Source: Ornithinimicrobium sufpigmenti
Lineage (GTDB): Bacteria; Actinomycetota; Actinomycetes; Actinomycetales; Dermatophilaceae
DNA: 64,000 nt
Assembly: GCF_004322775.1 (NCBI RefSeq)
Contig: NZ_CP036403.1
Coordinates: 1,922,001 to 1,986,000 of the forward strand
Direction: 5' to 3'
Positions 1 to 64,000 of the stretch are shown one piece after another; the first letter of the stretch is position 1, and every line of letters begins with the position of its first letter. Position numbers and translations under genes: made by a program. The notes below the pieces were generated by a model. The model was not told the DNA's origin and did no database searches. It saw only the letters and a list, made by a program, of their open reading frames with translations.

Positions 1-214
1 CCGCGTCCTCGAAGTAGCCCCGCTCCTGGGCCACGTAGAACGGGGAGAACTGCACGTCGGGGGTGTAGGTCAGCCCGATCGTGAACGTCTCGGAGGCCGC
101 GGCCCCGGCTGGGGGGGAGACAGTCGCGGCCTCGGGCTCCGACCCACCCTGGCCGCAGGCGGCGAGGAGGGCGGTCGCGATGAGGGTGGCGGTGAGGGTT
201 CTGCGAGTGGACAT
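1..214 (-). CDS. ABC transporter substrate-binding lipoprotein (NMT1/ThiY-like), N-terminal part
   Basis: Only the first 71 codons are inside the window; the rest lies to the left. The product begins with a lipoprotein signal peptide (MSTRR, hydrophobic stretch, lipobox LLAAC with Cys20), then a Gly/Ala/Glu-rich linker. The start of the mature domain reads TIGLTYTPDVQFSPFYVAQE and continues RGYF. That phrase is typical of NMT1/THI5-like periplasmic proteins binding thiamine pyrimidine precursors, or of nitrate/sulfonate/taurine binders. It lies 38 bases downstream of the permease gene on the same strand, so the two form one transporter operon. The ATPase is not visible and is probably further left. 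The ligand cannot be assigned from this fragment. Confidence 0.85.
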   Translation of the reverse strand, partial: MSTRRTLTATLIATALLAACGQGGSEPEAATVSPPAGAAASETFTIGLTYTPDVQFSPFYVAQERGYFEDA

Positions 215-252
215 GAGATGGGCTCCTGGCGGGAAGGGAAGGAGGGTGGTGG

Positions 253-1002
253 TCAGTGCTGGGCCAGGCGGCGCGCGGCGGCGCCGATGGTCGCGTAGAC
301 GACGACGGCGACGAGGCACAGCAGGACGAGCGTGGAGAAGATGCCGACGGTGTCGGCGGACGCGGCGCGGGCGGACAGGAGCAGGCCGAGGCCCCGACCC
401 CCGGTGACGATCTCACCGACGATGGCGCCGGTGATGGAGATGGTGAACCCGTTGCGGACACCGGTGAGGATGGCCGGGAGCGCGAGCGGCAGCTTGATGG
501 CGGTGAGCATGCTCCAGTGCGAAGCTCCGTCGAGGCGGGCGGCGCCCACCAGGTCGGGGTCGATGTGGGTCAGCGCGTGCGTGGTGGCCACCAGGATGGG
601 GAAGAAGACCATCAGCGCGCAGAGCACGATGACGGGCGGCAGGCCGTAGCCGAGCCAGACGACGAGCAGGGGAGCGACGGCCACGGCCGGCAGGGCCTGC
701 GAGGCGGCGATGGACGGCTCGAGCGTGACCCGAGCCGTCGAGGAGTGGGCGATCAGCACACCCAGCGGCAGTGCCACGACGAGGGCGACCAGGCTGCCGA
801 TGGTGGCTGCGGTCAGGGTCGGCCACGCGTAGCTGAGGTTCGGGCCAGTCACGTCGTGCACCACCCTCTGGAGGATGGCCAACGGTTGGGGGAGGAAGAA
901 GGGGTTGACGGCACCCAGCCGCACGGCCGCCTCCCAGAGCGCGACCACGACGACGCCGAGGAGCACCGGAGCCAGCACCCGGCCGCGCGTGCTCTGGAAC
1001 AT
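253..1002 (-). CDS. ABC transporter permease (SsuC/ThiX-type)
   Basis: This 249-residue polytopic membrane protein is the inner-membrane channel of a binding-protein-dependent ABC importer. About six hydrophobic segments are visible. The EAA loop that docks the ATPase is seen as LVGAARLDGASHW followed by KLPLALP. The start at 1002 is chosen because the ATG has an AAGGA ribosome binding site just upstream (in ACAAGGACCAC), and the reading frame upstream of it loses membrane character and looks like non-coding sequence. The gene is divergent from the malic enzyme gene and is followed by the lipoprotein gene, giving the order permease then binding protein. Family membership (nitrate/sulfonate/thiamine-precursor importers) is clear; substrate is unknown. 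Confidence 0.88.
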   Translation of the reverse strand: MFQSTRGRVLAPVLLGVVVVALWEAAVRLGAVNPFFLPQPLAILQRVVHDVTGPNLSYAWPTLTAATIGSLVALVVALPLGVLIAHSSTARVTLEPSIAASQALPAVAVAPLLVVWLGYGLPPVIVLCALMVFFPILVATTHALTHIDPDLVGAARLDGASHWSMLTAIKLPLALPAILTGVRNGFTISITGAIVGEIVTGGRGLGLLLSARAASADTVGIFSTLVLLCLVAVVVYATIGAAARRLAQH

Positions 1003-1226
1003 GTGGTCCTTGTCGGGTCGTGTCAGGTCGTGGGCGATGGTGGTCGGGTCTCGTCGGCTTCCCGCCGCCGTCTCGTCGTAGCTTGGGCAGGCCTGGACCG
1101 AGCGGTGATCCGACCAGTATGTCGCCGCGCCGGGTACGCCCCAAATGTGCACCGCCCCACCGAAACCGCCCGGAGGCCGGAGCAGACCCCATACCCGGGC
1201 TCGTCACCCTGCACTAGCGTCGCTGT

Positions 1227-2987
1227 ATGCCGCGCCAGTACCAGTTTCGCACCGTCGAGGGGGAAGAGACGGTGCAGATCGCCGTCCGAGGACGTCAGGT
1301 CCTGGCCCGGCCCATGCTCAACTTCGGACCCGGTTTCACCCCGGAGCAGCGGCGTGCCCTGGGCCTGACCGGTCTTCTGCCGCCAGCCGTGAACACGCTC
1401 ACCGAGCAGGTGCGACGTACCTACGACCAGTTCCGGGGGCAGCCGGACGCGCTCAGCAAGTACGTCTTCCTCAACGCGCTCCAGGACCTGAACGAGATCC
1501 TCTACTACCGCCTCGTGGCGGAACACCTGCCGGAGATGCTCCCGATCATCTACACGCCGACGGTGGGCGAGGCGATCCAGAAGTTCAGTGCCACCTTCGA
1601 CCGGCCTCGCGGGATCTACCTGTCGATCGACGACGCCGACGGCATGGACGAAGCACTCGCCGCGCACGGTCAGGGACCCGAGGACGTCGACCTGGTCGTG
1701 GTCACCGACTCCGAGGGGATCCTCGGGATCGGGGACCAGGGGGTCGGCGGCATCCGGATCGCCGTCGGCAAGCTGGCCGTCTACACCACGGCCGCTGGCA
1801 TCCATCCGCTGCGCGGCGTCCCGATCGTGCTGGATGTGGGCACCGACAACCTTGACCTGCTCAACGACCCCAACTACCTGGGAGCGCGGCATGCGCGCGT
1901 GCGGGGTGAGCGTTACGACCAGTTCGTCGCTCAGTTCGTCGACGCCGTCACGCGGCACTATCCGCACGCACTGCTGCACTGGGAGGACTTCGGGGCCGAC
2001 AACGCCCACCGCATCCTGGCGACCTACCAGGAGGAGCACTGTTCCTTCAACGACGACATCCAGGGCACCGCCGCGGTCGTGGCCGGTGCCGTCCTGGCCG
2101 CGGTGAGGGCCAAGGGGGAGCGGCTGCGCGACCAACGGATCGTCGTGCACGGTGCCGGGACCGCCGGCATCGGGGTGGCGGACCTTCTGCGCGACCTCAT
2201 GGTGGACGAAGGCCTGTCGACGGCGGAGGCCGAGCGGCGGTTCTGGGGCCTGGGCAGCCGTGGGCTGCTGCACGCGGGGACCACCATGCGCTCCTTCCAG
2301 CGACGCTACGCGCGACCGGAGTCGGAGGTCCTGAGCTGGCAGGTCGAGGTGGCGGGCCGGTATGACCTGGCCGAGGTCGTGGGGCAGGTGCAGCCGACCG
2401 TCCTCATCGGCGCATCCGCACAGCCCGGCGCCTTCACGGAGGCGATCGTCCGCGACATGGCCGCAGGATGCGACCGGCCGGTCATCATGCCGCTGTCCAA
2501 CCCGACCGCGCGTGCGGAGGCCGACCCGCAGGACCTGCTGGCCTGGACGGACGGGCGGGCGATGATCGCCACCGGCTCCCCCTTCGGGTCGGTCAGCCAC
2601 GGCGGCGCCACCTACGAGATCGCCCAGGCCAACAATGCCCTCGTCTTTCCCGGCATCGGCCTGGGCGCCGTCGCCGTACGCGCCACCCGTGTCACCGACG
2701 GGATGGTCGCGGCGGCCGCTCGTGCTGTGGCCGAGCGCGCGCCAGCGGGACGCGGGGCCGCGCTCCTGCCCCCGATGAGCCAGCTGCGCTCGGTCTCCGC
2801 TGCGGTGGCGATCCGGGTCGCCGAGGCGGCGATGGCCGAGGGGGTCGCGACCCGGGAGCTGGCCAACCCTCTGCACGACATCCACCAGCTCATGTGGCAA
2901 CCGGTCTACCCCCGGGTCGAGGCCGTGTCGCACATCGAGGAGCCGACGGCTCGGCCGGTCGAGCAGATCGAGGCCGGCGTCGGCTAG
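1227..2987 (+). CDS. maeA: NAD-dependent malic enzyme
   Basis: Catalyses oxidative decarboxylation of malate to pyruvate, linking the TCA cycle to pyruvate in the cytoplasm. Its 586 residues match the long SfcA/MaeA-type family. Residues read in the translation: catalytic Tyr109 in IIYTPTVGEA, Lys182 in GKLAVYTTAAGI, metal ligands Glu253-Asp254 in HWEDF and Asp277 in FNDDIQGT, and a Rossmann glycine motif GAGTAGIG at 309-316. No good Shine-Dalgarno precedes the ATG, so translation may be leaderless or weakly led. The 3' end overlaps the convergent pxpC gene by four bases, leaving no room for a terminator. Cofactor preference (NAD over NADP) is inferred from family length and motif, not demonstrated. 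Confidence 0.93.
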   Translation: MPRQYQFRTVEGEETVQIAVRGRQVLARPMLNFGPGFTPEQRRALGLTGLLPPAVNTLTEQVRRTYDQFRGQPDALSKYVFLNALQDLNEILYYRLVAEHLPEMLPIIYTPTVGEAIQKFSATFDRPRGIYLSIDDADGMDEALAAHGQGPEDVDLVVVTDSEGILGIGDQGVGGIRIAVGKLAVYTTAAGIHPLRGVPIVLDVGTDNLDLLNDPNYLGARHARVRGERYDQFVAQFVDAVTRHYPHALLHWEDFGADNAHRILATYQEEHCSFNDDIQGTAAVVAGAVLAAVRAKGERLRDQRIVVHGAGTAGIGVADLLRDLMVDEGLSTAEAERRFWGLGSRGLLHAGTTMRSFQRRYARPESEVLSWQVEVAGRYDLAEVVGQVQPTVLIGASAQPGAFTEAIVRDMAAGCDRPVIMPLSNPTARAEADPQDLLAWTDGRAMIATGSPFGSVSHGGATYEIAQANNALVFPGIGLGAVAVRATRVTDGMVAAAARAVAERAPAGRGAALLPPMSQLRSVSAAVAIRVAEAAMAEGVATRELANPLHDIHQLMWQPVYPRVEAVSHIEEPTARPVEQIEAGVG

Positions 2988-3832
2988 GCCCGACCGCTGC
3001 CGACGAACCGCAGCTCCTGCCCCGGCCGCAGCTGTGCGCACCGGTCCACGTCGAGGTCGTCGACGTAGCCGATCACCGGGTAGCCACCGGTGACGGGGTG
3101 GTCGGCCAGGAACAGGACCGGAAGCCCGGAGGGCGGCATCTGGATCGCGCCGCGCAGCATGCCCTCGCTGACCAGCTCGCCCTCGCGCAGCCGCTGCAAC
3201 GGCTCGCCGGTGAGCCGGACCCCGACCCGGTTGGACTGGCTGTCGACGGTGTAGGTCTGGCTGGTCAGCAGCGCCCACGCCTCGTCGTCGAACCAGTCGC
3301 GTCGCGGACCGGCGCTGACCGGGACCTGCATCAGCTCGTTCGTCGGCTCCGGCACGGGCGCGACGTCGACGCCGGGCACGGGACGCTCCGTGGTGCCGAC
3401 CGGCAGCACGTCGCCGGCGCTGACTACGGACGGACCGAGACCGGACAGGATGTCGGTGGCCCGGCTGCCCAGCACCGGCTCGACGTCGATGCCGCCGCGC
3501 ACCGCCAGATAGGTGCGCAGGCCGGCCTGAGGTATGCCGAAGGTCAGGGTCTCCCCGGCGCGCAGCTGGAAGGGGGTCAGGTGCGGCACGCCGGGGCAGC
3601 GGGCGCCGCTGGTGGCCAGGGTGATGTCGGTGTCGGAGCGCAGGGACAGTCCGCCCAGGGTCAGCTCGAGCGTGGCCAGGGTCGGGTGGTTCCCGATGAG
3701 CGCGTTCGCCAACCGGTGGGCGCCCCGGTCGCACGCGCCGGAGCGGCCGATGCCCAGCGCGGACTGGCCCGGCCGGCCGAAGTCCTGCACGGTGGTCAGC
3801 GCACCGGGCTCCAGGATGGTCAGCTCGGTCAT
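2984..3832 (-). CDS. pxpC: 5-oxoprolinase subunit C (PxpC, carboxyltransferase-like)
   Basis: Subunit of the ATP-dependent PxpABC enzyme that opens 5-oxoproline (pyroglutamate) to glutamate; the family was formerly called allophanate hydrolase subunit 2 or KipA. The AHS2-domain hallmark is near the N-terminus (TTVQDFGRPGQSALGIGRSG), and YLAVRGGIDVEPVLGSRATD follows near residue 110. The 282-residue length is normal. The start codon overlaps the pxpB stop as ATGA, so the two subunits are translationally coupled, as expected for a heteromer. It is the last gene of a minus-strand run (NRAMP-like, pxpB, pxpC) and its end collides with the malic enzyme gene. Confidence 0.93.
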   Translation of the reverse strand: MTELTILEPGALTTVQDFGRPGQSALGIGRSGACDRGAHRLANALIGNHPTLATLELTLGGLSLRSDTDITLATSGARCPGVPHLTPFQLRAGETLTFGIPQAGLRTYLAVRGGIDVEPVLGSRATDILSGLGPSVVSAGDVLPVGTTERPVPGVDVAPVPEPTNELMQVPVSAGPRRDWFDDEAWALLTSQTYTVDSQSNRVGVRLTGEPLQRLREGELVSEGMLRGAIQMPPSGLPVLFLADHPVTGGYPVIGYVDDLDVDRCAQLRPGQELRFVGSGRA

Positions 3833-4446
3833 GACTGCTCCACGAACCGGACGGCGGCGCCGGGGACGAGCAGGGCCGGCGGGTCACGGTCCAGGTCGAA
3901 GACGTCGACCAGCGCGGTGCCGACGAGCTGCCAGCCGCCGGGAGACTCGCGCGGGTAGACGCCGGTGAACTCCCCGGCGAGGGCGACGGCGCCGGCCGGG
4001 ACCTTGGTCCGCGGGCTGGAGCGACGGGGCGTGTCCCAGTCGAACTTCGACCCCGCCAGGTAGCCGAAGCCGGGCGCGAAACCGCAGAAGGCGACCGTCC
4101 AGTCCTCCTCCAGGTGGCGCTGGACCAGCTCCTCCGGCGAGCACCCGAGCAGCTCGGCCGCCTCGGCCAGGTCCTCCCCGTCATACCGGACCGGGACCTC
4201 GACGGTGGAGCCCTCCTGCTGGCCGTGCTCGGCGGGCGGCACCTGCTCCAGCCGGGCGCGCAGGTCCGCCAGGTCGGTCTCCCGGTCGGCGACGACGAGG
4301 ATCGTCCGCCCGGCCGGCACCAGGTCGAGCACCGGCAGGTCAGCGTCCTGCAGCGCCGCATACTGCCGCAGCACGTCCTCCAGGGTGTCCAGCTCCAGCA
4401 GCAGCCCTCTCGAGCCGCTCGGCCGGATCCGCATCGTCCCGCCCAT
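3829..4446 (-). CDS. pxpB: 5-oxoprolinase subunit B (PxpB)
   Basis: Partner of PxpC in ATP-dependent 5-oxoproline hydrolysis (AHS1/KipI family). The signature CGFAPGFGYLAG is followed by PRRSSPRTKVPAGAVALAG, and the chain ends near residue 205, normal for the family. The start is ambiguous: a GTG at 4452 overlaps the TGA of the upstream transporter as GTGA, while ATGs lie at 4446 and 4434. Translational coupling to the transporter is likely in any case. The C-terminus overlaps the pxpC start by four bases. Although the Bacillus homologue KipI was first described as a kinase inhibitor, the neighbouring YcsI-, NRAMP- and PxpA-type genes support the 5-oxoprolinase role. Confidence 0.92.
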   Translation of the reverse strand: MGGTMRIRPSGSRGLLLELDTLEDVLRQYAALQDADLPVLDLVPAGRTILVVADRETDLADLRARLEQVPPAEHGQQEGSTVEVPVRYDGEDLAEAAELLGCSPEELVQRHLEEDWTVAFCGFAPGFGYLAGSKFDWDTPRRSSPRTKVPAGAVALAGEFTGVYPRESPGGWQLVGTALVDVFDLDRDPPALLVPGAAVRFVEQS

Positions 4447-4448
4447 GC

Positions 4449-5693
4449 TCACCCCGTGATCAGCTCGATGGCCGGGCGGACGGAGTTGACCGCCAGGTAG
4501 ATCGTCACCAGCCAGGCGATGGTGCCGATACCGGCCAGCCACTTGGGGTAGTCGTAGCCCTGCAGCAGGTCCCGGCGGCGCCAGGCGACCCAGAGCATGA
4601 CCCCGATCCCGACCGGCAGCAGGATGCCGTTGAAGGCGCCGGCGAAGACGAGCAGCTGGGCCGGGGCAGCGCCGATCGACAGGTAGAGGACGAGGGAGAC
4701 GACGATGAAGCCGATGACCATGAAGTTGGTCGTGCGCGGCGTGGTCTTGGCCTTGGAGGTCAGGAAGGTGACCGTCGTGTAGGAGACGCCGATGACGCTG
4801 GTCAGCGCCGCAGCGGCGAAGACCACGCCGAAGAGCCGGTAGCCGACGGCCCCGGCAGCGGCCTGGAAGGCGCTGGCGGCCTGGCGCTCCGGGTCCAGGG
4901 CGTGGCCGGCGCTGACCACGCCGAGGATCGCCAGGAAGAGGATCACCCGCATCACCCCGGTGACGATGATGCCGGTGACCGCCCCCTGGGTGAGCGTCCT
5001 GAGGTGGCCCGGGCCGGAGATCCCTGCGTCCAGCAGGCGGTGGACGCCGGCGTAGATGATGTAGCCGCCGATCGTGCCGCCGACCAGGGTGGTGATCGCC
5101 AGGGCGTCGATCTGCTCGGGCAGGACGGTGTTCCGCAGCGCGTCGCCGACCGGGGGACCGGAGGTGATCGCGATGTAGAGGGTGAGCAGGATCATCACGG
5201 CGCCGAGGAGGACGACGATGCGGTCCATCGCCACGCCGGCCCTCTTGGACAGGAAGATGCCGATGGCCAGGGCCGAGAGCAGCACGGCCCCCAGCCACAT
5301 CTCCATGTCGGTCATGATGTTCATGCCGAGCCCGGCACCGCTGATGTTGCCGATGTTGAAGACGAGCCCGCCGACCAGCAGCAGGAAGGCCATCAGGTAG
5401 CCCAGGCCCGGCAGGGCCGCGTTGCCCAGCTCCTGCGCCCGCATGCCCGAGACACCGATGACCCGCCAGACGTTGGTCTGGATCGCGATGTCGACCAGGA
5501 TCGAGATGAGGATGGCGAAGGCGAAGGCCGCCCCGAGCTGGACCGTGAAGTTCGTCGTCTGGGTGATGAAGCCCGGCCCGATCGAGGACGTGGCCATCAG
5601 GAAGATGGCACCGAGCAGGGTGCCCCGCCCGGTGGCCGCCTTGAGGGCGGACGTCCCGTCGACCTTCGGGTCCGGGGTGGTGTCGTGCGGCAT
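4449..5693 (-). CDS. NRAMP-related membrane transporter of the pxp locus (YcsG-like)
   Basis: A 414-residue polytopic membrane protein (about 11 hydrophobic segments) of the NRAMP superfamily. In true Mn/Fe NRAMP proteins the first helix carries a DPGN metal-binding motif; here the corresponding place reads SSIGPGFITQ, and no MPH motif is seen in the sixth-helix region (VFAAAALTSVIG). It therefore probably does not move divalent metals. Gene order transporter-pxpB-pxpC, plus a YcsI gene upstream, mirrors Bacillus ycsG in the kip operon. The inferred role is uptake of 5-oxoproline or a related acid, perhaps ion-coupled. It is coupled to pxpB by a stop-start overlap. Confidence 0.82.
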   Translation of the reverse strand: MPHDTTPDPKVDGTSALKAATGRGTLLGAIFLMATSSIGPGFITQTTNFTVQLGAAFAFAILISILVDIAIQTNVWRVIGVSGMRAQELGNAALPGLGYLMAFLLLVGGLVFNIGNISGAGLGMNIMTDMEMWLGAVLLSALAIGIFLSKRAGVAMDRIVVLLGAVMILLTLYIAITSGPPVGDALRNTVLPEQIDALAITTLVGGTIGGYIIYAGVHRLLDAGISGPGHLRTLTQGAVTGIIVTGVMRVILFLAILGVVSAGHALDPERQAASAFQAAAGAVGYRLFGVVFAAAALTSVIGVSYTTVTFLTSKAKTTPRTTNFMVIGFIVVSLVLYLSIGAAPAQLLVFAGAFNGILLPVGIGVMLWVAWRRRDLLQGYDYPKWLAGIGTIAWLVTIYLAVNSVRPAIELITG

Positions 5694-5767
5694 CGTGCCT
5701 CCAGGCGGATAGGGCGAATTGACGCGAGGTGAACTCTAGTCCGGTCGGGGCCGGTCCGGGCCGGGAC

Positions 5768-6604
5768 TCAGGGCACGGCGTACATCGTGTCCTTGATGTC
5801 GGTGACGAGCATGTAGCCCGGCGCGTGGGTGATCGCGATCTCCGGCCGGGACTCCAGCACCATCGCCTGCGGGGTGACGCCGCAGGCCCAGAAGACCGGC
5901 ACGTCGCCGTGCTCGATCGTGGGCGGCTCGCCGTAGTCGGGGGAGTACAGGTCGTCGATGCCGAGCGCCGACGGGTCGCCCACGTGCACCGGCGCGCCGT
6001 GCACCGCCGGGTAGCGCGAGGTGATGCGCACCGCGTCCGCGACCTGGGCCGCGGGGATGGGGCGCATCGAGACCACGAGCGGCCCGCCCAGGCCGCCGGC
6101 AGGCAGGCACCGGGTGCTGGTGCGGTACATCGACACATTGGTCCCCGCGTCCTGGTGGCGCATCGGGATCCCTACCTCCAGCATGGGGTGCTCGAAGGTG
6201 AAGGAGCAGCCGATGAGGAAGGTCACCAGGTCGTCGCGCCAGTGCTCGCGCACGTCACTGACCTCCTCGGCCAGCTCCCCGTTCTTCCAGACCCGATAGC
6301 GCGGGACGTCCACCCGGATGTCCGCCGCCGGGTCGCCATACACGGCCGAGCCCTCCGGTGCGCGGACCTGCCCGGCCTCGAGCACCTCCAGGATGGGGCA
6401 GGGCTTGGGGTTGCGGGTGGCGAAGAGCAGCATGTCGAAGGCCAGGGCCTGGGGCACGCTGATGATGTTCGCCTGCGCGTAGCGGGCGCACCAGCCGGTC
6501 GTCGGCACCTGCAGCCCCTGGGCGTAGAGGGCGCGGGCCTCGGCGGGCGCCATCGCGGCCCGCTCGGTGCGGTCGGGGACGGTCTGCACGTCCATGGTCC
6601 TCAT
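5768..6604 (-). CDS. YcsI-family putative hydro-lyase (DUF1445)
   Basis: A 278-residue soluble protein of the DUF1445/YcsI family, usually annotated as putative hydro-lyase and related to mitochondrial D-glutamate cyclase. Recognisable parts are [20 protein letters not shown], the stretch VVSMRPIP with a following [15 protein letters not shown], and [14 protein letters not shown] near the C-terminus. D-glutamate cyclase forms 5-oxoproline, so its place beside pxpABC is chemically sensible: it could feed 5-oxo-D-proline/D-glutamate into the pathway. The start at 6604 (MRTMDV) or 6595 (MDV, preceded by GAGGA) cannot be separated. It is 74 bases upstream of the NRAMP-like gene on the same strand. 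Activity is inferred, not shown. Confidence 0.87.
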
Positions 6605-6686
6605 CTCTCGGTATGCCGTGCCGGCCGGAGCCGGTCGCGTCCGGTCGGTCGTCGGCCGGGCGGGTGGGTCAGGTGATGGTCAGCCG

Positions 6687-7742
6687 TCAGCCGGCCTCGG
6701 CGAGCCGGGGGCCGATCGTCGACGCCCAGGCCCGGACCACATCGTGCGGCAAGTCGTAGCTGCCCGTCCAGGCGTGCGCGGGGAAGAGGAAGGCCCGCTG
6801 CAGACCGAGCTCGTCCCGGGCGCGGAGCAGCCGGTCGGCGCACTGCTCGGGCGACCCGAAGAGGCCGTAGGCGTCGAGCAGGTCGTCGACCAGGGCGTCC
6901 GGCAGGCTCGCCGGGTCAGTGGCGTCGGGGCCCGCGCCGAGCTCGGGCAGGTCGATGCCGGAGGCGGACAGCCAGCGCAAGTTCGAGCGGCTCGGGTAGT
7001 GCAGCCAGGGCTGACCGTCGCGGAACCAGCTGCGCGGCCAGGCGTGGACCTCGTCCTGGGTGCCCAGGCCGATCGGCACGATGAGGGTCTCGACGAAGTC
7101 GCTGTCGGGTCCGTAGGGGTCGGGGCGGCCGGCCTGCGCGGCCCCGGCGCGCACGTGCGCGCGGGCGGCCTCGACCCCCTCGGGGTGGAGCCCGACCAGC
7201 ATCAGCACGCCGTCTCCGACCGCGCCGGCCAGCTCCAGCAGGCGCGGGCCTGAGGCCAGCACGTGCACGAGGCCGGGGCGGCTGCGCGGGTGGTGGAAGA
7301 GCTGCAGCTCGCGCTCGCCGTGCTGGGCGTGGCCCTCGTGCAGCAGCCCCCGCAGGGTCCGCACGGCCTCACCGAGCACGGCCCGCTTGGCCTGCGCCTC
7401 GCCGGCCTTCTCGACCGACAGGAAGCCGGGCGCGACGGTCAGCTCCGCGCGGCCGGGGGCGAGCTCGTCGAGGGAGTGCACCAGCGACGCCAGGACGATC
7501 GGGTGGCGGGTGACCACGTTGGAGGTGGCGGGGAAGAGCCGCAGCGTGCTGGTGGCCATCGCCATCGCCGCCAGGGTCAGGTAGGAGTCGCGGCCGGTGT
7601 GGTGGTGGTCGGGCACGCCGATGCCGTCCAGGCCGGCGCGCTCCACCTCGGTGGCGAAAGCGGCGAGCTCGGGCAGCGGTGCGCCCAGCGGGACGCGCAG
7701 CGCGACCTCGAGCGGACGGGATGGGACTGACGGGACTGACAA
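6687..7742 (-). CDS. LLM-class flavin-dependent oxidoreductase
   Basis: A 351-residue luciferase-like monooxygenase, an (alpha/beta)8-barrel fold expected to use reduced FMN or F420. Visible family features are the N-terminal substrate/flavin region GLDGIGVPDHHHTGRDSYLT, TLRLFPATSNVVTRHP, and the C-terminal YGLFGSPEQCADRLL. Translation starts at TTG (7742), supported by a strong GAGGAGG four to five bases upstream; the first residues contain a SVPSVPS repeat. The gene sits between the YcsI gene and divergent pxpA, only 67 bases from the latter, so it probably shares regulation with the 5-oxoproline genes. Substrate unknown; oxidation of an N-heterocyclic or amide compound yielding 5-oxoproline is a speculation from context. 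Confidence 0.85.
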   Translation of the reverse strand: MSVPSVPSRPLEVALRVPLGAPLPELAAFATEVERAGLDGIGVPDHHHTGRDSYLTLAAMAMATSTLRLFPATSNVVTRHPIVLASLVHSLDELAPGRAELTVAPGFLSVEKAGEAQAKRAVLGEAVRTLRGLLHEGHAQHGERELQLFHHPRSRPGLVHVLASGPRLLELAGAVGDGVLMLVGLHPEGVEAARAHVRAGAAQAGRPDPYGPDSDFVETLIVPIGLGTQDEVHAWPRSWFRDGQPWLHYPSRSNLRWLSASGIDLPELGAGPDATDPASLPDALVDDLLDAYGLFGSPEQCADRLLRARDELGLQRAFLFPAHAWTGSYDLPHDVVRAWASTIGPRLAEAG

Positions 7743-7809
7743 GGGGCCTCCTCGCGACGGACACTAACATCGAGAGAAGACGGCCTTGGATCGAGCATAA
7801 GGAGAACCT

Positions 7810-8631
7810 ATGAGCACCGACACGCAGATCGCACAGACCACCGGGAGCCCTCAGCCCGGCGCGAACGCGAGCATCGACCTCAACGCCGACCTCGGGGAGG
7901 GCCTGGGCAGCTGGTCGATGGGGGACGACCTGGCCCTGCTCGACATCGTCACCAGCGCCAACGTCGCCTGCGGCTTCCACGCAGGCGACCCCTCGATCAT
8001 GCGCTCGGTGACCCAGGCCGCCGCCGACCGGGGCGTGGCGATCGGCGCGCACGTGGCCTACCGCGACCTGCACGGCTTCGGGCGCCGCTTCATCGACATG
8101 GAGCCCGACGCCCTGCGCGACGAGGTGCTCTACCAGATCGGCGCGCTGGAGACCTTCGCGCAGCGGGCCGGCACGACGATCGCCTACTGCAAGCCGCACG
8201 GCGCGCTCTACAACACGATCGCCAAGCACCCCGAGCAGGCGGCGGCGGTCGCCGAGGCGCTCAGCGAGTTCCGCGCCGGCCTCCCGGTCCTGGGCCTGCC
8301 CGGGTCGGTGTGGCTCGGGGCCGCCCAGCAGGCCGGCCTGACGCCGGTGGGGGAGGCCTTCGCCGACCGCGCCTACACCCCCGACGGCTCGCTGGTCTCC
8401 CGCCGCGAGAAGGGCTCGGTGCTGCACGACGCCGAGACCATCGCCGAGCGCTGCGTGGCGATGGCCAAGGGCGAGCCGATCACCGACGTCCAGGGCGGTG
8501 AGCTCATCCTCGACGCCCGCTCGATCTGCGTCCACGGCGACACCCCCGGCGCCGTCGATATCGCCCGCACCGTCCGGGACGCCCTCACCGGCGCCGGCGT
8601 CCAGGTCGAGCCCTTCACCGCCCAGGCCTGA
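7810..8631 (+). CDS. pxpA: 5-oxoprolinase subunit A (PxpA, LamB/YcsF family)
   Basis: ATP-dependent component of the PxpABC 5-oxoprolinase. The family hallmark SIDLNADLGEG lies near residue 20, with VACGFHAGDPSIM, AHVAYRDLHGFGRR and KPHGALYN following, and ICVHGDTPGA near the C-terminus. The 273 residues exceed the usual ~250 because of a roughly 18-residue Thr/Gln-rich N-terminal extension. A good ribosome site AAGGAG precedes the ATG. Unlike the Bacillus or E. coli loci, pxpA is transcribed away from pxpB/pxpC, facing the LLM gene across a 67-base intergenic region that must contain both promoters. Confidence 0.94.
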   Translation: MSTDTQIAQTTGSPQPGANASIDLNADLGEGLGSWSMGDDLALLDIVTSANVACGFHAGDPSIMRSVTQAAADRGVAIGAHVAYRDLHGFGRRFIDMEPDALRDEVLYQIGALETFAQRAGTTIAYCKPHGALYNTIAKHPEQAAAVAEALSEFRAGLPVLGLPGSVWLGAAQQAGLTPVGEAFADRAYTPDGSLVSRREKGSVLHDAETIAERCVAMAKGEPITDVQGGELILDARSICVHGDTPGAVDIARTVRDALTGAGVQVEPFTAQA

Positions 8632-8635
8632 CCCC

Positions 8636-8700
8636 GACCGGCGACACGCTCTGCTGCTGACCGGCGACACGCTTTGCTGCTGACCGGCGACACGTTCTGG
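8636..8700. repeat. 23-bp tandem repeat, about 2.8 copies
   Basis: Starting four bases after the pxpA stop, the unit GACCGGCGACACGCTCTGCT plus GCT occurs at 8636-8658 and, with one change (C to T), at 8659-8681; a third partial unit fills 8682-8700. The copies are nearly identical, suggesting recent slippage or selection. The array lies between pxpA (plus) and the convergent stress-protein gene. It is too short for a CRISPR array and has no spacers. Function unknown. Confidence 0.8.
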
Positions 8701-8741
8701 CCCTGGCCGGGCGCGACATGACCGGGCGCGCGAGATTCCGT

Positions 8742-8801
8742 GCGCTCGGTCGCCGCAGGTGGTGCGCCGGTCGTGGAAGTCACGCGCTCGGTCGCCGCAG
8801 G
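8742..8801. repeat. Pair of 18-bp direct repeats
   Basis: The sequence GCGCTCGGTCGCCGCAGG occurs at 8742-8759 and again at 8784-8801, 42 bases apart (four helical turns), just beyond the tandem array and before the stress-protein stop codon. No hairpin of convincing strength is formed. Together with the 23-bp array it makes the whole 190-base pxpA-usp interval repetitive. Role unknown. Confidence 0.65.
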
Positions 8802-8821
8802 ATGGCGAGCCGACTGGCCGG

Positions 8822-9259
8822 TCAGGCGTCCTTCGGCTCCGGCTGCCGCAGGACGTGCACCGAGCAGTGCGCCTGCCGGACGACGCCGGCGGCGGTCGAG
8901 CCGAGCAGGTAGTGCTCCCAGCCGGGCTGGGCGGAGGGGATGACGATGCAGTCGTGCCCGCCCCTTCTCGCCTCGTCCAGGATGGCCCGGGTCGGGTGAC
9001 CGTTGCGCGTGACCACCTCCACGTCGTCCGTGGTGAAAGCCTCGACGATGCTCTCGCCGACCCTCATCTGGTTCTCCCGCACCGAGGGGTCCACCGCGTA
9101 GTAGATGTCCATGGTCAGGTAGGCAGGGAGCTCCTCGATTACCGAGATCACGGTGATCCTGCCGTGAGGGGTGAGCAGCGACCGCGCCACCTTCAGGGCC
9201 CGATGGGCCTCCTCGCCGTAGCCGGGGGCGATCGGCACGAGGATCTTGGCGTAGACCAT
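8822..9259 (-). CDS. Universal stress protein (UspA family)
   Basis: A 145-residue single-domain Usp protein. The N-terminal strand MVYAKILVPIAPG and the C-terminal motif region VIPSAQPGWEHYLLGSTAAG followed by VVRQAHCSVHVLR correspond to the ATP-binding G2xG9xG(S/T) region of the family, although the first glycine positions are not fully canonical. The start at 9259 is favoured over the longer reading (to 9319) because GGAAGGAGA lies six bases upstream and the Usp fold begins immediately. Such proteins typically respond to stress or growth arrest; no specific partner is apparent here. It is divergent from the GntR operon. Confidence 0.9.
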   Translation of the reverse strand: MVYAKILVPIAPGYGEEAHRALKVARSLLTPHGRITVISVIEELPAYLTMDIYYAVDPSVRENQMRVGESIVEAFTTDDVEVVTRNGHPTRAILDEARRGGHDCIVIPSAQPGWEHYLLGSTAAGVVRQAHCSVHVLRQPEPKDA

Positions 9260-9379
9260 GACGTCTCCTTCCGGTGCTCCGGCGACGACCGGGCGGGGAT
9301 GCCGGACGCACCAGGTCATCTACGCACCAGTGTAGTAGAAAGCCGGCCGGAAAAGGGGGTTGCGTGCGGATCAGGTTCT

Positions 9380-9407
9380 GTGGTTCATTAGTCATGTAAC
9401 GAACCAC
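9380..9407. promoter_or_regulatory. Probable GntR (YtrA-type) operator
   Basis: An 11-base inverted repeat, GTGGTTCATTA at 9380-9390 and TAACGAACCAC at 9397-9407, matches at 10 of 11 positions around a six-base spacer GTCATG. It lies 28 bases before the GntR start codon. YtrA-subfamily regulators typically autoregulate a downstream ABC operon through long dyads of this shape, so this is the likely autoregulatory site. Confidence 0.7.
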
Positions 9408-9434
9408 TGAACCGCTCTTCAGATCGGAGAGACC

Positions 9435-9821
9435 ATGGCCACCCAGGCCGGGCCGCTGCAGGGCGAGCCGTTCGACGAGCGCACGCCGATCTACCAGCAG
9501 ATCGCCGACCGGATCCGGCAGTCCGTCCTGGTCGGCGACCTCCCGGAAGGGGCCCAGGTCATGTCGACCACGCAGTACGCGACCACCTACCGCATCAACC
9601 CCGCGACCGCCGCCAAGGCGATGAGCGCCCTGGTCGACGAGGGCCTGCTGCACAAGCGGCGCGGGGTCGGGATGTTCGTCTCTCCCGGCGCGCGGGAGCT
9701 GTTGCGCAAGCAGCGCCGCGCCACCTTCTGGGACGACACCCTCGGGCCCGTCCTCGACGAGGCCCGTGCGCTGGGCATCACCACCGACCAGCTCATCGAG
9801 CACCTCAAGGAGCAGCCGTGA
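9435..9821 (+). CDS. GntR-family transcriptional regulator (YtrA subfamily)
   Basis: A short, 128-residue GntR regulator with only a winged-helix domain and a small dimerisation tail, the hallmark of the YtrA subfamily. The helix-turn-helix region reads TPIYQQIADRIRQSVLVGDL, then QYATTYRINPATAAKAMSAL and the wing LLHKRRGVGMFV. Its stop overlaps the GTG start of the ATPase gene as GTGA, so regulator and transporter are co-translated. The dyad at 9380-9407 is its probable target, implying negative autoregulation relieved by a transporter-related signal, often cell-envelope antibiotics in this subfamily (inference). Confidence 0.92.
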   Translation: MATQAGPLQGEPFDERTPIYQQIADRIRQSVLVGDLPEGAQVMSTTQYATTYRINPATAAKAMSALVDEGLLHKRRGVGMFVSPGARELLRKQRRATFWDDTLGPVLDEARALGITTDQLIEHLKEQP

Positions 9822-10558
9822 CCACACCGCTGGGCGTCGAGATCGACGCCCTCACCCACCGGTTCCGGGGTGCCGAGGCACTCTCGGACATCACCGTGGC
9901 CATCCGACCGGGCACCATCACCGGTCTCGTCGGGCGCAACGGCGCGGGCAAGACGACCCTCCTCTCGCTCATCGCGGCGCTGCGACCGGCGCAGACGGGC
10001 ACCGTCCAGGTCGGCGGCCGCGACGTCTGGGAGGACCCCTCGGTCACCTCCCGCATCTGCCTGGTCCGCGAGCGGGGAGGCATCTTCGAGGACCTGCGCA
10101 TACGCCATACCCTCCGCCTGCAGGGGGCGCTGCGCCCACGTTGGGACGAGGAGTATGCCGTGGAGCTGCTCGGGCGGTTCGGGGTGCCGCTGAAGAAGAC
10201 CCCCGAACAGCTCTCCCGGGGTCAGCGCTCGACCCTCGGCGCGGTCGTCGCGCTGGCCTCGCGCGCGGAGCTGACGCTGCTGGACGAGGTCTACCTCGGG
10301 ATGGACGCCGTCGCCCGGAGGATGTTCTACGAGGAGCTGATGGCCGACTACATCGCCCACCCGCGCACGATCGTGCTCTCCTCCCACCTGCTCGACGAGG
10401 TGGAGGACCTCCTGGAGGACGTGATCGTCCTCGACCGTGGGCGCGTCGTCGCAGCCGGGGAGACCGACGCGGTGCGCCAGCAGCACTCCACCGGCGGCTC
10501 GCTCGCCTCGCTCACCGACGTGCTCATGCACCTCAGCACAGAACGGACCCCGTCATGA
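9818..10558 (+). CDS. ABC transporter ATP-binding protein
   Basis: A 246-residue ATPase. Walker A is GRNGAGKTT near residue 42; the signature helix is the unusual QLSRGQRSTLGAVVAL in place of LSGGQ; Walker B is LTLLDEVYLG, with glutamate replaced by the DEV arrangement common in YtrB-like proteins; the switch histidine is in LSSHLLDEVEDLLE. The GTG start overlaps the GntR stop and the end overlaps the permease start as ATGA, so all three proteins are produced together. The YtrA-ABC arrangement suggests export or a resistance-sensing role rather than import, and no binding protein is encoded nearby. Confidence 0.9.
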   Translation: MTTPLGVEIDALTHRFRGAEALSDITVAIRPGTITGLVGRNGAGKTTLLSLIAALRPAQTGTVQVGGRDVWEDPSVTSRICLVRERGGIFEDLRIRHTLRLQGALRPRWDEEYAVELLGRFGVPLKKTPEQLSRGQRSTLGAVVALASRAELTLLDEVYLGMDAVARRMFYEELMADYIAHPRTIVLSSHLLDEVEDLLEDVIVLDRGRVVAAGETDAVRQQHSTGGSLASLTDVLMHLSTERTPS

Positions 10559-11334
10559 CCGCCCCAGCCATGAAGTCCACCACGACCTCGTCCGCGCGGC
10601 GCGACGGCCACCCCGCGCAGTGGGCCGTGCTGGCCCGGCTGCTCTCGGCCGAGGCGCTGCGCAGCCTGCTCATCACCGCGGGCGTGATGCTCGTCGTGCT
10701 GGTGGTGGGTTCGCTGATCGCGCGCTGGCGGGGCTGGCGACTGGTGTCGATGACCGAGCCCAGCCTGGTCACGATCGAGGTTGTCGCCGACGCTGACGGC
10801 GTCACCCTCATCGCCTCGCTGTTCATGCTGCCGGCTGCCGTCGGCATCGCGGCGCTGGTCATGGCGATCGTCCTGGCGGCCCGCACCCGCGTCTACGTCG
10901 CCACCGGAGCCACCCGTCGCAACGTGGCCCTGGGGCACCTGCTGACCGTTCTGGTGATGACCGCCTGCGTGCTCCTCGCAGCCGTCGTCGTGCTGCTCGT
11001 CGTCGGTCGGGGGCCCGAGGGCGCGCGTGAGCTGCTGCAGGCGGGCAGCGCCAGAGACGTGGCGCTGCTCAGCGTGCGGGGTCTCGGCGCGGTCGTCCTC
11101 GCGCTGACCGCGGGCAGCGCGATCACCGTGCTGTTCCTGCGCTGGCCCTGGTGGGTCGGCGTCGGGATCCTCACGCTGCTCTTCGTGGTCCTGCCCCTGG
11201 TCACCCGCTTCCTCCTGCCCGAGGTGGCCGAGGCGGTCACGGCGGCGTCCGCCCGGTGGGGCTGGGGCCTGGCCGGGGCAGTGGTGGCGGCGGGGGTCTA
11301 CTGGTGGCTGATGCGGCGGGTCCCCGTGCGCTGA
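10555..11334 (+). CDS. ABC transporter membrane permease
   Basis: A 259-residue integral membrane protein with about six hydrophobic helices, beginning after a polar N-terminus of some 35 residues. It has no close motif beyond being the membrane partner of the preceding ATPase, with which its start overlaps by four bases (ATGA). A segment RTRVYVATGATRRNVALGHL looks like a cytoplasmic coupling helix of the kind seen in ABC-2 exporters. A large hairpin follows the stop codon. Substrate unknown; the GntR/YtrA context favours an envelope-stress exporter. Confidence 0.82.
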   Translation: MTAPAMKSTTTSSARRDGHPAQWAVLARLLSAEALRSLLITAGVMLVVLVVGSLIARWRGWRLVSMTEPSLVTIEVVADADGVTLIASLFMLPAAVGIAALVMAIVLAARTRVYVATGATRRNVALGHLLTVLVMTACVLLAAVVVLLVVGRGPEGARELLQAGSARDVALLSVRGLGAVVLALTAGSAITVLFLRWPWWVGVGILTLLFVVLPLVTRFLLPEVAEAVTAASARWGWGLAGAVVAAGVYWWLMRRVPVR

Positions 11335-11339
11335 CCCCT

Positions 11340-11401
11340 GTGCAGGAACGGTGCGTCGGATCCGCTGCGGGAGCCACGGCTGCGTCACACCGTTCCTGCA
11401 C
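11340..11401. terminator. Large stem-loop after the GntR-ABC operon
   Basis: GTGCAGGAACGGTG (11340-11353) pairs perfectly with CACCGTTCCTGCAC (11388-11401), giving a 14-bp stem with a 34-base loop, three bases after the permease stop codon. No T-run follows, so it may act as a Rho-dependent or structural terminator or a transcript stabiliser. Confidence 0.6.
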
Positions 11402-11462
11402 CAGGGTGCCGAGCCGTTCAGCACACCATCGACGTTCTGCGCAGATTGCTTGCCCGGGGGGG

Positions 11463-11512
11463 TTGACAACCGCTCGATGTTCACTTCATGCTTGCGTGAG
11501 AGCGCTCTCACG
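11463..11512 (+). promoter_or_regulatory. Promoter and LacI-type operator of the beta-glucoside operon
   Basis: A consensus -35 hexamer TTGACA lies at 11463-11468, with a weak -10 region (TCATGC) 17 bases later at 11486-11491. Immediately downstream is a perfect 18-base palindrome CGTGAGAGCGCTCTCACG at 11495-11512, which matches the TGnnAnCGnTnnCA-like consensus of LacI/CcpA-family operators in actinobacteria. Its position at the expected transcription start fits repression by the LacI protein encoded at the operon's end. Confidence 0.8.
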
Positions 11513-11558
11513 ACAGCGACGGAGAAGTCGGGTGCTCCACAGGGACAAGGAGTTCGGC

Positions 11559-12848
11559 ATGCAGAGCAGCAAGCACATCTACTACCTCCTCGCGTCGGGC
11601 ACCGCGCTGACGCTGGCCCTCACTGCCTGCAGTGACGGCGGCGGCACCGGGGCCTCGGCGGACGCCGGCGACGGCGAGGAGATCGAGCTGAGCGTGGCCA
11701 CGTTCAACGAGTTCGGCTACGAGGAGCTCCTCAAGGAGTACGAGGACGCCAACCCCGGCATCAAGGTCACCCACGTCAAGGCAGACACCGCGGACAACGC
11801 CCGGGCCGCCCTGCGCAACAGCCTGGGCGCCGACTCGGGAGCCTCCGACATCGAGGCGATCGAGGTCGACTGGGTCGTGGAGTTCAAGCAGTACCCCGAC
11901 AAGTTCGCCGACCTGACCGACCCCGAGGTCGAGGACCGCTGGTTCGACTGGAAGACCGAGGCGGTCACCCTCGAGGACGGCAAGCTTCTGGGCTACGGCA
12001 CCGACATCGGCCCGGAGGCGATCTGCTACCGCGCCGATCTGTTCGAGGAGGCCGGCCTGCCGACCGACCGCGAGGAGGTCGCCGAGCTGCTCGAGGGCTC
12101 CTGGGACGACTACTTCGAGGTCGGCAAGAAGTTCGTCGCGAACTCCGAGGCCGCCTGGTACGACTCCGCCGGCGCCTTCTGGCAAGGCATGGTCAACCAG
12201 ATCGACTACGCCTACGAGGATGCCGACGGCAACATCGTCGCCACCACCAACCCCGAGGTGCGGGCCATCTACGACCAGGTCCTCCAGGCCTCGGTCGAGG
12301 ACGAGCTCTCGGCCGGCCTCGCCCTGTGGAGCCCCGACTACACCGCCTCCTTCCAGAAGGACGAGTTCGCGACGATGCTCTGCCCCGGCTGGATGCTCGG
12401 CATCATCGAGGGCAACGCCGAGGGCGTCGAGGGCTGGGACGTGGCCAACGTCTTCCCCGGCGGCGGTGGTGTCTGGGGCGGCTCCTACCTCACCGTCCCC
12501 GCACAGGGCGACAACATCGAGGAGGCCAAGAAGCTGGCCAAGTGGCTCACCGCGCCGGAGCAGCAGATCAAGGCGTTCGAGTCCAAGGGCACCTTCCCGA
12601 GCCAGCTCGAGGCCCTGGACTCCGAGGTCCTGCTGGAGTCCACCAACGCCTTCTTCAACGACGCCCCGACCGGTCAGATCTTCGTCGACCGTGCCGAGGC
12701 GGTGACCTCGCAGCCGGTCAAGGGCCCGCGCTACTTCGACATCAACACCGCGATCCAGGACGCCATCACGCGGGTCGACGTGGACAAGACCGATGACCCG
12801 GACAGCAGCTGGGCGAAGTTCGTCTCAGCCGTGGAGGCACTGGGCTGA
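11559..12848 (+). CDS. Sugar ABC transporter substrate-binding lipoprotein (family 1, CUT1)
   Basis: A 429-residue extracytoplasmic binding protein anchored by a lipobox (ALTAC, Cys24). The mature part starts with a Gly/Ala/Asp linker, then IELSVATFNEFGYEELLKEY, typical of solute-binding family 1 proteins for oligosaccharides. AICYRADLFEEAGLP and LCPGWMLGIIEG are also family-like. The start at 11559 follows AGGGACAAGGAG. It opens a five-gene operon with two permeases, a GH1 glycosidase and a LacI repressor, so its ligand is probably a beta-glucoside such as cellobiose or an aryl glucoside. The ATPase is not encoded here; CUT1 systems often share a common MsiK-type ATPase encoded elsewhere. 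Confidence 0.93.
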   Translation: MQSSKHIYYLLASGTALTLALTACSDGGGTGASADAGDGEEIELSVATFNEFGYEELLKEYEDANPGIKVTHVKADTADNARAALRNSLGADSGASDIEAIEVDWVVEFKQYPDKFADLTDPEVEDRWFDWKTEAVTLEDGKLLGYGTDIGPEAICYRADLFEEAGLPTDREEVAELLEGSWDDYFEVGKKFVANSEAAWYDSAGAFWQGMVNQIDYAYEDADGNIVATTNPEVRAIYDQVLQASVEDELSAGLALWSPDYTASFQKDEFATMLCPGWMLGIIEGNAEGVEGWDVANVFPGGGGVWGGSYLTVPAQGDNIEEAKKLAKWLTAPEQQIKAFESKGTFPSQLEALDSEVLLESTNAFFNDAPTGQIFVDRAEAVTSQPVKGPRYFDINTAIQDAITRVDVDKTDDPDSSWAKFVSAVEALG

Positions 12849-12850
12849 TC

Positions 12851-13834
12851 GTGGGCGCCACGACCACGGCCCCGCCGGCCACCACCGCAGGACCCCTCCC
12901 GACCCCGGCCTTGCCGAAGCGCAAGCGCCGGGGTCGGCGGGCAGGGGTCGACGTCCGCCTCTCGCCCTACCTCTACATCGCCCCGTTCTTCGTCCTCTTC
13001 GCCATCACCGGCCTCTTCCCGCTGCTCTACACCGGGTGGGTCGCGCTGCACGACTGGGACCAGATCATGGGCCAGGGCGAGTTCGTCGGGATGGACAACT
13101 TCGTCGCCGTCCTCACCGGGGGCGCCTTCTGGAAGGCCTTCACCAACACGGTGAGCATCTTCGTGCTCTCCTCGGTGCCCCAGATCGCGGCGGCCCTGCT
13201 CATCGCCACCGCACTGGACCGCAACCTGCGGGCCAAGACCCTCTGGCGGATGGGTGTGCTCCTGCCGTACGTCGTGGCCCCTGTGGCCGTGGCCCTCATC
13301 TTTTCCAACCTCTTCGCCGACCGGTTCGGGCTCATCAACTCGCTGCTGGAGACGGTCGGCATGGAGCCGGTGCGCTGGCACTCCGACCGCTTCGCCAGCC
13401 ACCTGGCCATCGCCACCATGGTCAACTTCCGGTGGACCGGCTACAACGCGCTGATCCTGCTGGCCGCCATGCAGGCAGTGCCCCGGGACCTCTACGAGCA
13501 GGCCGCCATCGACGGCGCCAACGCGTGGCGGCAGTTCTGGTCGATCACCGTGCCGATGCTGCGCCCGACGATCATCTTCGTCATCATCACCTCCACCATC
13601 GGTGGCCTGCAGATCTTCGACGAGCCGCGGATGTATGACCAGTACGGCCGCGGCGGCGCGGACCAGCAGTGGCAGACGCTGACGATCTACCTCTACGAGC
13701 TGGGCTGGACCAGGTCCGACTTCGGGATGGCCTCGGCCGTGGCCTGGCTGCTCTTCCTCATCATCGTCGGCTTCGGCATCGTCAACTACCTGTTCACCCG
13801 GCGCATCGCCACGGCCGAGGGAAAGAAGTCATGA
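12851..13834 (+). CDS. Sugar ABC transporter permease (CUT1, MalF-like)
   Basis: A 327-residue permease with a polar basic N-terminus (PKRKRRGRRAG) and six membrane segments. The coupling EAA loop is visible as LYEQAAIDGANAWRQFWSIT followed by VPMLRP. The GTG start lies two bases after the preceding stop codon and the end overlaps the next gene by ATGA. It pairs with the second permease to form the sugar channel of the beta-glucoside importer. Confidence 0.93.
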   Translation: MGATTTAPPATTAGPLPTPALPKRKRRGRRAGVDVRLSPYLYIAPFFVLFAITGLFPLLYTGWVALHDWDQIMGQGEFVGMDNFVAVLTGGAFWKAFTNTVSIFVLSSVPQIAAALLIATALDRNLRAKTLWRMGVLLPYVVAPVAVALIFSNLFADRFGLINSLLETVGMEPVRWHSDRFASHLAIATMVNFRWTGYNALILLAAMQAVPRDLYEQAAIDGANAWRQFWSITVPMLRPTIIFVIITSTIGGLQIFDEPRMYDQYGRGGADQQWQTLTIYLYELGWTRSDFGMASAVAWLLFLIIVGFGIVNYLFTRRIATAEGKKS

Positions 13835-14646
13835 GACGCCCGTCCTGGATCGTCTACGGCCTGCTCGCGGCCGTCGTGCTCGGGGGCATGTTCCCCCTGT
13901 GGTGGTCCTTCCTCATCGCCAGCCACGACGCGACCATCCTCTCCCGAGAGCGGTTCCCGCTCATCCCGGGCGGCAACTTCCTGACCAACGCGGCCACGGT
14001 GATCAACACGGTGCCGTTCTGGCGGGCGACGATGAACTCGATCATCGTCTCCACCACGGTCTCGGCGTCGGTGGTCTTCTTCTCCACCCTCGCGGGGTAT
14101 GCCTTCGCCAAGCTGCGCTTCCGCTTCTCCGGGCCGCTGCTGGTCTTCGTCATCGCCACCATGGCCGTGCCCACCCAGCTCGGCGTGGTGCCGCTCTACC
14201 AGGTGATGGCCAAGCTGGGCTGGACCGGTGAGCTCACCGCGGTGATTGTGCCCGGCCTGGTCACGGCCTTCGGGGTGTTCTGGATGACGCAGTACCTCAG
14301 CCAGGCCGTGCCGACCGAGCTCATCGAGGCGGCGCGCGTCGACGGGGCCAGCATGATCCGCACCTTCTGGCACGTCGGCCTGCCGGCCGCCCGACCGGCG
14401 GCCTCCATGCTCGGCCTGTTCACCTTCGTGGCGACCTGGACCAACTTCTTCTGGCCCTTCATCGTCCTGGGACCGCGCAACCCCACCCTTCCCGTGGCGC
14501 TGCAGCAGCTGCAGGCCGCCCACTTCGTGGACTACTCGCTGGTCCTCGCCGGGGCCGTGCTCGCCACTATCCCGCTCATCCTGCTGTTCGCCGTCGCCGG
14601 TCGCCAGTTGGTCTCCGGCATCATGCAAGGAGCTGTCAAGCAATGA
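13831..14646 (+). CDS. Sugar ABC transporter permease (CUT1, MalG-like)
   Basis: A 271-residue second permease. The ATG at 13831 overlaps the previous stop as ATGA and is followed at once by a membrane segment (WIVYGLLAAVVLGGMFPLWW). The EAA loop reads LIEAARVDGASMIRTFWHVG. The MalG-like family usually ends with a short tail, here SGIMQGAVKQ. Its stop overlaps the ATG of the beta-glucosidase gene, so import and hydrolysis are translationally linked. Confidence 0.93.
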   Translation: MRRPSWIVYGLLAAVVLGGMFPLWWSFLIASHDATILSRERFPLIPGGNFLTNAATVINTVPFWRATMNSIIVSTTVSASVVFFSTLAGYAFAKLRFRFSGPLLVFVIATMAVPTQLGVVPLYQVMAKLGWTGELTAVIVPGLVTAFGVFWMTQYLSQAVPTELIEAARVDGASMIRTFWHVGLPAARPAASMLGLFTFVATWTNFFWPFIVLGPRNPTLPVALQQLQAAHFVDYSLVLAGAVLATIPLILLFAVAGRQLVSGIMQGAVKQ

Positions 14647-16085
14647 CCCCCGACCTGACCTTCCCCGAGGACTTCCTCTGGGGGGCTGCCACCGCCTCCT
14701 ACCAGATCGAGGGCGCCGGGGACGCCGACGGACGCTCCGACTCCATCTGGGACACCTACGCCCACACCCCCGGGCGGGTGCTGCACGGCCACGACGGGTC
14801 GGTCGCCTGCGACCACTACCACCGGTACCCGCAGGACGTGGCGCTGATGCGTGAGCTCAACCTGTCCTCATACCGTTTCTCCGTGGCCTGGCCCCGGGTC
14901 ATGCCCGACGGGCGCACCCTCAACCCGGCCGGCCTGGACTTCTACTCGCGGCTGGTCGACAAGCTCCTCGAGGCCGACATCGTCCCGTGGCTCACCCTCT
15001 ACCACTGGGACCTGCCGCAGGTGCTCGAGGACGCCGGCGGCTGGCCGGAGCGGGACACCGCGCTGCGCCTGCTCGACTACGCCGGCGCCGTGCACGACGC
15101 GCTGGGCGACCGGGTGCGGCACTGGACCACGCTTAACGAGCCGTGGTGCTCGGCCTTCCTCGGGTATGCCCAGGGCCGGCACGCGCCCGGGCGCACCGAG
15201 CCCACGTCGGCGCTGCGGGCTGCCCACCACCTGCTCCTGGGCCACGGCCTGGTCGTCGAGGAGCTGCGGCGGCGCGACCCCTCGCTGGAGCTGGGGCTGA
15301 CCCTCAACTTCACCGACACCCGTCCCCTGGACCCGAGCTCCCCGCGCGACCTGGACGCCGCGCGCCGGATCGACGGGCTGGCCAACCGGTTCTTCGTCGA
15401 GCCGGTGACCCTGGGTGCCTACCCGGCCGACGTGCTGGAGGACCTGGGGGAGCTGTGGCCGGACGACCTCGTCCACGACGGCGACCTGGCCACGATCAGC
15501 ACGCCGATCGATGTCCTGGGCGTCAACTACTACGCGACCCAGACGGTCACCGCCGGGTGCGACCCCGAGCGGGCGTCGGTCGCGGCGGCGCAGGCACGGC
15601 GCCACGACTCGCCCTCGCCGTCGGTCGGGTCCGAGCACGTCGTCACCGTGCGGCGCGGCGTCCCGGTCTCCGACATGGGCTGGGAGATCTCCCCGACCGG
15701 GCTGAGCGACCTGCTGCTGCGGCTGCACAAGGACTACACCGGCCCGGCGGGCGTGCGGCTCTACGTCACCGAGAACGGCATGGCTGACGACGACATGCCC
15801 GACGCCAACGGCTATGTCGACGACCCGGCGCGCGTGGACTACCTCGACCACCACCTGCGGGCCGTGCACGACTCGCTGCAGCGGGGCGCGGACGTCGGCG
15901 GCTACTTCGTCTGGTCGCTCCTCGACAACTTCGAGTGGGCCTGGGGCTACACCAAGCGGTTCGGGATCGTGCGGGTCGACTACGACACGCAGGAGCGCAC
16001 CCCCAAGGCCAGCGCCCGGTGGTATGCCGACGTGGCAGGATCGGGGCGCATCAGGCACAACGGGGCGGGAGCCTCGGCGGAGTGA
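14643..16085 (+). CDS. GH1 beta-glucosidase
   Basis: A 480-residue family-1 glycoside hydrolase, hydrolysing terminal beta-glucosyl (or galactosyl) residues in the cytoplasm after uptake. The N-terminal GH1 signature FLWGAATASYQIEG is at 11-24, the acid/base Glu166 is in TTLNEPW, and the nucleophile Glu377 is in LYVTENGM; WSLLDNFEWAWGY near the C-terminus forms the aglycone subsite. No secretion signal is present. It starts within the stop codon of the second permease, which shows that it acts on the transported sugar. Regulation is by the LacI-type operator at 11495-11512. Confidence 0.96.
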   Translation: MTPDLTFPEDFLWGAATASYQIEGAGDADGRSDSIWDTYAHTPGRVLHGHDGSVACDHYHRYPQDVALMRELNLSSYRFSVAWPRVMPDGRTLNPAGLDFYSRLVDKLLEADIVPWLTLYHWDLPQVLEDAGGWPERDTALRLLDYAGAVHDALGDRVRHWTTLNEPWCSAFLGYAQGRHAPGRTEPTSALRAAHHLLLGHGLVVEELRRRDPSLELGLTLNFTDTRPLDPSSPRDLDAARRIDGLANRFFVEPVTLGAYPADVLEDLGELWPDDLVHDGDLATISTPIDVLGVNYYATQTVTAGCDPERASVAAAQARRHDSPSPSVGSEHVVTVRRGVPVSDMGWEISPTGLSDLLLRLHKDYTGPAGVRLYVTENGMADDDMPDANGYVDDPARVDYLDHHLRAVHDSLQRGADVGGYFVWSLLDNFEWAWGYTKRFGIVRVDYDTQERTPKASARWYADVAGSGRIRHNGAGASAE

Positions 16086-16093
16086 GGAGTCAG

Positions 16094-17101
16094 GTGAGCG
16101 AGCGGCGGCCCCCCACGCTGGAGGACGTCGCCGCCCGGGCCGGGGTCTCACGGGCCACCGCCTCGCGGGTCGTCAACGACGACCCGCGGGTGCGGCCCCA
16201 GGCCCGAGACGCGGTGCACGCGGCCATCGCCGAGCTGGGCTACCTGCCCAACAGGGCGGCGCGTTCGCTCGTCGTGCGGGAGCCGGACTCGGTCGCCGTG
16301 CTCATCCACGAGCCGGACCAGCGGATCTTCGCCGACCCCTTCTTCAGCGGTATGTTGCGCGGCGTCAGCCAGCGGCTGGCCGACACCCCGCTGCAGATGG
16401 TGCTGCTGATGGGCGAGCCGGCGCGCGACGCGGGCCGCATGGAGCGCTACCTGCGCGCCGGGCACACGGACGGCGTGATCGTGGTCAGCGCCCACCGCGG
16501 CGACGGCCTCATGACGGCGCTGAGCGAGACCCGGTTGCCGACCGTCTTCGTCGGGCGCCCGCTCGACCCCGACAGTCAGTTCCCGTTCGTCGACGTGGAC
16601 AACCGCGAGGGTGGCCGACTGGCGGCCTCGCGGCTGCTGTCCCGGGGGTGCCGACGGATCGGCACCGTCACCGGCCCCCTGGACATGGCCGCTGGCCTGG
16701 ACCGGTTCTCCGGCTGGTCCGAGGTGCTCACCGAGGCTGGCGTGCCCATCGACGCTGTCGAGCACGGCGACTTCACCCCGCAGGGAGGGGCTCAGGCGAT
16801 GCACCGGCTCCTGGCCGCCCACCCGGACCTCGACGGCGTCTTCGTCGCCTCCGACCTGATGGCACTGGCCGCGATGGGGGAGCTGCAGGCGGCCGGTCGC
16901 CGGGTCCCCGAGGACATCGCCATCGTCGGTTTCGACGCCTCGGCCACGGCCTCGATGACCCGGCCGCCGCTCACGACGGTGGCCAACCCCGTCTCGCAGA
17001 TGGCGGTCCGCGCCACCGACCTGCTCCTGCAGGTCCTGCGGGGGGAGCGGGCCGACTCCGAGGTCTTCCCCACCCACCTCGTCGAGGGTGGCACCGCCTG
17101 A
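16094..17101 (+). CDS. LacI-family transcriptional repressor
   Basis: A 335-residue regulator with an N-terminal LacI helix-turn-helix (TLEDVAARAGVSRATASRVV) and a periplasmic-binding-protein-like effector domain (for example VFVGRPLDP, SRGCRRIGTVTGPLDMAAG, DIAIVGFDASATASMTRPPL). The GTG start at 16094, eight bases after the glucosidase stop and preceded by GAGGAG, is preferred to an in-frame start inside the glucosidase gene. It closes the beta-glucoside operon and most likely binds the perfect palindrome before the first gene, with the imported sugar as inducer. Confidence 0.94.
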   Translation: MSERRPPTLEDVAARAGVSRATASRVVNDDPRVRPQARDAVHAAIAELGYLPNRAARSLVVREPDSVAVLIHEPDQRIFADPFFSGMLRGVSQRLADTPLQMVLLMGEPARDAGRMERYLRAGHTDGVIVVSAHRGDGLMTALSETRLPTVFVGRPLDPDSQFPFVDVDNREGGRLAASRLLSRGCRRIGTVTGPLDMAAGLDRFSGWSEVLTEAGVPIDAVEHGDFTPQGGAQAMHRLLAAHPDLDGVFVASDLMALAAMGELQAAGRRVPEDIAIVGFDASATASMTRPPLTTVANPVSQMAVRATDLLLQVLRGERADSEVFPTHLVEGGTA

Positions 17102-17107
17102 GCCGGC

Positions 17108-17155
17108 CCGTCCGCAGCCGTCCGCAGGGCGGTCAGGCCGCGGCGGTCAGGCCGC
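17108..17155. repeat. Two adjacent short tandem duplications
   Basis: CCGTCCGCAG is repeated exactly at 17108-17117 and 17118-17127, directly followed by GGCGGTCAGGCCGC repeated exactly at 17128-17141 and 17142-17155. They fill most of the 78-base gap between the convergent lacI-type and phosphatidyltransferase genes. They look like local slippage duplications; they may help terminate both transcripts but form no obvious single hairpin. Confidence 0.6.
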
Positions 17156-17179
17156 GGTGGCCGGGCGCGGTGGTCGGGG

Positions 17180-17947
17180 TCAGCCGACCCGCGGCTGACT
17201 CCATGGCGCACGCAGGGTGAGCCACAGGCTCAACCCCGTGTAGTACACGAGGTAGGCCCCGGACAGGGCGACCAGCCACGGGCTGGGCGAGGGGTGCTGC
17301 AGGAGGATCACGGCATACAGGGCCAGCCAGGCCACGGTCAGCGTCATGGTCAGCCCCCAGGCGGCCTCGGTCCGCGAGGGGTAGACGTAGCGGACCGGGA
17401 CGAACACCAGCACCGACAGGACCAGCAGCAGGGCCGTGGTCAGCCCCGTCCCGGTGTCGAGCACGATGATGTAGAACGCGGCGACGTTCCAGTAGCTGGG
17501 GAAGCCGAGGAAGAAGTGGTCCTCGGTCTTGGCGTCGGCGCGGGAGAACTGCACGCAGGAGGCGAGCAGGGGCACCGCGGCCACCACGCCCCCGAGCCAG
17601 CCGTCCGGCAGGTAGCCCGCGCTCCAGAGCAGCACCATCGGCGCGAAGGCGTAGGTGAGGTAGTCGACGATGTTGTCCAGCAGGGCCCCGTCGAAGCCGG
17701 GCAGCACCGTGGCGACGCGGAAGTGGCGAGCGAGGAACCCGTCGGTGCCGTCGATGACCATCGCGAGCAGGAAGAGCCACAGCACCGCGAGGACCTCGCC
17801 CGCGTAGGACAGGTGCACCATCAGCAGCGCCAGCACCGCTCCCGTCGCGGTGTAGGCGTGGACCGTGCCGGCGGCCACCCGATCCCACGGGCTCGGGTCC
17901 GGGCTCTGGCTCGGGTCCGGGCTCGGGTCCGGGTGCGGTGTGGGCAT
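17180..17947 (-). CDS. pcs: CDP-alcohol phosphatidyltransferase, phosphatidylcholine synthase-like
   Basis: A 255-residue integral membrane protein with about eight hydrophobic segments. The catalytic motif fits the bacterial phosphatidylcholine synthase pattern DG-x2-AR-x12-G-x3-D-x3-D: DGFLARH, then twelve residues after AR, then GALLDNIVD. Such enzymes condense CDP-diacylglycerol with choline. Further family-like parts are CVQFSRADAKTEDHFFLGFP and YWNVAAFYI. The N-terminus carries a proline-rich DPSPDPSQSPDPSP repeat encoded by a GC-rich repeat at about 17881-17937, which may be a cytosolic tail. The start at 17947 is the first reasonable ATG. Phosphatidylcholine is unusual in this phylum, so the product should be regarded as Pcs-like. 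Confidence 0.82.
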   Translation of the reverse strand: MPTPHPDPSPDPSQSPDPSPWDRVAAGTVHAYTATGAVLALLMVHLSYAGEVLAVLWLFLLAMVIDGTDGFLARHFRVATVLPGFDGALLDNIVDYLTYAFAPMVLLWSAGYLPDGWLGGVVAAVPLLASCVQFSRADAKTEDHFFLGFPSYWNVAAFYIIVLDTGTGLTTALLLVLSVLVFVPVRYVYPSRTEAAWGLTMTLTVAWLALYAVILLQHPSPSPWLVALSGAYLVYYTGLSLWLTLRAPWSQPRVG

Positions 17948-18036
17948 GGGCGAAACCCTATGTCGGCGCGCGCGGTCGCGAGGACGAGGCGCGGGGGCCC
18001 GACGGCGGCGGGCTCGGCTCCTGCCGGGACTGGCCG

Positions 18037-21000
18037 CTAGCGCCGTACCCGTGGTGCCGGCAGTGTGGGGGCGGTCGCTGCGGGCCGCTCCTCCAGCAGG
18101 CGCAGGGCCTCGGCCATCGCGCGGTCCAGCTGCGGGTCGTCCGGGCCGAAGAAGTCCGCCGGCGTGTGCTCGACCTTGATGTCCGGGTCGACGCCGTGGT
18201 TCTCCACGCCCCAGTCCTTGCCGGCCAGCCAGAACGCGTAGCGGGGCTGGGTGATCGAGGTGCCGTCGACCAGGTCGAAGCGGCCGTCGATGCCGACCAC
18301 GCCGCCCCACGTGCGCATCCCGACGACAGGCCCGAGGCCCATGGCCTGACCTGCGGCGTTGACAATGTCCCCGTCGGAACCGGAGTTCTCGTTGGCCACG
18401 AGCACGACGGGGCCCCGTGGGGCGATCGAGGGGTAGCGGCCGGCCTCGGCATAGTGCCGGGCCGGCGCCCACCCGACCGTCTGCGCGGCCAGCCGGGCCA
18501 GGACCAGCTGGCTGGTGTGGCCGCCCCGGTTGTATCGCACGTCCGCGATCAGGCCTTCGCGGGCGCTGGCGTGCCGCAGGTCGCGGTGCAGCTGGGCCCA
18601 GCCGGAACTCATCATGTCGGGTACGTGCACGTACCCCAGCCGGCCGCCGGAGCGCTCGCGGACGTAGTCGCGCCGCGAGCGCACCCAGTCCTGGTAGCGC
18701 AGCACCTCCTCGTCGGCGAGCGGGACCACGACGACGCGGCGGTCGTTGCCGTCGCGGCGCAGGGTCAGCTCGACCGGCTTGCCGGCGGCTCCCATCAGCC
18801 GCGTCGCCGGTCCGTAGGCGGGATCGACAGGCGCGCCGTCGACAGCGACGATGAGGTCACCGGCCTGGGCACCGACCCCGGCGGCGGCCAGCGGTGAGCG
18901 GGCCTCGGGGTCGCTGGACTCACCGGGCAGGATGCGCTCGATCCGCCAGCCGTCCTCGCTGCGGGCCAGGTCGGCGCCCAGCAGGCCCAGCTTGCGGCGA
19001 GCCATGGCTGGGTTGTTGGCCTCTGGCGCGGTGACGTAGGCGTGCGAGGTGTTGAGCTCCCCCACGGTCTCCCAGAGGAGGTCCACGAGGTCGTCGTGAG
19101 TGGCGACCGCGTCGACGAGCGGCCGCCACCGCTCCAGCACGGCGTCCCAGTCGACGCCGTCCATGTCGCTGCGCCAGTAGTGCTCGCGCATGATGCGGCC
19201 GTTCTCGTCGAACATCTGGCGCCACAGCTCCCGCGGTGACACCTGTCGGCGCAGCCGCTCCAGGTCGACGGCCACGACCGCCGGGTCCTCGTCCTCGGGC
19301 TTGCGGTCCGCCGGGGTCACGGTGACCGAGTCCTTGTGCCGGACGACGAGCCGTTTGCCGTCGCCGGAGACCTCGAGCGTGTCGACCTTCTCCACGATCG
19401 TGGTCAGGGAGCGCTTCGGGAAGGACCACAGCTCGACGGTGTCGGTGCCCGGCTCGGCGGTGACGCCGGCGCGACGAGCACCCAGCTGCCCGGCCTCCCC
19501 GGCCTCCCGCACCCAGACCACCCCGTCCTTGACCACCCGCAGGTCGCGGTAGCGCCCGCTGGGCACCGGGAAGGGCACGATGCGCTGCTCGGCGCCGGCC
19601 GCGTCCAGGTCGGGAGAGGCAGCGGGTATGTCGTCCGTCTCCGGCGCGTCCCCGCTCGGCGCGCCGGACCCGCGCTGGTCCTTCTTCACGTCGACCTCGC
19701 TCAGCCGCCACCCCTGGGCGGTAGGCCCGAACGGCGGTGCCTGGTCGGCGGCCAGCGGGATCAGCCACGGCCGGGTGGAGCCGGAGAAGGAGAGGGCGAA
19801 CTCGTGGGTGTCGTAGTCGGGGTCGAAGGTCCGGTCCGACAGGAAGACCACGTGCCGGCCGTCCCGGGTGAACGCGGGGGAGTGGTCGTGGAAGGTGCCC
19901 GACGTCAGGGCCACCGCCTCAGCCGCGGAGTCGCGCGTGTCGAGCACCATCAGCCGGTGCAGCTCGGCCTCGCCGCTGCTGGGCTGCGACCACAGCAGGT
20001 AGCGGCCGTCCGGGGAGAACGACGGGTGCAGCGCCTCGCCCTGCTCCGAGCGCGCCACCTCCCGCACGGCGCCGGCGGCCTGCTCGGGGCCACCGCCGGA
20101 ACCGACCTCGGCACCGGCCTGGGAGCCCTCGGCCGCTGGTGACCTGCCCACGTCAACCAGCCGGACCGCCCCGTCGTGGGAGATGGTCGCGACCCGCTCG
20201 CCGGCCGGGTCCGCGGCCAGGTGCAGCACCCGGCCGAGCTCTCCGGAGGCGACCACGCGTGGCCCCGCCCCTGCGTCTGCCGCGAGGTCGTGCACCTCCA
20301 GCCGGTCCTCACCGGCTGCGTCCGTCACCATGACGACGCGGCCGGTGCGCCCCAGGAACCGCGGCTCCCGCGCTCGCACCGCGTCGTCGGCGGCCAGTGC
20401 CCGGGCCGGTCCCTCGCGGTGCGCCAGCCAGTGCACCGCGCCGTGCCAGCTCACCAGGCTCGCGTCGCCGCCGTGGTCGGGTCGCACCGGGCCCAGCCGG
20501 GTGGTGGGTTCGAGGGAGTATGGCGAAGCGGCCGCCCCGGGCAGGCTCACCTCGACGTGGCGCGGGGTCCCGTCCAGCCGGTCGAGCAGCCAGATCCGGC
20601 CGCGGCTGTGCCACACGACCCGGTGCCCGTCGGTGGTGGCGTCCCGGACGTAGCCGAGGTCCGGTCCCTGGTCGGTCAGCTGCTCAGGGGTTGCGTCCTC
20701 GGAGATGCCACGCCCGACCACACCCTCGCCGAACGCCCACAGGTTGGCCTGCCGGTCTGCCTCCTCGGCCGTCCCCGGCAGGAGGGCAGCGCGGTCGGAG
20801 ACGAGCAGCAGGCGGCCGTCCACCCACATCGGGTCCACGATGCTCGCCGTGTCTTCTCGCAGCAGCCGCTGCCAGGCCAGTGCATCGCCGCCCTCGTCAC
20901 GGCCGAGCCACAGCCGGGGCGCGGTGCCGCCGCGGTAGCGCTTCCAGTGCGCCGGCGGCCGGCTGCCCGGGGTCACCAGGGCGACGAGGCCGTCCTCGCG

Positions 21001-21411
21001 CACCGACACACCCCACGCCGGTCCCCACGGCGGCGTGCGCACCGACCCGTCGAGCCCGACCGAACGGACCACGAGGTGACGCAGGTTGGCCTGACCGGCA
21101 TGTGAGGCGACGAGCACCCGGTCCGGCCCGTCCCAGCCCAGGACCCGTGTGTTCTTCGCGCCCCACCAGGTGAGCCGCCGCGGCGCACCGCCCGCGACGG
21201 GCACGGCATACACCTCGGGGTGTCCGTCGCGGTGCGAGACGAAGGCGACGTGCGCGCCGTCGGGTGCGAAGCGGGGGTATGCGGCCGGCACGGAGTCGTG
21301 CGTCAACCGCCAGGCGCGGCCGCCGTCGACCGGAGCGATCCAGACGTCGTCCGCGGCGACGAAGGTGAGCAGGTCCTCGTGCAGGTGCGGGTAGCGCAGG
21401 TAGGTCGTCAC
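18037..21411 (-). CDS. Tricorn-like S41-family peptidase
   Basis: A 1124-residue cytosolic protease homologue of tricorn. The N-terminal two thirds carry beta-propeller repeats (for example YPRFAPDGAHVAFVSHRDGH and HPSFSPDGRYLLWSQP), followed by a tricorn core region (LRRQVSPRELWRQMFDENGR), a PDZ domain (about 890-960) and the S41 catalytic domain. Likely catalytic elements are the Ser-His of LNTSHAY, the nucleophile Ser1012 in NENSGSDGD, and Glu1070 in GVENHG. The GTG start at 21411 (VTTYLRYPHLHEDLLTFVAA) coincides with the first propeller strand; the open frame upstream is not protein-like. The family trims oligopeptides downstream of proteasome-type proteases. It is monocistronic. Confidence 0.93.
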   Translation of the reverse strand: MTTYLRYPHLHEDLLTFVAADDVWIAPVDGGRAWRLTHDSVPAAYPRFAPDGAHVAFVSHRDGHPEVYAVPVAGGAPRRLTWWGAKNTRVLGWDGPDRVLVASHAGQANLRHLVVRSVGLDGSVRTPPWGPAWGVSVREDGLVALVTPGSRPPAHWKRYRGGTAPRLWLGRDEGGDALAWQRLLREDTASIVDPMWVDGRLLLVSDRAALLPGTAEEADRQANLWAFGEGVVGRGISEDATPEQLTDQGPDLGYVRDATTDGHRVVWHSRGRIWLLDRLDGTPRHVEVSLPGAAASPYSLEPTTRLGPVRPDHGGDASLVSWHGAVHWLAHREGPARALAADDAVRAREPRFLGRTGRVVMVTDAAGEDRLEVHDLAADAGAGPRVVASGELGRVLHLAADPAGERVATISHDGAVRLVDVGRSPAAEGSQAGAEVGSGGGPEQAAGAVREVARSEQGEALHPSFSPDGRYLLWSQPSSGEAELHRLMVLDTRDSAAEAVALTSGTFHDHSPAFTRDGRHVVFLSDRTFDPDYDTHEFALSFSGSTRPWLIPLAADQAPPFGPTAQGWRLSEVDVKKDQRGSGAPSGDAPETDDIPAASPDLDAAGAEQRIVPFPVPSGRYRDLRVVKDGVVWVREAGEAGQLGARRAGVTAEPGTDTVELWSFPKRSLTTIVEKVDTLEVSGDGKRLVVRHKDSVTVTPADRKPEDEDPAVVAVDLERLRRQVSPRELWRQMFDENGRIMREHYWRSDMDGVDWDAVLERWRPLVDAVATHDDLVDLLWETVGELNTSHAYVTAPEANNPAMARRKLGLLGADLARSEDGWRIERILPGESSDPEARSPLAAAGVGAQAGDLIVAVDGAPVDPAYGPATRLMGAAGKPVELTLRRDGNDRRVVVVPLADEEVLRYQDWVRSRRDYVRERSGGRLGYVHVPDMMSSGWAQLHRDLRHASAREGLIADVRYNRGGHTSQLVLARLAAQTVGWAPARHYAEAGRYPSIAPRGPVVLVANENSGSDGDIVNAAGQAMGLGPVVGMRTWGGVVGIDGRFDLVDGTSITQPRYAFWLAGKDWGVENHGVDPDIKVEHTPADFFGPDDPQLDRAMAEALRLLEERPAATAPTLPAPRVRR

Positions 21412-21541
21412 CCGACCGACCCTAGTCCTCGAGCCAGACCGCCGCCTGTGCTTCCGGACGTCGCCGCGAGCGCTGCTCCTGGGGGAGGACTGCTCCTCCT
21501 CCCAGGGCAGGCTCGGTGAAAGGAGTGCCAGCGGATACCCG

Positions 21542-21925
21542 TCACTCCCCGGCGTAGGTGCCCATCGACCAGGCATTGCCCTCGGGGTCCAGCACCGCGG
21601 CCGCGCGGCCGCCGTAGTCCTGGTCCTCGGGCTCGCGCAGCACCGTGGCACCGGCGGACACGGACCGCGCGAAGACCTCGTCGCAGTCGTCACAGACCAG
21701 GTAGGCCGCGGCCGTGCCGGGCTGCACCGGCCAGTCCGGTTGGTCGCGGAAGGTCGAGCACATCACCCCGCCACCGCGAGGCCATCGCAGCTCGGCGTGC
21801 ACCACCGTGCTCGGGTCCTGCTCGTCGCGGTAGACCGCACTTTCCTGGAAGCCGACCGCACGCAGCCAACCCATCATCGCCTCTGCGTCGCGGAACGCCA
21901 TGCTGCACCACATACCCACGCTCAT
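21542..21925 (-). CDS. VOC-family (glyoxalase/bleomycin-resistance-like) protein
   Basis: A 127-residue single VOC domain of the PhnB-like type: FRDAEAMMGWLRAVGFQESA near the N-terminus, TAAAYLVCDDCDEVFARSVS in the middle, and VLDPEGNAWSMGTY at the C-terminus, where family members carry a metal-ligand glutamate region. Substrate unknown. It lies downstream of the AraC regulator gene on the same strand (45-base gap), so the two are probably co-transcribed, a common pairing for small VOC proteins. Confidence 0.85.
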   Translation of the reverse strand: MSVGMWCSMAFRDAEAMMGWLRAVGFQESAVYRDEQDPSTVVHAELRWPRGGGVMCSTFRDQPDWPVQPGTAAAYLVCDDCDEVFARSVSAGATVLREPEDQDYGGRAAAVLDPEGNAWSMGTYAGE

Positions 21926-21970
21926 CGGTCCTGTCCTTTCGCGTCGCGGACGGTCCTTGGTGCCGTCCGG

Positions 21971-22831
21971 TCAGTAGGCGTCAGTCTGCTCCCGCAGGGC
22001 GGGCGAGTCTTGAAGGAATGGGAACTCCTCGGCCAGCCACTGCACCGCGGTGCACCCGGCGAGGGTCACCCACTCGCGCGTCAGGTGCGCCTGGTCGGCG
22101 TAACCGGCGTCGACGGCGAGGGTGGCGAGCGCGGGACGACCGTGGCGGGCGGCCCGGGCCAACCGGTGCTGGGCGGCCTGGAAGCGGGCGACGCGCTGGT
22201 AGGTCTTCGGCCCCAGCCCGAGCTCAGCATGGACCTGGGCACCGAGGTGCCGGCGGCTCCAGCCCACCTCCTCGGCCACGGACGCCACGGACCGGCCCCG
22301 GGCAAGGCGATCGAGGGCCTGCGTGACCTCTGGCCGGGCGCCAGGAGCAGTGCCGCGGGACAGCGCCGACAGGAGCAGGTCGTGCGTGAGCCGCAGCCGC
22401 TCCGGCCAGTCGTCGCACTCGTGAAGGCGTTCGGGCAGGTGCCGCAGACCGGTGACCTCCCGGGCGTCCAGCTCATCGAGCCCGGCCAGCTGTTGGCGCA
22501 GCGCTGCGGCAGGGATTCCGAGCAGCGCCCGCGCCCCGGCGGGGGTCAGCCCCACCTGGATGCCGGCCTGGTGCCCGTCGTGGTGGATCGACGCCGGTGC
22601 TGCGTGCAGGCCGGAGACGACCGACCACCGGCTCACCCGGGACGACGGGTCGTCGGACCAGCTGACGTCCAGCGGGTCGCGGAGGGGCAGGGTGAGGGTG
22701 AGGGAGGTCGAGGGCAGCCCCCGGTGCACACCCGGGGCACCCATCACCACGTCATACCCGACCAGGGCGGTCAGGTATGGCGAGAGCGCCGGGTGCAGCG
22801 CCCGGGAGTGGTACGGCGCCTGCCTGCTCAC
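21971..22831 (-). CDS. AraC-family transcriptional regulator
   Basis: A 286-residue regulator with an N-terminal cupin-like ligand region and a C-terminal AraC helix-turn-helix pair: VASVAEEVGWSRRHLGAQVH and LGPKTYQRVARFQAAQHRLA, then LATLAVDAGYADQAHLTREW. The last residues (VTLAGCTAVQWLAEE) retain the usual end of the domain. The effector is unknown. It heads a two-gene unit with the VOC protein and is preceded on its strand by the DUF421 gene, separated by a hairpin terminator. Confidence 0.9.
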   Translation of the reverse strand: MSRQAPYHSRALHPALSPYLTALVGYDVVMGAPGVHRGLPSTSLTLTLPLRDPLDVSWSDDPSSRVSRWSVVSGLHAAPASIHHDGHQAGIQVGLTPAGARALLGIPAAALRQQLAGLDELDAREVTGLRHLPERLHECDDWPERLRLTHDLLLSALSRGTAPGARPEVTQALDRLARGRSVASVAEEVGWSRRHLGAQVHAELGLGPKTYQRVARFQAAQHRLARAARHGRPALATLAVDAGYADQAHLTREWVTLAGCTAVQWLAEEFPFLQDSPALREQTDAY

Positions 22832-22869
22832 CGTCCTAGGTTAGCCAGCGGCCCGCAGCGCCGGGAGGC

Positions 22870-22890
22870 CTTTCGGCGAGGCGCCGAAAG
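22870..22890. terminator. Rho-independent-like hairpin
   Basis: CTTTCGGCG (22870-22878) pairs perfectly with CGCCGAAAG (22882-22890) around a three-base loop AGG. It lies just after the DUF421 stop codon on the minus strand and before the AraC gene, so it most likely terminates DUF421 transcription. Confidence 0.75.
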
Positions 22891-22908
22891 CTCTTCCGGG
22901 TGGTCTCG

Positions 22909-23421
22909 TCAGCGCCAGTGGGCGAGATTCGCCAGCGCCTGTTCGTCCCCGGTCGACGAGTCCGTGATCACGCTGAGCGTTCCGTCGCTCTCCAGCACGA
23001 CGGCTGCCACGCTGCCCAGGCCTCCGTGCCCGGAGGAGCGGATGGCCTGCAGCACCTCGTCCCGGGTGAGCCGCGCCGAGGTCATCGCGGGCTCGAGGAA
23101 CTCTCCTCGCCGGACCAGGAGAGTCGGCTCCGCGGTGATGAAGCGACGCTGGACCGGCAACGAGACGGTGAGGCGGGTGACCAGCCACTGCGTCAGGATG
23201 AGCAACCCCATCCCGACGAGCACATCGGCATACCGGATGTCCTGGGTCAGCACTGCGCTGGCCAGCATCGAGCCCAGCGCGACGGTCACGACGAAGTCGA
23301 AGGCGTTCAGCTTGGCCAGGACGCGTTTGCCCGAGATGCGCAGCAGGACCACGAGGGTCGCGTAGGAGGCCGCACCGACCAGGACGATGCGCAGGAGGGC
23401 GGACCACGAGTCGAACCACAT
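22909..23421 (-). CDS. DUF421 (YetF-like) membrane protein
   Basis: A 170-residue protein with three N-terminal membrane segments and a small C-terminal YetF-type domain. Family features are LRISGKRVLAKLNAFDFVVT and VALGSMLASAVL in the membrane part, then PTLLVRRGEFLEPAM and RLTRDEVLQAIRSSG. The family is widespread and linked to envelope or spore stress in Bacillus, with no known activity. The ATG is preceded by AGGAGG-like sequence (seen as CACCTCCTA on the plus strand). It is monocistronic, flanked by a terminator downstream. Confidence 0.9.
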   Translation of the reverse strand: MWFDSWSALLRIVLVGAASYATLVVLLRISGKRVLAKLNAFDFVVTVALGSMLASAVLTQDIRYADVLVGMGLLILTQWLVTRLTVSLPVQRRFITAEPTLLVRRGEFLEPAMTSARLTRDEVLQAIRSSGHGGLGSVAAVVLESDGTLSVITDSSTGDEQALANLAHWR

Positions 23422-23501
23422 AGGAGGTGAGCCTTCCGGATGAGCGAGCAGTCACCCCGAGATTGGCACGCGAAGGATCACCATGCGAGGTCGTGCACGT
23501 C

Positions 23502-23606
23502 CGTATGCAACTCATGAGTCCGGATGAACGTCTCTCTGAACCTGCGGGACAGTAGTGACGTGATTGCATACGATTCCTTGACAGGTGCATCGGTGCTGAG
23601 TACGGT
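23502..23606 (+). promoter_or_regulatory. Promoter and dyad half-sites upstream of the hydrolase-monooxygenase operon
   Basis: A promoter is visible as TTGACA at 23578-23583, a 17-base spacer, and TACGGT at 23601-23606. Upstream are the exact inverted nonamers CGTATGCAA (23502-23510) and TTGCATACG (23564-23572), whose starts are 62 bases apart, about six helical turns, with a small palindrome ACTCATGAGT (23510-23519) next to the first. The second nonamer lies five bases before the -35, a suitable place for a regulator. The binding protein is unknown. Confidence 0.55.
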
Positions 23607-23671
23607 CACGACACATCACGACGAGGCCAGGCGATCCTGCCGGCCACCCCAACATTGCCAAAGGAGGCTAG

Positions 23672-24466
23672 ATGGGTACCCACTCGTCACCGCGCGTGGT
23701 CGGACATGGTCCGGTCCGCGTCATTGCTCTACACGGATGGTTCGGATCGTCCAGCGGATGGGGCTCGTTCCCGGAGTTCATCGACCAGGAGCAGTTCACC
23801 TACGCGTTCGTCGACTACCGCGGCTACGGACACCGACAGGACGTGGAGGGTGACTACTCCATGGCCGAGATCAGCAGCGACGTCCTCGCCGTGGCGGACT
23901 CGCTGGGCTGGGACACCTTCCACCTGCTCGGCCACTCGATGGGCGGCCTGGCGATCCAGCACGTCCTGCGGGATGCCCCGCAGCGGGTGCTGTCGCTGGC
24001 TGCGCTGAGCGGGGTCCCGGCCACAGGCTCCCAGTTCGACGACGACACCTTCGCACTCTTCTCCACTGCCCCCGAGCAGGATGAGACGCGCGAGCAGCTC
24101 ACCCACTTCTCGACAGGGTTCCGGCTCAACAAGACCTTCGGCCACAGGATCAGGCAGGAGTCCCGTGACAACTCCACGGTCCAGGCCTTCGGTGGTCACC
24201 TCCCCGGCTGGGTGCGCACCGACATCTCCGCGGACATCACGGGTATGGAGCACCCGGTCAAGGTGATGGTCGGCGAGCACGACCCCTCGATGAGCGCCGA
24301 GCTCATGCAGCAGACCTGGCTGACCTACTACCCCAACGCCGAGCTCGAAGTCATCCCCAACGCCGGCCACTACGCCATGTTCGAGACCCCGGTCTGGCTC
24401 GCCACGACGGTCGAGAACTTCTTCAGCCCGCCAGCCGGCGCCGACGGCGCCCCGGAAGGACACTGA
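23672..24466 (+). CDS. Alpha/beta hydrolase
   Basis: A 264-residue alpha/beta-hydrolase-fold protein. The nucleophile elbow is GHSMGG (Ser about 90), the oxyanion region ALHGWFGSSSGWG is near residue 20, an acid is probably in VGEHDPSM, and the catalytic His is in PNAGHYAMFE. The ATG follows CCAAAGGAGG. It is followed after two bases by a flavin monooxygenase-type gene, so the pair probably handles one compound, with the hydrolase acting on an ester or C-C bond before or after hydroxylation. The substrate cannot be predicted from sequence. Confidence 0.9.
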   Translation: MGTHSSPRVVGHGPVRVIALHGWFGSSSGWGSFPEFIDQEQFTYAFVDYRGYGHRQDVEGDYSMAEISSDVLAVADSLGWDTFHLLGHSMGGLAIQHVLRDAPQRVLSLAALSGVPATGSQFDDDTFALFSTAPEQDETREQLTHFSTGFRLNKTFGHRIRQESRDNSTVQAFGGHLPGWVRTDISADITGMEHPVKVMVGEHDPSMSAELMQQTWLTYYPNAELEVIPNAGHYAMFETPVWLATTVENFFSPPAGADGAPEGH

Positions 24467-24468
24467 CC

Positions 24469-25698
24469 GTGACGACTGTCGACACGACTGCCGCCAGCCA
24501 CGATCTCGCCCAGACCCGTGAGGAGGTGCTCGCCTCCGTGCGCGAGATCCTCCCGCTGCTCGCCTCTCGCGCCGACGAGGCCGAGCGCAACCGCCGGGTC
24601 GACCCCGAGGTTTTCGCCGCGCTGGTCGACTCCGGCGCCCTCCGGCTGTTCGTCCCGCGCCGCTTCGGAGGCCTGGAGGCGGGGTACCGCACCTACCTCG
24701 AGGTCGCCATGGAGGTGTCGGCGGCCTGCGGGTCCTCCGGCTGGTTCACCTTCATCCTCAACCACGGCGACTGGCACATCGGCCAGATGGCCGAGGCCGC
24801 GCAGAACAAGGTCTGGGCCAACGGCCCGGGCGAGAAGGTCATCGTCCCGCTGACCCCGGCCCCGGGCTTCACCGCCGAGCGCGTCGAGGGCGGCACGGTG
24901 CTGAGCGGGCAGTGGCCCTACTCCTCGGGCAGCGACCATGCGGTCTGGGGAGCGATGGGCTTCCCGGTCTTCGGCGAGGACGGGGCGCCGGTCGACAACG
25001 CGATCGGCCTGGTCCGGCTCGCCGAGGCCGTCGAGGTCAAGGACACGTGGTTCGTCTCCGGGATGGCCGGGACCAGCAGCAACACGGTCGTGCTCAAGGA
25101 CGTCTTCGTCCCCGACGAGCTGACCATCACCTTCTCCGAGCTCATGAGCCACCAGTTCCGGACGCCGTTCACGGAGGAGAGCCAGTACCAGCAGGATGCC
25201 GGCGTCGTCTTCCACTTCGCCACCCTCGCCCCGGTGATCGGGCTGGCCAGGGGCGCCTACGAGTCGGTGCTGAAGCGGATCACCTCCTCGCCCAAGCCGA
25301 TGGCCTACACCTTCTACTCCGACACCACGAAGTCTGCTGCGACGCAGGCCGCCATGGCCCGCGCCTCGTGGCTCATCGAGACCGCGCTGCAGCAGGCCCG
25401 GGCGACGGCGGACGCGATCGACGCCCAGGCCGCGACCGGGACACCGTTCTCCAGCCTCGAGCGCGCCCGGTTCGCCATGGCCGCGGCAGAGGGCCACAAG
25501 CTGTGCCGCGAGGCGATGGACCTGGTCCTCGACGTCAACGGCGCCGGCTCGTTCGCCCTGGTCAACCCGCTGCAGCGGATGTTCCGTGACCTGCACGTCG
25601 CGAGCCGGCACGGCATGTCGGTCCCGGGGCTGAAGCACGAGGTCTACGGGCGGGCGCTGCTCGGAGCCTCCGAGCAGCAGATGACGCCGATGGTGTGA
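24469..25698 (+). CDS. Acyl-CoA-dehydrogenase-fold flavin monooxygenase (oxygenase component)
   Basis: A 409-residue protein with the acyl-CoA dehydrogenase fold, closest in style to the oxygenase components of two-component flavin monooxygenases (HsaA, 4-hydroxyphenylacetate hydroxylase C2, DszC). N-terminal helical part: FVPRRFGGLEAGYRTYLEVA; middle: GSSGWFTFILNHGDW and GTVLSGQWPYSSGSDHAVWG; C-terminus: NGAGSFALVNPLQRMFRDLH, which matches the family more than true dehydrogenases. No flavin reductase gene is adjacent. The GTG start is two bases after the hydrolase stop. Expected reaction is hydroxylation using reduced flavin supplied in trans. Confidence 0.87.
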   Translation: MTTVDTTAASHDLAQTREEVLASVREILPLLASRADEAERNRRVDPEVFAALVDSGALRLFVPRRFGGLEAGYRTYLEVAMEVSAACGSSGWFTFILNHGDWHIGQMAEAAQNKVWANGPGEKVIVPLTPAPGFTAERVEGGTVLSGQWPYSSGSDHAVWGAMGFPVFGEDGAPVDNAIGLVRLAEAVEVKDTWFVSGMAGTSSNTVVLKDVFVPDELTITFSELMSHQFRTPFTEESQYQQDAGVVFHFATLAPVIGLARGAYESVLKRITSSPKPMAYTFYSDTTKSAATQAAMARASWLIETALQQARATADAIDAQAATGTPFSSLERARFAMAAAEGHKLCREAMDLVLDVNGAGSFALVNPLQRMFRDLHVASRHGMSVPGLKHEVYGRALLGASEQQMTPMV

Positions 25699-25703
25699 CA
25701 GGA

Positions 25704-25806
25704 CACCACCACCAGCACCCGCCACTCATGTCGGCGAGGCTGGTGTCTCCGCTCGGGGCTGCGCAAGGTGTTCGCGCAGTCCCCGAGCGGGGTGGTCGTG
25801 GTGTGT
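25704..25806. terminator. Long hairpin/terminator after the monooxygenase gene
   Basis: The core stem pairs CCGCTCGGGGCTGCGC (25749-25764) with GCGCAGTCCCCGAGCGG (25774-25790), with one bulged base and a nine-base loop. Flanking CACCACCACCA-type (about 25708-25718) and GGTGGTCGTGGTG-type (25791-25803) sequences can extend it imperfectly. It lies between the plus-strand operon and a minus-strand small gene, so it can act on both. Confidence 0.75.
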
Positions 25807-25950
25807 GGGACGGCACCAACCGCCACGTCGGGATGGTGATGTCATCGATCACCTCGGTTCGCTGAACCCCCTCAGGTGTCCGTCTGAGTCGACCACCGCT
25901 CCTAGACCTGGCGGTGACAGCTCACGCCTGGCGGATCGAGGGTCTCTGCC

Positions 25951-26181
25951 TCACTCGTCCCGGGCGACGACCTTCGGCTCGCCGATCTCGACGCCCGGGA
26001 CAGTCAGGTCCCTGAGTGCCTTGGAGATGCCGGCCACGAGGCTGGAGGCGGCGCGGTCCTCCTCGCGAATGTCGTCAGGTGACAGGGAGTCCTCGGGGGT
26101 GTCGGCCTGGACCGCCTGGACGAGGGCGTCCTCGTCGGTGATCTCCGCGTCGAGCCTGATGGTCAGCGTGTGCTTGCTCAT
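25951..26181 (-). CDS. Small acidic hypothetical protein
   Basis: A 76-residue, strongly acidic protein without membrane segment or recognisable domain. It begins SKHTLTIRLDAEITDEDALV, which suggests a beta strand followed by a helix, and contains EDSLSPDDIREEDRAASSLV. Codon usage with G/C third positions supports coding. No clear ribosome site precedes the ATG. It lies 109 bases downstream of another small gene on the same strand. No function is assigned. Confidence 0.65.
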   Translation of the reverse strand: MSKHTLTIRLDAEITDEDALVQAVQADTPEDSLSPDDIREEDRAASSLVAGISKALRDLTVPGVEIGEPKVVARDE

Positions 26182-26290
26182 GGCAGCAGACTTGCTGATG
26201 CAGCGCCGGCTGGCGACCTGAAGGTGTGCGGAGGAGCGGTCAGCCCTGCTGTGCCGCGGCGCCCGGCGCGGACTGGCGCGCGGGAGACGG

Positions 26291-26575
26291 TCAGGTCTTG
26301 GTGCGCCGCAGCGCGGAGACGGCCACGAACCCTACGGCCGCCACCGTCGTCAGGCACCCGATCGGGAGCGGCAGGCAGCAGCCCCCGACGACGACGCGGC
26401 TGTTGCCGCGCGTCCACGTCCGGGACGGCAGGGGGCCCATACCCCCGCTCTGGGACGCCCACCGCCCGTCGTCCTGGGCGAGCTGCTCCTCCGCCCACGG
26501 GTCGGCCGGCTCGGAGCCCGGCGCTGCGTCCGGACGGGGCAGGTCGTCCGGCCCTGGGCCACCCTGGAAGGTCAT
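26291..26575 (-). CDS. Small single-pass membrane protein, hypothetical
   Basis: A 94-residue protein. The N-terminal ~55 residues are polar and rich in Pro, Gly, Asp and Glu (GPGPDDLPRPDAAPGSEP), followed by one probable membrane segment (VVVGGCCLPLPIGCLTTVAA) and a short basic tail RRTKT, so it should be a tail-anchored-like membrane protein. The ATG at 26575 is inside a longer open frame whose upstream part overlaps the next, clearly real gene in antisense, so the shorter form is chosen. Function unknown. Confidence 0.6.
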   Translation of the reverse strand: MTFQGGPGPDDLPRPDAAPGSEPADPWAEEQLAQDDGRWASQSGGMGPLPSRTWTRGNSRVVVGGCCLPLPIGCLTTVAAVGFVAVSALRRTKT

Positions 26576-26759
26576 GGGTTCGATCCTGACAGCGGCGCGG
26601 CCGCAGCGCACCGCGGAGGGACGGGGCCGCACCCGGCATCCAGCGCACCGCGGCTGCCACCGGGTTCGGTCATCCGGCTCACCCCGCCTGCCCGCCTGCA
26701 GCGCGGCTGAGACGTGGGTGGGTCTTCCGGTGAGTGTGTGCCCGCCTATTCTCGGACGG

Positions 26760-28268
26760 GTGAGCGACGACGACCGCAAGCAGAACATCCGCGAGTGGGT
26801 CAAGGGGCTCTCCTCCGACGAGCTGCAGCACCTGCTCGCGGGCATCCTCGACGGAGGACTGGCCGACGTCGCCCCTGAACCGCCGGCCCCGGCGATGCCG
26901 CAGGTCCCCGACCCGCCGGCCGAGCAGCTCGCGCTCACCGTCCGGGTGGACGTCGACGGCACCAAGCCGCCGGTGTGGCGCCGCCTGGTCCTGCACGGCG
27001 ACCTGACGCTGGACGAGGTCCACGCCATCCTGCAGGCGGCGTTCGGCTGGCAGGACTACCACCTGCACCGGTTCTGGCCCGGGCCGAAGAAGGAGCTGTG
27101 GACGGGCCCGCACTTCGTCACCGAGGCCGACGTCGAGGAGGGGGAGGAGGGCATCCTGGAGTCCACGGTCCGGCTGGACCAGATGCTGCGCTCGCCCGGC
27201 GACCGCTTGTTCTACACCTACGACTTCGGTGACGGCTGGCACCACACGCTGCGGCTGGAGTCGCTCGCCCCGCTGGAGGACGACTCGCCGCCGGCCGCGT
27301 GCACCGGGGGCCGGATGGCCGGCCCTCTGGAGGACAGCGGCGGCCCGACCGGCCACAACCGGCTCGTCGAGGCCTTCCGCACCGACCCGAGCCTGGCCGC
27401 CCTGGACGAGGAGCAGCGCGACTGGCTGCCGCCCGACTGGGACCCGGGCGAGTTCACGGTCGAGGAGGTGGGCGAGCGCCTCTCCTACATCGGTCTGTCC
27501 ACCGAGGAGCTGCTCGACCTGCTGTCCGACGCGCGTCCGTCCGGGGTCGCCATGCCTGAGGCGCTGATGCCGCTCGTCGAGATCGCCACCCCCATGGTCG
27601 CGGCCGAGCTCGCGGAGCTCGTGGTCGCTGCCCGCACGGAGCACAACGGTGAGCTGTCGCCCGAGGACCTGGCAGCGATCGCCCGGCCCTACCGGTATGT
27701 GGTGGACCTGGCCCGGGAGGACGGCATACCGCTCACCTCGGCGGGGTGGATGAAGCCGGCCTACGTGGAGCGCATCTACGTCGACCTGGACCTGCGGCAG
27801 GACTGGATCGGCAAGGGCAACCGGGAGGACCTCACCCTGCCCGTCGCCCAGCTGCGCGAGGCCTGTCAGGAGCTGGGTCTGCTGCGCAAGTACAAGGGAC
27901 GTCTGCTGCCGACGCGCCTGGCCCGGGGGTTGGGCACGGACGAGGAGTATGTGGACGCGGTGGCCCGCGGCCTGCTGCGCCACCGGGACAGGTACGTCCA
28001 GGCCGCGAAGGCACTGTTCGCACTTCTCACCGCCGCGACCGGGCGGCCGGTGTGGGACCACACCGCCGACATCGCCCGGATCCTCACCGACTGCGGGTTG
28101 CGGACCGGGCCGGACGGGGTCGAGCGGCAGCACGCGACGGAGTGGGTGCGCGAGGTGTGGCACGTCCTGGAGCGAGCCTCCGCCGCCTCGTGGTCCTGGG
28201 GAGCTGGTGACCGGGACGGCCACGAGGCGGTGGGCATGGCCCGGGCCGCGCTGTGGCCGGACGGCTGA
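26760..28268 (+). CDS. Plasmid pRiA4b ORF-3 family protein
   Basis: A 502-residue protein whose central region (about 55-215) is the pRiA4b ORF-3-like domain: KPPVWRRLVLHGDLTLDEVH, AILQAAFGWQDYHLHRF, and FYTYDFGDGWHHTLRLE with a following VEAFRTDPS region. The C-terminal half is helical and found with this domain in actinobacteria. Biochemical role unknown. The GTG start at 26760 (VSDDDRKQN) has no Shine-Dalgarno but a possible -10 (TATTCT, 26747-26752) close upstream, so the messenger may be leaderless. It is divergent from the small membrane protein and ends in a hairpin. Confidence 0.87.
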   Translation: MSDDDRKQNIREWVKGLSSDELQHLLAGILDGGLADVAPEPPAPAMPQVPDPPAEQLALTVRVDVDGTKPPVWRRLVLHGDLTLDEVHAILQAAFGWQDYHLHRFWPGPKKELWTGPHFVTEADVEEGEEGILESTVRLDQMLRSPGDRLFYTYDFGDGWHHTLRLESLAPLEDDSPPAACTGGRMAGPLEDSGGPTGHNRLVEAFRTDPSLAALDEEQRDWLPPDWDPGEFTVEEVGERLSYIGLSTEELLDLLSDARPSGVAMPEALMPLVEIATPMVAAELAELVVAARTEHNGELSPEDLAAIARPYRYVVDLAREDGIPLTSAGWMKPAYVERIYVDLDLRQDWIGKGNREDLTLPVAQLREACQELGLLRKYKGRLLPTRLARGLGTDEEYVDAVARGLLRHRDRYVQAAKALFALLTAATGRPVWDHTADIARILTDCGLRTGPDGVERQHATEWVREVWHVLERASAASWSWGAGDRDGHEAVGMARAALWPDG

Positions 28269-28288
28269 CCCGCGAGAGACGGGTCAGC
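28264..28288. terminator. Hairpin terminator between convergent genes
   Basis: GCTGACCCG (28264-28272) pairs perfectly with CGGGTCAGC (28280-28288) around a seven-base loop. The stem includes the stop codon of the pRiA4b-family gene. It lies between that gene and the convergent lipoprotein gene. Confidence 0.7.
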
Positions 28289-28318
28289 GGCCGGTGTGAG
28301 CCTGGGCGCCGTCGGCGC

Positions 28319-28822
28319 TCAGCCCATCATGCATTCCATCAGCGGCTCGATGAGGCTGTTTCCGGCCTCGTCCTCACGCCCCTGGAACATCAGCGAGAAG
28401 ACCTCGGCGAGGGCATCGTTGTCCAGCACCTCGTTGATGCACTCCTGCTCCTGCTCGCCCATGGTGTCGTCCGCGGCGAACTCCTCGGCCAGCAGCGCCT
28501 GGGCGTCGACACAGTTGACGAAGACGTCGGCGGCGCTGTCCGCGTCCGCCTCCTCCATGGTGACGTCGGTGACCTCACCGTCGACCTCCATGTCGTCGGT
28601 GATCAGGCCGTACTCCTGCAGCTTCTCCACGCCGATCTGGTCGACCATGCCCTCGCCGACGCAGTCCGCCTGCTCCTGCTCGACGGGGAACTCGTCGTCC
28701 GTCTGCTCCATCATGGACTCCGAGATGGCCTCGGCCGCCTGGGCCTCGTCGTCGTTGCCGCACGCGGCAAGCGACATGGTGAGCGCCAGGCCGCCGGCAA
28801 GAAAAAGTGCTCGGGTCTTCAT
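28319..28822 (-). CDS. Putative acidic lipoprotein
   Basis: A 167-residue secreted protein with a lipoprotein signal (MKTRALFLAGGLALTMSLAA, then Cys21). The mature part is highly acidic, rich in Glu, Asp and Met (EAISESMMEQTDDEFPVEQE), and contains four further cysteines that could form two disulfides. No known domain is recognised, but the pattern of alternating helix and VxxCVxxxxLLAEEF is reminiscent of small cell-surface lipoproteins of actinobacteria. A ribosome site GGAGAA precedes the ATG. Monocistronic. Confidence 0.8.
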   Translation of the reverse strand: MKTRALFLAGGLALTMSLAACGNDDEAQAAEAISESMMEQTDDEFPVEQEQADCVGEGMVDQIGVEKLQEYGLITDDMEVDGEVTDVTMEEADADSAADVFVNCVDAQALLAEEFAADDTMGEQEQECINEVLDNDALAEVFSLMFQGREDEAGNSLIEPLMECMMG

Positions 28823-28946
28823 CTGAGTTCTCCGTATCCGGCGGCGCTCCGGCCCCCCGTGTCATGGTCGGCCCCTCCGGCCGGCGGGCCGACGCCGGCA
28901 CGCGGCCTCGACGGTAGCAGGCGGCCGCTCAGTTGAAGGACGTGCC

Positions 28947-29897
28947 TCATCCGTGGCGCTTCGCGAAGGCCTCGCGCACCTCGGCCGGGATCCGCCCCCG
29001 GGTGGACACGGCATACCCCTGCGCGGTTGCCCAGGCCCGGATCTCGGCGGGGGAGGGCGGCATGGCCGAGGTGAGCGGGGAGACGGTCGAGGCATGCTCG
29101 GCCTCGCCGGCGTGACGGAGGGCGGCGGCGAGGAAGCGGTAGGTCCACTCCTGAGCCAGGGCGCGCGTCTCGCAGAAGACGATGGGCACGGAGGGGAAGC
29201 GCGCCTGGCACTCACCGAGGGCGTCGGCGACGACGGCGGGACGGACACGGTCGAGCTTGAAGACCGCGGAGTAGCGGTCCTCGACCACGACGGCGGCCGC
29301 GGGCAACGACGCGAGCTCGGCGAGAAGGTAGCGCATCCGGCCGCTGGTCAGCGTGGAGACGAGGTCCTGCAGCGACTTGCGCTCCACGGAGGCGACGAGC
29401 TGGTCCCCGGCCATGACGCCGTAGTCGCCCGCCGGCAGTGCGCGCCTGGTCGTGCTGGCCTGCTGGTGCTCGAACCTCCACGGGTACCGCTCGTGGCTGT
29501 CGACGACGATCTCGAGGTCGGCGAGCCCGGCGGCGCGGGCCGTCGGGATGCTCACCGCCGGCCGCGCCTGCTTGGCGGTGCGGGCGGTCTGCCAGAAGAT
29601 GGCCTCGCGACCGCCGCGGATGCGGGTGAGGACGAACTGCGACCGATTCTCCCGTCCGCGGTCCAGCACCAGGTCGATCGCGGCGCCGCGCTGGACGCAC
29701 GAGCGCGTCCCGACCTGCTCGACGATCTCCGGCTCGGGCGGCCAGCCGACGGCCCGGTGACAGTAGACCTTGCCCGTGCGCGGCCACATCTCCTTCGCCT
29801 TGAGCACGATGCCGTCCGGCCCGAGCGGGATCCGCAGCAGGTAGGGCAGCGTCGTGCCCTCCTCCGGGTTGCGGGCGATCAGGAAGTCCTCGGGCAC
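28947..29897 (-). CDS. ERCC4-domain nuclease with C-terminal Lsr2-type DNA-binding tail
   Basis: A 316-residue protein. Residues about 125-250 form an ERCC4 (XPF/Mus81-type) nuclease domain: Asp133 in VVDSHERYP, ERK at 172-174 in VERKSLQDLVSTL, and VVVEDRYSAVF, so the metal-binding catalytic residues appear intact. Residues 282-313 are an Lsr2 C-terminal DNA-binding domain: SPAEIRAWATAQGYAVSTRG and RIPAEVREAF, with the minor-groove RGR at 300-302. Lsr2 silences AT-rich foreign DNA, so the fusion may direct a structure-specific nuclease to such DNA (inference). The N-terminal 120 residues are unassigned. The start is GTG (29897). Monocistronic. Confidence 0.88.
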   Translation of the reverse strand: MPEDFLIARNPEEGTTLPYLLRIPLGPDGIVLKAKEMWPRTGKVYCHRAVGWPPEPEIVEQVGTRSCVQRGAAIDLVLDRGRENRSQFVLTRIRGGREAIFWQTARTAKQARPAVSIPTARAAGLADLEIVVDSHERYPWRFEHQQASTTRRALPAGDYGVMAGDQLVASVERKSLQDLVSTLTSGRMRYLLAELASLPAAAVVVEDRYSAVFKLDRVRPAVVADALGECQARFPSVPIVFCETRALAQEWTYRFLAAALRHAGEAEHASTVSPLTSAMPPSPAEIRAWATAQGYAVSTRGRIPAEVREAFAKRHG

Positions 29898-29948
29898 GGG
29901 ATCAGGGTATGGGGCAACGACCGCGGTGGGCCGGTCACGGCCTGGGTG

Positions 29949-30200
29949 TCAGGCCTTGGGGCGACGCAGGAGCAGGATGCCGATGACGAGGGGGACGGCG
30001 ATGGCGAGGACCACCCCGACGATCGCCCCCAGCATCTCGGCGGTGCCGCTGGCGCCGTCGTTGAGGCTCGACAGTCTGGCCAGGTTGCCCAGGAGCGCCA
30101 GGCCGGCGATGACGATGAGCAGCCAGCCCAGGACGGTGCGCACGCCAGAGCGCTTCGGCGGGTTCTGCGCGGGGGTGGTCTGGGGGGAGGAGTTCGACAT
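29949..30200 (-). CDS. Small two-helix membrane protein, hypothetical
   Basis: An 83-residue protein with a Pro/Gln/Thr-rich head (SSPQTTPAQNPPKRSG) and two hydrophobic helices (VLGWLLIVIAGLALLGNLA and MLGAIVGVVLAIAVPLVIGI), ending in LLLRRPKA. The ATG at 30200 is well placed with a GGGTCAGGATCATG-like context on its strand but only a weak ribosome site. No function is known; such proteins are common in the phylum. Confidence 0.7.
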   Translation of the reverse strand: MSNSSPQTTPAQNPPKRSGVRTVLGWLLIVIAGLALLGNLARLSSLNDGASGTAEMLGAIVGVVLAIAVPLVIGILLLRRPKA

Positions 30201-30285
30201 GATCCTGATTCTGTGGGTAGTGGGTGGAGCGGCTTCATGCTAGGCGCGAGTGGCGGCCGGCCGCTGCACGAGGTATCCATGCACG

Positions 30286-30933
30286 ATGGATCCGCAACCG
30301 CCGCTACTGGTCTTCCTCGACCTGGCAGGGGTGTTTGTGTTCGCGGTCAACGGGGCGATGACCGCGATCCGCGCCACCCGGTTGGACATCGTCGGTGTGG
30401 TGACCCTCGGGATGCTCACCGGCCTGGGTGGGGGCACGATCCGCGACATCCTGCTCGACGCGCTCCCGCCGGCAGCCTTCGTCGACTGGCGGTACCTGGT
30501 CACTGCGGCAGGTGGTGGCCTGGTCGCCTTCGCCCTCAGCCAGCGGCTGGACCGGCTCGGGAGGCCCATCGTGGTGCTGGACGCGATCGGGTTGAGCGTG
30601 TTCGCCGTCATCGGCGCGAGCAAGGCGGTGGCGCTGGACTTCGGCTACCTGCAGGCGGTCCTCGTCGGCGTCATCACCGCGTGCGGCGGCGGCACGCTGC
30701 GCGACGTCATGATCCTGCGGGTGCCGACCGTGCTGCGCAGTGAGCTCTACGCGATCCCGGCCCTCGTCGCCGCGACGATCACGGTCGGCCTGCTCCACCT
30801 CGACATCTACTCACTCTGGGCCGCGCTCGGTGCCGCAGCGGCCTGCTTCCTGATCCGCATCGTCGGGCTGCGCTACGACCTCAACGCCCCCGAGCCGCCC
30901 TACCACCACCGCCGCAGCCGTGAACGCGAATGA
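30286..30933 (+). CDS. Trimeric intracellular cation channel (TRIC/UPF0126) family protein
   Basis: A 215-residue membrane protein consisting of two similar three-helix halves, the arrangement of TRIC channels. Each half carries the glycine-rich hinge: LGMLTGLGGGTIRDILL and VGVITACGGGTLRDVMI. The cytoplasmic C-terminus is basic and His/Arg-rich (YHHRRSRERE). The ATG at 30286 (MDPQPP) directly precedes the first membrane helix and is preferred to a GTG-like longer reading. Prokaryotic TRIC proteins conduct monovalent cations; the older name YicG/UPF0126 suggests glycine transport, so the function remains uncertain. Confidence 0.9.
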   Translation: MDPQPPLLVFLDLAGVFVFAVNGAMTAIRATRLDIVGVVTLGMLTGLGGGTIRDILLDALPPAAFVDWRYLVTAAGGGLVAFALSQRLDRLGRPIVVLDAIGLSVFAVIGASKAVALDFGYLQAVLVGVITACGGGTLRDVMILRVPTVLRSELYAIPALVAATITVGLLHLDIYSLWAALGAAAACFLIRIVGLRYDLNAPEPPYHHRRSRERE

Positions 30934-30957
30934 GCACAGGTCCTCCTGAGCCTGCCA

Positions 30958-31026
30958 GCCAGGAAGCAGTCCCGGTCCGTGGTAGTTCGGTGTCGCTCTG
31001 GCGACACCTAGCTACCGCAGTCCTGG
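30958..31026. terminator. Strong hairpin between convergent genes
   Basis: The inner stem-loop GGTAGTTCGGTGTCGC (30981-30996) pairs with GCGACACCTAGCTACC (31001-31016) with a two-base mismatch and a four-base loop TCTG. CCAGGA (30958-30963) and TCCTGG (31021-31026) can close an outer stem. It separates the TRIC-type gene (plus) from the acyl-CoA synthetase homologue (minus) and looks bidirectional. Confidence 0.75.
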
Positions 31027-31081
31027 TCGAGATGCCGTGTCGACGGCGACCTGGACCGGCGTCAGACGTCGGCGATAGCCC

Positions 31082-33007
31082 CTAGCCCTCGCCCGCCGCG
31101 GTCACCAGCTGCTCCCAGGTGATGCTGCGGGGAGGGGAGTGCCGGTGCTGGGTGGCCAGGGCAGCGACGGCGCGGCTGAGGGCCTCGCGGCCCAGCTCCT
31201 CGCCGAAGCGGTCGACCACGAGGATCGCCCGCGGTCGGGCCAGGCCGCCGAGGGCCTCGCGGACCGCGTCCATGAGCTCCACGGCGACGGCGTCGAGGTC
31301 CGTGCCGCGGGCGCTGTCGGCCATCTCGGGCGTCAGCACCACCGCGGCGACGAGCGAGCGGCCCAGCTCGACGTCCTTGCGAACCGTGACGCGCGCCTCC
31401 GCGACGAACGGATGGTCGATGAGCACGTCGCGGACCTCGCGCAGCGAGACCAGCTGGCCGGAGACCGAGACGACCTCGTCGGTGCGGCCGAGGAAGACGA
31501 CCGTGCCGTCCTCGGCACGTAGCGCCAGGTCGCCGGTGGCGTAGACGCCGGGGTGCCGGCTCCAGTGCTCCCACGGGTCCTGCGAGACCTCCTCCGAGCC
31601 GTCCACGCCGATCATCAGGCCGGCCCACGGGCGGCGCAGCACCACCTCGCCGGTCTCGCCCGGCGCGACGATGCGCCCGTCCCGGTCGACGATCTCCAGG
31701 CCGCAGTCCGGCATGGCGAGAGCCGCCGCGTCGGAGCCGGCCTTGCCCGACTCGACGACGTCGGCGGCGCCCGACCCAGCACCGCCGACCTCGCCCGACG
31801 TCGCGCCAGCAGCACCCGCGCCACCAGCAGCAGTCACGCGCACCACCCCGCCCAGCTCCAGCTGGCCCCACGCGTCCAGCAGCTCCAGGTCGGCGCCGAA
31901 GGCGTCCCGGATCCACCCGGCCAGCTCCGGCTCGACCGGCTCGCCCGCGGTCGCCAGGCGGCGCAGCGACGGAGCCGCGTCCACGCGCGGCATGTCACGG
32001 TCCCAACCACGCAGGGTCCGCATCACCGACGGGCTGGTGATCAGCGTCTCCACCCCGTAGTGCCGCACGATGTCCCAGGCCCGGCGGTGGTGCGGCACGT
32101 CGAGCGTCCCCTCGTACATCACCGAGGCATCGCCCCAGGCCAGCGGCCCGTAGATGGCGTGGAACTGCGTCACCGCCCAGGCGATGTCACCGGCGCACCA
32201 GAACGGTCCACCAGTCCGCAGCCGTCCGTGCACCGCGATCGCGTTGCCCAGCACTGACGCCGTCCCGTGCAGCACGGACACCGGCTGCCCACCCCGTCGC
32301 GCGATGGGTACCGACGCCACGGGATGGTGGCTCTCGAGTGCCAGCACCTCATCGCGCACCCGCCCCTTGCCGCGCTTGGCGGCCACCACGTCGTGATACC
32401 ACCGGTCACCCTCGTACCACGCCACGTCCATCCCCGTGCGCCGCACCACGATCGTGTGCTCGATGCTGCCCACCGCTGACAGGGCGTCGTCCAGCCGGGC
32501 CTTGAGCGGCAGCACCGTCCCGTGCCGCCAGGCCCCGTCCTGGGTGAAGATCACCTTGAGGTCGAGCAGGGCCAGCCGGTCGGCCAGCGGCCCCGGCGGC
32601 AGCGTCGAGGGGATGATGCTGTGCACCGCGCCGATGCGAGCGCACGCCAGCATCACCACGACCGTCTCGGGCAGCCAGCCCAGGTGCAGCCCGACCCGCT
32701 CACCCGGCCGCACGCCCATACCCGTCAGCGCCCGCGCCAGGGTGACGACCTGCTCGTGCAGCTCACGGTAGGTCAGGTCCCGCCGGTCGCCCGGCTCACC
32801 CTCCCAGTGGATCGCGACCTCGTCGCCACGGTCCTGCAGGTGGGCGTCCAGGCAGGTCACCGACAGGTTGAGCCGCGTCCCCGGGAGCCAGGCCGCGCCG
32901 CGCTCTGCCTCGCCCCACAGCTGCGGTGCGGGGGAGAGCAGGTGCAGCCGTCCGGCAACCTCCTCCCACCGCGGGTCGGGGGGAAGCGGGGTCACCCGGT
33001 CAGCCAT
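31082..33007 (-). CDS. AMP-binding (acetyl-CoA-synthetase-like) protein, probably catalytically degenerate
   Basis: A 641-residue member of the acyl/acetyl-CoA synthetase family. The fold is recognisable (TRLNLSVTCLDAHLQDRGDE, VGLHLGWLPETVVVMLACAR, GVYATGDLALRAEDGTVVFL then GRTDEVVSVSG). The phosphate loop, normally SGTTGxPKG, reads LHGTASVLGNA, and the C-terminal motif that supplies the catalytic lysine (PxTxxGKxxR) reads DRFGEELGREALSRA with no lysine. An Ala/Gly/Ser-rich insert lies around residues 395-425. These changes suggest impaired adenylation, perhaps a binding or regulatory role. It is translated after the IclR gene with an eight-base overlap. Confidence 0.85.
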   Translation of the reverse strand: MADRVTPLPPDPRWEEVAGRLHLLSPAPQLWGEAERGAAWLPGTRLNLSVTCLDAHLQDRGDEVAIHWEGEPGDRRDLTYRELHEQVVTLARALTGMGVRPGERVGLHLGWLPETVVVMLACARIGAVHSIIPSTLPPGPLADRLALLDLKVIFTQDGAWRHGTVLPLKARLDDALSAVGSIEHTIVVRRTGMDVAWYEGDRWYHDVVAAKRGKGRVRDEVLALESHHPVASVPIARRGGQPVSVLHGTASVLGNAIAVHGRLRTGGPFWCAGDIAWAVTQFHAIYGPLAWGDASVMYEGTLDVPHHRRAWDIVRHYGVETLITSPSVMRTLRGWDRDMPRVDAAPSLRRLATAGEPVEPELAGWIRDAFGADLELLDAWGQLELGGVVRVTAAGGAGAAGATSGEVGGAGSGAADVVESGKAGSDAAALAMPDCGLEIVDRDGRIVAPGETGEVVLRRPWAGLMIGVDGSEEVSQDPWEHWSRHPGVYATGDLALRAEDGTVVFLGRTDEVVSVSGQLVSLREVRDVLIDHPFVAEARVTVRKDVELGRSLVAAVVLTPEMADSARGTDLDAVAVELMDAVREALGGLARPRAILVVDRFGEELGREALSRAVAALATQHRHSPPRSITWEQLVTAAGEG

Positions 33008-33749
33008 GGCCCAGCGTCCTTCCTGCCGCCTTCGCGGCCCGGCCCAGGTATGCCGCGACCTGGGCGGTGTGCGTCTCGTCGCCCGGGTCGGGCAGGTCGG
33101 CGGCGATCGCGCCGACGGCCGCGCCGCTGGCGTCCAGCACCGGCACCGCCACCTCCGCGGGCAGGGCGATGTCGTCGGGCTCGTGGGCCAGCCACTCCGC
33201 GGCGGCCCACTCGGCGCGCGCCGCCTCGGCCGCCTCCCGCTCCTCGGGCACGGCCAGGCGCAGCACCTGCTGCCACTGCTGCTCCTCGCTCGCCCGCGCG
33301 GCCAGCAGCCGGCCGCCGGCGGTGTCGATGGCGCGGTGCACCCGGTTGCTCTCCCGGTAGGGCCCCACGACACCCCCGTCGACACGATCGACATACACGA
33401 CCTCGCCGTGCACGAGGACCTCCACGTGCACGGTCGCCCCGACCTTGTCCCGGACCTGGGCGAGGTAGGGCGAGGCGGCACCGATCAGCGGCAGCCGGGT
33501 CAGGTAGTGGTGGGACAGCCGGGCCAGCTCCGGCCCGAGTCCGTAGCGCGAGGTCGCCGGGTCCTGGACGGCGAGGTCAGCCAGGACCAGCGAGCGCAGC
33601 AGCCGGTGCACGGTCGGGATCGACATCGACGAGCGCTCGGCGAGGTCGGTGAGCTGGTGGTAGGCCGGACCCTGGGCCAGCAGCTCCAGCAGCGTGACCG
33701 CGTTGCGCACGGTCCCCAGACCGCCCCGCCCGCTCTCGATGGTCGCCAT
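33000..33749 (-). CDS. IclR-family transcriptional regulator
   Basis: A 249-residue regulator: N-terminal winged helix (RNAVTLLELLAQGPAYHQLT, DLAERSSMSIPTVHRLLRSL) and C-terminal IclR effector domain (GATVHVEVLVHGEVVYVDRV, AIDTAGGRLLAARASEE). The family's usual cysteine/glycine effector site appears modified. The ATG at 33749 has GGAGG eight bases upstream and starts directly before the HTH; the longer open frame running into the divergent promoter is rejected. It shares a 172-base region with the Liv-type operon, where GGAAA-TTTCC and TGGAA-TTCCA dyads look like its targets. Ligand unknown, probably an acid or its CoA ester. Confidence 0.93.
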   Translation of the reverse strand: MATIESGRGGLGTVRNAVTLLELLAQGPAYHQLTDLAERSSMSIPTVHRLLRSLVLADLAVQDPATSRYGLGPELARLSHHYLTRLPLIGAASPYLAQVRDKVGATVHVEVLVHGEVVYVDRVDGGVVGPYRESNRVHRAIDTAGGRLLAARASEEQQWQQVLRLAVPEEREAAEAARAEWAAAEWLAHEPDDIALPAEVAVPVLDASGAAVGAIAADLPDPGDETHTAQVAAYLGRAAKAAGRTLGHG

Positions 33750-33823
33750 CCGACCTCCTTCCTCTGCGCCTCGCATCATTCCCCAACGGCGGCGCGGTTC
33801 GACATCCGGGTTGCGACATGCGG

Positions 33824-33882
33824 GGAAAGTTTCCTGCAGCACATGCTTGCTTTTCAGATAGTGGAACCCTACTGTCATTCCA
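33824..33882 (+). promoter_or_regulatory. Promoter and IclR-type dyads of the Liv/FadD operon
   Basis: The promoter is TTGCTT (33847-33852), 17 bases, TACTGT (33870-33875). GGAAAGTTTCC (33824-33834) lies upstream, and TGGAA (33862-33866) and TTCCA (33878-33882) bracket the -10 element. GGAAA/TTTCC dyads are typical of IclR-family binding sites, so the adjacent IclR gene is the likely regulator of both strands. Confidence 0.6.
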
Positions 33883-33921
33883 GCCAGCATGTCACCGACG
33901 ACCTGCAGGGAAGGACCGACC

Positions 33922-34893
33922 TTGCTCACCCGCGCATACCAACACTCCCTCAACGGCAGCCATCTGCCCGCCGGGGAGCCGCTGCTCGAAGTGGAGGGCG
34001 TGTCGTTGCGCTTCGGCGGGGTCACCGCCCTGAGCGACATCAGCTTCACCGTCACCCAGGGTCACGTGCACGCCATCATCGGCCCCAACGGCGCCGGCAA
34101 GTCCTCGATGCTCAACTGCATCAGCGGGATCTACCACCCGCAGGAGGGCCAGGTCCGGCTGCAGACCGCCTCGGAGTCGGGGGAGCGCAAGATCTCGACG
34201 CTGACCCAGCTGCCGCCCTACAAGATCGCCCGTCTCGGCGTGGCCCGCAGCTTCCAGAACATCGAGCTCTTCTCCCACCTGACCGTGCTGGAGAACCTCA
34301 TGCTCGGTCGGCACATCCACATGAGGCACAGCGTCGCCGCCTCCATGCTGTGGTTCGGCCCCGGCCGCAGGCAGGAGATCGCCCACCGCCAGCTCGTCGA
34401 GGAGGTCATCGACCTGCTTCAGCTGCAGGCCTTCCGCGCCAAGCCGGTCGGTGCGCTCGCCTACGGCATCCAGAAGCGGGTCGAGCTGGGGCGGGCCCTG
34501 TGCATCCAGCCTGCGCTGCTGCTGCTCGACGAGCCGATGGCCGGGATGAACGTGGAGGAGAAGGAGGACATGGCCCGCTACATCCTCGACGTCCACGAGC
34601 TGGCCGGCGTCAGCGTGGTCCTCATCGAGCACGACATGAACGTCGTCATGGACATCTCCGACCGGGTCAGCGTGCTCGACTTCGGCCGGCTCATCGCCGA
34701 CGGCACCCCCGACGACGTCAAGACCAACCCTGCGGTGATCGAGGCCTACCTCGGCTCCGACGAGGAGGACTCCGCCGTCAGCGAGGCGCTGCAGACCATG
34801 CAGGAGCAGGTCGAGCACGAGCAGAGCGAGCAGCACCAGCCCGAGCAGGACGACCTCGCGCAGAACCGGCTGAAGGGCGACGCCCGTGGCTAG
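33922..34893 (+). CDS. Liv-type ABC transporter ATP-binding protein (LivG-like)
   Basis: A 323-residue ATPase with Walker A GPNGAGKSS, the LivG-like insert ISTLTQLPPYKIARLGVARS, signature ALAYGIQKRVELGRAL (an altered LSGGQ) and Walker B LLLLDEPMAGMN. The C-terminus carries a Glu/Gln-rich tail (EQVEHEQSEQHQPEQDD), absent from most LivG proteins. I place the start at TTG 33922, six bases after AGGGAAGGA. The first ATG (33889) would be only about seven bases from the predicted transcription start and has no ribosome site. It begins a seven-gene operon encoding a full Liv-type importer with two CoA ligases, pointing to a carboxylate substrate. Confidence 0.92.
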   Translation: MLTRAYQHSLNGSHLPAGEPLLEVEGVSLRFGGVTALSDISFTVTQGHVHAIIGPNGAGKSSMLNCISGIYHPQEGQVRLQTASESGERKISTLTQLPPYKIARLGVARSFQNIELFSHLTVLENLMLGRHIHMRHSVAASMLWFGPGRRQEIAHRQLVEEVIDLLQLQAFRAKPVGALAYGIQKRVELGRALCIQPALLLLDEPMAGMNVEEKEDMARYILDVHELAGVSVVLIEHDMNVVMDISDRVSVLDFGRLIADGTPDDVKTNPAVIEAYLGSDEEDSAVSEALQTMQEQVEHEQSEQHQPEQDDLAQNRLKGDARG

Positions 34894-36901
34894 CCGCACG
34901 AAGAGTGCTGACCCGAAGGGGACAGGAGGGTCTCCGGGGGGTGAAGCCCCCGAGATGGCTACGTTCCCGCGACTGCTGCGTCAGCTGGCCGAGCAGCGCC
35001 CCGACGACGTGGCGATGCAGGAGAAGCTCTACGGCATCTGGCAGCCGATCACCTGGGCCGACTACGCGCGCCGCGTCCAGGACTTCGCCCACGGTCTGGC
35101 CGGCTTCGGTGTCGAGCGCGGCTCGATCGTCGCCGTCCTGGGCGACAACCGCCCCGAGTGGCTCATCGCCGAGCTCGCCGCCCAGAGCATGGGCGCGGCC
35201 GTCGTCGGCATCTACCCCACCTCCATCGGCGAGGAGCTCGAGCACATCCTGACGATGTCCGCGGCCCGTGTCGTGGTCGTCGAGGACCAGGAGCAGGTGG
35301 ACAAGCTGCTGCGGCTCAAAGAAGGCCCGCTCGGCCGGCAGATCCAGCACGTCGTCTTCTACGACCCGCACGGGCTGGAGCAGTATGACGATCCCTGGCT
35401 GATCGACTTCACCGAGGTCGAGCGGCGCGGCCGGCAGCGGGCCGAGCAGCAGCCGCGGTGGTTCACCGAGCAGGTCGATCAAGGTCGCCCCGACGACATC
35501 GCGGTGATCTGCACCACCTCCGGCACGACCTCCAAGCCCAAGCTGGGGGAGCTGTCCCACCACAACCTGCTGGCGATGGCCCACAACCTCACCCAGATCG
35601 ACCCGGCCGACAGCTCCTTCCGCTACGTCTCCTTCCTGCCGTTCGCCTGGATCGGCGAGCAGATGCTCGCGGTCGCGATCGGGCTGAGCCGCGGGCTGAC
35701 CATCAGCTTCCCCGAGGACGCCTCGACGCAGCGCTCGGACCTGCGGGAGATCGGCCCGGACGTGATGTTCTCCCCTCCGCGGATCTGGGAGTCGATGCTC
35801 TCGGAGGTGCAGGTCCGCATCGACGAGGCCGGTTGGCTCAAGCGCAAGATCTTCGGCTGGGGCTACGACATCGGCGACAAGGCCGCCCGGGCCCGCGTCC
35901 AGGGCAAGAGCGGAGGCGGGGTGCTGACCAAGCTCGCCGACGCGGTCTCGACCCGCCCGGTCCGCGACCAGCTCGGGCTCGCGCGGGTCCAGCGCGCCTA
36001 CACCGGCGGAGCCCCGCTCGGCCCCGACGTCTTCCGCTTCTTCCACGCCATCGGCGTCAACCTCAAGCAGATCTACGGCCAGACCGAGATCTGCGGGATC
36101 GCCGTCGTCCACCGCGACGACGACATCGCCTTCAACACCGTCGGCACCCCCATCCCCGGCACCGACCTGCGGATCAGCGAGGACGGCGAGATCCTCCTGC
36201 GCTCGGCCTCGGTCTTCCGCGGCTACCACCGCCAGCCCGAGGAGACGGCGAAGGCGGTCGACGAGCAGGGGTGGCTGCATACCGGAGACGCGGGATATCT
36301 GGACGAGGACGGGCACCTGGTCGTGATCGACCGCGCCAAGGACGTCCTCACGGCACCGGACGGCAGCCGCTACTCCAGCCAGTTCATCGAGAACAAGATC
36401 AAGTTCAGCCCCTACGTCGAGGAGGCCGTCGTCTTCGGGCCGGAGAAGGCCGGCCAGGGCATGACCGCCATGGTCATCCTCGACCCGGGCACCGTCGGGT
36501 CCTGGGCCGAGCACGAGCGGCTGTCCTACACGACCTACACCGACCTGGCGGCCAAGGACGAGGTCTACGAGCTCATCGCCGAGGAGATCGTGCACTCCAA
36601 CGAGGACCTGCCGGAGGCGATCCGGGTCCAGCGGTTCGTGCTGCTGCACAAGCAGCTCGACCCCGACGACGACGAGATCACCCGCACCCGCAAGGTCCGG
36701 CGCAACGTCATCGACGAGCGCTACGCCGCCATCATCGCGGCCCTGCGCGCCGGCGAGAACGAGGCCCGGATCAGCAGCCGGGTCACCTATCAGGACGGCA
36801 CGTCCGTCGTCCGGGAGCTGGCCCTGCGCATCTTCGACCTGACCACCTACGCGATCCCGCAGGGGCGGGGCAGACGACCGGTATGGAGTGGGCGCCGATG
36901 A
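34886..36901 (+). CDS. FadD-like long-chain acyl-CoA synthetase
   Basis: A 671-residue AMP-forming acyl-CoA synthetase. The phosphate loop is CTTSGTTSKPKLGELSH, the adenine motif YGQTEICG, and the hinge GWLHTGDAGYLDEDGHLVVI then DRAKDVL. The C-terminal lysine is in ITRTRKVRRNVI. It activates a carboxylic acid to its CoA thioester at ATP cost. Translation starts at GTG 34886, overlapping the ATPase gene by eight bases. Its position inside an ABC-importer operon suggests vectorial acylation: the imported acid is trapped as a CoA ester. Chain-length preference cannot be read from sequence. Confidence 0.93.
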   Translation: MASRTKSADPKGTGGSPGGEAPEMATFPRLLRQLAEQRPDDVAMQEKLYGIWQPITWADYARRVQDFAHGLAGFGVERGSIVAVLGDNRPEWLIAELAAQSMGAAVVGIYPTSIGEELEHILTMSAARVVVVEDQEQVDKLLRLKEGPLGRQIQHVVFYDPHGLEQYDDPWLIDFTEVERRGRQRAEQQPRWFTEQVDQGRPDDIAVICTTSGTTSKPKLGELSHHNLLAMAHNLTQIDPADSSFRYVSFLPFAWIGEQMLAVAIGLSRGLTISFPEDASTQRSDLREIGPDVMFSPPRIWESMLSEVQVRIDEAGWLKRKIFGWGYDIGDKAARARVQGKSGGGVLTKLADAVSTRPVRDQLGLARVQRAYTGGAPLGPDVFRFFHAIGVNLKQIYGQTEICGIAVVHRDDDIAFNTVGTPIPGTDLRISEDGEILLRSASVFRGYHRQPEETAKAVDEQGWLHTGDAGYLDEDGHLVVIDRAKDVLTAPDGSRYSSQFIENKIKFSPYVEEAVVFGPEKAGQGMTAMVILDPGTVGSWAEHERLSYTTYTDLAAKDEVYELIAEEIVHSNEDLPEAIRVQRFVLLHKQLDPDDDEITRTRKVRRNVIDERYAAIIAALRAGENEARISSRVTYQDGTSVVRELALRIFDLTTYAIPQGRGRRPVWSGRR

Positions 36902-36971
36902 GCGACAGCGTCGTGAGGACACGAGCGTGCGAGGCCCGCAGCGGCGCGCGGAGCTCAGCGAGGGAGGCGCG

Positions 36972-37844
36972 ATGAGTACGTTCGTCAGTGTGCTGGCCTA
37001 CGGGCTGGCCGACGGGGCGATCCTGGCGCTGGCCGCGCTCGGCTTCGTGCTGATCTACAAGGCCACGTCCGTCATCAACTTCGCCCAGGGCGAGTTCCTG
37101 CTGGTGGGCGCCTACATGTTCTACACCGCGTTCGTGGTGATGGGGCTGCCGCTGCTGGTGGCCGTCGTCGTCGGGGTCGTGGTCGCCACCCTCATCGGCG
37201 TGCTCGTCGAGCGGCTCATCCTGCGGCCGATGATCGGCGAGAGCGCTATCAGCATCATCATGGTCACGATCGGGCTGTCCTCGCTGCTGCGGGCGCTGGT
37301 GCAGATGTTCTACGGCACCAACCCGCGGTCGATGCCGGCGATCCTGCCCCGTGGGTCCGTGGACATCCTGGGTGCCACGGTTCCGCTCAACCGGCTGCTC
37401 GTCATCCTCGTCGCCGCGGTCGTGCTCACCGCGTTCACGCTCTTCTTCCGCAAGTCCCGGCACGGCATCGCGATGCGCGCCGTGGCCGACGACCAGCAGG
37501 CGGCGATGACGCAGGGCATCTCGGTGCGACGCATCTTCGCCATGTCCTGGGCGCTGGCCGGCGTCAGCGCGCTCATCGCCGGCGTCCTGCTCGCCGACAT
37601 CTCCACGGTCGACCAGAACATCGCGGCGTTCGGCCTGCTCGTCTTCCCCGTCGTCATCCTCGGCGGCCTGGACTCGGTGCCCGGCACGATCGTCGGCGGC
37701 ATGATCATGGGCCTGCTCATCCAGGCCACGGGCACCTACTGGGAGGCCGGGCTGGCCACCGTCGTCCCCTACATCGTCCTTGTCCTCATCCTGCTGGTGA
37801 AGCCCTACGGGCTGTTCGGCGAGACCCGTATCGAGAGGGTGTGA
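36972..37844 (+). CDS. Liv-type ABC transporter permease (LivH-like)
   Basis: A 290-residue polytopic permease of the branched-chain amino acid/urea family. It starts SVLAYGLADGAILALAALGF and contains INFAQGEFLLVGAYM, a family hallmark, plus a C-terminal GGLDSVPGTIVGGMIMGLL. The ATG at 36972 is preferred over 36888 since the 28 residues upstream are non-conserved and Arg-rich. It forms the channel with the following LivM-like protein. In this cluster the solute is more likely an aromatic, cyclic or fatty acid than an amino acid. Confidence 0.93.
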   Translation: MSTFVSVLAYGLADGAILALAALGFVLIYKATSVINFAQGEFLLVGAYMFYTAFVVMGLPLLVAVVVGVVVATLIGVLVERLILRPMIGESAISIIMVTIGLSSLLRALVQMFYGTNPRSMPAILPRGSVDILGATVPLNRLLVILVAAVVLTAFTLFFRKSRHGIAMRAVADDQQAAMTQGISVRRIFAMSWALAGVSALIAGVLLADISTVDQNIAAFGLLVFPVVILGGLDSVPGTIVGGMIMGLLIQATGTYWEAGLATVVPYIVLVLILLVKPYGLFGETRIERV

Positions 37845-37851
37845 GCAGACC

Positions 37852-38922
37852 ATGGCCATGACCGCCACCGGCGTGCACCACCGGTCCTACACCTCCGAGC
37901 TGAAGCTGCGGGCGACCCGGGCGGAGTACGTCCGGCTCGCGCTGATGGGCGTGCTGCTCGTCGTCCTGCCGTTCGTCCTCGACAACTACTGGATGTCGAT
38001 CGCCAACACGATCCTCATCGCCGTCATCGGCGCCGTCGGCCTCAACATCCTGGTCGGCTACACCGGCCAGATCTCCCTGGGCCAGGGCGGCTTCCTCGCC
38101 GTGGGCGCCTACACCTCGGTGATCCTCTCGGACCGGATGGGTATGCCGACCCCGCTCGCCATCGCCTTCGCGGTGATCATGACCGCGGTGGTCGGCACCT
38201 TCTTCGGCCTGCCCGGCCTGCGGCTCAAGGGGCTGTACCTGGCGATCGCCACGCTGGCCAGCCAGCAGATCATCGAGTTCCTCATCCGCCGCGACATCGG
38301 TGACTTCCTCACCGGCGGGCTGGGCTACATCAACGTCGAGCGCTTCGGCTTCCTGGGCTTCCAGGTCGGCGGCCGGGACGTCTTCGAGCGGCAGTGGTAC
38401 GTCATCCTCGCGATCCTGGCCGTGCTGTCGGTGATGGCCGCCCGCAACCTCTTCCGCACCGGCCTGGGCCGCTCGTTCATGGCGGTGCGCGACCAGGACA
38501 TCGCGGCCGAGGCGATCGGTGTCAACCTGACCCGGGCCAAGCTGACGGCCTTCGCCGTCTCCTCCGGCTTCGTCGGCCTCGCCGGCGCCCTCACGGCGCA
38601 CTACAGCGAGGTCGTCTCGTGGGAGAAGTTCACCCTGCAGGTCTCCATCACCTACCTGGCCATGATCATCGTCGGCGGCCTCGGCAGCATCGCCGGCTCG
38701 GTCTACGGGGCGATCTTCATCACCCTGCTGCCGGTGGTCATCCGCAACGTCGCCAACGCCTTCGAGTCGGCCGTGCCGTTCCTGAGCAACCAGCTGCCCG
38801 CGGTGCAGAACGCCATCTTCGGCCTGGTCATCATCCTCTTCCTCATCATCGAACCCAGAGGGCTGAACCGGCTCTGGGAACGGATCAAGGAGTACTTCCG
38901 GTTCTGGCCCTTCCGCTACTAG
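37852..38922 (+). CDS. Liv-type ABC transporter permease (LivM-like)
   Basis: A 356-residue second permease. Family features: GLNILVGYTGQISLGQGGFL, LAIATLASQQIIEFLIRR, ALTAHYSEVVSWEKFTLQVS and IIVGGLGSIAGSVYGAIF. It has about ten membrane segments after a polar N-terminus and starts seven bases after the LivH stop. Together with LivH- and LivF/G-like proteins it constitutes the importer. Confidence 0.93.
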   Translation: MAMTATGVHHRSYTSELKLRATRAEYVRLALMGVLLVVLPFVLDNYWMSIANTILIAVIGAVGLNILVGYTGQISLGQGGFLAVGAYTSVILSDRMGMPTPLAIAFAVIMTAVVGTFFGLPGLRLKGLYLAIATLASQQIIEFLIRRDIGDFLTGGLGYINVERFGFLGFQVGGRDVFERQWYVILAILAVLSVMAARNLFRTGLGRSFMAVRDQDIAAEAIGVNLTRAKLTAFAVSSGFVGLAGALTAHYSEVVSWEKFTLQVSITYLAMIIVGGLGSIAGSVYGAIFITLLPVVIRNVANAFESAVPFLSNQLPAVQNAIFGLVIILFLIIEPRGLNRLWERIKEYFRFWPFRY

Positions 38923-39014
38923 CCCCCGTGACCGACCCACCACCCGCACCTCCGTTGCCACCCATCCCGACCCAGCGCACGACATACCTGCTCAACACCC
39001 TCAAGGAGAGACCC

Positions 39015-40223
39015 ATGAACCGCACTCGACGTGGCGCCCTGATCGCCTCACTCGCTGCTCTGACGCTGGGGCTGTCGGCCTGCGGCAACGGCGACGGCGG
39101 AGGTGGCGACGGTGAGGCCAGCCCGATCCCGATCGGCATCATCGCGGACCTGACCGGCGCCACCGGTGACGTCGGCACGCCCTACAACGAGGGCATGCTC
39201 GCCTACATCGACCACCTCAACGCCGAGGGCGGCATCGACGGCCGGCAGATCGAGGCCGACTCCAACGACTACGCCTACGAGGTGCCGCAGGCCGAGGACC
39301 TCTACCGCCAGTACCTCAACGACGGCGTCGTCGCCGTCCAGGGCTGGGGTACGGGCGACACCGAGGCGCTGCACACGCGCGTCGCCCAGGACGAGCTGCC
39401 GTTCATGTCCGGCTCGTTCGCCGAGTCGCTCACCGACCCGAACGAGGCGCCCTACAACTTCGTCGTCGCACCCACCTACTCCGACCAGATGCGCGTCGCC
39501 CTGAACTGGATCAACGAGGACTCCGGCGGCGAAGCCGAGGTCGCCGTCTTCCACAACGACAGCCCCTTCGGTACCGCCCCGGTCGCCGACGGCGAGGCGT
39601 GGATCGAGGAGAACGGCTACGGCCTCGGCTACCAGGCCTACGCCATGCCCGGTGGCCAGCAGAACTACGTCGGCCTGCTCAACCAGGCGCAGAGCCAGGG
39701 CGCGCAGTACATCGTCATCCAGAACGTCGCCAGCCCGGCCGCGCTGGTCGCCAGGGACATCGCCGACCAGAACCTCGACATGACGATCGTCTGCCTCAAC
39801 TGGTGCGGCAACGAGCTGTTCATCGACACCGCCGGCGAGGAGGCTGCCGAGGGCCACATGCTGATCCAGCCGTTCGCCCCGCTCGGCGTGGAGAAGGAGG
39901 GCCACGGCGTCATCAACGAGTACCTCGAGGAGGAGGGCATCGACCCCGAGACCATCGGCACCTCGTGGGTGCAGGGCTGGTACGTCATGCACATCATGGC
40001 CGAAGGCATCCGGCACGCGGTGGAGAACAGTGACGGTGAGGACATCACCGGGCCGATGATCCGGGAGGCCCTGGAGACGATGGGCGCGATCGACACCGGC
40101 GGCGTCGTCGGTGAGGGCAGCGTCGAGTTCTCCGCCGACAGCCACCGCGGCTCCACCGGCACCGGTGTCTACCGGGCCGAGGGCGGCCAGATGGTCGAGG
40201 TCGAGGCGGGCGCCACGCCATGA
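39015..40223 (+). CDS. Liv-type substrate-binding lipoprotein (LivK-like)
   Basis: A 402-residue extracytoplasmic binding protein with a lipobox (LGLSAC, Cys23) and Gly-rich linker. The mature domain begins IPIGIIADLTGATGDVG, a Liv/Leu-binding family start. AYIDHLNAEGGIDGRQIEAD, WGTGDTEALHTRVAQDELPF and GTSWVQGWYVMHIMAEGI are typical of binders for aromatic or alkanoic acids, branched amino acids or urea. Cys residues occur at the ligand hinge (VCLNWCGNELF), possibly a disulfide. The ATG follows CAAGGAGAG. Its stop overlaps the next ATPase gene's start. Confidence 0.93.
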   Translation: MNRTRRGALIASLAALTLGLSACGNGDGGGGDGEASPIPIGIIADLTGATGDVGTPYNEGMLAYIDHLNAEGGIDGRQIEADSNDYAYEVPQAEDLYRQYLNDGVVAVQGWGTGDTEALHTRVAQDELPFMSGSFAESLTDPNEAPYNFVVAPTYSDQMRVALNWINEDSGGEAEVAVFHNDSPFGTAPVADGEAWIEENGYGLGYQAYAMPGGQQNYVGLLNQAQSQGAQYIVIQNVASPAALVARDIADQNLDMTIVCLNWCGNELFIDTAGEEAAEGHMLIQPFAPLGVEKEGHGVINEYLEEEGIDPETIGTSWVQGWYVMHIMAEGIRHAVENSDGEDITGPMIREALETMGAIDTGGVVGEGSVEFSADSHRGSTGTGVYRAEGGQMVEVEAGATP

Positions 40224-41080
40224 GCACCGCTGCGACTCCGGCGGGGGCGGCCCAGCACACCAGGGCCGCCCCCACCGGGGCCGACCCGGCCATGCTCGTC
40301 CTCAACAACGTCGAGGTCATCTACGACGGCGTGATCCTGGTGCTGCGGGGCCTGTCCCTGGCGGTGCCGGAGCACCAGATCGTGGCGCTCCTGGGCTCCA
40401 ACGGGGCGGGCAAGTCGACCACCCTCAAGGCCGTCTCCGGGCTGCTGCCCAGCGAGCGGGGCGAGGTCACCGACGGGTCGGTCCTGTTCAAGGGTGAGGA
40501 CATCACCAGGATGGACGCCCCCGCCCGGGTCAAGCGCGGCATGAGCCTGGTGATGGAGGGGCGGCACGTCTTCGAGCACCTCACCATCGCCGAGAACCTC
40601 GTGGCCGGCGCCTACACCCGCAGCGGGAAGGAGTCGGCCGAGGACCTGGACACGGTCTACGAGTTCTTCCCGAAGCTGGCCGACATGCGCAACCGGGTCG
40701 CGGGCTACCTCTCCGGCGGCGAGCAGCAGATGCTGGCCATCGGGCGGGCGCTGATGTCGCGGCCGCAGCTGCTCATGCTCGACGAGCCGTCGCTGGGCCT
40801 GGCACCGCTGCTGGTGCAGGAGATCTTCGGCTACGTCAAGCGCCTCAACGAGGAGACCGGGCTGACCGTGCTGGTCATCGAGCAGAACGCTCGCCGGGCC
40901 CTGGAGGTCGCCGACCACGGCTACATCATGGAGCAGGGCCGGATCGTGCTCGAGGGCCCGGCCGCCGAGCTGCGGGAGAACCCGGACGTCAAGGAGTTCT
41001 ACCTCGGTCTCGGGGACGAGGGCGGCCGCAAGTCGTTCCGGGACGTCAAGCACTACAAGCGGCGCAAGCGCTGGTTGTGA
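40220..41080 (+). CDS. Liv-type ABC transporter ATP-binding protein (LivF-like)
   Basis: A 286-residue ATPase with Walker A GSNGAGKSTT, signature YLSGGEQQMLAIGRAL, Walker B LLMLDEPSLGLAP and the H-loop replaced by the usual LivF glutamine (VLVIEQN). An N-terminal Ala/Thr/Pro extension of about 20 residues precedes the domain. The C-terminus ends in a basic KHYKRRKRWL. The start overlaps the binding-protein stop (ATGA). It is the second ATPase of the importer. Confidence 0.93.
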   Translation: MSTAATPAGAAQHTRAAPTGADPAMLVLNNVEVIYDGVILVLRGLSLAVPEHQIVALLGSNGAGKSTTLKAVSGLLPSERGEVTDGSVLFKGEDITRMDAPARVKRGMSLVMEGRHVFEHLTIAENLVAGAYTRSGKESAEDLDTVYEFFPKLADMRNRVAGYLSGGEQQMLAIGRALMSRPQLLMLDEPSLGLAPLLVQEIFGYVKRLNEETGLTVLVIEQNARRALEVADHGYIMEQGRIVLEGPAAELRENPDVKEFYLGLGDEGGRKSFRDVKHYKRRKRWL

Positions 41081-41158
41081 CCGACCCGCGGTGCCCGGCA
41101 CGAGGACGCACGGCCGGCACCGCCTACCGCATACCGAACTGCAAGGAAAAGAGGACCC

Positions 41159-42379
41159 ATGTCGATCGAGGCTGCCCTGCAACAGCGGGCTGAGGCCCTG
41201 GCGCCGGCGCTGGCGGAGGTGGTGCGCGGCGCGGCCGAGCGTGTGTCGGGTTTCGCGGCGCGCCTCGCGCAGGCGGGCACGGACGTGGAGGCGGTATGCG
41301 GCTCGCCCGGCCTGGGTGCGCTGCCGGTCCTGTCCAAGGACGACCTGGTCGAGCGGCAGCGCACCGAGCCCCCGCACGGTGGGCTGCTGGCGGCTGAGGC
41401 GCAGGTCGCCCGCTGGTTCCAGTCGCCGGGGCCGCTCTACGAGCCGCAACTGGTCGACGCCGACTGGCGCTGGGGCCAGGCGCTGGGTGACCTGGGCGTG
41501 GGGTCGGGTGATGTGGTGCTCAACTGCTTCGGCTACCACCTGTCGCCGGCGGGGGCGATGCTGGAGCAGGGTGCGCGCTCGGTCGGCGCCTCGGTGCTCC
41601 CGGGCGGCATCGGCAACCAGGACCTGCAGGCCCGGGCGATCGCCGACCTGGGGGTCAGCGCCTACACCGGGCTGCCGTCCTACCTCAAGGCGCTGACCGA
41701 GGCCTTCGACAAGGCCGGGCTCCCTGCGGAGCGGTGGCGGTTGGAGCGGGCGCTGGTCACCGCCGAGCCGCTGCCGGACTCGCTGCGGGCGGTGCTGAGC
41801 GAGCGGGTGCCGCACCTGCGGATGGCCTACGGCACGGGCGAGACGGGGCTGCTGGCGTGGGAGCCTGCGGGGGAGGAGCCCGGCCAGGGGCTGGTGCTCG
41901 CCGACGGGGTCGACGTGCAGGTGTGCGCGATCGGCACCGGGGAGCCGGTGACCGACGAGACCGAGGGCGAGGTGGTCATCTCGTTGCTGCGCGCCGACTA
42001 CCCACTGATCCGCTTCGGCACCGGTGACCTGTCCGGCTGGATGCTCGGTCCGGACGGCACGCCGCGCTTGCGCGGTGTGCTGGGCCGCGTCGGGCAGGCG
42101 GTCAAGGTCAAGGGCATGTTCCTGCACCCGCGCCAGGTGGTGGCCGTGATGGACGGCGTGCCCGGTGTGCGGGACTACCGCTTCGTCATCGACCGCGTCG
42201 ACCACGTCGATCAGCTGGCCTGCCACGTCGTGGTCGACGGCAGCGTGGCGTCGGAGGAGCTAGCGTCCTCGCTCACCACGCGGATCCGCGACGGCCTGCG
42301 CTTCCGCACCGACGTGCAGGTCGTGGACGACCTGGGCGAAGGCGAGGGCTCCATCGTGGACCGCCGCGACTGGAGCTGA
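41159..42379 (+). CDS. PaaK-like (phenylacetate-CoA ligase family) AMP-binding protein
   Basis: A 406-residue protein related to phenylacetate-CoA ligases. Recognisable: ALPVLSKDDLVERQRTEPP near residue 58, SAYTGLPSYLKALTEAF, MAYGTGETGLLAWEP (adenine region), LIRFGTGDLSGWML (ribose-binding Asp) and RVGQAVKVKGMFLHPRQV (hinge and ligase motif). The phosphate loop, SSGTTGxP in PaaK, is replaced by WFQSPGPLYEP, so nucleotide handling may differ. Only the normal small PaaK C-domain follows. It closes the Liv/FadD operon 78 bases after livF and probably activates an aryl or related acid imported by it. Confidence 0.85.
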   Translation: MSIEAALQQRAEALAPALAEVVRGAAERVSGFAARLAQAGTDVEAVCGSPGLGALPVLSKDDLVERQRTEPPHGGLLAAEAQVARWFQSPGPLYEPQLVDADWRWGQALGDLGVGSGDVVLNCFGYHLSPAGAMLEQGARSVGASVLPGGIGNQDLQARAIADLGVSAYTGLPSYLKALTEAFDKAGLPAERWRLERALVTAEPLPDSLRAVLSERVPHLRMAYGTGETGLLAWEPAGEEPGQGLVLADGVDVQVCAIGTGEPVTDETEGEVVISLLRADYPLIRFGTGDLSGWMLGPDGTPRLRGVLGRVGQAVKVKGMFLHPRQVVAVMDGVPGVRDYRFVIDRVDHVDQLACHVVVDGSVASEELASSLTTRIRDGLRFRTDVQVVDDLGEGEGSIVDRRDWS

Positions 42380-42704
42380 GGCGCGGCGGCCACCCGCAGG
42401 CTGTCTTGCCTCGGAACTTCTGGATCTCCAGCCACTCGCGCCTCAGCAGCCTCACCTGCCGGCCCTGCACGATCTGGGGTCAAGGTTGTGCTGAGGACTC
42501 ACCCCTCCGCGCGTTGTCTCCACCACCAGAACGTGGGATCCAGGTTGTGCGGACGCAGCGGCCAGCCGGCATGTCCTCGCCGACGGCAGCGTGGTGGGAG
42601 GCATCGGTTCCTCCTCAGGGTGACTCACCATCTGCTCAGAGGAGGGTCATCACACCGAGGGGGAGGAGGTTCGCGGCTCTGCGCGCGGCGATCACCGCCA
42701 GGAT
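42380..42704. other. 325-base stretch without a recognisable gene
   Basis: The interval between the PaaK-like gene and the convergent GlcG/HbpS-like gene has short open frames on both strands but none with convincing start, length and codon usage. Two similar motifs, GGTCAAGGTTGTGC (about 42478-42491) and GATCCAGGTTGTGC (about 42538-42551), lie sixty bases apart. On the minus strand the fragment RQVRLLRREWLEIQKFRGKT (about 42408-42467) looks protein-like, but I could not connect it to any family. The stretch may be a decayed gene or old insertion scar; this is unresolved. Confidence 0.4.
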
Positions 42705-43133
42705 CTACTCGGTCTGTGCCGTCAGCCCGAGAGCCTCGATAGCGGCCACCGCCGCGGCCTCGTCGTTGTCCGAGCTGTCCCCGGTGATGCCTACGGCCCC
42801 CAGGAGGGTGCCCTGGCCGTCACGGACGAGTACCCCGCCAGGCACCGGCACGAGCGCACCCCCGATCGCGGAGGTGGCTGCGGCGATGAAGTACGGCTGC
42901 TGCTCGGCCCTGGCCATGAGGGCACGGGAGCCTAGACCCATGGCGATGGCCCCGTGCGCCTTGCCGTAGGCGATGTCGAAGCGCCTGGCGGACGAGCCGT
43001 CTTCACGCTCGGCCGACACCACGTGGCCGCCCGCGTCGAGGACGACCACGGTGAGGGGCTTGAGCCCGCGGTCCTTGGCCGCGGCACGCGCTCCGGCGAT
43101 GAGGCGACGGGCCGCCTCCAGATCAATTGTCAT
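42705..43133 (-). CDS. GlcG/HbpS-family (heme-binding-like) protein
   Basis: A 142-residue GlcG/HbpS-domain protein: TIDLEAARRLIAGARAAAKD, LTVVVLDAGGHVVSAEREDG, and VRDGQGTLLGAVGITGDSSD with NDEAAAVAAIEA. GlcG homologues are encoded in glycolate-utilisation loci and HbpS binds heme and senses redox. Here it lies 25 bases downstream of the FAD/FeS dehydrogenase gene on the same strand, mirroring glcDEFG. The ATG at 43133 is preceded by CAGGAG; the longer open frame upstream overlaps the dehydrogenase end and is rejected. The molecular role of GlcG remains unknown. Confidence 0.9.
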   Translation of the reverse strand: MTIDLEAARRLIAGARAAAKDRGLKPLTVVVLDAGGHVVSAEREDGSSARRFDIAYGKAHGAIAMGLGSRALMARAEQQPYFIAAATSAIGGALVPVPGGVLVRDGQGTLLGAVGITGDSSDNDEAAAVAAIEALGLTAQTE

Positions 43134-43158
43134 GACAGTGCTCCTGGTGCTTGAAGAG

Positions 43159-46149
43159 TCAGGGCATGCGCTCGTCAGCGGCGGTACGGTCCGCGCTCCG
43201 GCTACCCGCCGCCACCAGCGCCTCGCGGACCAGCTCGACGGGGTGCCAGGCGCTGCGCTCAGTGCCGTGGAAGATCTGCTCGCGGCAGGAAGTCCCCGTC
43301 GCGCAGATGACGGTCTCGGCCGTCTCAGCCCGGACGGCGGGGAAGAGCCGGTCCTCACCGATCTGCATGGAGATCTCGTAGTGCTCAGCCTCGTAGCCGA
43401 AGGACCCCGCCATGCCGCAGCAGCCGGCGTCGACCTCGATCACCTCGGCGCCGGGGATCCGCCGCAGCAGCGCCACCGTCGCGGCCGTGCCGACCTCGGC
43501 CTTCTGGTGGCAGTGGCCGTGGTAGAGGATGCGCCTCCCAGCGAGCCACGAGTCGGCGGCCAGCTCGAGCGCGCCGGAGTCGATCGCCTCGGTGAGCAGC
43601 TCCTCTACCTGTCGGACGCGGCCCGCCACCGATACCGCCCGGGCGTCGCCAGGCAGCATTGACAGCGTCTCGTCGCGCAGGGTGAACAGGCACGAGGGCT
43701 CGCACCCCACGATCGGCGACTCCTGCGAGCCGGCCGCCAGTGTCGATATCAGGTCCGCGGCGCTGGCCTTCGCCTGGTCGACGAGCCCCTTGGACAGGGC
43801 TGAGCGCCCGCAGCAGCCGGAGCTGACCAGGTCGACGCCCCAACCAGCGCGCTCTAGCAGCTCGATCGCCGCCCGCCCGATGTGCGGCTCGGTGAAGGAG
43901 GTGAACGAGTCGGCGAGGAAACGGACGGTCCCAGCGTCGGCCGGCGCAGGCTGCACGGGACTCCCGGGACCGCGCCGGTCGAACCACCTGATCAGGTTCT
44001 TGGAGTGGAAGGTCGGCAGCGGACGCTGGTGGGCGATGCCCAGCGCCTTCTCCATCGCCTTGCGCCCGGGCCCTACCTTGCCCGCCAGGTTCGCGGCGGG
44101 AGCCATGCGGGAGCCGAGCTTGTTGAGGCTGCGGATCGAGCCGAACACCCGCGAGCGGGGAGGTATGCCGTGCACGTCGTGGCGGTGGGAGAGCGTCTCG
44201 CTCTTGAGCTTGGCCATGTCGACGCCCAGTGGGCACTCCGACTTGCAGGCCTTGCACATCAGGCAGAGGTCCAGCACCTCGTGCAGCCGCTCGTCGCCGA
44301 GGGCCGCCTTGGGGTCGGCCTCGGACAGCGCCTTGACCAGGGCGTTGGCCCGACCTCGGGTCGAGTCCTCCTCCTGCAGGGTGGCCATGTAGGAGGGGCA
44401 CATCGCCCCGACGTGGGTCTTGCGGCAGACCCCGATGTTCATGCACCGGTCCGCGGCCCCGCGCATGCCGCCGTTGACGGAGAAGTCCAGGCGGGTCCGA
44501 AACATCGGCGCCGGCGGCAGCGCCGCGTCGCGCAGGTTGTCGGTCATGGGGGGCGCGTTGACGATCTTGCCGGGGTTGAGGGTACCGGCCGGGTCGAAGA
44601 GGGCCTTGACCTCGCGCATCGCCTCGTAGAGGTCGTCGCCGAAGATCTCACGGTTGAACTCGCTGCGGGCCAGCCCGTCCCCATGCTCAGAGGAATTGAC
44701 TCCGCCGAACTCCCGGACGAGGTCCTTGACCTGGACAGCGACTCGGCGCATCTTGGCCACCTCGTCAGGGTCGGCAAGGTCGACGAAGGGCCGGATGTGC
44801 AGGCAGCCGACGGACGCGTGCCCGTAGAAGCCGGCCGTCATGCCCTCGGCGTCGAGGATGTCCTTGAAGCGGGTCGTGTAGTCCGCGAGCACCTCCGGCG
44901 GCACCGCAGTGTCCTCGACGAAGGCGAGCGGGCGGTTGGTCCCCTGGCTGGCAGCCATGAGCAGGCCAAGGCTCGACTTGCGCACCTTCATCAGGGACTG
45001 CTGCTCCGCGGGCGTGATGAGGCGCAGGGTGGCGTAGCCATGCCCGTGCTGCTCCCAGATGCGCGAGACGGCGTCGACCTGCGCGCCGAGCTCGTCGAGG
45101 TCCTCGCCGGTGAAGGAGACGAAAAGCAGCGCGTCGGGGTCGCCCACCAGCACCTCGCCCAGGCCGGCGTACTCGATCTTGCTGCGTGACAGGTCGAGAA
45201 TTGTGCGGTCCATCAGCTCGACCTGCGCTGGGTCGAGCGCCAGCGCGTCGGTCGTGGCCTCGATGGCGGCCTGCGGACTGGTGAAGTGGCCCACGGCGAA
45301 GACGGTGTGCCTGGGCTTGGGCACCAGGTCCACCTCGGCCTCGGTCACCACGACCAGGGTGCCCTCGGCGCCGACGACAAACTTGGCGAGGTCGAAGGGC
45401 TGAGGGACCTCGTCGGAGACCAGACGGTCCAACCGGTAGCCGCAGGCACGGCGCCAGAACGGCGGGAACCCCTCGTCGATCGAGGGTCGGTACGCCTGGA
45501 CGATGTCGGGCAGTCCGCGGTGAATTGCGCCGGCGAGACCGGGCTCCTCGGCGCGGCGCGCCCGCTGCTCCTCGGTGAGCGGTTCGAGCCGGGTGACCGT
45601 GCCGTCGGCGAGGACCACCTCCAGGGAACGGACGTGGTCGATCGTCATGCCGTAGCGCACGGACCCCGACCCGGCCGAGTTGTTGCCGATCATCCCGCCG
45701 ATGGTGGCGCGGTTGGAGGTCGAGGTGTCCGGTCCGAACATCAGCCCGTGGGGGGCCGCTGCCCGGTTGAGGTCGTCCTGCACGACGCCCGGCTGGACGA
45801 TGGCACGCCGACCCTCGGGGTCGAGGCTGCGGATCTGACGCATGTGGCGCGACAGGTCCAGGATCAGGCCCTCGCTGGTGGTCTGCCCGGCCAGGGAGGT
45901 GCCGGCCCCACGTGCAGTGACGGGTATCCCGTGCCGTGCCGCGATCTTCACCGCGGCCGCGACGTCGGCGGTGTCGCGGGGGAAGACCACACCCTCCGGC
46001 ATGAGGGTGTACATGCTCGCGTCCCGCGAGAACAGGTGCCGGGTGTAGTCGTCGAAGGCGACCTCCCCGGAGAGAGCCTCGCGCAGCTCGCGCTCGAGGT
46101 CGGAGGGGGCAGCGGGCGCGGGTGACGGTGGAGCGGTGGTGCTGGTCAT
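43159..46149 (-). CDS. Fused FAD-binding/FeS 2-hydroxy-acid dehydrogenase (GlcD-GlcF type)
   Basis: A 996-residue fusion. The N-terminal half is a PCMH-type FAD oxidase (FAD loop VTARGAGTSLAGQT at 77-90; GPDTSTSNRATIGGMIGNNS). The second half is a ferredoxin-like and cysteine-rich (CCG) module: C569, C575 and C584, then C629, C632, C635 and C639 ligate clusters, followed by two CCG domains (SSGCCGRSAL; HCHQKAEV and VDAGCCGMAGSFG). Such YdiJ/GlcDF-type enzymes oxidise D-2-hydroxy acids (glycolate, D-lactate or D-2-hydroxyglutarate), passing electrons to quinone or an ETF. Coupled by ATGA overlap to an aminotransferase; glycolate to glyoxylate is the inferred step. Confidence 0.92.
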   Translation of the reverse strand: MTSTTAPPSPAPAAPSDLERELREALSGEVAFDDYTRHLFSRDASMYTLMPEGVVFPRDTADVAAAVKIAARHGIPVTARGAGTSLAGQTTSEGLILDLSRHMRQIRSLDPEGRRAIVQPGVVQDDLNRAAAPHGLMFGPDTSTSNRATIGGMIGNNSAGSGSVRYGMTIDHVRSLEVVLADGTVTRLEPLTEEQRARRAEEPGLAGAIHRGLPDIVQAYRPSIDEGFPPFWRRACGYRLDRLVSDEVPQPFDLAKFVVGAEGTLVVVTEAEVDLVPKPRHTVFAVGHFTSPQAAIEATTDALALDPAQVELMDRTILDLSRSKIEYAGLGEVLVGDPDALLFVSFTGEDLDELGAQVDAVSRIWEQHGHGYATLRLITPAEQQSLMKVRKSSLGLLMAASQGTNRPLAFVEDTAVPPEVLADYTTRFKDILDAEGMTAGFYGHASVGCLHIRPFVDLADPDEVAKMRRVAVQVKDLVREFGGVNSSEHGDGLARSEFNREIFGDDLYEAMREVKALFDPAGTLNPGKIVNAPPMTDNLRDAALPPAPMFRTRLDFSVNGGMRGAADRCMNIGVCRKTHVGAMCPSYMATLQEEDSTRGRANALVKALSEADPKAALGDERLHEVLDLCLMCKACKSECPLGVDMAKLKSETLSHRHDVHGIPPRSRVFGSIRSLNKLGSRMAPAANLAGKVGPGRKAMEKALGIAHQRPLPTFHSKNLIRWFDRRGPGSPVQPAPADAGTVRFLADSFTSFTEPHIGRAAIELLERAGWGVDLVSSGCCGRSALSKGLVDQAKASAADLISTLAAGSQESPIVGCEPSCLFTLRDETLSMLPGDARAVSVAGRVRQVEELLTEAIDSGALELAADSWLAGRRILYHGHCHQKAEVGTAATVALLRRIPGAEVIEVDAGCCGMAGSFGYEAEHYEISMQIGEDRLFPAVRAETAETVICATGTSCREQIFHGTERSAWHPVELVREALVAAGSRSADRTAADERMP

Positions 46150-47309
46150 GCGCGGGCACCCTCCTCGAGGACGGCCATCGCCGCCACGACGCCGTCGTCG
46201 GCGACCGGGACGTCCGAGAGGCGCAGTCCCATCTGCACGCCGGCGAGGGCGCCCAGCAGCGTGAGGTCGTTGATCCAGCCCAGGTGGCCGATGCGGAAGA
46301 CGGTGCCGGCCAGCTTGCCCAGGCCCGCGCCGAGCGACATGTCGAACCGGTCCAGGATCAGCGCCCGCAAGGCGTCGGCGTCGTGCCCCTCGGGCATGAG
46401 GACGGCGGTGAGGACGGGGGAGTGGTAGCGCTCGTCGAGGCAGAGCACCTCCAGGCCCCAGGCGTTGACCGCGGCGCGGGTGGCAGCCGCGTGGCGCTGG
46501 TGCCGGGCCAGGACGTTCTCCATCCCCTCCTCCTGGAAGATCTGGAGGGCGACCTCCAGACCGAAGAGCAGGTTGGTGGACGGCGTGGTGGGCCAGAAGC
46601 CCCGCTCGTTGGCGGCCAGGATCGGCTCCCAGTCCCAGTAGGACCGAGCTGCACCTCCGCGCCGGGAGGCCTCGATCGCCTTGTCACTGACCGCGTTGAA
46701 GCCCAGGCCCGGCGGGAGCATGAGGCCCTTCTGGGAGCCGGCGATGGTGACGTCGACACCCCACTCGTCGTGCCGGTACTCGGCCGATCCCAGGCCGGAG
46801 ATGGTGTCGACCATGAGCAGCGCCGGGTGACCGGCTGCGTCGATGGCGTCGCGTACGGCGCGGATGTCGCTGGTCACGCCGGTAGAAGTCTCGTTGTGGA
46901 CGCAGCACACCGCCTTGATGGTGTGGTCGGTGTCCTGCTCCAGTCGCTCCCCGATCGCCTCGGGGTCCACCCCGTGGCGCCAGTCGGAGTCGATCACCTC
47001 TGGCTTCAGCCCGAGGCGTGAGGCCATCTCGACCCACAGGCTGGCGAAGTGGCCGGTCTCGTAGAAGAGCACCTGGTCACCGGGAGACAAGGTGTTGGCT
47101 AGCGCGCCCTCCCAGGCGCCGGTGCCGGAAGAGGAGTAGATGATGACCGGGTTGGTCGTGCCGAAGACCGGCTTGATCGCCTCGAGCACTCGCCGCCCGA
47201 GTTGCTGGAACTCGGGGCCTCGGTGGTCGATCGTCGTCGCGGAGATCGCGCGCAGGACGGCGTCTGGCTCGGGTGAGGGACCGGGGATCTGAAGGAAGTG
47301 ACGACCCAT
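46146..47309 (-). CDS. Alanine/serine-glyoxylate aminotransferase (class V, PLP)
   Basis: A 387-residue class V aminotransferase: N-terminal LQIPGPSPEPDAVLRAIS, HNETSTGVTSDI in the cofactor domain, aspartate in LMVDTISGLGS, and the Schiff-base lysine in GSQKGLMLPPG. C-terminal FDMSLGAGLGKLAGTVFRIG then HLGWINDL is typical of alanine/serine-glyoxylate aminotransferases. It makes glycine from glyoxylate (donor Ser or Ala). It is first in the minus-strand operon aminotransferase, dehydrogenase, GlcG, consistent with hydroxy-acid to oxo-acid to amino-acid flow, and is divergent from the CoA-transferase operon. Confidence 0.93.
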   Translation of the reverse strand: MGRHFLQIPGPSPEPDAVLRAISATTIDHRGPEFQQLGRRVLEAIKPVFGTTNPVIIYSSSGTGAWEGALANTLSPGDQVLFYETGHFASLWVEMASRLGLKPEVIDSDWRHGVDPEAIGERLEQDTDHTIKAVCCVHNETSTGVTSDIRAVRDAIDAAGHPALLMVDTISGLGSAEYRHDEWGVDVTIAGSQKGLMLPPGLGFNAVSDKAIEASRRGGAARSYWDWEPILAANERGFWPTTPSTNLLFGLEVALQIFQEEGMENVLARHQRHAAATRAAVNAWGLEVLCLDERYHSPVLTAVLMPEGHDADALRALILDRFDMSLGAGLGKLAGTVFRIGHLGWINDLTLLGALAGVQMGLRLSDVPVADDGVVAAMAVLEEGARA

Positions 47310-47413
47310 GAGGGGGAGACCTCTCTGTCTGGATTTTCAGCGGAGCTCTGTCCGGTCACCGCTTGACGCGGCGGGCGACATGGGGGCAGCGTATAACATC
47401 GAACGAAACTTTT

Positions 47414-47434
47414 ATTCCGCCAGATGGAATCTGG
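47414..47434. promoter_or_regulatory. Palindromic operator between divergent aminotransferase and CoA-transferase operons
   Basis: ATTCC-GCCAGAT-GGAAT (47414-47430) forms a TTCC-N7-GGAA dyad; overlapping it, GCCAGAT (47419-47425) and ATCTGGC (47429-47435) form a second exact dyad with a three-base centre. A likely -10 (TATAAC, 47392-47397) lies in the same unusually AT-rich patch. The same TTCC-N7-GGAA arrangement recurs at 49543-49559, upstream of the GntP gene. Confidence 0.6.
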
Positions 47435-47476
47435 CTTTCACACGCGACATCCCACTGAGTAAGGAGCCGTGCATCC

Positions 47477-48670
47477 ATGGTGGCACCGCTGGCCGGCATC
47501 ACCGTGGTGGAGGTCGGGGTGTTCATGGCGGCTCCGTTCGCCACCATGCAGCTCGCCGACCTCGGGGCGCGAGTGATCAAGGTGGAGTCGCCGACCATGC
47601 CGGACCCCACCCGTCAGGTCGGCCCGATGGTGCAAGGACGCTCCTCACCGTTCCTGCGGCTAAACCGCAACAAGGAGTCTGTGACGGTGGACTACAAGAC
47701 GGCCGAGGGGCATGCGGCGATGCTGGCACTTCTGGACGATGCCGACGTGTTGGTCGAGAACCTGCGCCCCGGAGCGCTCTCCCGCGCCGGGCTCGGCCCT
47801 GACGTGCTCCTGGAGCGCAACCCCCGGTTGATCTACTGCTCCGTCTCCGGCTGGGGCCAGACAGGTCCCCTAGCCTCGCACCCAGGGCTGGACATCATGG
47901 CCCAGGCGCGCTCGGGCCTGATGAGCATCACCGGCGAACCCGACGGCGAGCCGGCCAAGCTCGGCATACCCGTCGCCGACCTGTCCGCAGGGCTGTACTC
48001 CACCATCGGCATCCTGGCGGCGCTGCGCGACCGTGAGCGCACCGGCCGCGGCGACGTCATCGACGTCTCGCTCTACGAGTCGGCGGTGTCACTGGCGGTG
48101 TGGGAGGCGGGCAAGCACTTCGGCGGTGGACGGGCTGGCGGAAGGCACGGGTCGGCCCACCAGTCGCAGGCGCCCTACCAGGCGATGCCGACCCAGGACG
48201 GCTACGTCACCTTCGGCGCGATCACGCCAGCGACATGGCAGGCGCTGTGCGAGGTGCTCGACGCGGAGGAGCTTCTGAACGACGAGCGCTACGCGACTTC
48301 ACAGACGCGTTTCGACCACCGGGACGAGCTGATCCCGGCACTGGAGCGGCATACCCGCGGGCTGACCTCCGCCCAGCTGCTGGAGCGCTTGGAGGAGGCT
48401 GGCGTGCCCTGCGCACCGGTGGCTGAGTTCGACGAGGTCTTCGCCTCCGAGCACCTGCGCGCGCGGCAGTTCTTCTGGGACGCGGAGTCCGAGGAGCTCG
48501 GGCCGCAGCGGCAGCTGGGCAGCCCGGTGCACTTCCGCCGCCTGCGGACCAGGCGCGACGGCCCCGGCCCCGACCTCGGCGCCGACACCGAACGCGTGCT
48601 CGCCCCCCTCCTGCGGGACCCGCAGGACCCCTCCCCGAACCATCGTGAGGCCCCGGCGGAGGAGGACTGA
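47477..48670 (+). CDS. CaiB/BaiF-family CoA-transferase
   Basis: A 397-residue family III CoA-transferase, moving CoA between carboxylic acids. Features: AGITVVEVGVFMAAPFATMQ at the start, DLGARVIKVESPTMPDPTRQ, LRLNRNKESVTVDYKTAEG, ENLRPGALSRAGL, CSVSGWGQTGPLASHPGLD (with the catalytic aspartate region following, GLDIMAQARSGLM) and the C-terminal CAPVAEFDEVFASEHLRARQ. Formyl-CoA:oxalate transferases belong here, but many homologues use other dicarboxylates. It overlaps the hydratase gene by one base, so the CoA ester formed is probably hydrated next. Confidence 0.92.
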   Translation: MVAPLAGITVVEVGVFMAAPFATMQLADLGARVIKVESPTMPDPTRQVGPMVQGRSSPFLRLNRNKESVTVDYKTAEGHAAMLALLDDADVLVENLRPGALSRAGLGPDVLLERNPRLIYCSVSGWGQTGPLASHPGLDIMAQARSGLMSITGEPDGEPAKLGIPVADLSAGLYSTIGILAALRDRERTGRGDVIDVSLYESAVSLAVWEAGKHFGGGRAGGRHGSAHQSQAPYQAMPTQDGYVTFGAITPATWQALCEVLDAEELLNDERYATSQTRFDHRDELIPALERHTRGLTSAQLLERLEEAGVPCAPVAEFDEVFASEHLRARQFFWDAESEELGPQRQLGSPVHFRRLRTRRDGPGPDLGADTERVLAPLLRDPQDPSPNHREAPAEED

Positions 48671-49440
48671 TGACACAGTTGACGACGAACGTCGACGGTC
48701 CGGTCCTCACCGTCACCTTCGACCGCCCGGAGGCGCGCAACGCCATGACCTGGGCGATGTATGAGGAACTGCTCCAGACCTGTGGCCGGGTCAACGCCGA
48801 TGAGAGTCTGCGGGTGCTGCTGCTGCGCGGCTCTGGCGGGGCGTTCGTGGCCGGGACCGACATCAGTCAGTTCCTGGAGTTCGAGGACGGCTCGGACGGG
48901 GTGCGGTATGAGGCGCGCGTCGAGGAGATCGTGTCGACGCTGGCTTCCGTCGACGCCGTCACCGTCGCGGCGGTCGAGGGGGCGTGCGTCGGCGGAGGGC
49001 TCGCGCTCGCGGCCGCGTGCGACCTGCGGGTCGCCGATGAGTCGGCGGTCTTCGGCGTGCCGATCGCCCGCACCCTGGGCAACTGCCTCTCCGCCGCCAA
49101 CGTCGATCGCCTGGTTCGGCTCATGGGTCGCGGGACCGCGGGTGAGCTGCTCCTCCTCGGCCGCTTGCTTCCCGCTACCCGCATGCTGGACGTCGGCTTC
49201 GTCCAGGAGGTGGCGCCGACGGAGGGTTTCGACGCGATGGTCTCCGAGGTGGTGGGTCGTCTCGCCGCGCACGCCCCGTTGACCCTGTGGGCCTCGCGCG
49301 GCATGCTGCGGGCGACCGCGGGCGTGCCGCTGCCCACCAGCGAGGAGCAGATGATCGCTCGGGTCTACGGCAGCGAGGACTTCCGCAGCGGTGTCCAGGC
49401 GTTCGTCGACAAGACCCGTCCGGTTTGGCGGGGGGCGTAG
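48670..49440 (+). CDS. Enoyl-CoA hydratase/isomerase family protein
   Basis: A 256-residue crotonase-fold protein. The oxyanion-hole segments are RNAMTWAMYEEL, SGGAFVAGTDISQFLEF and AVEGACVGGGLALAAACDLR. The position of the first catalytic glutamate of true hydratases is VPIARTLGN in this sequence (normally E in GxPE), so it may be an isomerase, hydrolase or lyase rather than hydratase. It shares a base with the CoA-transferase gene and is followed by a hairpin terminator. The substrate is likely the acyl-CoA made by its partner. Confidence 0.9.
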   Translation: MTQLTTNVDGPVLTVTFDRPEARNAMTWAMYEELLQTCGRVNADESLRVLLLRGSGGAFVAGTDISQFLEFEDGSDGVRYEARVEEIVSTLASVDAVTVAAVEGACVGGGLALAAACDLRVADESAVFGVPIARTLGNCLSAANVDRLVRLMGRGTAGELLLLGRLLPATRMLDVGFVQEVAPTEGFDAMVSEVVGRLAAHAPLTLWASRGMLRATAGVPLPTSEEQMIARVYGSEDFRSGVQAFVDKTRPVWRGA

Positions 49441-49449
49441 TGAGACCAT

Positions 49450-49489
49450 CCCAGGGGGCCTGCGACCGATCCGGTTCTGGCCTCCTGGG
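49450..49489 (+). terminator. Hairpin terminator after the hydratase gene
   Basis: CCCAGGGGGCC (49450-49460) pairs with GGCCTCCTGGG (49479-49489) in RNA through eleven pairs including one G-U, with an 18-base loop. It lies nine bases after the hydratase stop codon, separating it from the independently promoted GntP gene. Confidence 0.7.
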
Positions 49490-49493
49490 GCCA

Positions 49494-49563
49494 TTGACAG
49501 CCCGGTCAGGGGCTGCCCATACTGGGCCTGCTCCGCCCGAGTCTTCCACTTGGTGGAAGACTC
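49494..49563 (+). promoter_or_regulatory. Promoter and 25-bp palindromic operator of the GntP-type permease
   Basis: TTGACA (49494-49499) and CATACT (49518-49523), 18 bases apart, form a promoter whose start should be about 49530. A perfect palindrome of two 11-base arms (49539-49549 and 49553-49563; arm GAGTCTTCCAC) with a TTG centre lies immediately downstream, the classic place for a repressor. Its core CTTCC-N7-GGAAG matches the dyad before the CoA-transferase gene. Confidence 0.75.
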
Positions 49564-49618
49564 ATACCGCTGTGCAGAAGCTCAGCAATGACCGGGGTCG
49601 AGACTCAAGGAGGAGTCC

Positions 49619-50980
49619 ATGGACGACGTCATCCTCGAAAGTGTGCCGCTCACACTGATCGGGTTCGGCGCGGTGATCATCGTGCTGTTCTTCCTGATCG
49701 CGCGGTACAAGTGGCACGTCTTCACGGCTCTGCTGCTGCCGATCATCCTGTTCGCGTTCCTGCCCGGGGTGGACCGCGGCGCGTTCGTCGATGCCTTCGT
49801 CGCCGGCTTCGGCGGGACGATCGAGGAGATCGCGGTGGTGATCGTCCTCGGCTCGCTGATCGCTGAGATGCTGAAGCGTTCGGGCGGTGTCGAGCGCATC
49901 ACGGACTCGATGATCAAGCTCGTCGGACGGCAGCGCATGCCGCTGGCGTTGACCTTCGCCGGCTTCATCATCGGCATCGCCATCTTCTCCGACGTGGGTT
50001 ACGTGATCCTCAACCCGCTGGTCCACGGGGCGGCGATCGCCAGCGGCGCGTCGATGGCCACCATGGCGACCGGGCTCGTCGGTGCGATGCAGACCACCCA
50101 CGCCATGGTGCCGCCTACCCCGGGTCCGCTCGCGGCGGTCGCGCTGCTCGAGGCCGACCTGGGCAGGGTCATCCTCATCGGCTCCGGGGTCACCTTCGTG
50201 GCATCGCTCGCCGGGTGGGGCTACGCCATGCTCATCGGCAGCAAGGTCACCTCTCCGCCGTCGGAGGAGTTCCTCGGCCAGTCGTTCACCGAGCAGGGCA
50301 AGAAGCTCCCCCCGATCGGCCTCTCCTACGCGCCCATCATCGTCCCGCTGATCCTGATCGCCGGCGGCAGCTTCGCCAACCTGCTCCTGGACGAGGGCAC
50401 CTTCGCCCACGAGATCATCACGTTCATCAGCTGGCCCGTCTTCGCCCTCGGCGTGGGCGTCATCATCGCCTACATCCTGTCCATCAAGATGACCGGCAAG
50501 GAGGACTCCGAGAACCGACGGGACGCGTGGGTCGAGGAGGCGCTGCGCGGATCGGCCATGATCATCATGGTGACCGGACTGGGTGGCTCGCTGAGCCAGA
50601 TCCTGCGCGGTACCCCTGCCGTCGACGTCATCGCCGAGGGCGTGGCCGCGACCGGCCTGCCCATCATCTTCCTGCCCTTCGTCCTGGGCATCGTCGGCAA
50701 CATCATCACCGGCTCGACCACGGTCGGTGTCATCACGGCGGCCTCCATCACCGCACCCCTGCTGGGACAGGTGGACCTGTCGCCCGAGGCAGCGATGCTG
50801 GCCGCTGCGTCCGGCTCGATCATCGTCAAGTACGTCAACTCCAGCTATTTCTGGGTCTGCACGTCGCTGTCCAGGATGCCGCTGAAGTCCGCGCTCATCT
50901 CCTACGGCGGCGTCACGCTGGTGAACGGCGTCGTGGCCATGGCGTGCGTCGTCATCCTGTGGGCGACCGGCATCGTCTGA
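49619..50980 (+). CDS. GntP-family permease
   Basis: A 453-residue membrane protein of the gluconate:H+ symporter family with about twelve hydrophobic segments. Family hallmarks are IGIAIFSDVGYVILNPLVHG, QTTHAMVPPTPGPLAAVALL and GIVGNIITGSTTVGVITAAS. A strong AAGGAGGAG precedes the ATG. Besides gluconate, family members carry glycerate, fructuronate and other hydroxy acids; the adjoining genes (2-hydroxy-acid dehydrogenase, glyoxylate aminotransferase, CoA-transferase) suggest a short hydroxy- or dicarboxylic acid. It has its own promoter and operator. Confidence 0.92.
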   Translation: MDDVILESVPLTLIGFGAVIIVLFFLIARYKWHVFTALLLPIILFAFLPGVDRGAFVDAFVAGFGGTIEEIAVVIVLGSLIAEMLKRSGGVERITDSMIKLVGRQRMPLALTFAGFIIGIAIFSDVGYVILNPLVHGAAIASGASMATMATGLVGAMQTTHAMVPPTPGPLAAVALLEADLGRVILIGSGVTFVASLAGWGYAMLIGSKVTSPPSEEFLGQSFTEQGKKLPPIGLSYAPIIVPLILIAGGSFANLLLDEGTFAHEIITFISWPVFALGVGVIIAYILSIKMTGKEDSENRRDAWVEEALRGSAMIIMVTGLGGSLSQILRGTPAVDVIAEGVAATGLPIIFLPFVLGIVGNIITGSTTVGVITAASITAPLLGQVDLSPEAAMLAAASGSIIVKYVNSSYFWVCTSLSRMPLKSALISYGGVTLVNGVVAMACVVILWATGIV

Positions 50981-51046
50981 CCCTTGCGCGCGGTGACCGG
51001 GTCGTGGTGTGCTCCAGGTCACAGCGCTGTGACGGAAGGAACGACC

Positions 51047-52870
51047 ATGACCCGGACCCTTGAGCCCACCGCGAGCTCGCAGCCCACCGACCCGCAGTCG
51101 CGCGTCGACGCGTGGTTCTCCGCTTTCGAGGAGGCACTCACTTCGGGCGACGTCGAGCGGGCGGCAGAGATGTTCGCGCCCACCTCGTTCTGGCGGGACC
51201 TCATCGCCTTCACCTGGAACATCACCACGGTCGAGGACCGCGACGGGGTGAGCGACCTGTTGCGCCACACCCTCGAGGGCACCAAGCCGTCGGGCTTCCG
51301 CACCACGGAGCCGCCCGCGGAGGAGGACGGGGTGGTCACGGCCTGGTTCGAGTTCGAGACCGCCGTGGGTCGTGGGCAGGGTCACCTGCGGCTCAAGGAC
51401 GAGGGGGCCTGGACCTTCCTCACCGCGCTGCAGGAGCTCAAGGGCCACGAGGAGCCGCGCGGGACCCGCCGGCAGATGGGTGCCGAGCACGGCGCGGACA
51501 AGGGTCGGCTGACCTGGAAGGAGAAGCGCCAGCAGGAGGCCGAGAGCCTGGGCAGCACCGAGCAGCCCTACGTCCTCGTCGTCGGCGGCGGCCAGGGGGG
51601 CATCGCGCTCGGCGCACGTCTGCGGCAGCTGGGTGTCCCGTCGCTGGTGATCGACAAGCACCCGCGGCCGGGGGACCAGTGGCGCAGCCGCTACAAGTCG
51701 CTGTGCCTGCACGACCCGGTCTGGTACGACCACCTGCCCTACCTCAAGTTCCCCGACAACTGGCCGGTGTTCGCGCCGAAGGACAAGATCGCCGACTGGC
51801 TCGAGTCCTACACCACGGTCATGGAGGTGCCCTACTGGGGCAGCACGGTGGCGACGAGCGCGGCATACCACCAGGAGGCCGGGCAGTGGGTGGTCGAGGT
51901 GGAGCGGGAGGGCAAGCCGCTCACCCTGCGACCCCGGCAGCTGGTGCTCGCCACCGGGATGTCGGGCAAGCCGAACGTCCCGGACATCCCGGGTCAGGAC
52001 GTCTTCCGCGGCGACCAGCACCACTCCTCGGCCCACCCGGGACCGGACGCCTACGCCGGCAAGAAGGTCGTGGTCATCGGCAGCAACAACAGCGCCTTCG
52101 ACATCTGCGGGGCGCTGTGGGAGCACGACGCGGACGTGACGATGGTGCAGCGCAGCTCCACCCACATCGTCAAGAGCGAGACGCTGATGGACATCGGCCT
52201 GGGGGACCTCTACTCCGAGCGCGCCCTCGCCGCGGGGGTCACGACCGAGAAGGCGGACATGACCTTCGCCTCGCTGCCCTACCGGATCATGCACGAGTTC
52301 CAGATCCCGCTCTATGAGCAGATGAAGGAGCGCGACAAGGACTTCTACGACCGGATGGAGAAGGCCGGGTTCTGGCTCGACTTCGGCGACGACGAGTCAG
52401 GGCTGTTCATGAAGTACCTGCGCCGCGGCTCCGGCTACTACATCGACGTCGGCGCCGCCGAGCTGGTCGCCGACGGCGAGGTCAAGCTCGTGCACGGCCA
52501 GGTGGACCACCTCACCGAGGACGCGGTGGTGCTCGAGGACGGCACCGAGCTGCCTGCCGACCTGGTCGTCTACGCCACCGGCTACGGGTCGATGAACGGC
52601 TGGGCCGCGGACCTCATCAGCCAGGAGGTCGCCGACAAGGTGGGCAAGGTATGGGGTCTGGGCTCGGACACCACCAAGGACCCGGGCCCGTGGGAGGGCG
52701 AGCAGCGCAACATGTGGAAGCCCACCCAGCAGGAGGCGCTGTGGTTCCACGGCGGCAACCTGCACCAGTCCCGGCACTACTCGCTCTACCTGGCGCTGCA
52801 GCTCAAGGCGCGGTTCGAGGGGATCGACACGCCGGTCTACCGGCTGCAGGAGGTGCACCACACGGCGTAG
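51047..52870 (+). CDS. FAD-dependent monooxygenase (FMO/BVMO type) with N-terminal SnoaL-like domain
   Basis: A 607-residue protein. Residues about 20-145 resemble a SnoaL/NTF2-like domain (VDAWFSAFEEALTSGDVERA, FWRDLIAFTWNITTVEDRDG). The rest is a flavin monooxygenase: FAD Rossmann VLVVGGGQGGIALGARLRQL at about 170, the FMO/BVMO fingerprint FRGDQHHSSAH, a second nucleotide site VVVIGSNNSAFDICGALWEH, and ATGYGSMNGW near the C-terminus. It probably oxygenates a carbonyl or heteroatom using NADPH. The ATG at 51047 follows GGAAGGAAC. It lies 66 bases after the GntP gene, likely co-transcribed; a role in the same catabolic pathway is inferred. Confidence 0.9.
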   Translation: MTRTLEPTASSQPTDPQSRVDAWFSAFEEALTSGDVERAAEMFAPTSFWRDLIAFTWNITTVEDRDGVSDLLRHTLEGTKPSGFRTTEPPAEEDGVVTAWFEFETAVGRGQGHLRLKDEGAWTFLTALQELKGHEEPRGTRRQMGAEHGADKGRLTWKEKRQQEAESLGSTEQPYVLVVGGGQGGIALGARLRQLGVPSLVIDKHPRPGDQWRSRYKSLCLHDPVWYDHLPYLKFPDNWPVFAPKDKIADWLESYTTVMEVPYWGSTVATSAAYHQEAGQWVVEVEREGKPLTLRPRQLVLATGMSGKPNVPDIPGQDVFRGDQHHSSAHPGPDAYAGKKVVVIGSNNSAFDICGALWEHDADVTMVQRSSTHIVKSETLMDIGLGDLYSERALAAGVTTEKADMTFASLPYRIMHEFQIPLYEQMKERDKDFYDRMEKAGFWLDFGDDESGLFMKYLRRGSGYYIDVGAAELVADGEVKLVHGQVDHLTEDAVVLEDGTELPADLVVYATGYGSMNGWAADLISQEVADKVGKVWGLGSDTTKDPGPWEGEQRNMWKPTQQEALWFHGGNLHQSRHYSLYLALQLKARFEGIDTPVYRLQEVHHTA

Positions 52871-52926
52871 GTCGACATCCGCCCGGCGCCGGCTCGCGCG
52901 GGGAGGCCGCTCGACGACGACGATGC

Positions 52927-52946
52927 GTTCGGGATCGTTCGGGATC
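52927..52946. repeat. 10-bp tandem repeat upstream of a peptide gene
   Basis: GTTCGGGATC occurs twice in direct succession (52927-52936 and 52937-52946), flanked by CGATGC and GATGCC. It lies about 120 bases upstream of the 47-codon peptide gene and could form a direct-repeat binding site for a response regulator; this is inference only. Confidence 0.5.
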
Positions 52947-53063
52947 GATGCCTACCTCCTCCGGCCCTGGTCAGGATGTCGGTCGACGGGGTGCCCCGTC
53001 ACCACGGCGGATCTCGCGCAGAGGCGGCTCGACCGTGGCTCACCCACATGAGAAGGAAGCACC

Positions 53064-53207
53064 ATGAAGCGCATCGTTCGTACGCTCCTCGTCGGCACGG
53101 CCACCGTCGGCATCGCGGTCGGCATGGCCATGCCCTCCAGTGCCGTCACGCTCCTCCCGGGGGGCTGCGACATCATCCTCGGACAGGTCTACTGCCACAT
53201 CCGCTGA
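53064..53207 (+). CDS. Small secreted Cys-pair peptide (47 codons)
   Basis: A short gene with a clear ribosome site (GAAGGAAG, five bases before ATG). The product has a textbook signal peptide: MKRIVR, a hydrophobic core TLLVGTATVGIAVGMAM, and a cleavage site PSSA. The expected mature part is about 20 residues, VTLLPGGCDIILGQVYCHIR, with two cysteines nine apart. It is followed by an 18-bp terminator hairpin, so it forms its own transcript, convergent with the histidine kinase gene. Possible roles are a signalling peptide sensed by that kinase or a small disulfide bacteriocin-like peptide. No homologue is known to me. Confidence 0.65.
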   Translation: MKRIVRTLLVGTATVGIAVGMAMPSSAVTLLPGGCDIILGQVYCHIR

Positions 53208-53224
53208 CCCACCTCGCACGTCCC

Positions 53225-53267
53225 GGCACCGGGGCCTGAGCCGCAGGGAGGCTCAGGCCCCGGTGCC
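53225..53267. terminator. Strong 18-bp hairpin between peptide gene and histidine kinase gene
   Basis: The arms 53225-53242 (GGCACCGGGGCCTGAGCC) and 53250-53267 are exact reverse complements with a seven-base loop GCAGGGA. It sits 17 bases after the peptide stop codon and before the end of the convergent kinase gene, and probably terminates both. It is the strongest hairpin in the window. Confidence 0.85.
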
Positions 53268-53328
53268 CGTGCTGCAGGGGTCGACCCGTCCGGCAGGAGC
53301 CAGGTGCCGACGTGCGAGCGACCTGCCG

Positions 53329-54531
53329 TTACGACGAGGGGCGCAGCGGCAGCAGGACCGTCAGCACGAAGGTGCCGTCCTCCTGAGGCCCCGACTCGAG
53401 CCGGCCGCGGAGCAGCTGCACCCGCTCCCGCAGGCCGATGAGCCCGAAGCCGGAGCGCCCGAAGTGGCGCAGGGTGCGCTGGTCGCTCACCTCGGGCAGT
53501 GCGCTGGTGATCGTGGTGACGACCTGCTGGTCCTGGACCACGGTCGAGATCGAGACCTCGGAGCGGTCGGCGCCGTGCTTGAGCACGTTGGTCGTGCCCT
53601 CACGCAGGACGCGGCGCACGGTGGTGCGCACCCCGTCCGGTATGGCGGACAGGTCGCCGCCGACGTGGGTGGTGACACGGTGGCCGAGCTCTTCGAGCTG
53701 GCCCGCGACCTCGGCGATCTCGCCGGCCAGGTCGATGCCGGCGGCCGGCGGGTCGATGTCCCCGCCCTGGCGGGGCTCACGCATGATCTGCAGCAGCAGG
53801 CGAAGGTCGTCCAGCGCGGAGCGGGCCGAGTCGCCGATGACGGTGAAGGACTCCCGCTCGTCCGGGTCCTTGGTCCGGATCGCCCCGGCGCTGGCCTGCA
53901 TGGCGATGACCGTGAGGTCGTGGGCGACGATGTCGTGCAGCTCACGGGCCAGCCCGTCGCGCTGCTCCTTCAGGGCCGCCCTGGTGGAGGTCTCGAAGTC
54001 GGCGATCGTGGCGGTGTCCTGCTCGCGCCTGGCCAGCAGGTAGCGCAGCGACAGGCCGATGACGACGGGGACGACCAGGAGGGCCAGGTAGGCGACGACC
54101 AGGGCGGTCCCGACGCCGTCGGCGGTCCGCGGCAGCATCAGCGTCCACAGGACCGTGCTCACCAGGGGGATGACGAAGGCGTGGCGGGAGGCGGCGAAGG
54201 CGACGAACCCCATCATCACCAGCAGCTCGATGGTGAACGAGCCGGGGTCGGCGCCGGTGAGGAGCAGGAAGGCCTGCAGCAGCAGCGCCGGGATCCAGGC
54301 GCGGCTGGGGGCGAAGGCCACGGTGGCCCAGAGGAAGACGTCCAGGACGCACAGGGCCAGCTCGGCCTCGACCGTCCCGAACCCGTCGGGGCCCTGGTTG
54401 GTGACCCGCCAGGCGGTGACGCCGTTGCCGACGAGGGCGATCGCGAGGATGACGAGACGAAGGGCCTGCGGGAGCCGTCTGGCTCGCCACAGGCCCTCGG
54501 GAAGGCTCGTCGTCGACCTCAGCAGAACCAC
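53329..54531 (-). CDS. Sensor histidine kinase (NarL/DesK type, HisKA_3)
   Basis: A 400-residue membrane kinase. Residues 20-165 hold about five to six hydrophobic helices with little extracellular sequence. A linker LARREQDTATIADFE leads to the HisKA_3 dimerisation helix, phospho-acceptor His199 in LARELHDIVAHDL. The ATPase domain contains LREGTTNVLKHGADRSEVSI (N-box) and GRSGFGLIGLRERV (G-box). The GTG start at 54531 has no ribosome site and lies within the end of a 32-codon peptide gene, implying translational coupling. The response regulator gene is divergent. Its signal is unknown; adjoining peptides and the RiPP cluster suggest peptide or envelope sensing. Confidence 0.93.
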   Translation of the reverse strand: MVLLRSTTSLPEGLWRARRLPQALRLVILAIALVGNGVTAWRVTNQGPDGFGTVEAELALCVLDVFLWATVAFAPSRAWIPALLLQAFLLLTGADPGSFTIELLVMMGFVAFAASRHAFVIPLVSTVLWTLMLPRTADGVGTALVVAYLALLVVPVVIGLSLRYLLARREQDTATIADFETSTRAALKEQRDGLARELHDIVAHDLTVIAMQASAGAIRTKDPDERESFTVIGDSARSALDDLRLLLQIMREPRQGGDIDPPAAGIDLAGEIAEVAGQLEELGHRVTTHVGGDLSAIPDGVRTTVRRVLREGTTNVLKHGADRSEVSISTVVQDQQVVTTITSALPEVSDQRTLRHFGRSGFGLIGLRERVQLLRGRLESGPQEDGTFVLTVLLPLRPSS

Positions 54532-54617
54532 GGGAAGATGTTACAGACTCCCGGGACGCGGAACATGGGATCCATGATGTCGACGAGGAGGGCGACGAGT
54601 GCGGGGAACGAGAGCAT
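54519..54617 (-). CDS. Tiny hydrophobic Cys-containing peptide gene overlapping the kinase start (32 codons)
   Basis: A short frame with AGGAGA five bases before ATG (54617). The product starts MLSFPALVALLVDIM, a hydrophobic stretch, then DPMFRVPGVCNIF and PWFC with a C-terminal cysteine. Its TGA overlaps the first codons of the kinase gene, which lacks its own ribosome site, so the peptide frame probably serves at least to load ribosomes on the kinase messenger. The PGVCN-IF...FC end resembles PGGCD-II...YC of the secreted peptide at 53064. It may be a pheromone-like or membrane micropeptide. It could be merely a leader frame. Confidence 0.5.
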   Translation of the reverse strand: MLSFPALVALLVDIMDPMFRVPGVCNIFPWFC

Positions 54618-54757
54618 GAGATCTCCTGTGATCTGCGCTAACGGTCAGCCGGTGCGTGACCTGGTGCCACCATCCTGGCCCCGCCCGGAGGGTCGCCGCC
54701 TCCACCTTCTGTCGCCCGCTGCATGAGACAAAAGTCGTATGTGTACCATGCAGCCTC

Positions 54758-55432
54758 ATGGGGGAGGCACCCGCGAAGATGCGACTGCTCCTGGTCGACG
54801 ACCAGCAGCTCATGCTCCAGGCGCTGCGCGTCTTCATCGAGAACGAGGACGACCTGGAGGTCGTGGGAGAGGCCTCCGACGGGATCGTCGCGATCCAGCA
54901 GGCCCGGGCGCTGCAGCCCGACGTCGTGGTGATGGACCTGCAGATGCCGCGCATGGACGGCGTCGAGGCCACCCGCCAGCTGCTGGAGACCGTGCCGGAC
55001 GTCAAGGTCGTCGCCGTCACGGCGTTCTACTCCCAGGAGTACGTCATCCCGGCGCTCAAGGCCGGCGCCAGCGGCTACCTCGTCAAGGACTCCAGCCCGG
55101 CCGACATCATCGCCGGGATCCGTGCGGCGGTGGCCGGTGAGTTCGTCGTCTCCCCCCAGGTGACCGAGATCCTCGTGCGCAGCGTCGTGGACCACCCCGA
55201 GGCCGACCTGCGCGAGACCTCCTCGGCGGAGGAGCTCGGCCTCACCGACCGGGAGATGGACGTCGTCCGGCTGCTGTGCGAGGGCTGCTCCAACCGCGAG
55301 ATCGCCCAGCAGCTGCACCTGGCCGAGCCGACCGTGAAGTCGCACATCGGGCGCATCATGGCCAAGCTGGGCGTCCGCGACCGGGTGCAGATCGTGATCG
55401 CGGCCTACCGGCTGGGGCTCGCCGAGCTGTAG
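54758..55432 (+). CDS. NarL/LuxR-type response regulator
   Basis: A two-domain response regulator: receiver with DD pair in LLLVDDQQLML, phospho-acceptor Asp60 in VVVMDLQMPRMDG, Thr in VVAVTAF and Lys110 in GYLVKDSS. The C-terminal LuxR helix-turn-helix reads LGLTDREMDVVRLLCEGCSN and REIAQQLHLAEPTVKSHI. Start: ATG 54758 would lie eight bases after a -10-like TACCAT (54744-54749), making a nearly leaderless messenger; ATG 54779 is the alternative, with GGAGG twelve bases upstream. It is divergent from its kinase and probably controls the thiopeptide genes downstream (inference). Confidence 0.92.
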   Translation: MGEAPAKMRLLLVDDQQLMLQALRVFIENEDDLEVVGEASDGIVAIQQARALQPDVVVMDLQMPRMDGVEATRQLLETVPDVKVVAVTAFYSQEYVIPALKAGASGYLVKDSSPADIIAGIRAAVAGEFVVSPQVTEILVRSVVDHPEADLRETSSAEELGLTDREMDVVRLLCEGCSNREIAQQLHLAEPTVKSHIGRIMAKLGVRDRVQIVIAAYRLGLAEL

Positions 55433-55439
55433 CGCCGGG

Positions 55440-55607
55440 TCAGCGGCGCTCGAGCCGCTCGATCCGGTCCTCGAGGGCCACGAGGCGTGAGCGCATCTCG
55501 GGGGAGGCGTCGGGGTCGTCACCGCGGGTCAGGCGGACCAGCTGGACCACGCCGGCGACGACGATCGCGACGAGGACGATCCAGGCGTACCAGGGGATGT
55601 ATTCCAT
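55440..55607 (-). CDS. Small membrane protein with coiled-coil tail (55 aa)
   Basis: A 55-residue protein not covered by longer frames: MEYIPWYAWIVLVAIVVAGV forms one membrane helix, followed by RLTRGDDPDAS and a predicted coiled coil (MRSRLVALEDRIERLERR). The layout is like PspB-type or other small envelope-associated proteins in actinobacteria. The ATG at 55607 is preceded by AAAGGACACC. It ends seven bases from the response regulator stop, convergent to it. Function unknown. Confidence 0.65.
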   Translation of the reverse strand: MEYIPWYAWIVLVAIVVAGVVQLVRLTRGDDPDASPEMRSRLVALEDRIERLERR

Positions 55608-55909
55608 CGGGGTGTCCTTTCGGCAGCGCCGGCACGGAGAGGGCGCAGGGGTTGTGCGGCTACCCGTCGGGTGGCGGGCGACTCTTCACCAGTTCCCATT
55701 GAGGCACGCCCACGAGCGCGACGGATCATCCGAAGGTCGCTGATCGAGGGGTCCTTTGGTGGGGGTCCTCCTCGTCCCGAAGCCGCACGGCCGGGCCGTC
55801 CAAGGTCTCCCCGGCGGGAGACGAGCGGTGGATGCCCGGGACCGGCCGGGTCCACCACGCTCAGGGGGTCGGTGCCAACGCCGGCATCCATCCAATGAAG
55901 GAGAAGCAC
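55608..55909 (+). promoter_or_regulatory. 302-base regulatory interval upstream of the thiopeptide precursor gene
   Basis: No gene is seen in this interval. It contains a near-repeat GGGGTCCTTTGG / GGGGGTCCTCCT (about 55748-55772) and an exact dyad GTCTCCC-CGGC-GGGAGAC (55805-55822), followed about 90 bases later by the ribosome site AAGGAG of the precursor gene. A clear -35/-10 pair was not found. The size of the leader suggests regulated expression of the precursor, for which the response regulator next door is the obvious candidate. Confidence 0.4.
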
Positions 55910-56095
55910 ATGTCCGCTCCCACCCTCACCACCACCATCGAGCTGCCGGACCTCGACTTCGACGGGCTGGAGGTGATGTCGGTCCGTGAGGCCGTCGCAG
56001 TGCCGGAGACCGGTGCGACGAGCGGTTCCAGCTCCTGCACCTCGACGTCCTGCTGCGGTTCCAGCTCCTGCTGCTCCTCGGGGTCCTGCGGCTGA
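55910..56095 (+). CDS. Thiopeptide-type RiPP precursor peptide
   Basis: A 61-residue precursor. The acidic leader (about 1-36) contains TIELPDLDFDGLEVMSVREA and ends VPETGA, matching the ELxDLDF...PETGA leader style of thiazolylpeptide bacteriocin precursors. The core (about 37-61) consists only of Ser, Cys, Thr and Gly: six cysteines at 43, 48, 49, 54, 55 and 60 in three consecutive C-x4-C hexads. Such residues are substrates for cyclodehydration to thiazoles and for dehydration of Ser/Thr. ATG 55910 follows AAGGAG. A hairpin after the gene probably sets a high precursor:enzyme ratio. The exact leader-core junction is inferred. Confidence 0.9.
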   Translation: MSAPTLTTTIELPDLDFDGLEVMSVREAVAVPETGATSGSSSCTSTSCCGSSSCCSSGSCG

Positions 56096-56113
56096 CGACG
56101 CCCGCTCCGCCCG

Positions 56114-56141
56114 GCCGGGGCGTTCGTCAGGACGCCCCGGC
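56114..56141 (+). terminator. Attenuator hairpin after the precursor gene
   Basis: GCCGGGGCGT (56114-56123) and ACGCCCCGGC (56132-56141) form a perfect 10-bp stem with an eight-base loop, 19 bases after the precursor stop codon and 46 bases before the ATPase gene. No T-run follows. Partial termination or processing here would favour precursor over enzymes, a common RiPP operon design. Confidence 0.75.
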
Positions 56142-56144
56142 ACG

Positions 56145-56171
56145 AGACCCACCACAGACCCACCACAGACC
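56145..56171 (+). repeat. 11-bp tandem repeat before the exporter gene
   Basis: AGACCCACCAC is present at 56145-56155 and 56156-56166, with a partial third copy at 56167-56171, right after the attenuator hairpin and just before the ribosome site AAGGAAGGA of the ATPase gene. In RNA it is an unstructured purine/C-rich tract that could keep that site accessible. Confidence 0.6.
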
Positions 56172-56187
56172 AAGGAAGGAACCCGTC

Positions 56188-57132
56188 ATGACCGCGATCC
56201 GCGCGACGAACGTGACCAAGTCCTACGCCGAGCGCCAGGTGCTGCGCGGCGTCGATCTCGCCGTGCCCGACGGCGCGATCATCGCGCTGCTGGGCCCCAA
56301 CGGCGCCGGCAAGACGTCCCTCGTCGAGATCCTCGAGGGGCACCGCCGTCGTGACGGAGGCGAGCTGCAGGTGCTGGGGTACGACCCCGGCAGCCGCTCG
56401 GACTTCCGCCGGCTGCGCCGACAGATCGGCGTGGTGCTGCAGCAGACCATGCTCGAGCCCGGCCTGCGCGTGCAGGAACTGCTCCGCCGACAGGCCGCCT
56501 ACTACCACCAGCCGCTGGACTGCCCTGCGCTGATCTCCCTGCTCGGCCTGGACGACCACGCCACCAGCCCGGTGCGCGTGCTCAGCGGGGGCCTGCGCCG
56601 CCGGCTCGACATCGCCCTGGCGCTCGTCGGTCGCCCGCGGGTGCTCTTCCTCGACGAGCCGACGACAGGGTTGGACCCGCTCTCCCGCCGCAGCATCCGC
56701 CAGCTCGTCCGCGACGTGCGCAGCGAGGGCACCACGGTGGTGCTCACCAGCCACGACCTGGAGGAGGTCCAGGAGCTCGCCGACACGGTGCACGTGCTGC
56801 ACGGCGGGGTCTTCGTCTCCGAGGGCTCGCCCGACGAGCTCATCTCGGCCAACGGCGGCCTGGTCCGGGTGGAGTTCGCCCTCAGCACCGGCGACCCGGC
56901 GCGGCTGCCCGCCGGCGCGACCCTCGTCGGCGACACCGTCCACTACGAGGTCGGCGACCAGGCGGTGCTGCTCGCCCAGCTCGGCGTCTGGGCCCAGCAG
57001 CAGGACGTCCCGCTGGGCCAGCTGCGCATCACCCAGCCCACCCTGCACGACGCCTACGCGGCGCTCGTGACCTCCTCCAGCACCTCCTCGAGCACCACCT
57101 CGAGCACCACCGCCACCACGGGAGTGAAGTGA
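56188..57132 (+). CDS. ABC exporter ATP-binding protein (thiopeptide cluster)
   Basis: A 314-residue ATPase of the drug/bacteriocin export type. Walker A GPNGAGKTSL, signature VLSGGLRRRLDIALALVG, Walker B VLFLDEPTTGLDP, and the switch His in VLTSHDLEEVQEL. The C-terminus ends in a striking Ser/Thr-only tract (SSSTSSSTTSSTTATT) of unknown role, perhaps a consequence of repeat slippage. With the next gene it should export the mature peptide or confer self-protection. It is the first gene after the precursor attenuator. Confidence 0.92.
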   Translation: MTAIRATNVTKSYAERQVLRGVDLAVPDGAIIALLGPNGAGKTSLVEILEGHRRRDGGELQVLGYDPGSRSDFRRLRRQIGVVLQQTMLEPGLRVQELLRRQAAYYHQPLDCPALISLLGLDDHATSPVRVLSGGLRRRLDIALALVGRPRVLFLDEPTTGLDPLSRRSIRQLVRDVRSEGTTVVLTSHDLEEVQELADTVHVLHGGVFVSEGSPDELISANGGLVRVEFALSTGDPARLPAGATLVGDTVHYEVGDQAVLLAQLGVWAQQQDVPLGQLRITQPTLHDAYAALVTSSSTSSSTTSSTTATTGVK

Positions 57133-57133
57133 G

Positions 57134-58015
57134 ATGACGACCGCACCCGACCACCTCGACCACCTCGACCTGTCCGCCCCGGTGGACCGCGACCGGCGAC
57201 CGCCCCTCTGGGCGCCGTTCGCGCGGCATACCGAGCTGGACCTCAAGGACTTCTGGCGCTCGCCGATCCAGCTCGCGTTCATCGTCGCCATGCCGGTGAT
57301 GTTCTACGTGATCTTCGGCTTCGCCTTCCGCGAGGCAGCCGGGGCGCAGGTCGTCGCCGGCGAGCACACGCTCACCCAGGGCAACCGCAGCTTCGCCGGT
57401 GTCCTGGCGTTCGGCCTGCTGTCGGTCGTCTTCGCCAATGTGGCGATCTCGCTGGCGGTCAAGCGCCACCACGGGCTGTTCAAGCGGTTCCGCACGACGC
57501 CGGTCTCCCCGCTGTCGGTGATGGGCGGCTACCTGGCCAACATCTTCGTCAGCCTGATGCTGGTCGTCGGCGTGCTGACCCTCATCGGGGTCACCTTCCT
57601 GGGCGTGAGCCTGCCCGCCGAGCGGATCCCTGCCCTCCTGCTGATCGTCGTTCTCGGCTTCCTCTGCATCGCGCCGCTGGGGGTGGCCTTCTCCCTGGTC
57701 CCGCCGAACGCCGACTCGGCCGTGCCGCTCGTCAACGCCGTCTTCTTCCCCGTCGCCTTCCTCTCGGGTGCGTTCATGGCCATGCCGTTCCCAGGGGCGA
57801 TCCAGGCGGTCGTCGACCTGCTCCCCGGCACGCCGCTGGTCCAGCTGCTCACCGGCAGCGTCGCCAGCACCGGCCCCGTGTGGGACGTCCCCGCACTGCT
57901 GCTGCTGGCCGCCTGGGGCGTCGTGGGCGTCATCGCCTCGGTCCTGTGGTTCTCCTGGGCCTCCGAGTCCGAGCCCCGCGGCTTCTCCCGCGGCCGTGGC
58001 AGCGAGGACGCATGA
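57134..58015 (+). CDS. ABC-2 type exporter permease (thiopeptide cluster)
   Basis: A 293-residue ABC-2 permease with about six membrane helices: ELDLKDFWRSPIQLAFIVAM, VLAFGLLSVVFANVAISLAV, KRFRTTPVSPLSVMGGYLAN and LSGAFMAMPFPGAIQAVVDL match the family. The start is one base after the ATPase stop and the end overlaps the dehydratase gene by ATGA. It is the membrane half of the peptide exporter or immunity transporter. Confidence 0.92.
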   Translation: MTTAPDHLDHLDLSAPVDRDRRPPLWAPFARHTELDLKDFWRSPIQLAFIVAMPVMFYVIFGFAFREAAGAQVVAGEHTLTQGNRSFAGVLAFGLLSVVFANVAISLAVKRHHGLFKRFRTTPVSPLSVMGGYLANIFVSLMLVVGVLTLIGVTFLGVSLPAERIPALLLIVVLGFLCIAPLGVAFSLVPPNADSAVPLVNAVFFPVAFLSGAFMAMPFPGAIQAVVDLLPGTPLVQLLTGSVASTGPVWDVPALLLLAAWGVVGVIASVLWFSWASESEPRGFSRGRGSEDA

Positions 58016-60627
58016 GCACCACCGCCCGGGACCCCTTCGTGCCGGGGTCTCCCTGCACGGACAACGACCGGATCCGCACCGCGCTGACCCCCGTCTGGGT
58101 CTCCCGCGTGAACCTCTTCCCCTACCTGTCGCTGTCCGACTCGGACCGGGTCGCCGCCGACGAGGAGGCCCTGGAGCAGCTGGCCGCGCTGGAGCGGCTG
58201 CGGGCAGGGCTGGCCGAGGAGGTCGACGCCGAGCTCACCGAGCTGGTCGACCTGGACCGGGAGCGGGCCAGCCGCGACTGGCTGCCCCTGCGGCGGGCCG
58301 CCCGCGCCGGCCGCCGGCCCAAGGACCGTCAGGTCCACGACCCGGACCTGCGGCAGCGGCCCTCGCTCGGGCACTGGCTGGCGAGCTGGCAGCGGCAGGA
58401 CGCCGTCCTGGTCGACCTGGACGGCTCCTTCGACGCGGCGGTCGCCCGCGAACGTCTGGTCGTGACCGCCTGGGCGCAGGACGAGGACGTCCAGCGCAGC
58501 ACGGTGATGACCAGCCGGTCCCTCTTCCGGGCGGTCCAGTCACGGGCCGGGGCGGTGGACGGCCTGACCAAGCGGCAGCGCAAGTCCGAGTCCTCGCTGG
58601 TCACCTACGTCGGGCGCTCGACCAGCAAGGTCAGCCCGTTCTCCCGCTACACCGGCACCGCCTTCCACCAGCTCGGTGAGGCTGCGGGCGCCCTGGGGGA
58701 GGAGCACCGCAGCGTCGTGGCGCTCCGCCGGCTGCTCGTGCGCCGGGCCGCCCGGCGGCTGGCGCAGGACCCGGTCGCCCGGCGTGCCCTCTCCTGGCGG
58801 GTCTCCGACGCCGTGCGCACCGAGGACGACGTGCTCGTCGTGCACCGGCGCGACTACGTCACCCAGGCCGCCAACAAGTCCGACGTGGTCTCCGAGAGCG
58901 ACGTCCGGCTGCCCCTCAGCGGCTCCTGGGGCGCGGTATGGAGCGAGGTCCGGACCGTCTCCGGGCGGCCCTGGGCCGACCTCGTCACGGCCCTGACCGA
59001 CCGGTTCGGCTGGGGCGCAGACCGCGCCGACGACATCATCGCGGCGCTCGTCGACCTCCAGGCACTGACGCCGGACATCCCCATCCGCGAGCAGGAGGAC
59101 GACTACCTGCCCCGCTGGGGGCGCTTCCTGCAGGACATCCCCGGCGAGGCCGCAGCGACGATGGCCGCCGCGGTGCAGGCCGGGCTGGAGGGCGAGCGCC
59201 TGCTGGCCGCAGCGCCCGCCGCGGACCGCGTGCACCAGGTGGAGCGGACCGAGGCCGCCTGGACGGCCGCCGTCGGGGAGCCGGTCGAGAACCCCTTCGC
59301 CGAGGACTGCTACGTCTCCACCGGTGCCCCGGCCGACGGGGCCCGCGTGCAGACGTGGGCGCAGCAGGTGGACGACCTCGCCCCGATGCTGGTGGTGATG
59401 GACGACCAGCGGCTGCTGGCCGCTGCCCTCGAGGCGACCTTCGTCGACCACTTCGGTGCCGGCGGCACGTGCCACGACCTGCGCCGCTTCGCCCGCCAGG
59501 CCTACGACACCTTCCCGCTCACCCAGCAGCTCCTCGCCGGCTCGGTCCCCGCGCCGATCCGGCACATCGTCCAGCCGCTGCTGGAGGCGCGGACCATCGT
59601 CGCCGACCACCTGGTGGAGCTGGGCCGCAGCGGCGGCGAGTCGGTGTCCGTCGACCTCGACGAGCTGGCCCGCGCCGCCGACCGGGTCCCGGACCGCGAG
59701 TGGGACCTGTCCCGGTCGACGACCGCCTTCGGCCAGCCTGCAGGGGAGCAGTTCGTCCTCAACCACCTCTACGGCGGCCGCGCCCGCTACTTCAGCCGGT
59801 TCCTCGCCGAGCAGCCCCCGCAGGTGCAGGAGCAGCTGCGGCAGGTCATCGAGCAGGGCCGCCCGGCCGACGCCCGCCACCTGCACCTTCGCCCGGCGCT
59901 GGGCTTCAACGCCAACCTCGGGCCACTGCTCACCGAGCACGAGATGCGGCTCACCGACGAGCCCGCCGGCCCGCGGGCGGTGCTCTCGATCGACGACCTG
60001 GCCCTCCTGCACCGGCCCTCCTCGGGGCTGCGCCTGGTCCACCGTGCGAGCGGGGACCCGGTCGAGGTCCTCTACACCGGCTTCCTCGTCCCGCACGCCC
60101 TGCCCTCCGAGGAGATGCTCCTGGCCATGGTGTCCGGCGCTCCATACTTCTCCTTCAGCGAGCTCACCCTCGACCTGCACGCGCGGCTCCAGCAGCTCCC
60201 GGCCGGCACCGCGTCGTCCGCGCCCCGCATCCAGCACCGCGACCTGCTGCTGTTCCGGCAGCGCTGGGCGGTGGACGCTCAAGACCTTGCACCACCCGCC
60301 ATGTCGAGCGACCCGGCCGAGCACTTCCGGGCCGTCACCGCCGCCCGCCTCGCCCTCGGCCTGCCTGCGCAGGTCTTCGCCCGCCCGCTGTTCGGGCGGC
60401 AGGTCAGCCCGATGGAGCGGGCGATGAGCGCCCGCCCCCAGCTGCTCGACCTCGGCTCCCGGCTGCACGTCGGCACCCTGCCGCGGCGGCTGGAGCCGCT
60501 GGGCGAGCACGTCCTCCTCGAGGAGTACCACCCCCATCCCTCGGTCCACGGCGTCCCCTCGCCGCGCGGCCGCCACGCCACCGAGCTGTTCTTCGAGATC
60601 GCTCTCGCCCCAGGAGGTCACCGATGA
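58012..60627 (+). CDS. Lantibiotic dehydratase, glutamylation (LanB N-terminal) protein
   Basis: An 871-residue LanB-type protein lacking the C-terminal elimination domain, as in split thiopeptide dehydratases. It activates Ser/Thr of the precursor by transferring glutamate from glutamyl-tRNA. Features: VSRVNLFPYLSLSDSDRVAA near the N-terminus, LVTYVGRSTSKVSPFSRYTG, LNHLYGGRARYFSRFLAEQP, RPALGFNANLGPLLTEHEMR, and FARPLFGRQVSPMERAMSAR near the C-terminus. ATG 58012 overlaps the permease stop. The next gene supplies a SpaB_C-type elimination or related domain. A Ser-rich core of the adjacent precursor is the expected substrate. Confidence 0.93.
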   Translation: MSTTARDPFVPGSPCTDNDRIRTALTPVWVSRVNLFPYLSLSDSDRVAADEEALEQLAALERLRAGLAEEVDAELTELVDLDRERASRDWLPLRRAARAGRRPKDRQVHDPDLRQRPSLGHWLASWQRQDAVLVDLDGSFDAAVARERLVVTAWAQDEDVQRSTVMTSRSLFRAVQSRAGAVDGLTKRQRKSESSLVTYVGRSTSKVSPFSRYTGTAFHQLGEAAGALGEEHRSVVALRRLLVRRAARRLAQDPVARRALSWRVSDAVRTEDDVLVVHRRDYVTQAANKSDVVSESDVRLPLSGSWGAVWSEVRTVSGRPWADLVTALTDRFGWGADRADDIIAALVDLQALTPDIPIREQEDDYLPRWGRFLQDIPGEAAATMAAAVQAGLEGERLLAAAPAADRVHQVERTEAAWTAAVGEPVENPFAEDCYVSTGAPADGARVQTWAQQVDDLAPMLVVMDDQRLLAAALEATFVDHFGAGGTCHDLRRFARQAYDTFPLTQQLLAGSVPAPIRHIVQPLLEARTIVADHLVELGRSGGESVSVDLDELARAADRVPDREWDLSRSTTAFGQPAGEQFVLNHLYGGRARYFSRFLAEQPPQVQEQLRQVIEQGRPADARHLHLRPALGFNANLGPLLTEHEMRLTDEPAGPRAVLSIDDLALLHRPSSGLRLVHRASGDPVEVLYTGFLVPHALPSEEMLLAMVSGAPYFSFSELTLDLHARLQQLPAGTASSAPRIQHRDLLLFRQRWAVDAQDLAPPAMSSDPAEHFRAVTAARLALGLPAQVFARPLFGRQVSPMERAMSARPQLLDLGSRLHVGTLPRRLEPLGEHVLLEEYHPHPSVHGVPSPRGRHATELFFEIALAPGGHR

Positions 60628-61811
60628 CACCCCTTCCCAGCACCGTCATGCGCTCGCTGCGCGTGAACTACCACGCACCCGACAAGACCGCCTTATTGCA
60701 CGACTGCCTCCTGCCGCTGGCGCGCGCGGCGCGGTCCCGGCCCGGGGTGCACTCGGCCTGGGTCCAGTCGCACTGGCGCTTCGGCCCGCACGTGTCCTTC
60801 TACGTGCACGGCGAGCGGGGCACGGTCGACCAGCTGCTCACCGAGGTCCGGTATGCCGTCTCGCACCTCGTCCAGGCAGTCCCGTCCGAGCAGCCGGTCA
60901 CCGACGAGGAGTGGGGCGCAGCCTCCGTCGAGCTGGGCCGGCTCGAGCTGGTCGAGCCGCCCTACGTCCCCGTCCGTGCGGACAACACGACGGAGCTGGT
61001 CGACGGAGGGCCGACCGACACCTTCCTGCGCACGACCCGGGCCGTGGAGGTCAAGGGCCGGGTGCTCGGGGCGGGGCTGGACTGCCTGCTCGACGACGAG
61101 GGCCAGCCGCTGCAGGGCCGGGCAGCGACGGACGCCGCCTTCCGCGGTATGGCGGCGCTGGCCTCCAGCTACCCGACCTGGGGTCTGGTCTCGGGCTACC
61201 AGGCCTTCCTGTCCCACTGGAAGGAGTACCTCTACTGGGTCGACGAGGACGCCCGGCTGAGCTCGCCGCTGATGCAGGCCTGGCAGGAGCAGAGCGTCAA
61301 CCTCAACGCCCTCGTCCAGCTGGCCCACGAGCGACGGCCCGGGACCAGCACGGGCGACCACGTCCTGGACCGGTGGTTCGCCTGGATCGACGCCGAGCTG
61401 CCGGACGCCGAGGCGCTGGCGGCGACCGGCGACGTGCTGCCCTACCCGCACTCCTCCCGGCTGGAACGGGCGGCCACCTTCGGCGACGCCACCCGCATCC
61501 AGTGGTCCGGCTCCGACGAGCGCGAGTACAGCGACTTCCACACCGCCTTCCGACAGCTGGACTTCTCCAAGCTCGGCAACGGCACCGACTTCGCCGCCTA
61601 CCGCTTCCTCATCAACACCTTCTTCGAGCTGCTGCCCCTGATGGGCATCACCCCGATGCAGCGCTACTCCCTGGCGTTCATGTTCACCGAGTCGGCCCAG
61701 GCCGTCGTCGGGGAGCGCTGGGAGGAGACGATCGCCAAGGCGGTCGCCCGGCAGAAGGCCGCCGACCCCGAGGTGGAGCCGACCCTGCCCTGGAGGGGCG
61801 AGCATGTCTGA
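60624..61811 (+). CDS. Thiopeptide-type bacteriocin biosynthesis protein (SpaB_C-like)
   Basis: A 395-residue protein of the SpaB_C/thiopeptide-type family. It begins SLRVNYHAPDKTALLHDCLL and VNYH/WVQSHWRFGPHVSFYV, typical of the family, and ends with a helical region (YSLAFMFTESAQAVVGERWE). In thiopeptide clusters one paralogue removes glutamate to form dehydroalanine (elimination), another performs the [4+2] closure giving the pyridine. Only one copy is visible here, so I do not choose between the roles; a second may lie beyond the window. ATGA overlap with the dehydratase gene shows a tight pair. Confidence 0.88.
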   Translation: MTPLPSTVMRSLRVNYHAPDKTALLHDCLLPLARAARSRPGVHSAWVQSHWRFGPHVSFYVHGERGTVDQLLTEVRYAVSHLVQAVPSEQPVTDEEWGAASVELGRLELVEPPYVPVRADNTTELVDGGPTDTFLRTTRAVEVKGRVLGAGLDCLLDDEGQPLQGRAATDAAFRGMAALASSYPTWGLVSGYQAFLSHWKEYLYWVDEDARLSSPLMQAWQEQSVNLNALVQLAHERRPGTSTGDHVLDRWFAWIDAELPDAEALAATGDVLPYPHSSRLERAATFGDATRIQWSGSDEREYSDFHTAFRQLDFSKLGNGTDFAAYRFLINTFFELLPLMGITPMQRYSLAFMFTESAQAVVGERWEETIAKAVARQKAADPEVEPTLPWRGEHV

Positions 61812-63465
61812 GACCACGCTCGTCCGGCCGGCAGTCCTTCCTGACATCGACATCCCGGCATCGCCGGTGATGCGCCTGCGACGGTCCGTGCACGTGCGCA
61901 CCCTGGAGCACCGCGGGGTGGCGGTGAGCGCCGGCCACGACGCGGTCGTGCTGGACGGCGCTGCGGCCGAGCAGCTCTGGCTCGCGCTCGAACCCCGGCT
62001 GCGGCAGGGCGTCAGCGCCGAGGCGCTGCTCGCCAGCGTGCCGGAGCGTGCCCGCCGGGTCACCGACGGCCTGTGGCAGCAGCTGGTCGACCACCGGCTG
62101 CTCTGCGTCGCCGGGTCGGTGGGGGAGGAGACCGTGTTCGCCGCAGGCCCGTTGGCGGAGCACTTCGAGCGCACGGCCCAGGACCCTGGTCGAGCGATGG
62201 CCCGCGCCCGGGTTGCCACCGTCCAGGTGGCCGGCGACCCCGCTCTGGCCGAGGCACTGCGCGGGGTACTGACGGAGACGGGCATCCTCGTCGACGCACG
62301 GACCGACGCGCAGGACCTTCCCCTTGCCGGGCTGACCCGGGAGTATGCCGTCCTCACCCTCCGGCTCGCTGCCGAGCGGCACCACGTCCTGGTGGCGCGG
62401 GCGGGAGGGTACCGGCTCGTCGGCCCGTTGCCTGCCGGCGAGGCCGAGCGGGCAGCACTGCGCCGCTGGCTGGACCTGCGTGCTGGTGAGGCGGTGACCC
62501 CGCTGTGGTCACGCGACCGGGTCGCCGACTCGCTCGCGGCGGCGCAGGCCGTGCTGGTGCTGCTGGAGATCCTCGGTGAGGCCTCCCCGGCCGGCCCGGC
62601 GCCGGTCTTCCACGTCACCTCGCCCGACGTGGTGGCCGAGCGGCATCCTCTCGCCGTCCTGCCCTCGCTGGGCCCGGCGGACCACGTCGTCGACCTCGAC
62701 GAGGTGCTCACTGCCAGCGATGCTGCCGTGCCGGTGGACGACGTCCTGCGGGCGGCCGAGCCGCTCTGGTCGGGCCCGCTGACGACGTGGCGCGGACCGG
62801 TGCCCGGCGCCCTGCCGCAGCTGCCCATCGGGCTGGCCATCGCCGGGACCGGTGCAGGTGCGGCTCCTGCCGGACCGGCGAGTACGGGCGCGACCGAGGT
62901 GGTGGGCGTGGGTCTCGACACGGCCGATGCCCGTCTCTCCTGCGTGGAGCAGCTGGTCGAGCGCGAGACCGGCCTGTCGGTCGGGCGCTCCGCGGCTGCA
63001 GCTGTGGCCAGGGCGGTGACGCGGGCCGTCATGGACGGCCTCTGGCTACCGGACCGCCAGGCTCCAGCAGTGACGACGCCGCTGGCGCGCCGCCTCCTGC
63101 AGGCGCTCACCCTGCGCGAGGGAGTGCCGGTGACCCTGCGCTCCGGCTCGACCCGGGGGCCGCTGCCGCTCACCCGCGTCGAGGTGCTCGACGAGCGCGG
63201 CAGGCGCCTGGCCACCGGTCTGGCGGCCGAGCCCGATCGGGCGGTCGAGGAGGCGCTGCTGGCAGGGCTCGGGGCGGTCCAGGCGGCCCCGCACGGGGTC
63301 AGCGTGAGCACCGCTCCGATGCCACGGCTGCCCAGCACCCAGGAGAACCTTGTCCGCTGGGCGTTGGCGTCCGGTCCGGTGGTCCGTCGCCCGGCCGGCT
63401 CGCCGCTCTGGTCCGCACTCGGGCTCCATGCCTGCATCGCCGACGGTCCGGAGGACCAGGCATGA
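61804..63465 (+). CDS. Ocin-ThiF-like TOMM partner protein
   Basis: A 553-residue protein. The first 100 residues look like a PqqD-like leader-recognition winged helix (AVVLDGAAAEQLWLALEPRL, VTDGLWQQLVDHRLL). The centre is a degenerate E1/ThiF-like fold (VATVQVAGDPALAEALRGVL; TREYAVLTLRLAAERHHVLV). The C-terminus is variable. Such F-proteins bind the precursor leader and hand it to the YcaO cyclodehydratase, whose gene follows with an ATGA overlap. It starts eight bases before the previous stop. No ATP-binding site is obvious, consistent with a scaffold role. Confidence 0.78.
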   Translation: MSETTLVRPAVLPDIDIPASPVMRLRRSVHVRTLEHRGVAVSAGHDAVVLDGAAAEQLWLALEPRLRQGVSAEALLASVPERARRVTDGLWQQLVDHRLLCVAGSVGEETVFAAGPLAEHFERTAQDPGRAMARARVATVQVAGDPALAEALRGVLTETGILVDARTDAQDLPLAGLTREYAVLTLRLAAERHHVLVARAGGYRLVGPLPAGEAERAALRRWLDLRAGEAVTPLWSRDRVADSLAAAQAVLVLLEILGEASPAGPAPVFHVTSPDVVAERHPLAVLPSLGPADHVVDLDEVLTASDAAVPVDDVLRAAEPLWSGPLTTWRGPVPGALPQLPIGLAIAGTGAGAAPAGPASTGATEVVGVGLDTADARLSCVEQLVERETGLSVGRSAAAAVARAVTRAVMDGLWLPDRQAPAVTTPLARRLLQALTLREGVPVTLRSGSTRGPLPLTRVEVLDERGRRLATGLAAEPDRAVEEALLAGLGAVQAAPHGVSVSTAPMPRLPSTQENLVRWALASGPVVRRPAGSPLWSALGLHACIADGPEDQA

Positions 63466-64000
63466 CTGCCCTCGCGGCAGCGCCGCCGCAGCCGGTGGAC
63501 GCGCTGCTCCTGACCCTCATCCGGGCCGGCCGTGCCACCGAGACGTCGGGCGCCCGCACCGTCGAGCTGTTCGCCGACGATTCCGAGCTGCTCCTCGGCG
63601 TGCCACCGGCGACGGAGCAGCACGGCTGCCTGGACTGCGCGACCCTGTGGCGTCAGGACACCAGCGCCCTCACGCCCGGCACCGGCGCCCGTGACTGGCT
63701 GACCACACCGCCGTGGTCGGATCTGGTCCACGCCCTCCTCGGGCACCACACCCGGGCGCTGCAAGGTCCAGCAGCAACACCGCATACCTTCACCACAGCG
63801 CTCCAGACCGCCGTCACCACGCCCGTTCCTGGCGCGACCGTGACCGTCCTGCGCCGCGACGACGCCACCGTGGACTCCTACCGGTTCCTCCGGCACCCGG
63901 CCTGCCTCCGCTGCGGCCCCCTGGCGGACCGCTCCACCGCCACCGCGCTGGACCTTCGCAGTCCGCAACCCGCCCTCGCGGGCACGCTACGCGTCCGGCC
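63462..64000 (+). CDS. Probable YcaO-type TOMM cyclodehydratase, N-terminal part
   Basis: The first 179 codons of a gene cut by the window end. Two cysteine pairs, GCLDCATLW (about residues 52-60) and PACLRCGPL (about 146-154), form a probable zinc tetrathiolate, as in the N-terminal region of thiopeptide cyclodehydratases fused to YcaO. The YcaO ATP-binding core itself is not inside the window, so the call rests on the N-terminal pattern and position after the ThiF-like gene (ATGA overlap). The enzyme would convert cysteines of the precursor to thiazolines. Confidence 0.65.
   Translation, partial: MTALAAAPPQPVDALLLTLIRAGRATETSGARTVELFADDSELLLGVPPATEQHGCLDCATLWRQDTSALTPGTGARDWLTTPPWSDLVHALLGHHTRALQGPAATPHTFTTALQTAVTTPVPGATVTVLRRDDATVDSYRFLRHPACLRCGPLADRSTATALDLRSPQPALAGTLRVR

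Follow-up and report, generated by a model that had tools for sequence, protein, structure and literature searches.

Thiopeptides are separated from goadsporin-type linear peptides by the possession of a pyridine synthase, and within the lactazole system LazB is the glutamylation half. The class inhibits bacterial translation and supplies drug leads (PMC7136475). Parts of PMC7210931 describe the lactazole cluster (lazA-F, Streptomyces lactacystinaeus) as comprising the pyridine synthase LazC, an RRE protein acting with a YcaO protein, and LazF, a bifunctional elimination-FMN dehydrogenase fusion. Here we analyze a stretch of 64,000 nucleotides (the window; coordinates are those of the window) whose right-hand end, with a probability that we put at about 0.8, holds the start of a complete lactazole-like thiopeptide cluster on the chromosome of an Ornithinimicrobium-type actinobacterium. 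The cluster is probably working.

Gene organization of the locus

An earlier note, written from the letters alone, had read this region as a thiopeptide assembly line made up of a precursor, an exporter, several modification proteins and the beginning of a YcaO gene. The genes it named, from the precursor to the YcaO start, are each present in the following arrangement.

53329..54531, minus strand: sensor histidine kinase, transcribed away from the response regulator gene (PF07730, PF02518)
54779..55432, plus strand: LuxR-type response regulator (PF00072, PF00196)
55910..56095, plus strand: thiopeptide precursor, 61 aa (leader encoded by 55910-56017, core by 56018-56092)
56112..56144, plus strand: GC-rich hairpin between precursor and exporter, without a T run (RNA folding)
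56188..57132, plus strand: ABC exporter ATPase, DrrA-like (PF00005)
57134..58015, plus strand: ABC-2 type permease (PF01061)
58012..60627, plus strand: split LanB tRNA-dependent glutamylation half, predicted LazB/TbtB role, 871 aa (PF04738)
60624..61811, plus strand: homologue of TbtD/PbtD/LazC-type pyridine ([4+2]) synthases, 395 aa (NF045556, PDB matches)
61804..63465, plus strand: putative Ocin-ThiF-like leader-binding partner, 553 aa (structure model)
63462..64000, plus strand: start of the gene for a YcaO cyclodehydratase whose C domain is truncated, whole protein 617 aa (TIGR03604, PF02624)

The overlaps on which the note had built its idea of one translational unit are as it claimed: four bases (ATGA) at 58012-58015, 60624-60627 and 63462-63465, and eight bases at 61804-61811. 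This coupling extends to the right of the window, where the YcaO gene and a 450-aa gene share one base and four-base overlaps lead from the 450-aa gene to a 656-aa fusion gene, from there to a 68-aa gene, and on to an M20-family gene. Beyond base 64000 lie the remainder of the YcaO cyclodehydratase gene, which ends at window-equivalent position 65315 (L003:11462-13315), the 450-aa nitroreductase-fold protein, and the fusion of an elimination domain with a SagB-type dehydrogenase. The note had held that the absence of a YcaO domain and an azoline dehydrogenase to the right of 64000 would refute it; a YcaO domain and azoline-dehydrogenase-type domains are present at or beyond that base, and together with the pyridine synthase homologue they support the assembly-line reading. 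The precursor's match to NF033400, the YcaO match to TIGR03604 above its cut-off, and the detection by tblastn of the exporter-to-fusion genes in 18 of 18 related loci, which were chosen around precursor and fusion matches, place this gene set above chance.

The exporter ATPase matches PF00005 with 96.2 bits (best NCBIfam model TIGR01188, 195.5 bits, below its cut-off of 312.45) and the permease matches PF01061 with 72.9 bits; each was detected in all 18 related loci. On reading the gene list, the exporter was the only candidate for an immunity gene that we noticed. Upstream, the response regulator (PF00072, 98.2 bits; PF00196, 68.9 bits) and the kinase (PF07730, 49.6 bits; PF02518, 25.9 bits, marginally under the cut-off of 26.4) might regulate the cluster, their membership in it being uncertain: a regulator-like gene adjoins the cluster in one of the 18 related loci (L040), and a similar kinase gene occurs in one. 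A plus-strand open reading frame at 53140-54726 was rejected as the kinase, as it is antisense to the kinase gene at 53329-54531. Between precursor and exporter, the region 56090-56187 folds at -37.4 kcal/mol, a weak signal (z = -1.85, with 6 of 200 shuffles folding equally well); the hairpin at 56112-56144 could possibly serve as a partial terminator or mRNA stabilizer.

Modification enzymes and proposed pathway

The 395-aa protein matches NF045556 (TbtD_PbtD_pyrid) over positions 3-352 of the 354-position profile with 132 bits, missing the curated equivalog cut-off of 325, and retrieves TbtD (PDB 5wa3, E = 1.5e-10, residues 12-371) and PbtD (E = 3.4e-7) over nearly its full length. Judged by these similarities, it is a distant homologue of TbtD/PbtD-type pyridine synthases. 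Since NF045556 also matches elimination proteins and 132 bits is below 325, the profile match does not by itself prove activity: all 15 members of alignment A4 match the profile, including two plain elimination proteins (the row of the Nocardiopsis sp. CNR-923 synthase, L045, is partly out of frame, its N-terminal part being meaningless). The gene labelled "SpaB_C-like" in the earlier note is accordingly pyridine-synthase-like, and the elimination protein is encoded by the later gene, in fusion with the dehydrogenase. Counterparts in 16 of the 18 related loci are 43-63% identical to the 395-aa protein, and the one in L057 is 38% identical (tblastn). Among 8000 candidates scored, 49 homologues were found at E<=1e-10; the 17 for which names were listed are all called "hypothetical protein" or "lantibiotic dehydratase C-terminal domain-containing protein" ("Thiopeptide-type bacteriocin" is an additional label in one case), and such generic names make the cluster easy to overlook.

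Both parts of a split LanB were found. The 871-aa protein matches PF04738 (Lant_dehydr_N) over residues 156-789 (92.9 bits, E = 1.9e-26), with no match in a PDB sequence search, and the 656-aa fusion carries the elimination domain (PF14028, residues 50-339, 145.7 bits; TIGR03891, 113.2 bits, cut-off 48.45). The dehydrogenase half of the fusion matches PF00881 over residues 545-622 (36.2 bits, cut-off 23.5) and scores 74.9 bits against TIGR03605, slightly below the cut-off of 78.4. The 450-aa protein has a nitroreductase fold; a PDB sequence search with it returned nothing or chance matches only, and an NCBIfam scan of its 18 homologues gave no result. The YcaO protein exceeds the cut-off of TIGR03604 (234.4 bits, cut-off 219.25), matches PF02624 with 235 bits, and stays under that of TIGR03882 (27 bits, cut-off 36.9). 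The structure model of the 553-aa protein contains an RRE (residues 18-104), a ThiF/MccB-like part (to about residue 285) and a YcaO-like part (303-553) that looks degenerate. The RRE and ThiF-like fold of an Ocin-ThiF-like F protein are thus both found, bearing out that much of the note's "ocin-ThiF-like" label; the family match itself was not obtained, as none of 18 homologues matched an Ocin-ThiF-like model in NCBIfam (presumably TIGR03693) at E<=1. A PDB sequence search with the 553-aa protein likewise gave nothing or chance matches only.

By analogy with homologous pathways, the RRE of the 553-aa protein would bind the conserved leader, and this protein together with the YcaO protein would convert the core cysteines and some serines or threonines to azolines, which the FMN dehydrogenase domains of the 450-aa protein and of the C-terminal half of the fusion would oxidize to azoles. 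To other serines the 871-aa LanB half would add glutamate from Glu-tRNA; elimination of this glutamate by the fusion's N-terminal half would leave dehydroalanines. Two of these would then be joined by the 395-aa pyridine synthase in a [4+2] cycloaddition, with aromatization of the ring and release of the leader, and the DrrAB-type transporter would move the resulting macrocycle, a putative translation-inhibiting antibiotic, out of the cell.

Precursor peptide and its conservation

The precursor consists of a 36-aa leader ending in ETGA and a 25-aa core of 21 Cys/Ser/Thr and 4 Gly, and scores above the cut-offs of all three family models: NF033400 (64.6 bits, cut-off 30), TIGR03892 (32.2, 25) and PF19409 (47.0, 23.5). 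To our knowledge, the core matches no characterized thiopeptide. The expectation of the earlier note that the product is "likely new" holds only in part: the core is not known to match a described thiopeptide, yet the precursor itself falls into a curated family of wide distribution and an identical core recurs in many other genomes. A literature search with core strings yielded no product, its sole matches coming through the string SSGSSSS and being unrelated by title, and a search with family names yielded no described product; PMC8442711 terms NF033400 "thiazolylpeptide family". In the literature searched, we found no description of a product of this cluster or of the precursor family.

A first search returned 18 precursor homologues, and a profile search 202 (8000 candidates scored). 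Of the 42 precursor genes that 26 loci carry, 21 encode an identical core. Median identity is 85% for the precursor (n = 40, one shorter precursor being omitted and the window's own serving as reference) versus 36-50% for the modifying enzymes, where permease, pyridine synthase, 553-aa protein and fusion each lack 2-3 of the 18 loci, although tblastn detects them in all 18. The core is therefore unchanged in other actinobacterial genera although the modifying enzymes have diverged greatly, and the precursors of the relatives are under clear purifying selection. An alignment of the window's own precursor with 120 listed of the 202 matches (121 proteins, 118 with a core and 117 in register) gave 72 distinct in-register cores; among these listed matches, Ser11, Cys13, Gly14 and Ser17 are invariant (72/72).

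The cluster type occurs at 17 Nocardiopsis loci, in Curtobacterium, Arthrobacter and Ornithinimicrobium-type genomes, and on a Clavibacter plasmid, which is mobilizable and carries a variant. All but one of the 23 other named genomes that carry NF033400-type precursors also encode pyridine synthase and fusion; the 18 related loci were refetched around fusion-gene matches, so that the fusion is present there by choice, and the remaining six genomes, checked separately, have both enzymes in five cases. The exception, the draft genome of Curtobacterium aurantiacum CFBP 8824, has the identical core and the exporter with no match to pyridine synthase or fusion; a core can thus outlast these enzymes, for some time at least. 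In a survey of 396 genomes of the phylum, the precursor family was found in four, all with an NF045556 match, and NF045556 alone in two more; as several of these matches covered only part of the profile, we rest no conclusion on these counts. In L062 and L063, which are more distantly related and have precursors of another kind, we saw an elimination-type protein only and no separate pyridine synthase.

Alternative products and ring size

The low NF045556 score, far under the equivalog cut-off, would also fit a goadsporin-like linear peptide with azoles and dehydroalanines, in whose synthesis the 395-aa protein would no longer make a pyridine or would be a second elimination or partner protein. 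The Ser-Cys runs of the core recall linear azole peptides, and coryneazolisins, as described in part in PMC4603692, pair YcaO proteins with lanthipeptide-like dehydratases and have no cycloaddition enzyme. However, the TbtD match spans the whole 395-aa protein, its measured counterparts in the related loci reach 43-63% identity, and a typical elimination domain is already present separately, in the fusion (TIGR03891, 113 bits). We therefore regard a linear product as unlikely. Decay or silence of the cluster, leaving no product, is very improbable: while the pyridine synthase gene of Nocardiopsis sp. CNR-923 is shortened and C. aurantiacum CFBP 8824 lacks synthase and fusion, the reading frames of the present cluster are all intact and coupled in translation, and purifying selection on the relatives is evident.

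A pyridine macrocycle might also be formed with an unusual size, between Ser11 and Ser17 (17 atoms) or Ser6 and Ser11 (14 atoms), nearer to pyritides than to classical thiopeptides. The four invariant core positions are compatible with this, as is the fact that Ser11/Ser17 with azole-forming neighbors, found in 70 of the 72 cores among the matches listed, ranks at the top of the pairs tested; parts of PMC7210931 further describe 14-atom rings made by Laz enzymes in vitro, at low efficiency. Such a ring, however, would mean that core residues 1-10, which are conserved, are given up together with the leader, and pairs that yield rings of classical size are almost as common: Ser6/Ser17 (32 atoms), Ser5/Ser17 (35) and Ser2/Ser11 (26) are each available in 65 of the 72 cores, again among the matches listed. 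We consider an unusual ring rather doubtful, and a lactazole-like thiopeptide remains our preferred reading.

Taking the conservation further, it is tempting to speculate that one mature thiopeptide with a Ser/Cys/Thr/Gly core, perhaps including the unusual Ser11/Ser17 ring, has been held constant by purifying selection across several genera, with a near variant borne on a plasmid, while its enzymes diverged until they shared no more than roughly half of their residues. If true, this tentative scenario would fit a compound whose structure is dictated by an unchanging target or that serves as a shared signal, and not a diversifying antibiotic arms race. A fixed core with changing enzymes makes the question of what constrains the core testable with one compound.

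Comparison with known systems

The 395-aa protein is homologous to TbtD and PbtD of the thiomuracin and GE2270A pathways, and the RRE of the 553-aa protein resembles that of PbtF. In contrast to those systems, the synthase is distant and the elimination and dehydrogenase domains are fused; the core we take to be unrelated to the thiomuracin and GE2270A cores. In goadsporin and the coryneazolisins (PMC4603692), YcaO proteins likewise occur together with dehydratases of the lanthipeptide type, which goadsporin has in split form; both lack a [4+2] enzyme, of which a homologue is present here. Dehydrazoles were rejected as the closest class, their dehydratase being a DUF4135 protein and not a LanB (PMC10676384). 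The window's precursor is a member of the "thiazolylpeptide-type bacteriocin" family (NF033400/TIGR03892/PF19409). Lactazole is most alike: a LazC-type pyridine synthase homologue and an RRE protein beside a YcaO protein are shared, the 656-aa protein has the architecture described for LazF in parts of PMC7210931 (PF14028 plus PF00881), and the lactazole core has Ser-Ser-Ser-Cys around its ring-closing serine, a motif in common with the core here. The likeness is one of gene content and described architecture; the present locus additionally encodes a DrrAB-type exporter and the nitroreductase-fold protein of 450 aa, and its 25-aa core is built from Ser, Cys, Thr and Gly alone.

Layout of the cluster and its enzymes

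The cluster lies in a 4.17-Mb genome assembled as one contig, of which the window covers bases 1922001 to 1986000. The earlier note had described a precursor, an ABC exporter, a split LanB protein, two further biosynthetic genes and the start of a YcaO-like gene, coupled by overlapping boundaries after the exporter; reading of the open reading frames recovered all of these genes, with the overlaps as stated. The coupled run extends past the window's right edge.

Genes of the run reaching beyond the window (window-equivalent positions)
Up to 65315, YcaO protein
65315-66667, 450-aa protein
66664-68634, 656-aa fusion protein (elimination and dehydrogenase)
68631-68837, 68-aa protein, membrane-type by eye
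68834-70084, M20-family amidohydrolase (TIGR01891, 177 bits; cut-off 153.75)

The note's assignment to the thiopeptide class was right. The precursor scores above the cut-offs of NF033400, TIGR03892 and PF19409, and the 871-aa protein matches the LanB glutamylation half in Pfam. For the 395-aa protein (60624-61811), the TbtD/PbtD pyridine synthase model NF045556 was the sole NCBIfam match at E<=0.01 (132 bits against a cut-off of 325, profile positions 3-352 of 354), and among PDB entries it aligned over almost its full length with TbtD (E=1.5e-10) and PbtD (3.4e-7). Because NF045556 is matched by every one of the 15 proteins in a mixed alignment, including two that also match the elimination model TIGR03891, a bare NF045556 match does not discriminate. 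What marks out the predicted pyridine synthase at the sequence level is full profile coverage, no match to TIGR03891, and a C-terminal stretch shared with TbtD: AYRFLIN...LMGITPMQR aligns to AYRLVIN...RLGLTPHQR, and the fusion protein has HMMNNRLGLS instead, which we take to be elimination-type.

Residues 303-553 of the 553-aa protein (gene 61804-63465), the proposed leader-binding partner, have a predicted YcaO-like fold without conserved acidic residues. This suggests a cyclodehydratase that pairs an active YcaO unit with an inactive one.

The 68-aa protein gave no match in a Pfam scan. Among the 18 related loci, only 3 have its gene and the M20 gene, which stand last in the operon there (two of these loci are from Curtobacterium and one is from a genome of the same genus); product trimming or self-protection are possible roles. 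About 0.9 kb beyond the M20 gene, the extended locus (L003:18945-18973, numbered as window position minus 52000) holds a run of 29 G, either real or an assembly feature of this single-contig genome. The same genome carries a second azole-peptide gene set outside the window (L002, G000:C1, ~268 kb), with overlapping or adjacent genes for a 319-aa C-type protein, a 470-aa YcaO protein (PF02624) and a 277-aa SagB-like protein, the first and last assigned by eye.

Distribution of the cluster

A precursor-alignment scan of species-representative genomes yielded 25 loci. Nocardiopsis accounts for 17 of them, Curtobacterium for 4 (spread over 3 genomes) and Arthrobacter for 2; Catellatospora and a record labelled Glycomyces fuscus TRM 49117 have one each. 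The cluster of the last (L008) resembles those of Nocardiopsis in how its genes are ordered, in its tandem precursors and in sequence identity, and may reflect a wrong label or a transfer. In the host's own family, NF033400 matched in 10 of 186 genomes, above cut-off in 8.

The genes from exporter to fusion were seen in all 18 related loci, which had been chosen by refetching around fusion-gene matches; a neighbouring two-component system was present in one. Among 23 named genomes with close precursors, 22 hold the pyridine synthase and fusion (17 through the 18-locus comparison, 5 of the 6 others separately). In Curtobacterium aurantiacum CFBP 8824 the core is identical and the two exporter genes are present, with unrelated genes after them; a search of its draft genome for the pyridine synthase and fusion matched neither. 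This locus may have lost its enzymes and kept the exporter, e.g., as protection against producing neighbours, and is possibly a remnant.

Relatives of the pyridine synthase also appeared on four plasmid records. The mobilizable (MOBF) plasmid pCL-A6099 of Clavibacter sp. A6099 carries the complete set, precursor through fusion, with the variant core TSGSSSSNSSSCCGSSSCCSSS, showing that this cluster type can be mobile.

A fixed core beside drifting enzymes

The most interesting trait of the cluster is its unchanged core beside drifting enzymes. We compared 26 loci (the 25 above, the window's genome and a same-genus locus, minus the distant Catellatospora locus), with 42 precursor genes. The window's core of 25 residues recurs without change in 21 of these, itself included: in 16 Nocardiopsis loci, three times in Curtobacterium, and once each in the Glycomyces record and the window. 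Another 15 genes lie one Ser-to-Gly change apart. In the 20 other identical-core genes, 8 to 12 of the 25 core codons (mean, 9.5) differ from the window's, which argues that recent transfer is not the cause of the identity. Over 50 precursor codons, mean pS was 0.47 and mean pN 0.09 (n=40), the latter inflated where serine codons change from the TCN to the AGY set or back. Across the 18 related loci (15 to 18 measured per gene), the median identity to the window was 85% for the precursor, 53 and 56% for the exporter genes, 50% for the pyridine synthase, 47% for YcaO, 43% for the LanB half, 42% for the fusion, 38% for the 450-aa protein and 36% for the 553-aa protein.

Candidate ring-closing residues

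A precursor profile matched 202 proteins among 8000 candidates scored, and core analysis used the 120 among the matches listed. With the window's own, these make 121 proteins, of which 118 gave a core, 117 in register, for 72 distinct 19-residue cores. Among these matches, Ser11, Cys13, Gly14 and Ser17 are invariant in all 72 distinct cores, Ser2 is present in 70, and Ser5 and Ser6 in 67. Judged by the lactazole precedent, the likeliest 4-pi partner would be Ser17 of Gly-Ser-Ser-Ser17-Cys, joined to Ser6 (32 atoms) or Ser5 (35 atoms), with ring atoms counted by our own rule, 3d-1, fitted to known thiopeptides. Sequence alone does not settle the pair: among the matches listed, Ser6/Ser17, Ser5/Ser17 and Ser2/Ser11 (26 atoms) are each available in 65 of 72 distinct cores, and Ser11/Ser17 (17 atoms) in 70. 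Known ring sizes are given as 26 to 35 atoms in the accessible text of a lactazole source, by which lactazole requires Ser1, Ser10, Ser11, Ser12 and Cys13 (PMC7210931).

The product and known systems

The cluster is complete and conserved, and is probably active, encoding a predicted thiopeptide. Literature searches with core strings returned no relevant paper, only seven matches through one low-complexity string, unrelated by title. No described product was found for the cluster; as subscription literature lay largely outside the search, an earlier description is possible. The predicted product is a thiopeptide for which we found no description, from a precursor of the already curated family NF033400.

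A published tree of YcaO proteins from actinobacteria labels NF033400 the thiazolylpeptide family, with no product given in the accessible part of that source (PMC8442711). The Curtobacterium sp. VKM Ac-1376 loci (L025 and L028) have a second precursor gene at the cluster's far end, past the M20 gene, whereas in most Nocardiopsis loci both stand in tandem ahead of the exporter (15 of 17; in the remaining two, the contig begins just 5' of the gene). For Nocardiopsis, TP-1161 is the sole thiopeptide cited in the text available from one source (PMC5983278). According to the portion available of PMC4603692, thiopeptide cyclodehydratases can depend on an F protein, and [4+2]-enzyme homologues occur throughout thiopeptide clusters.
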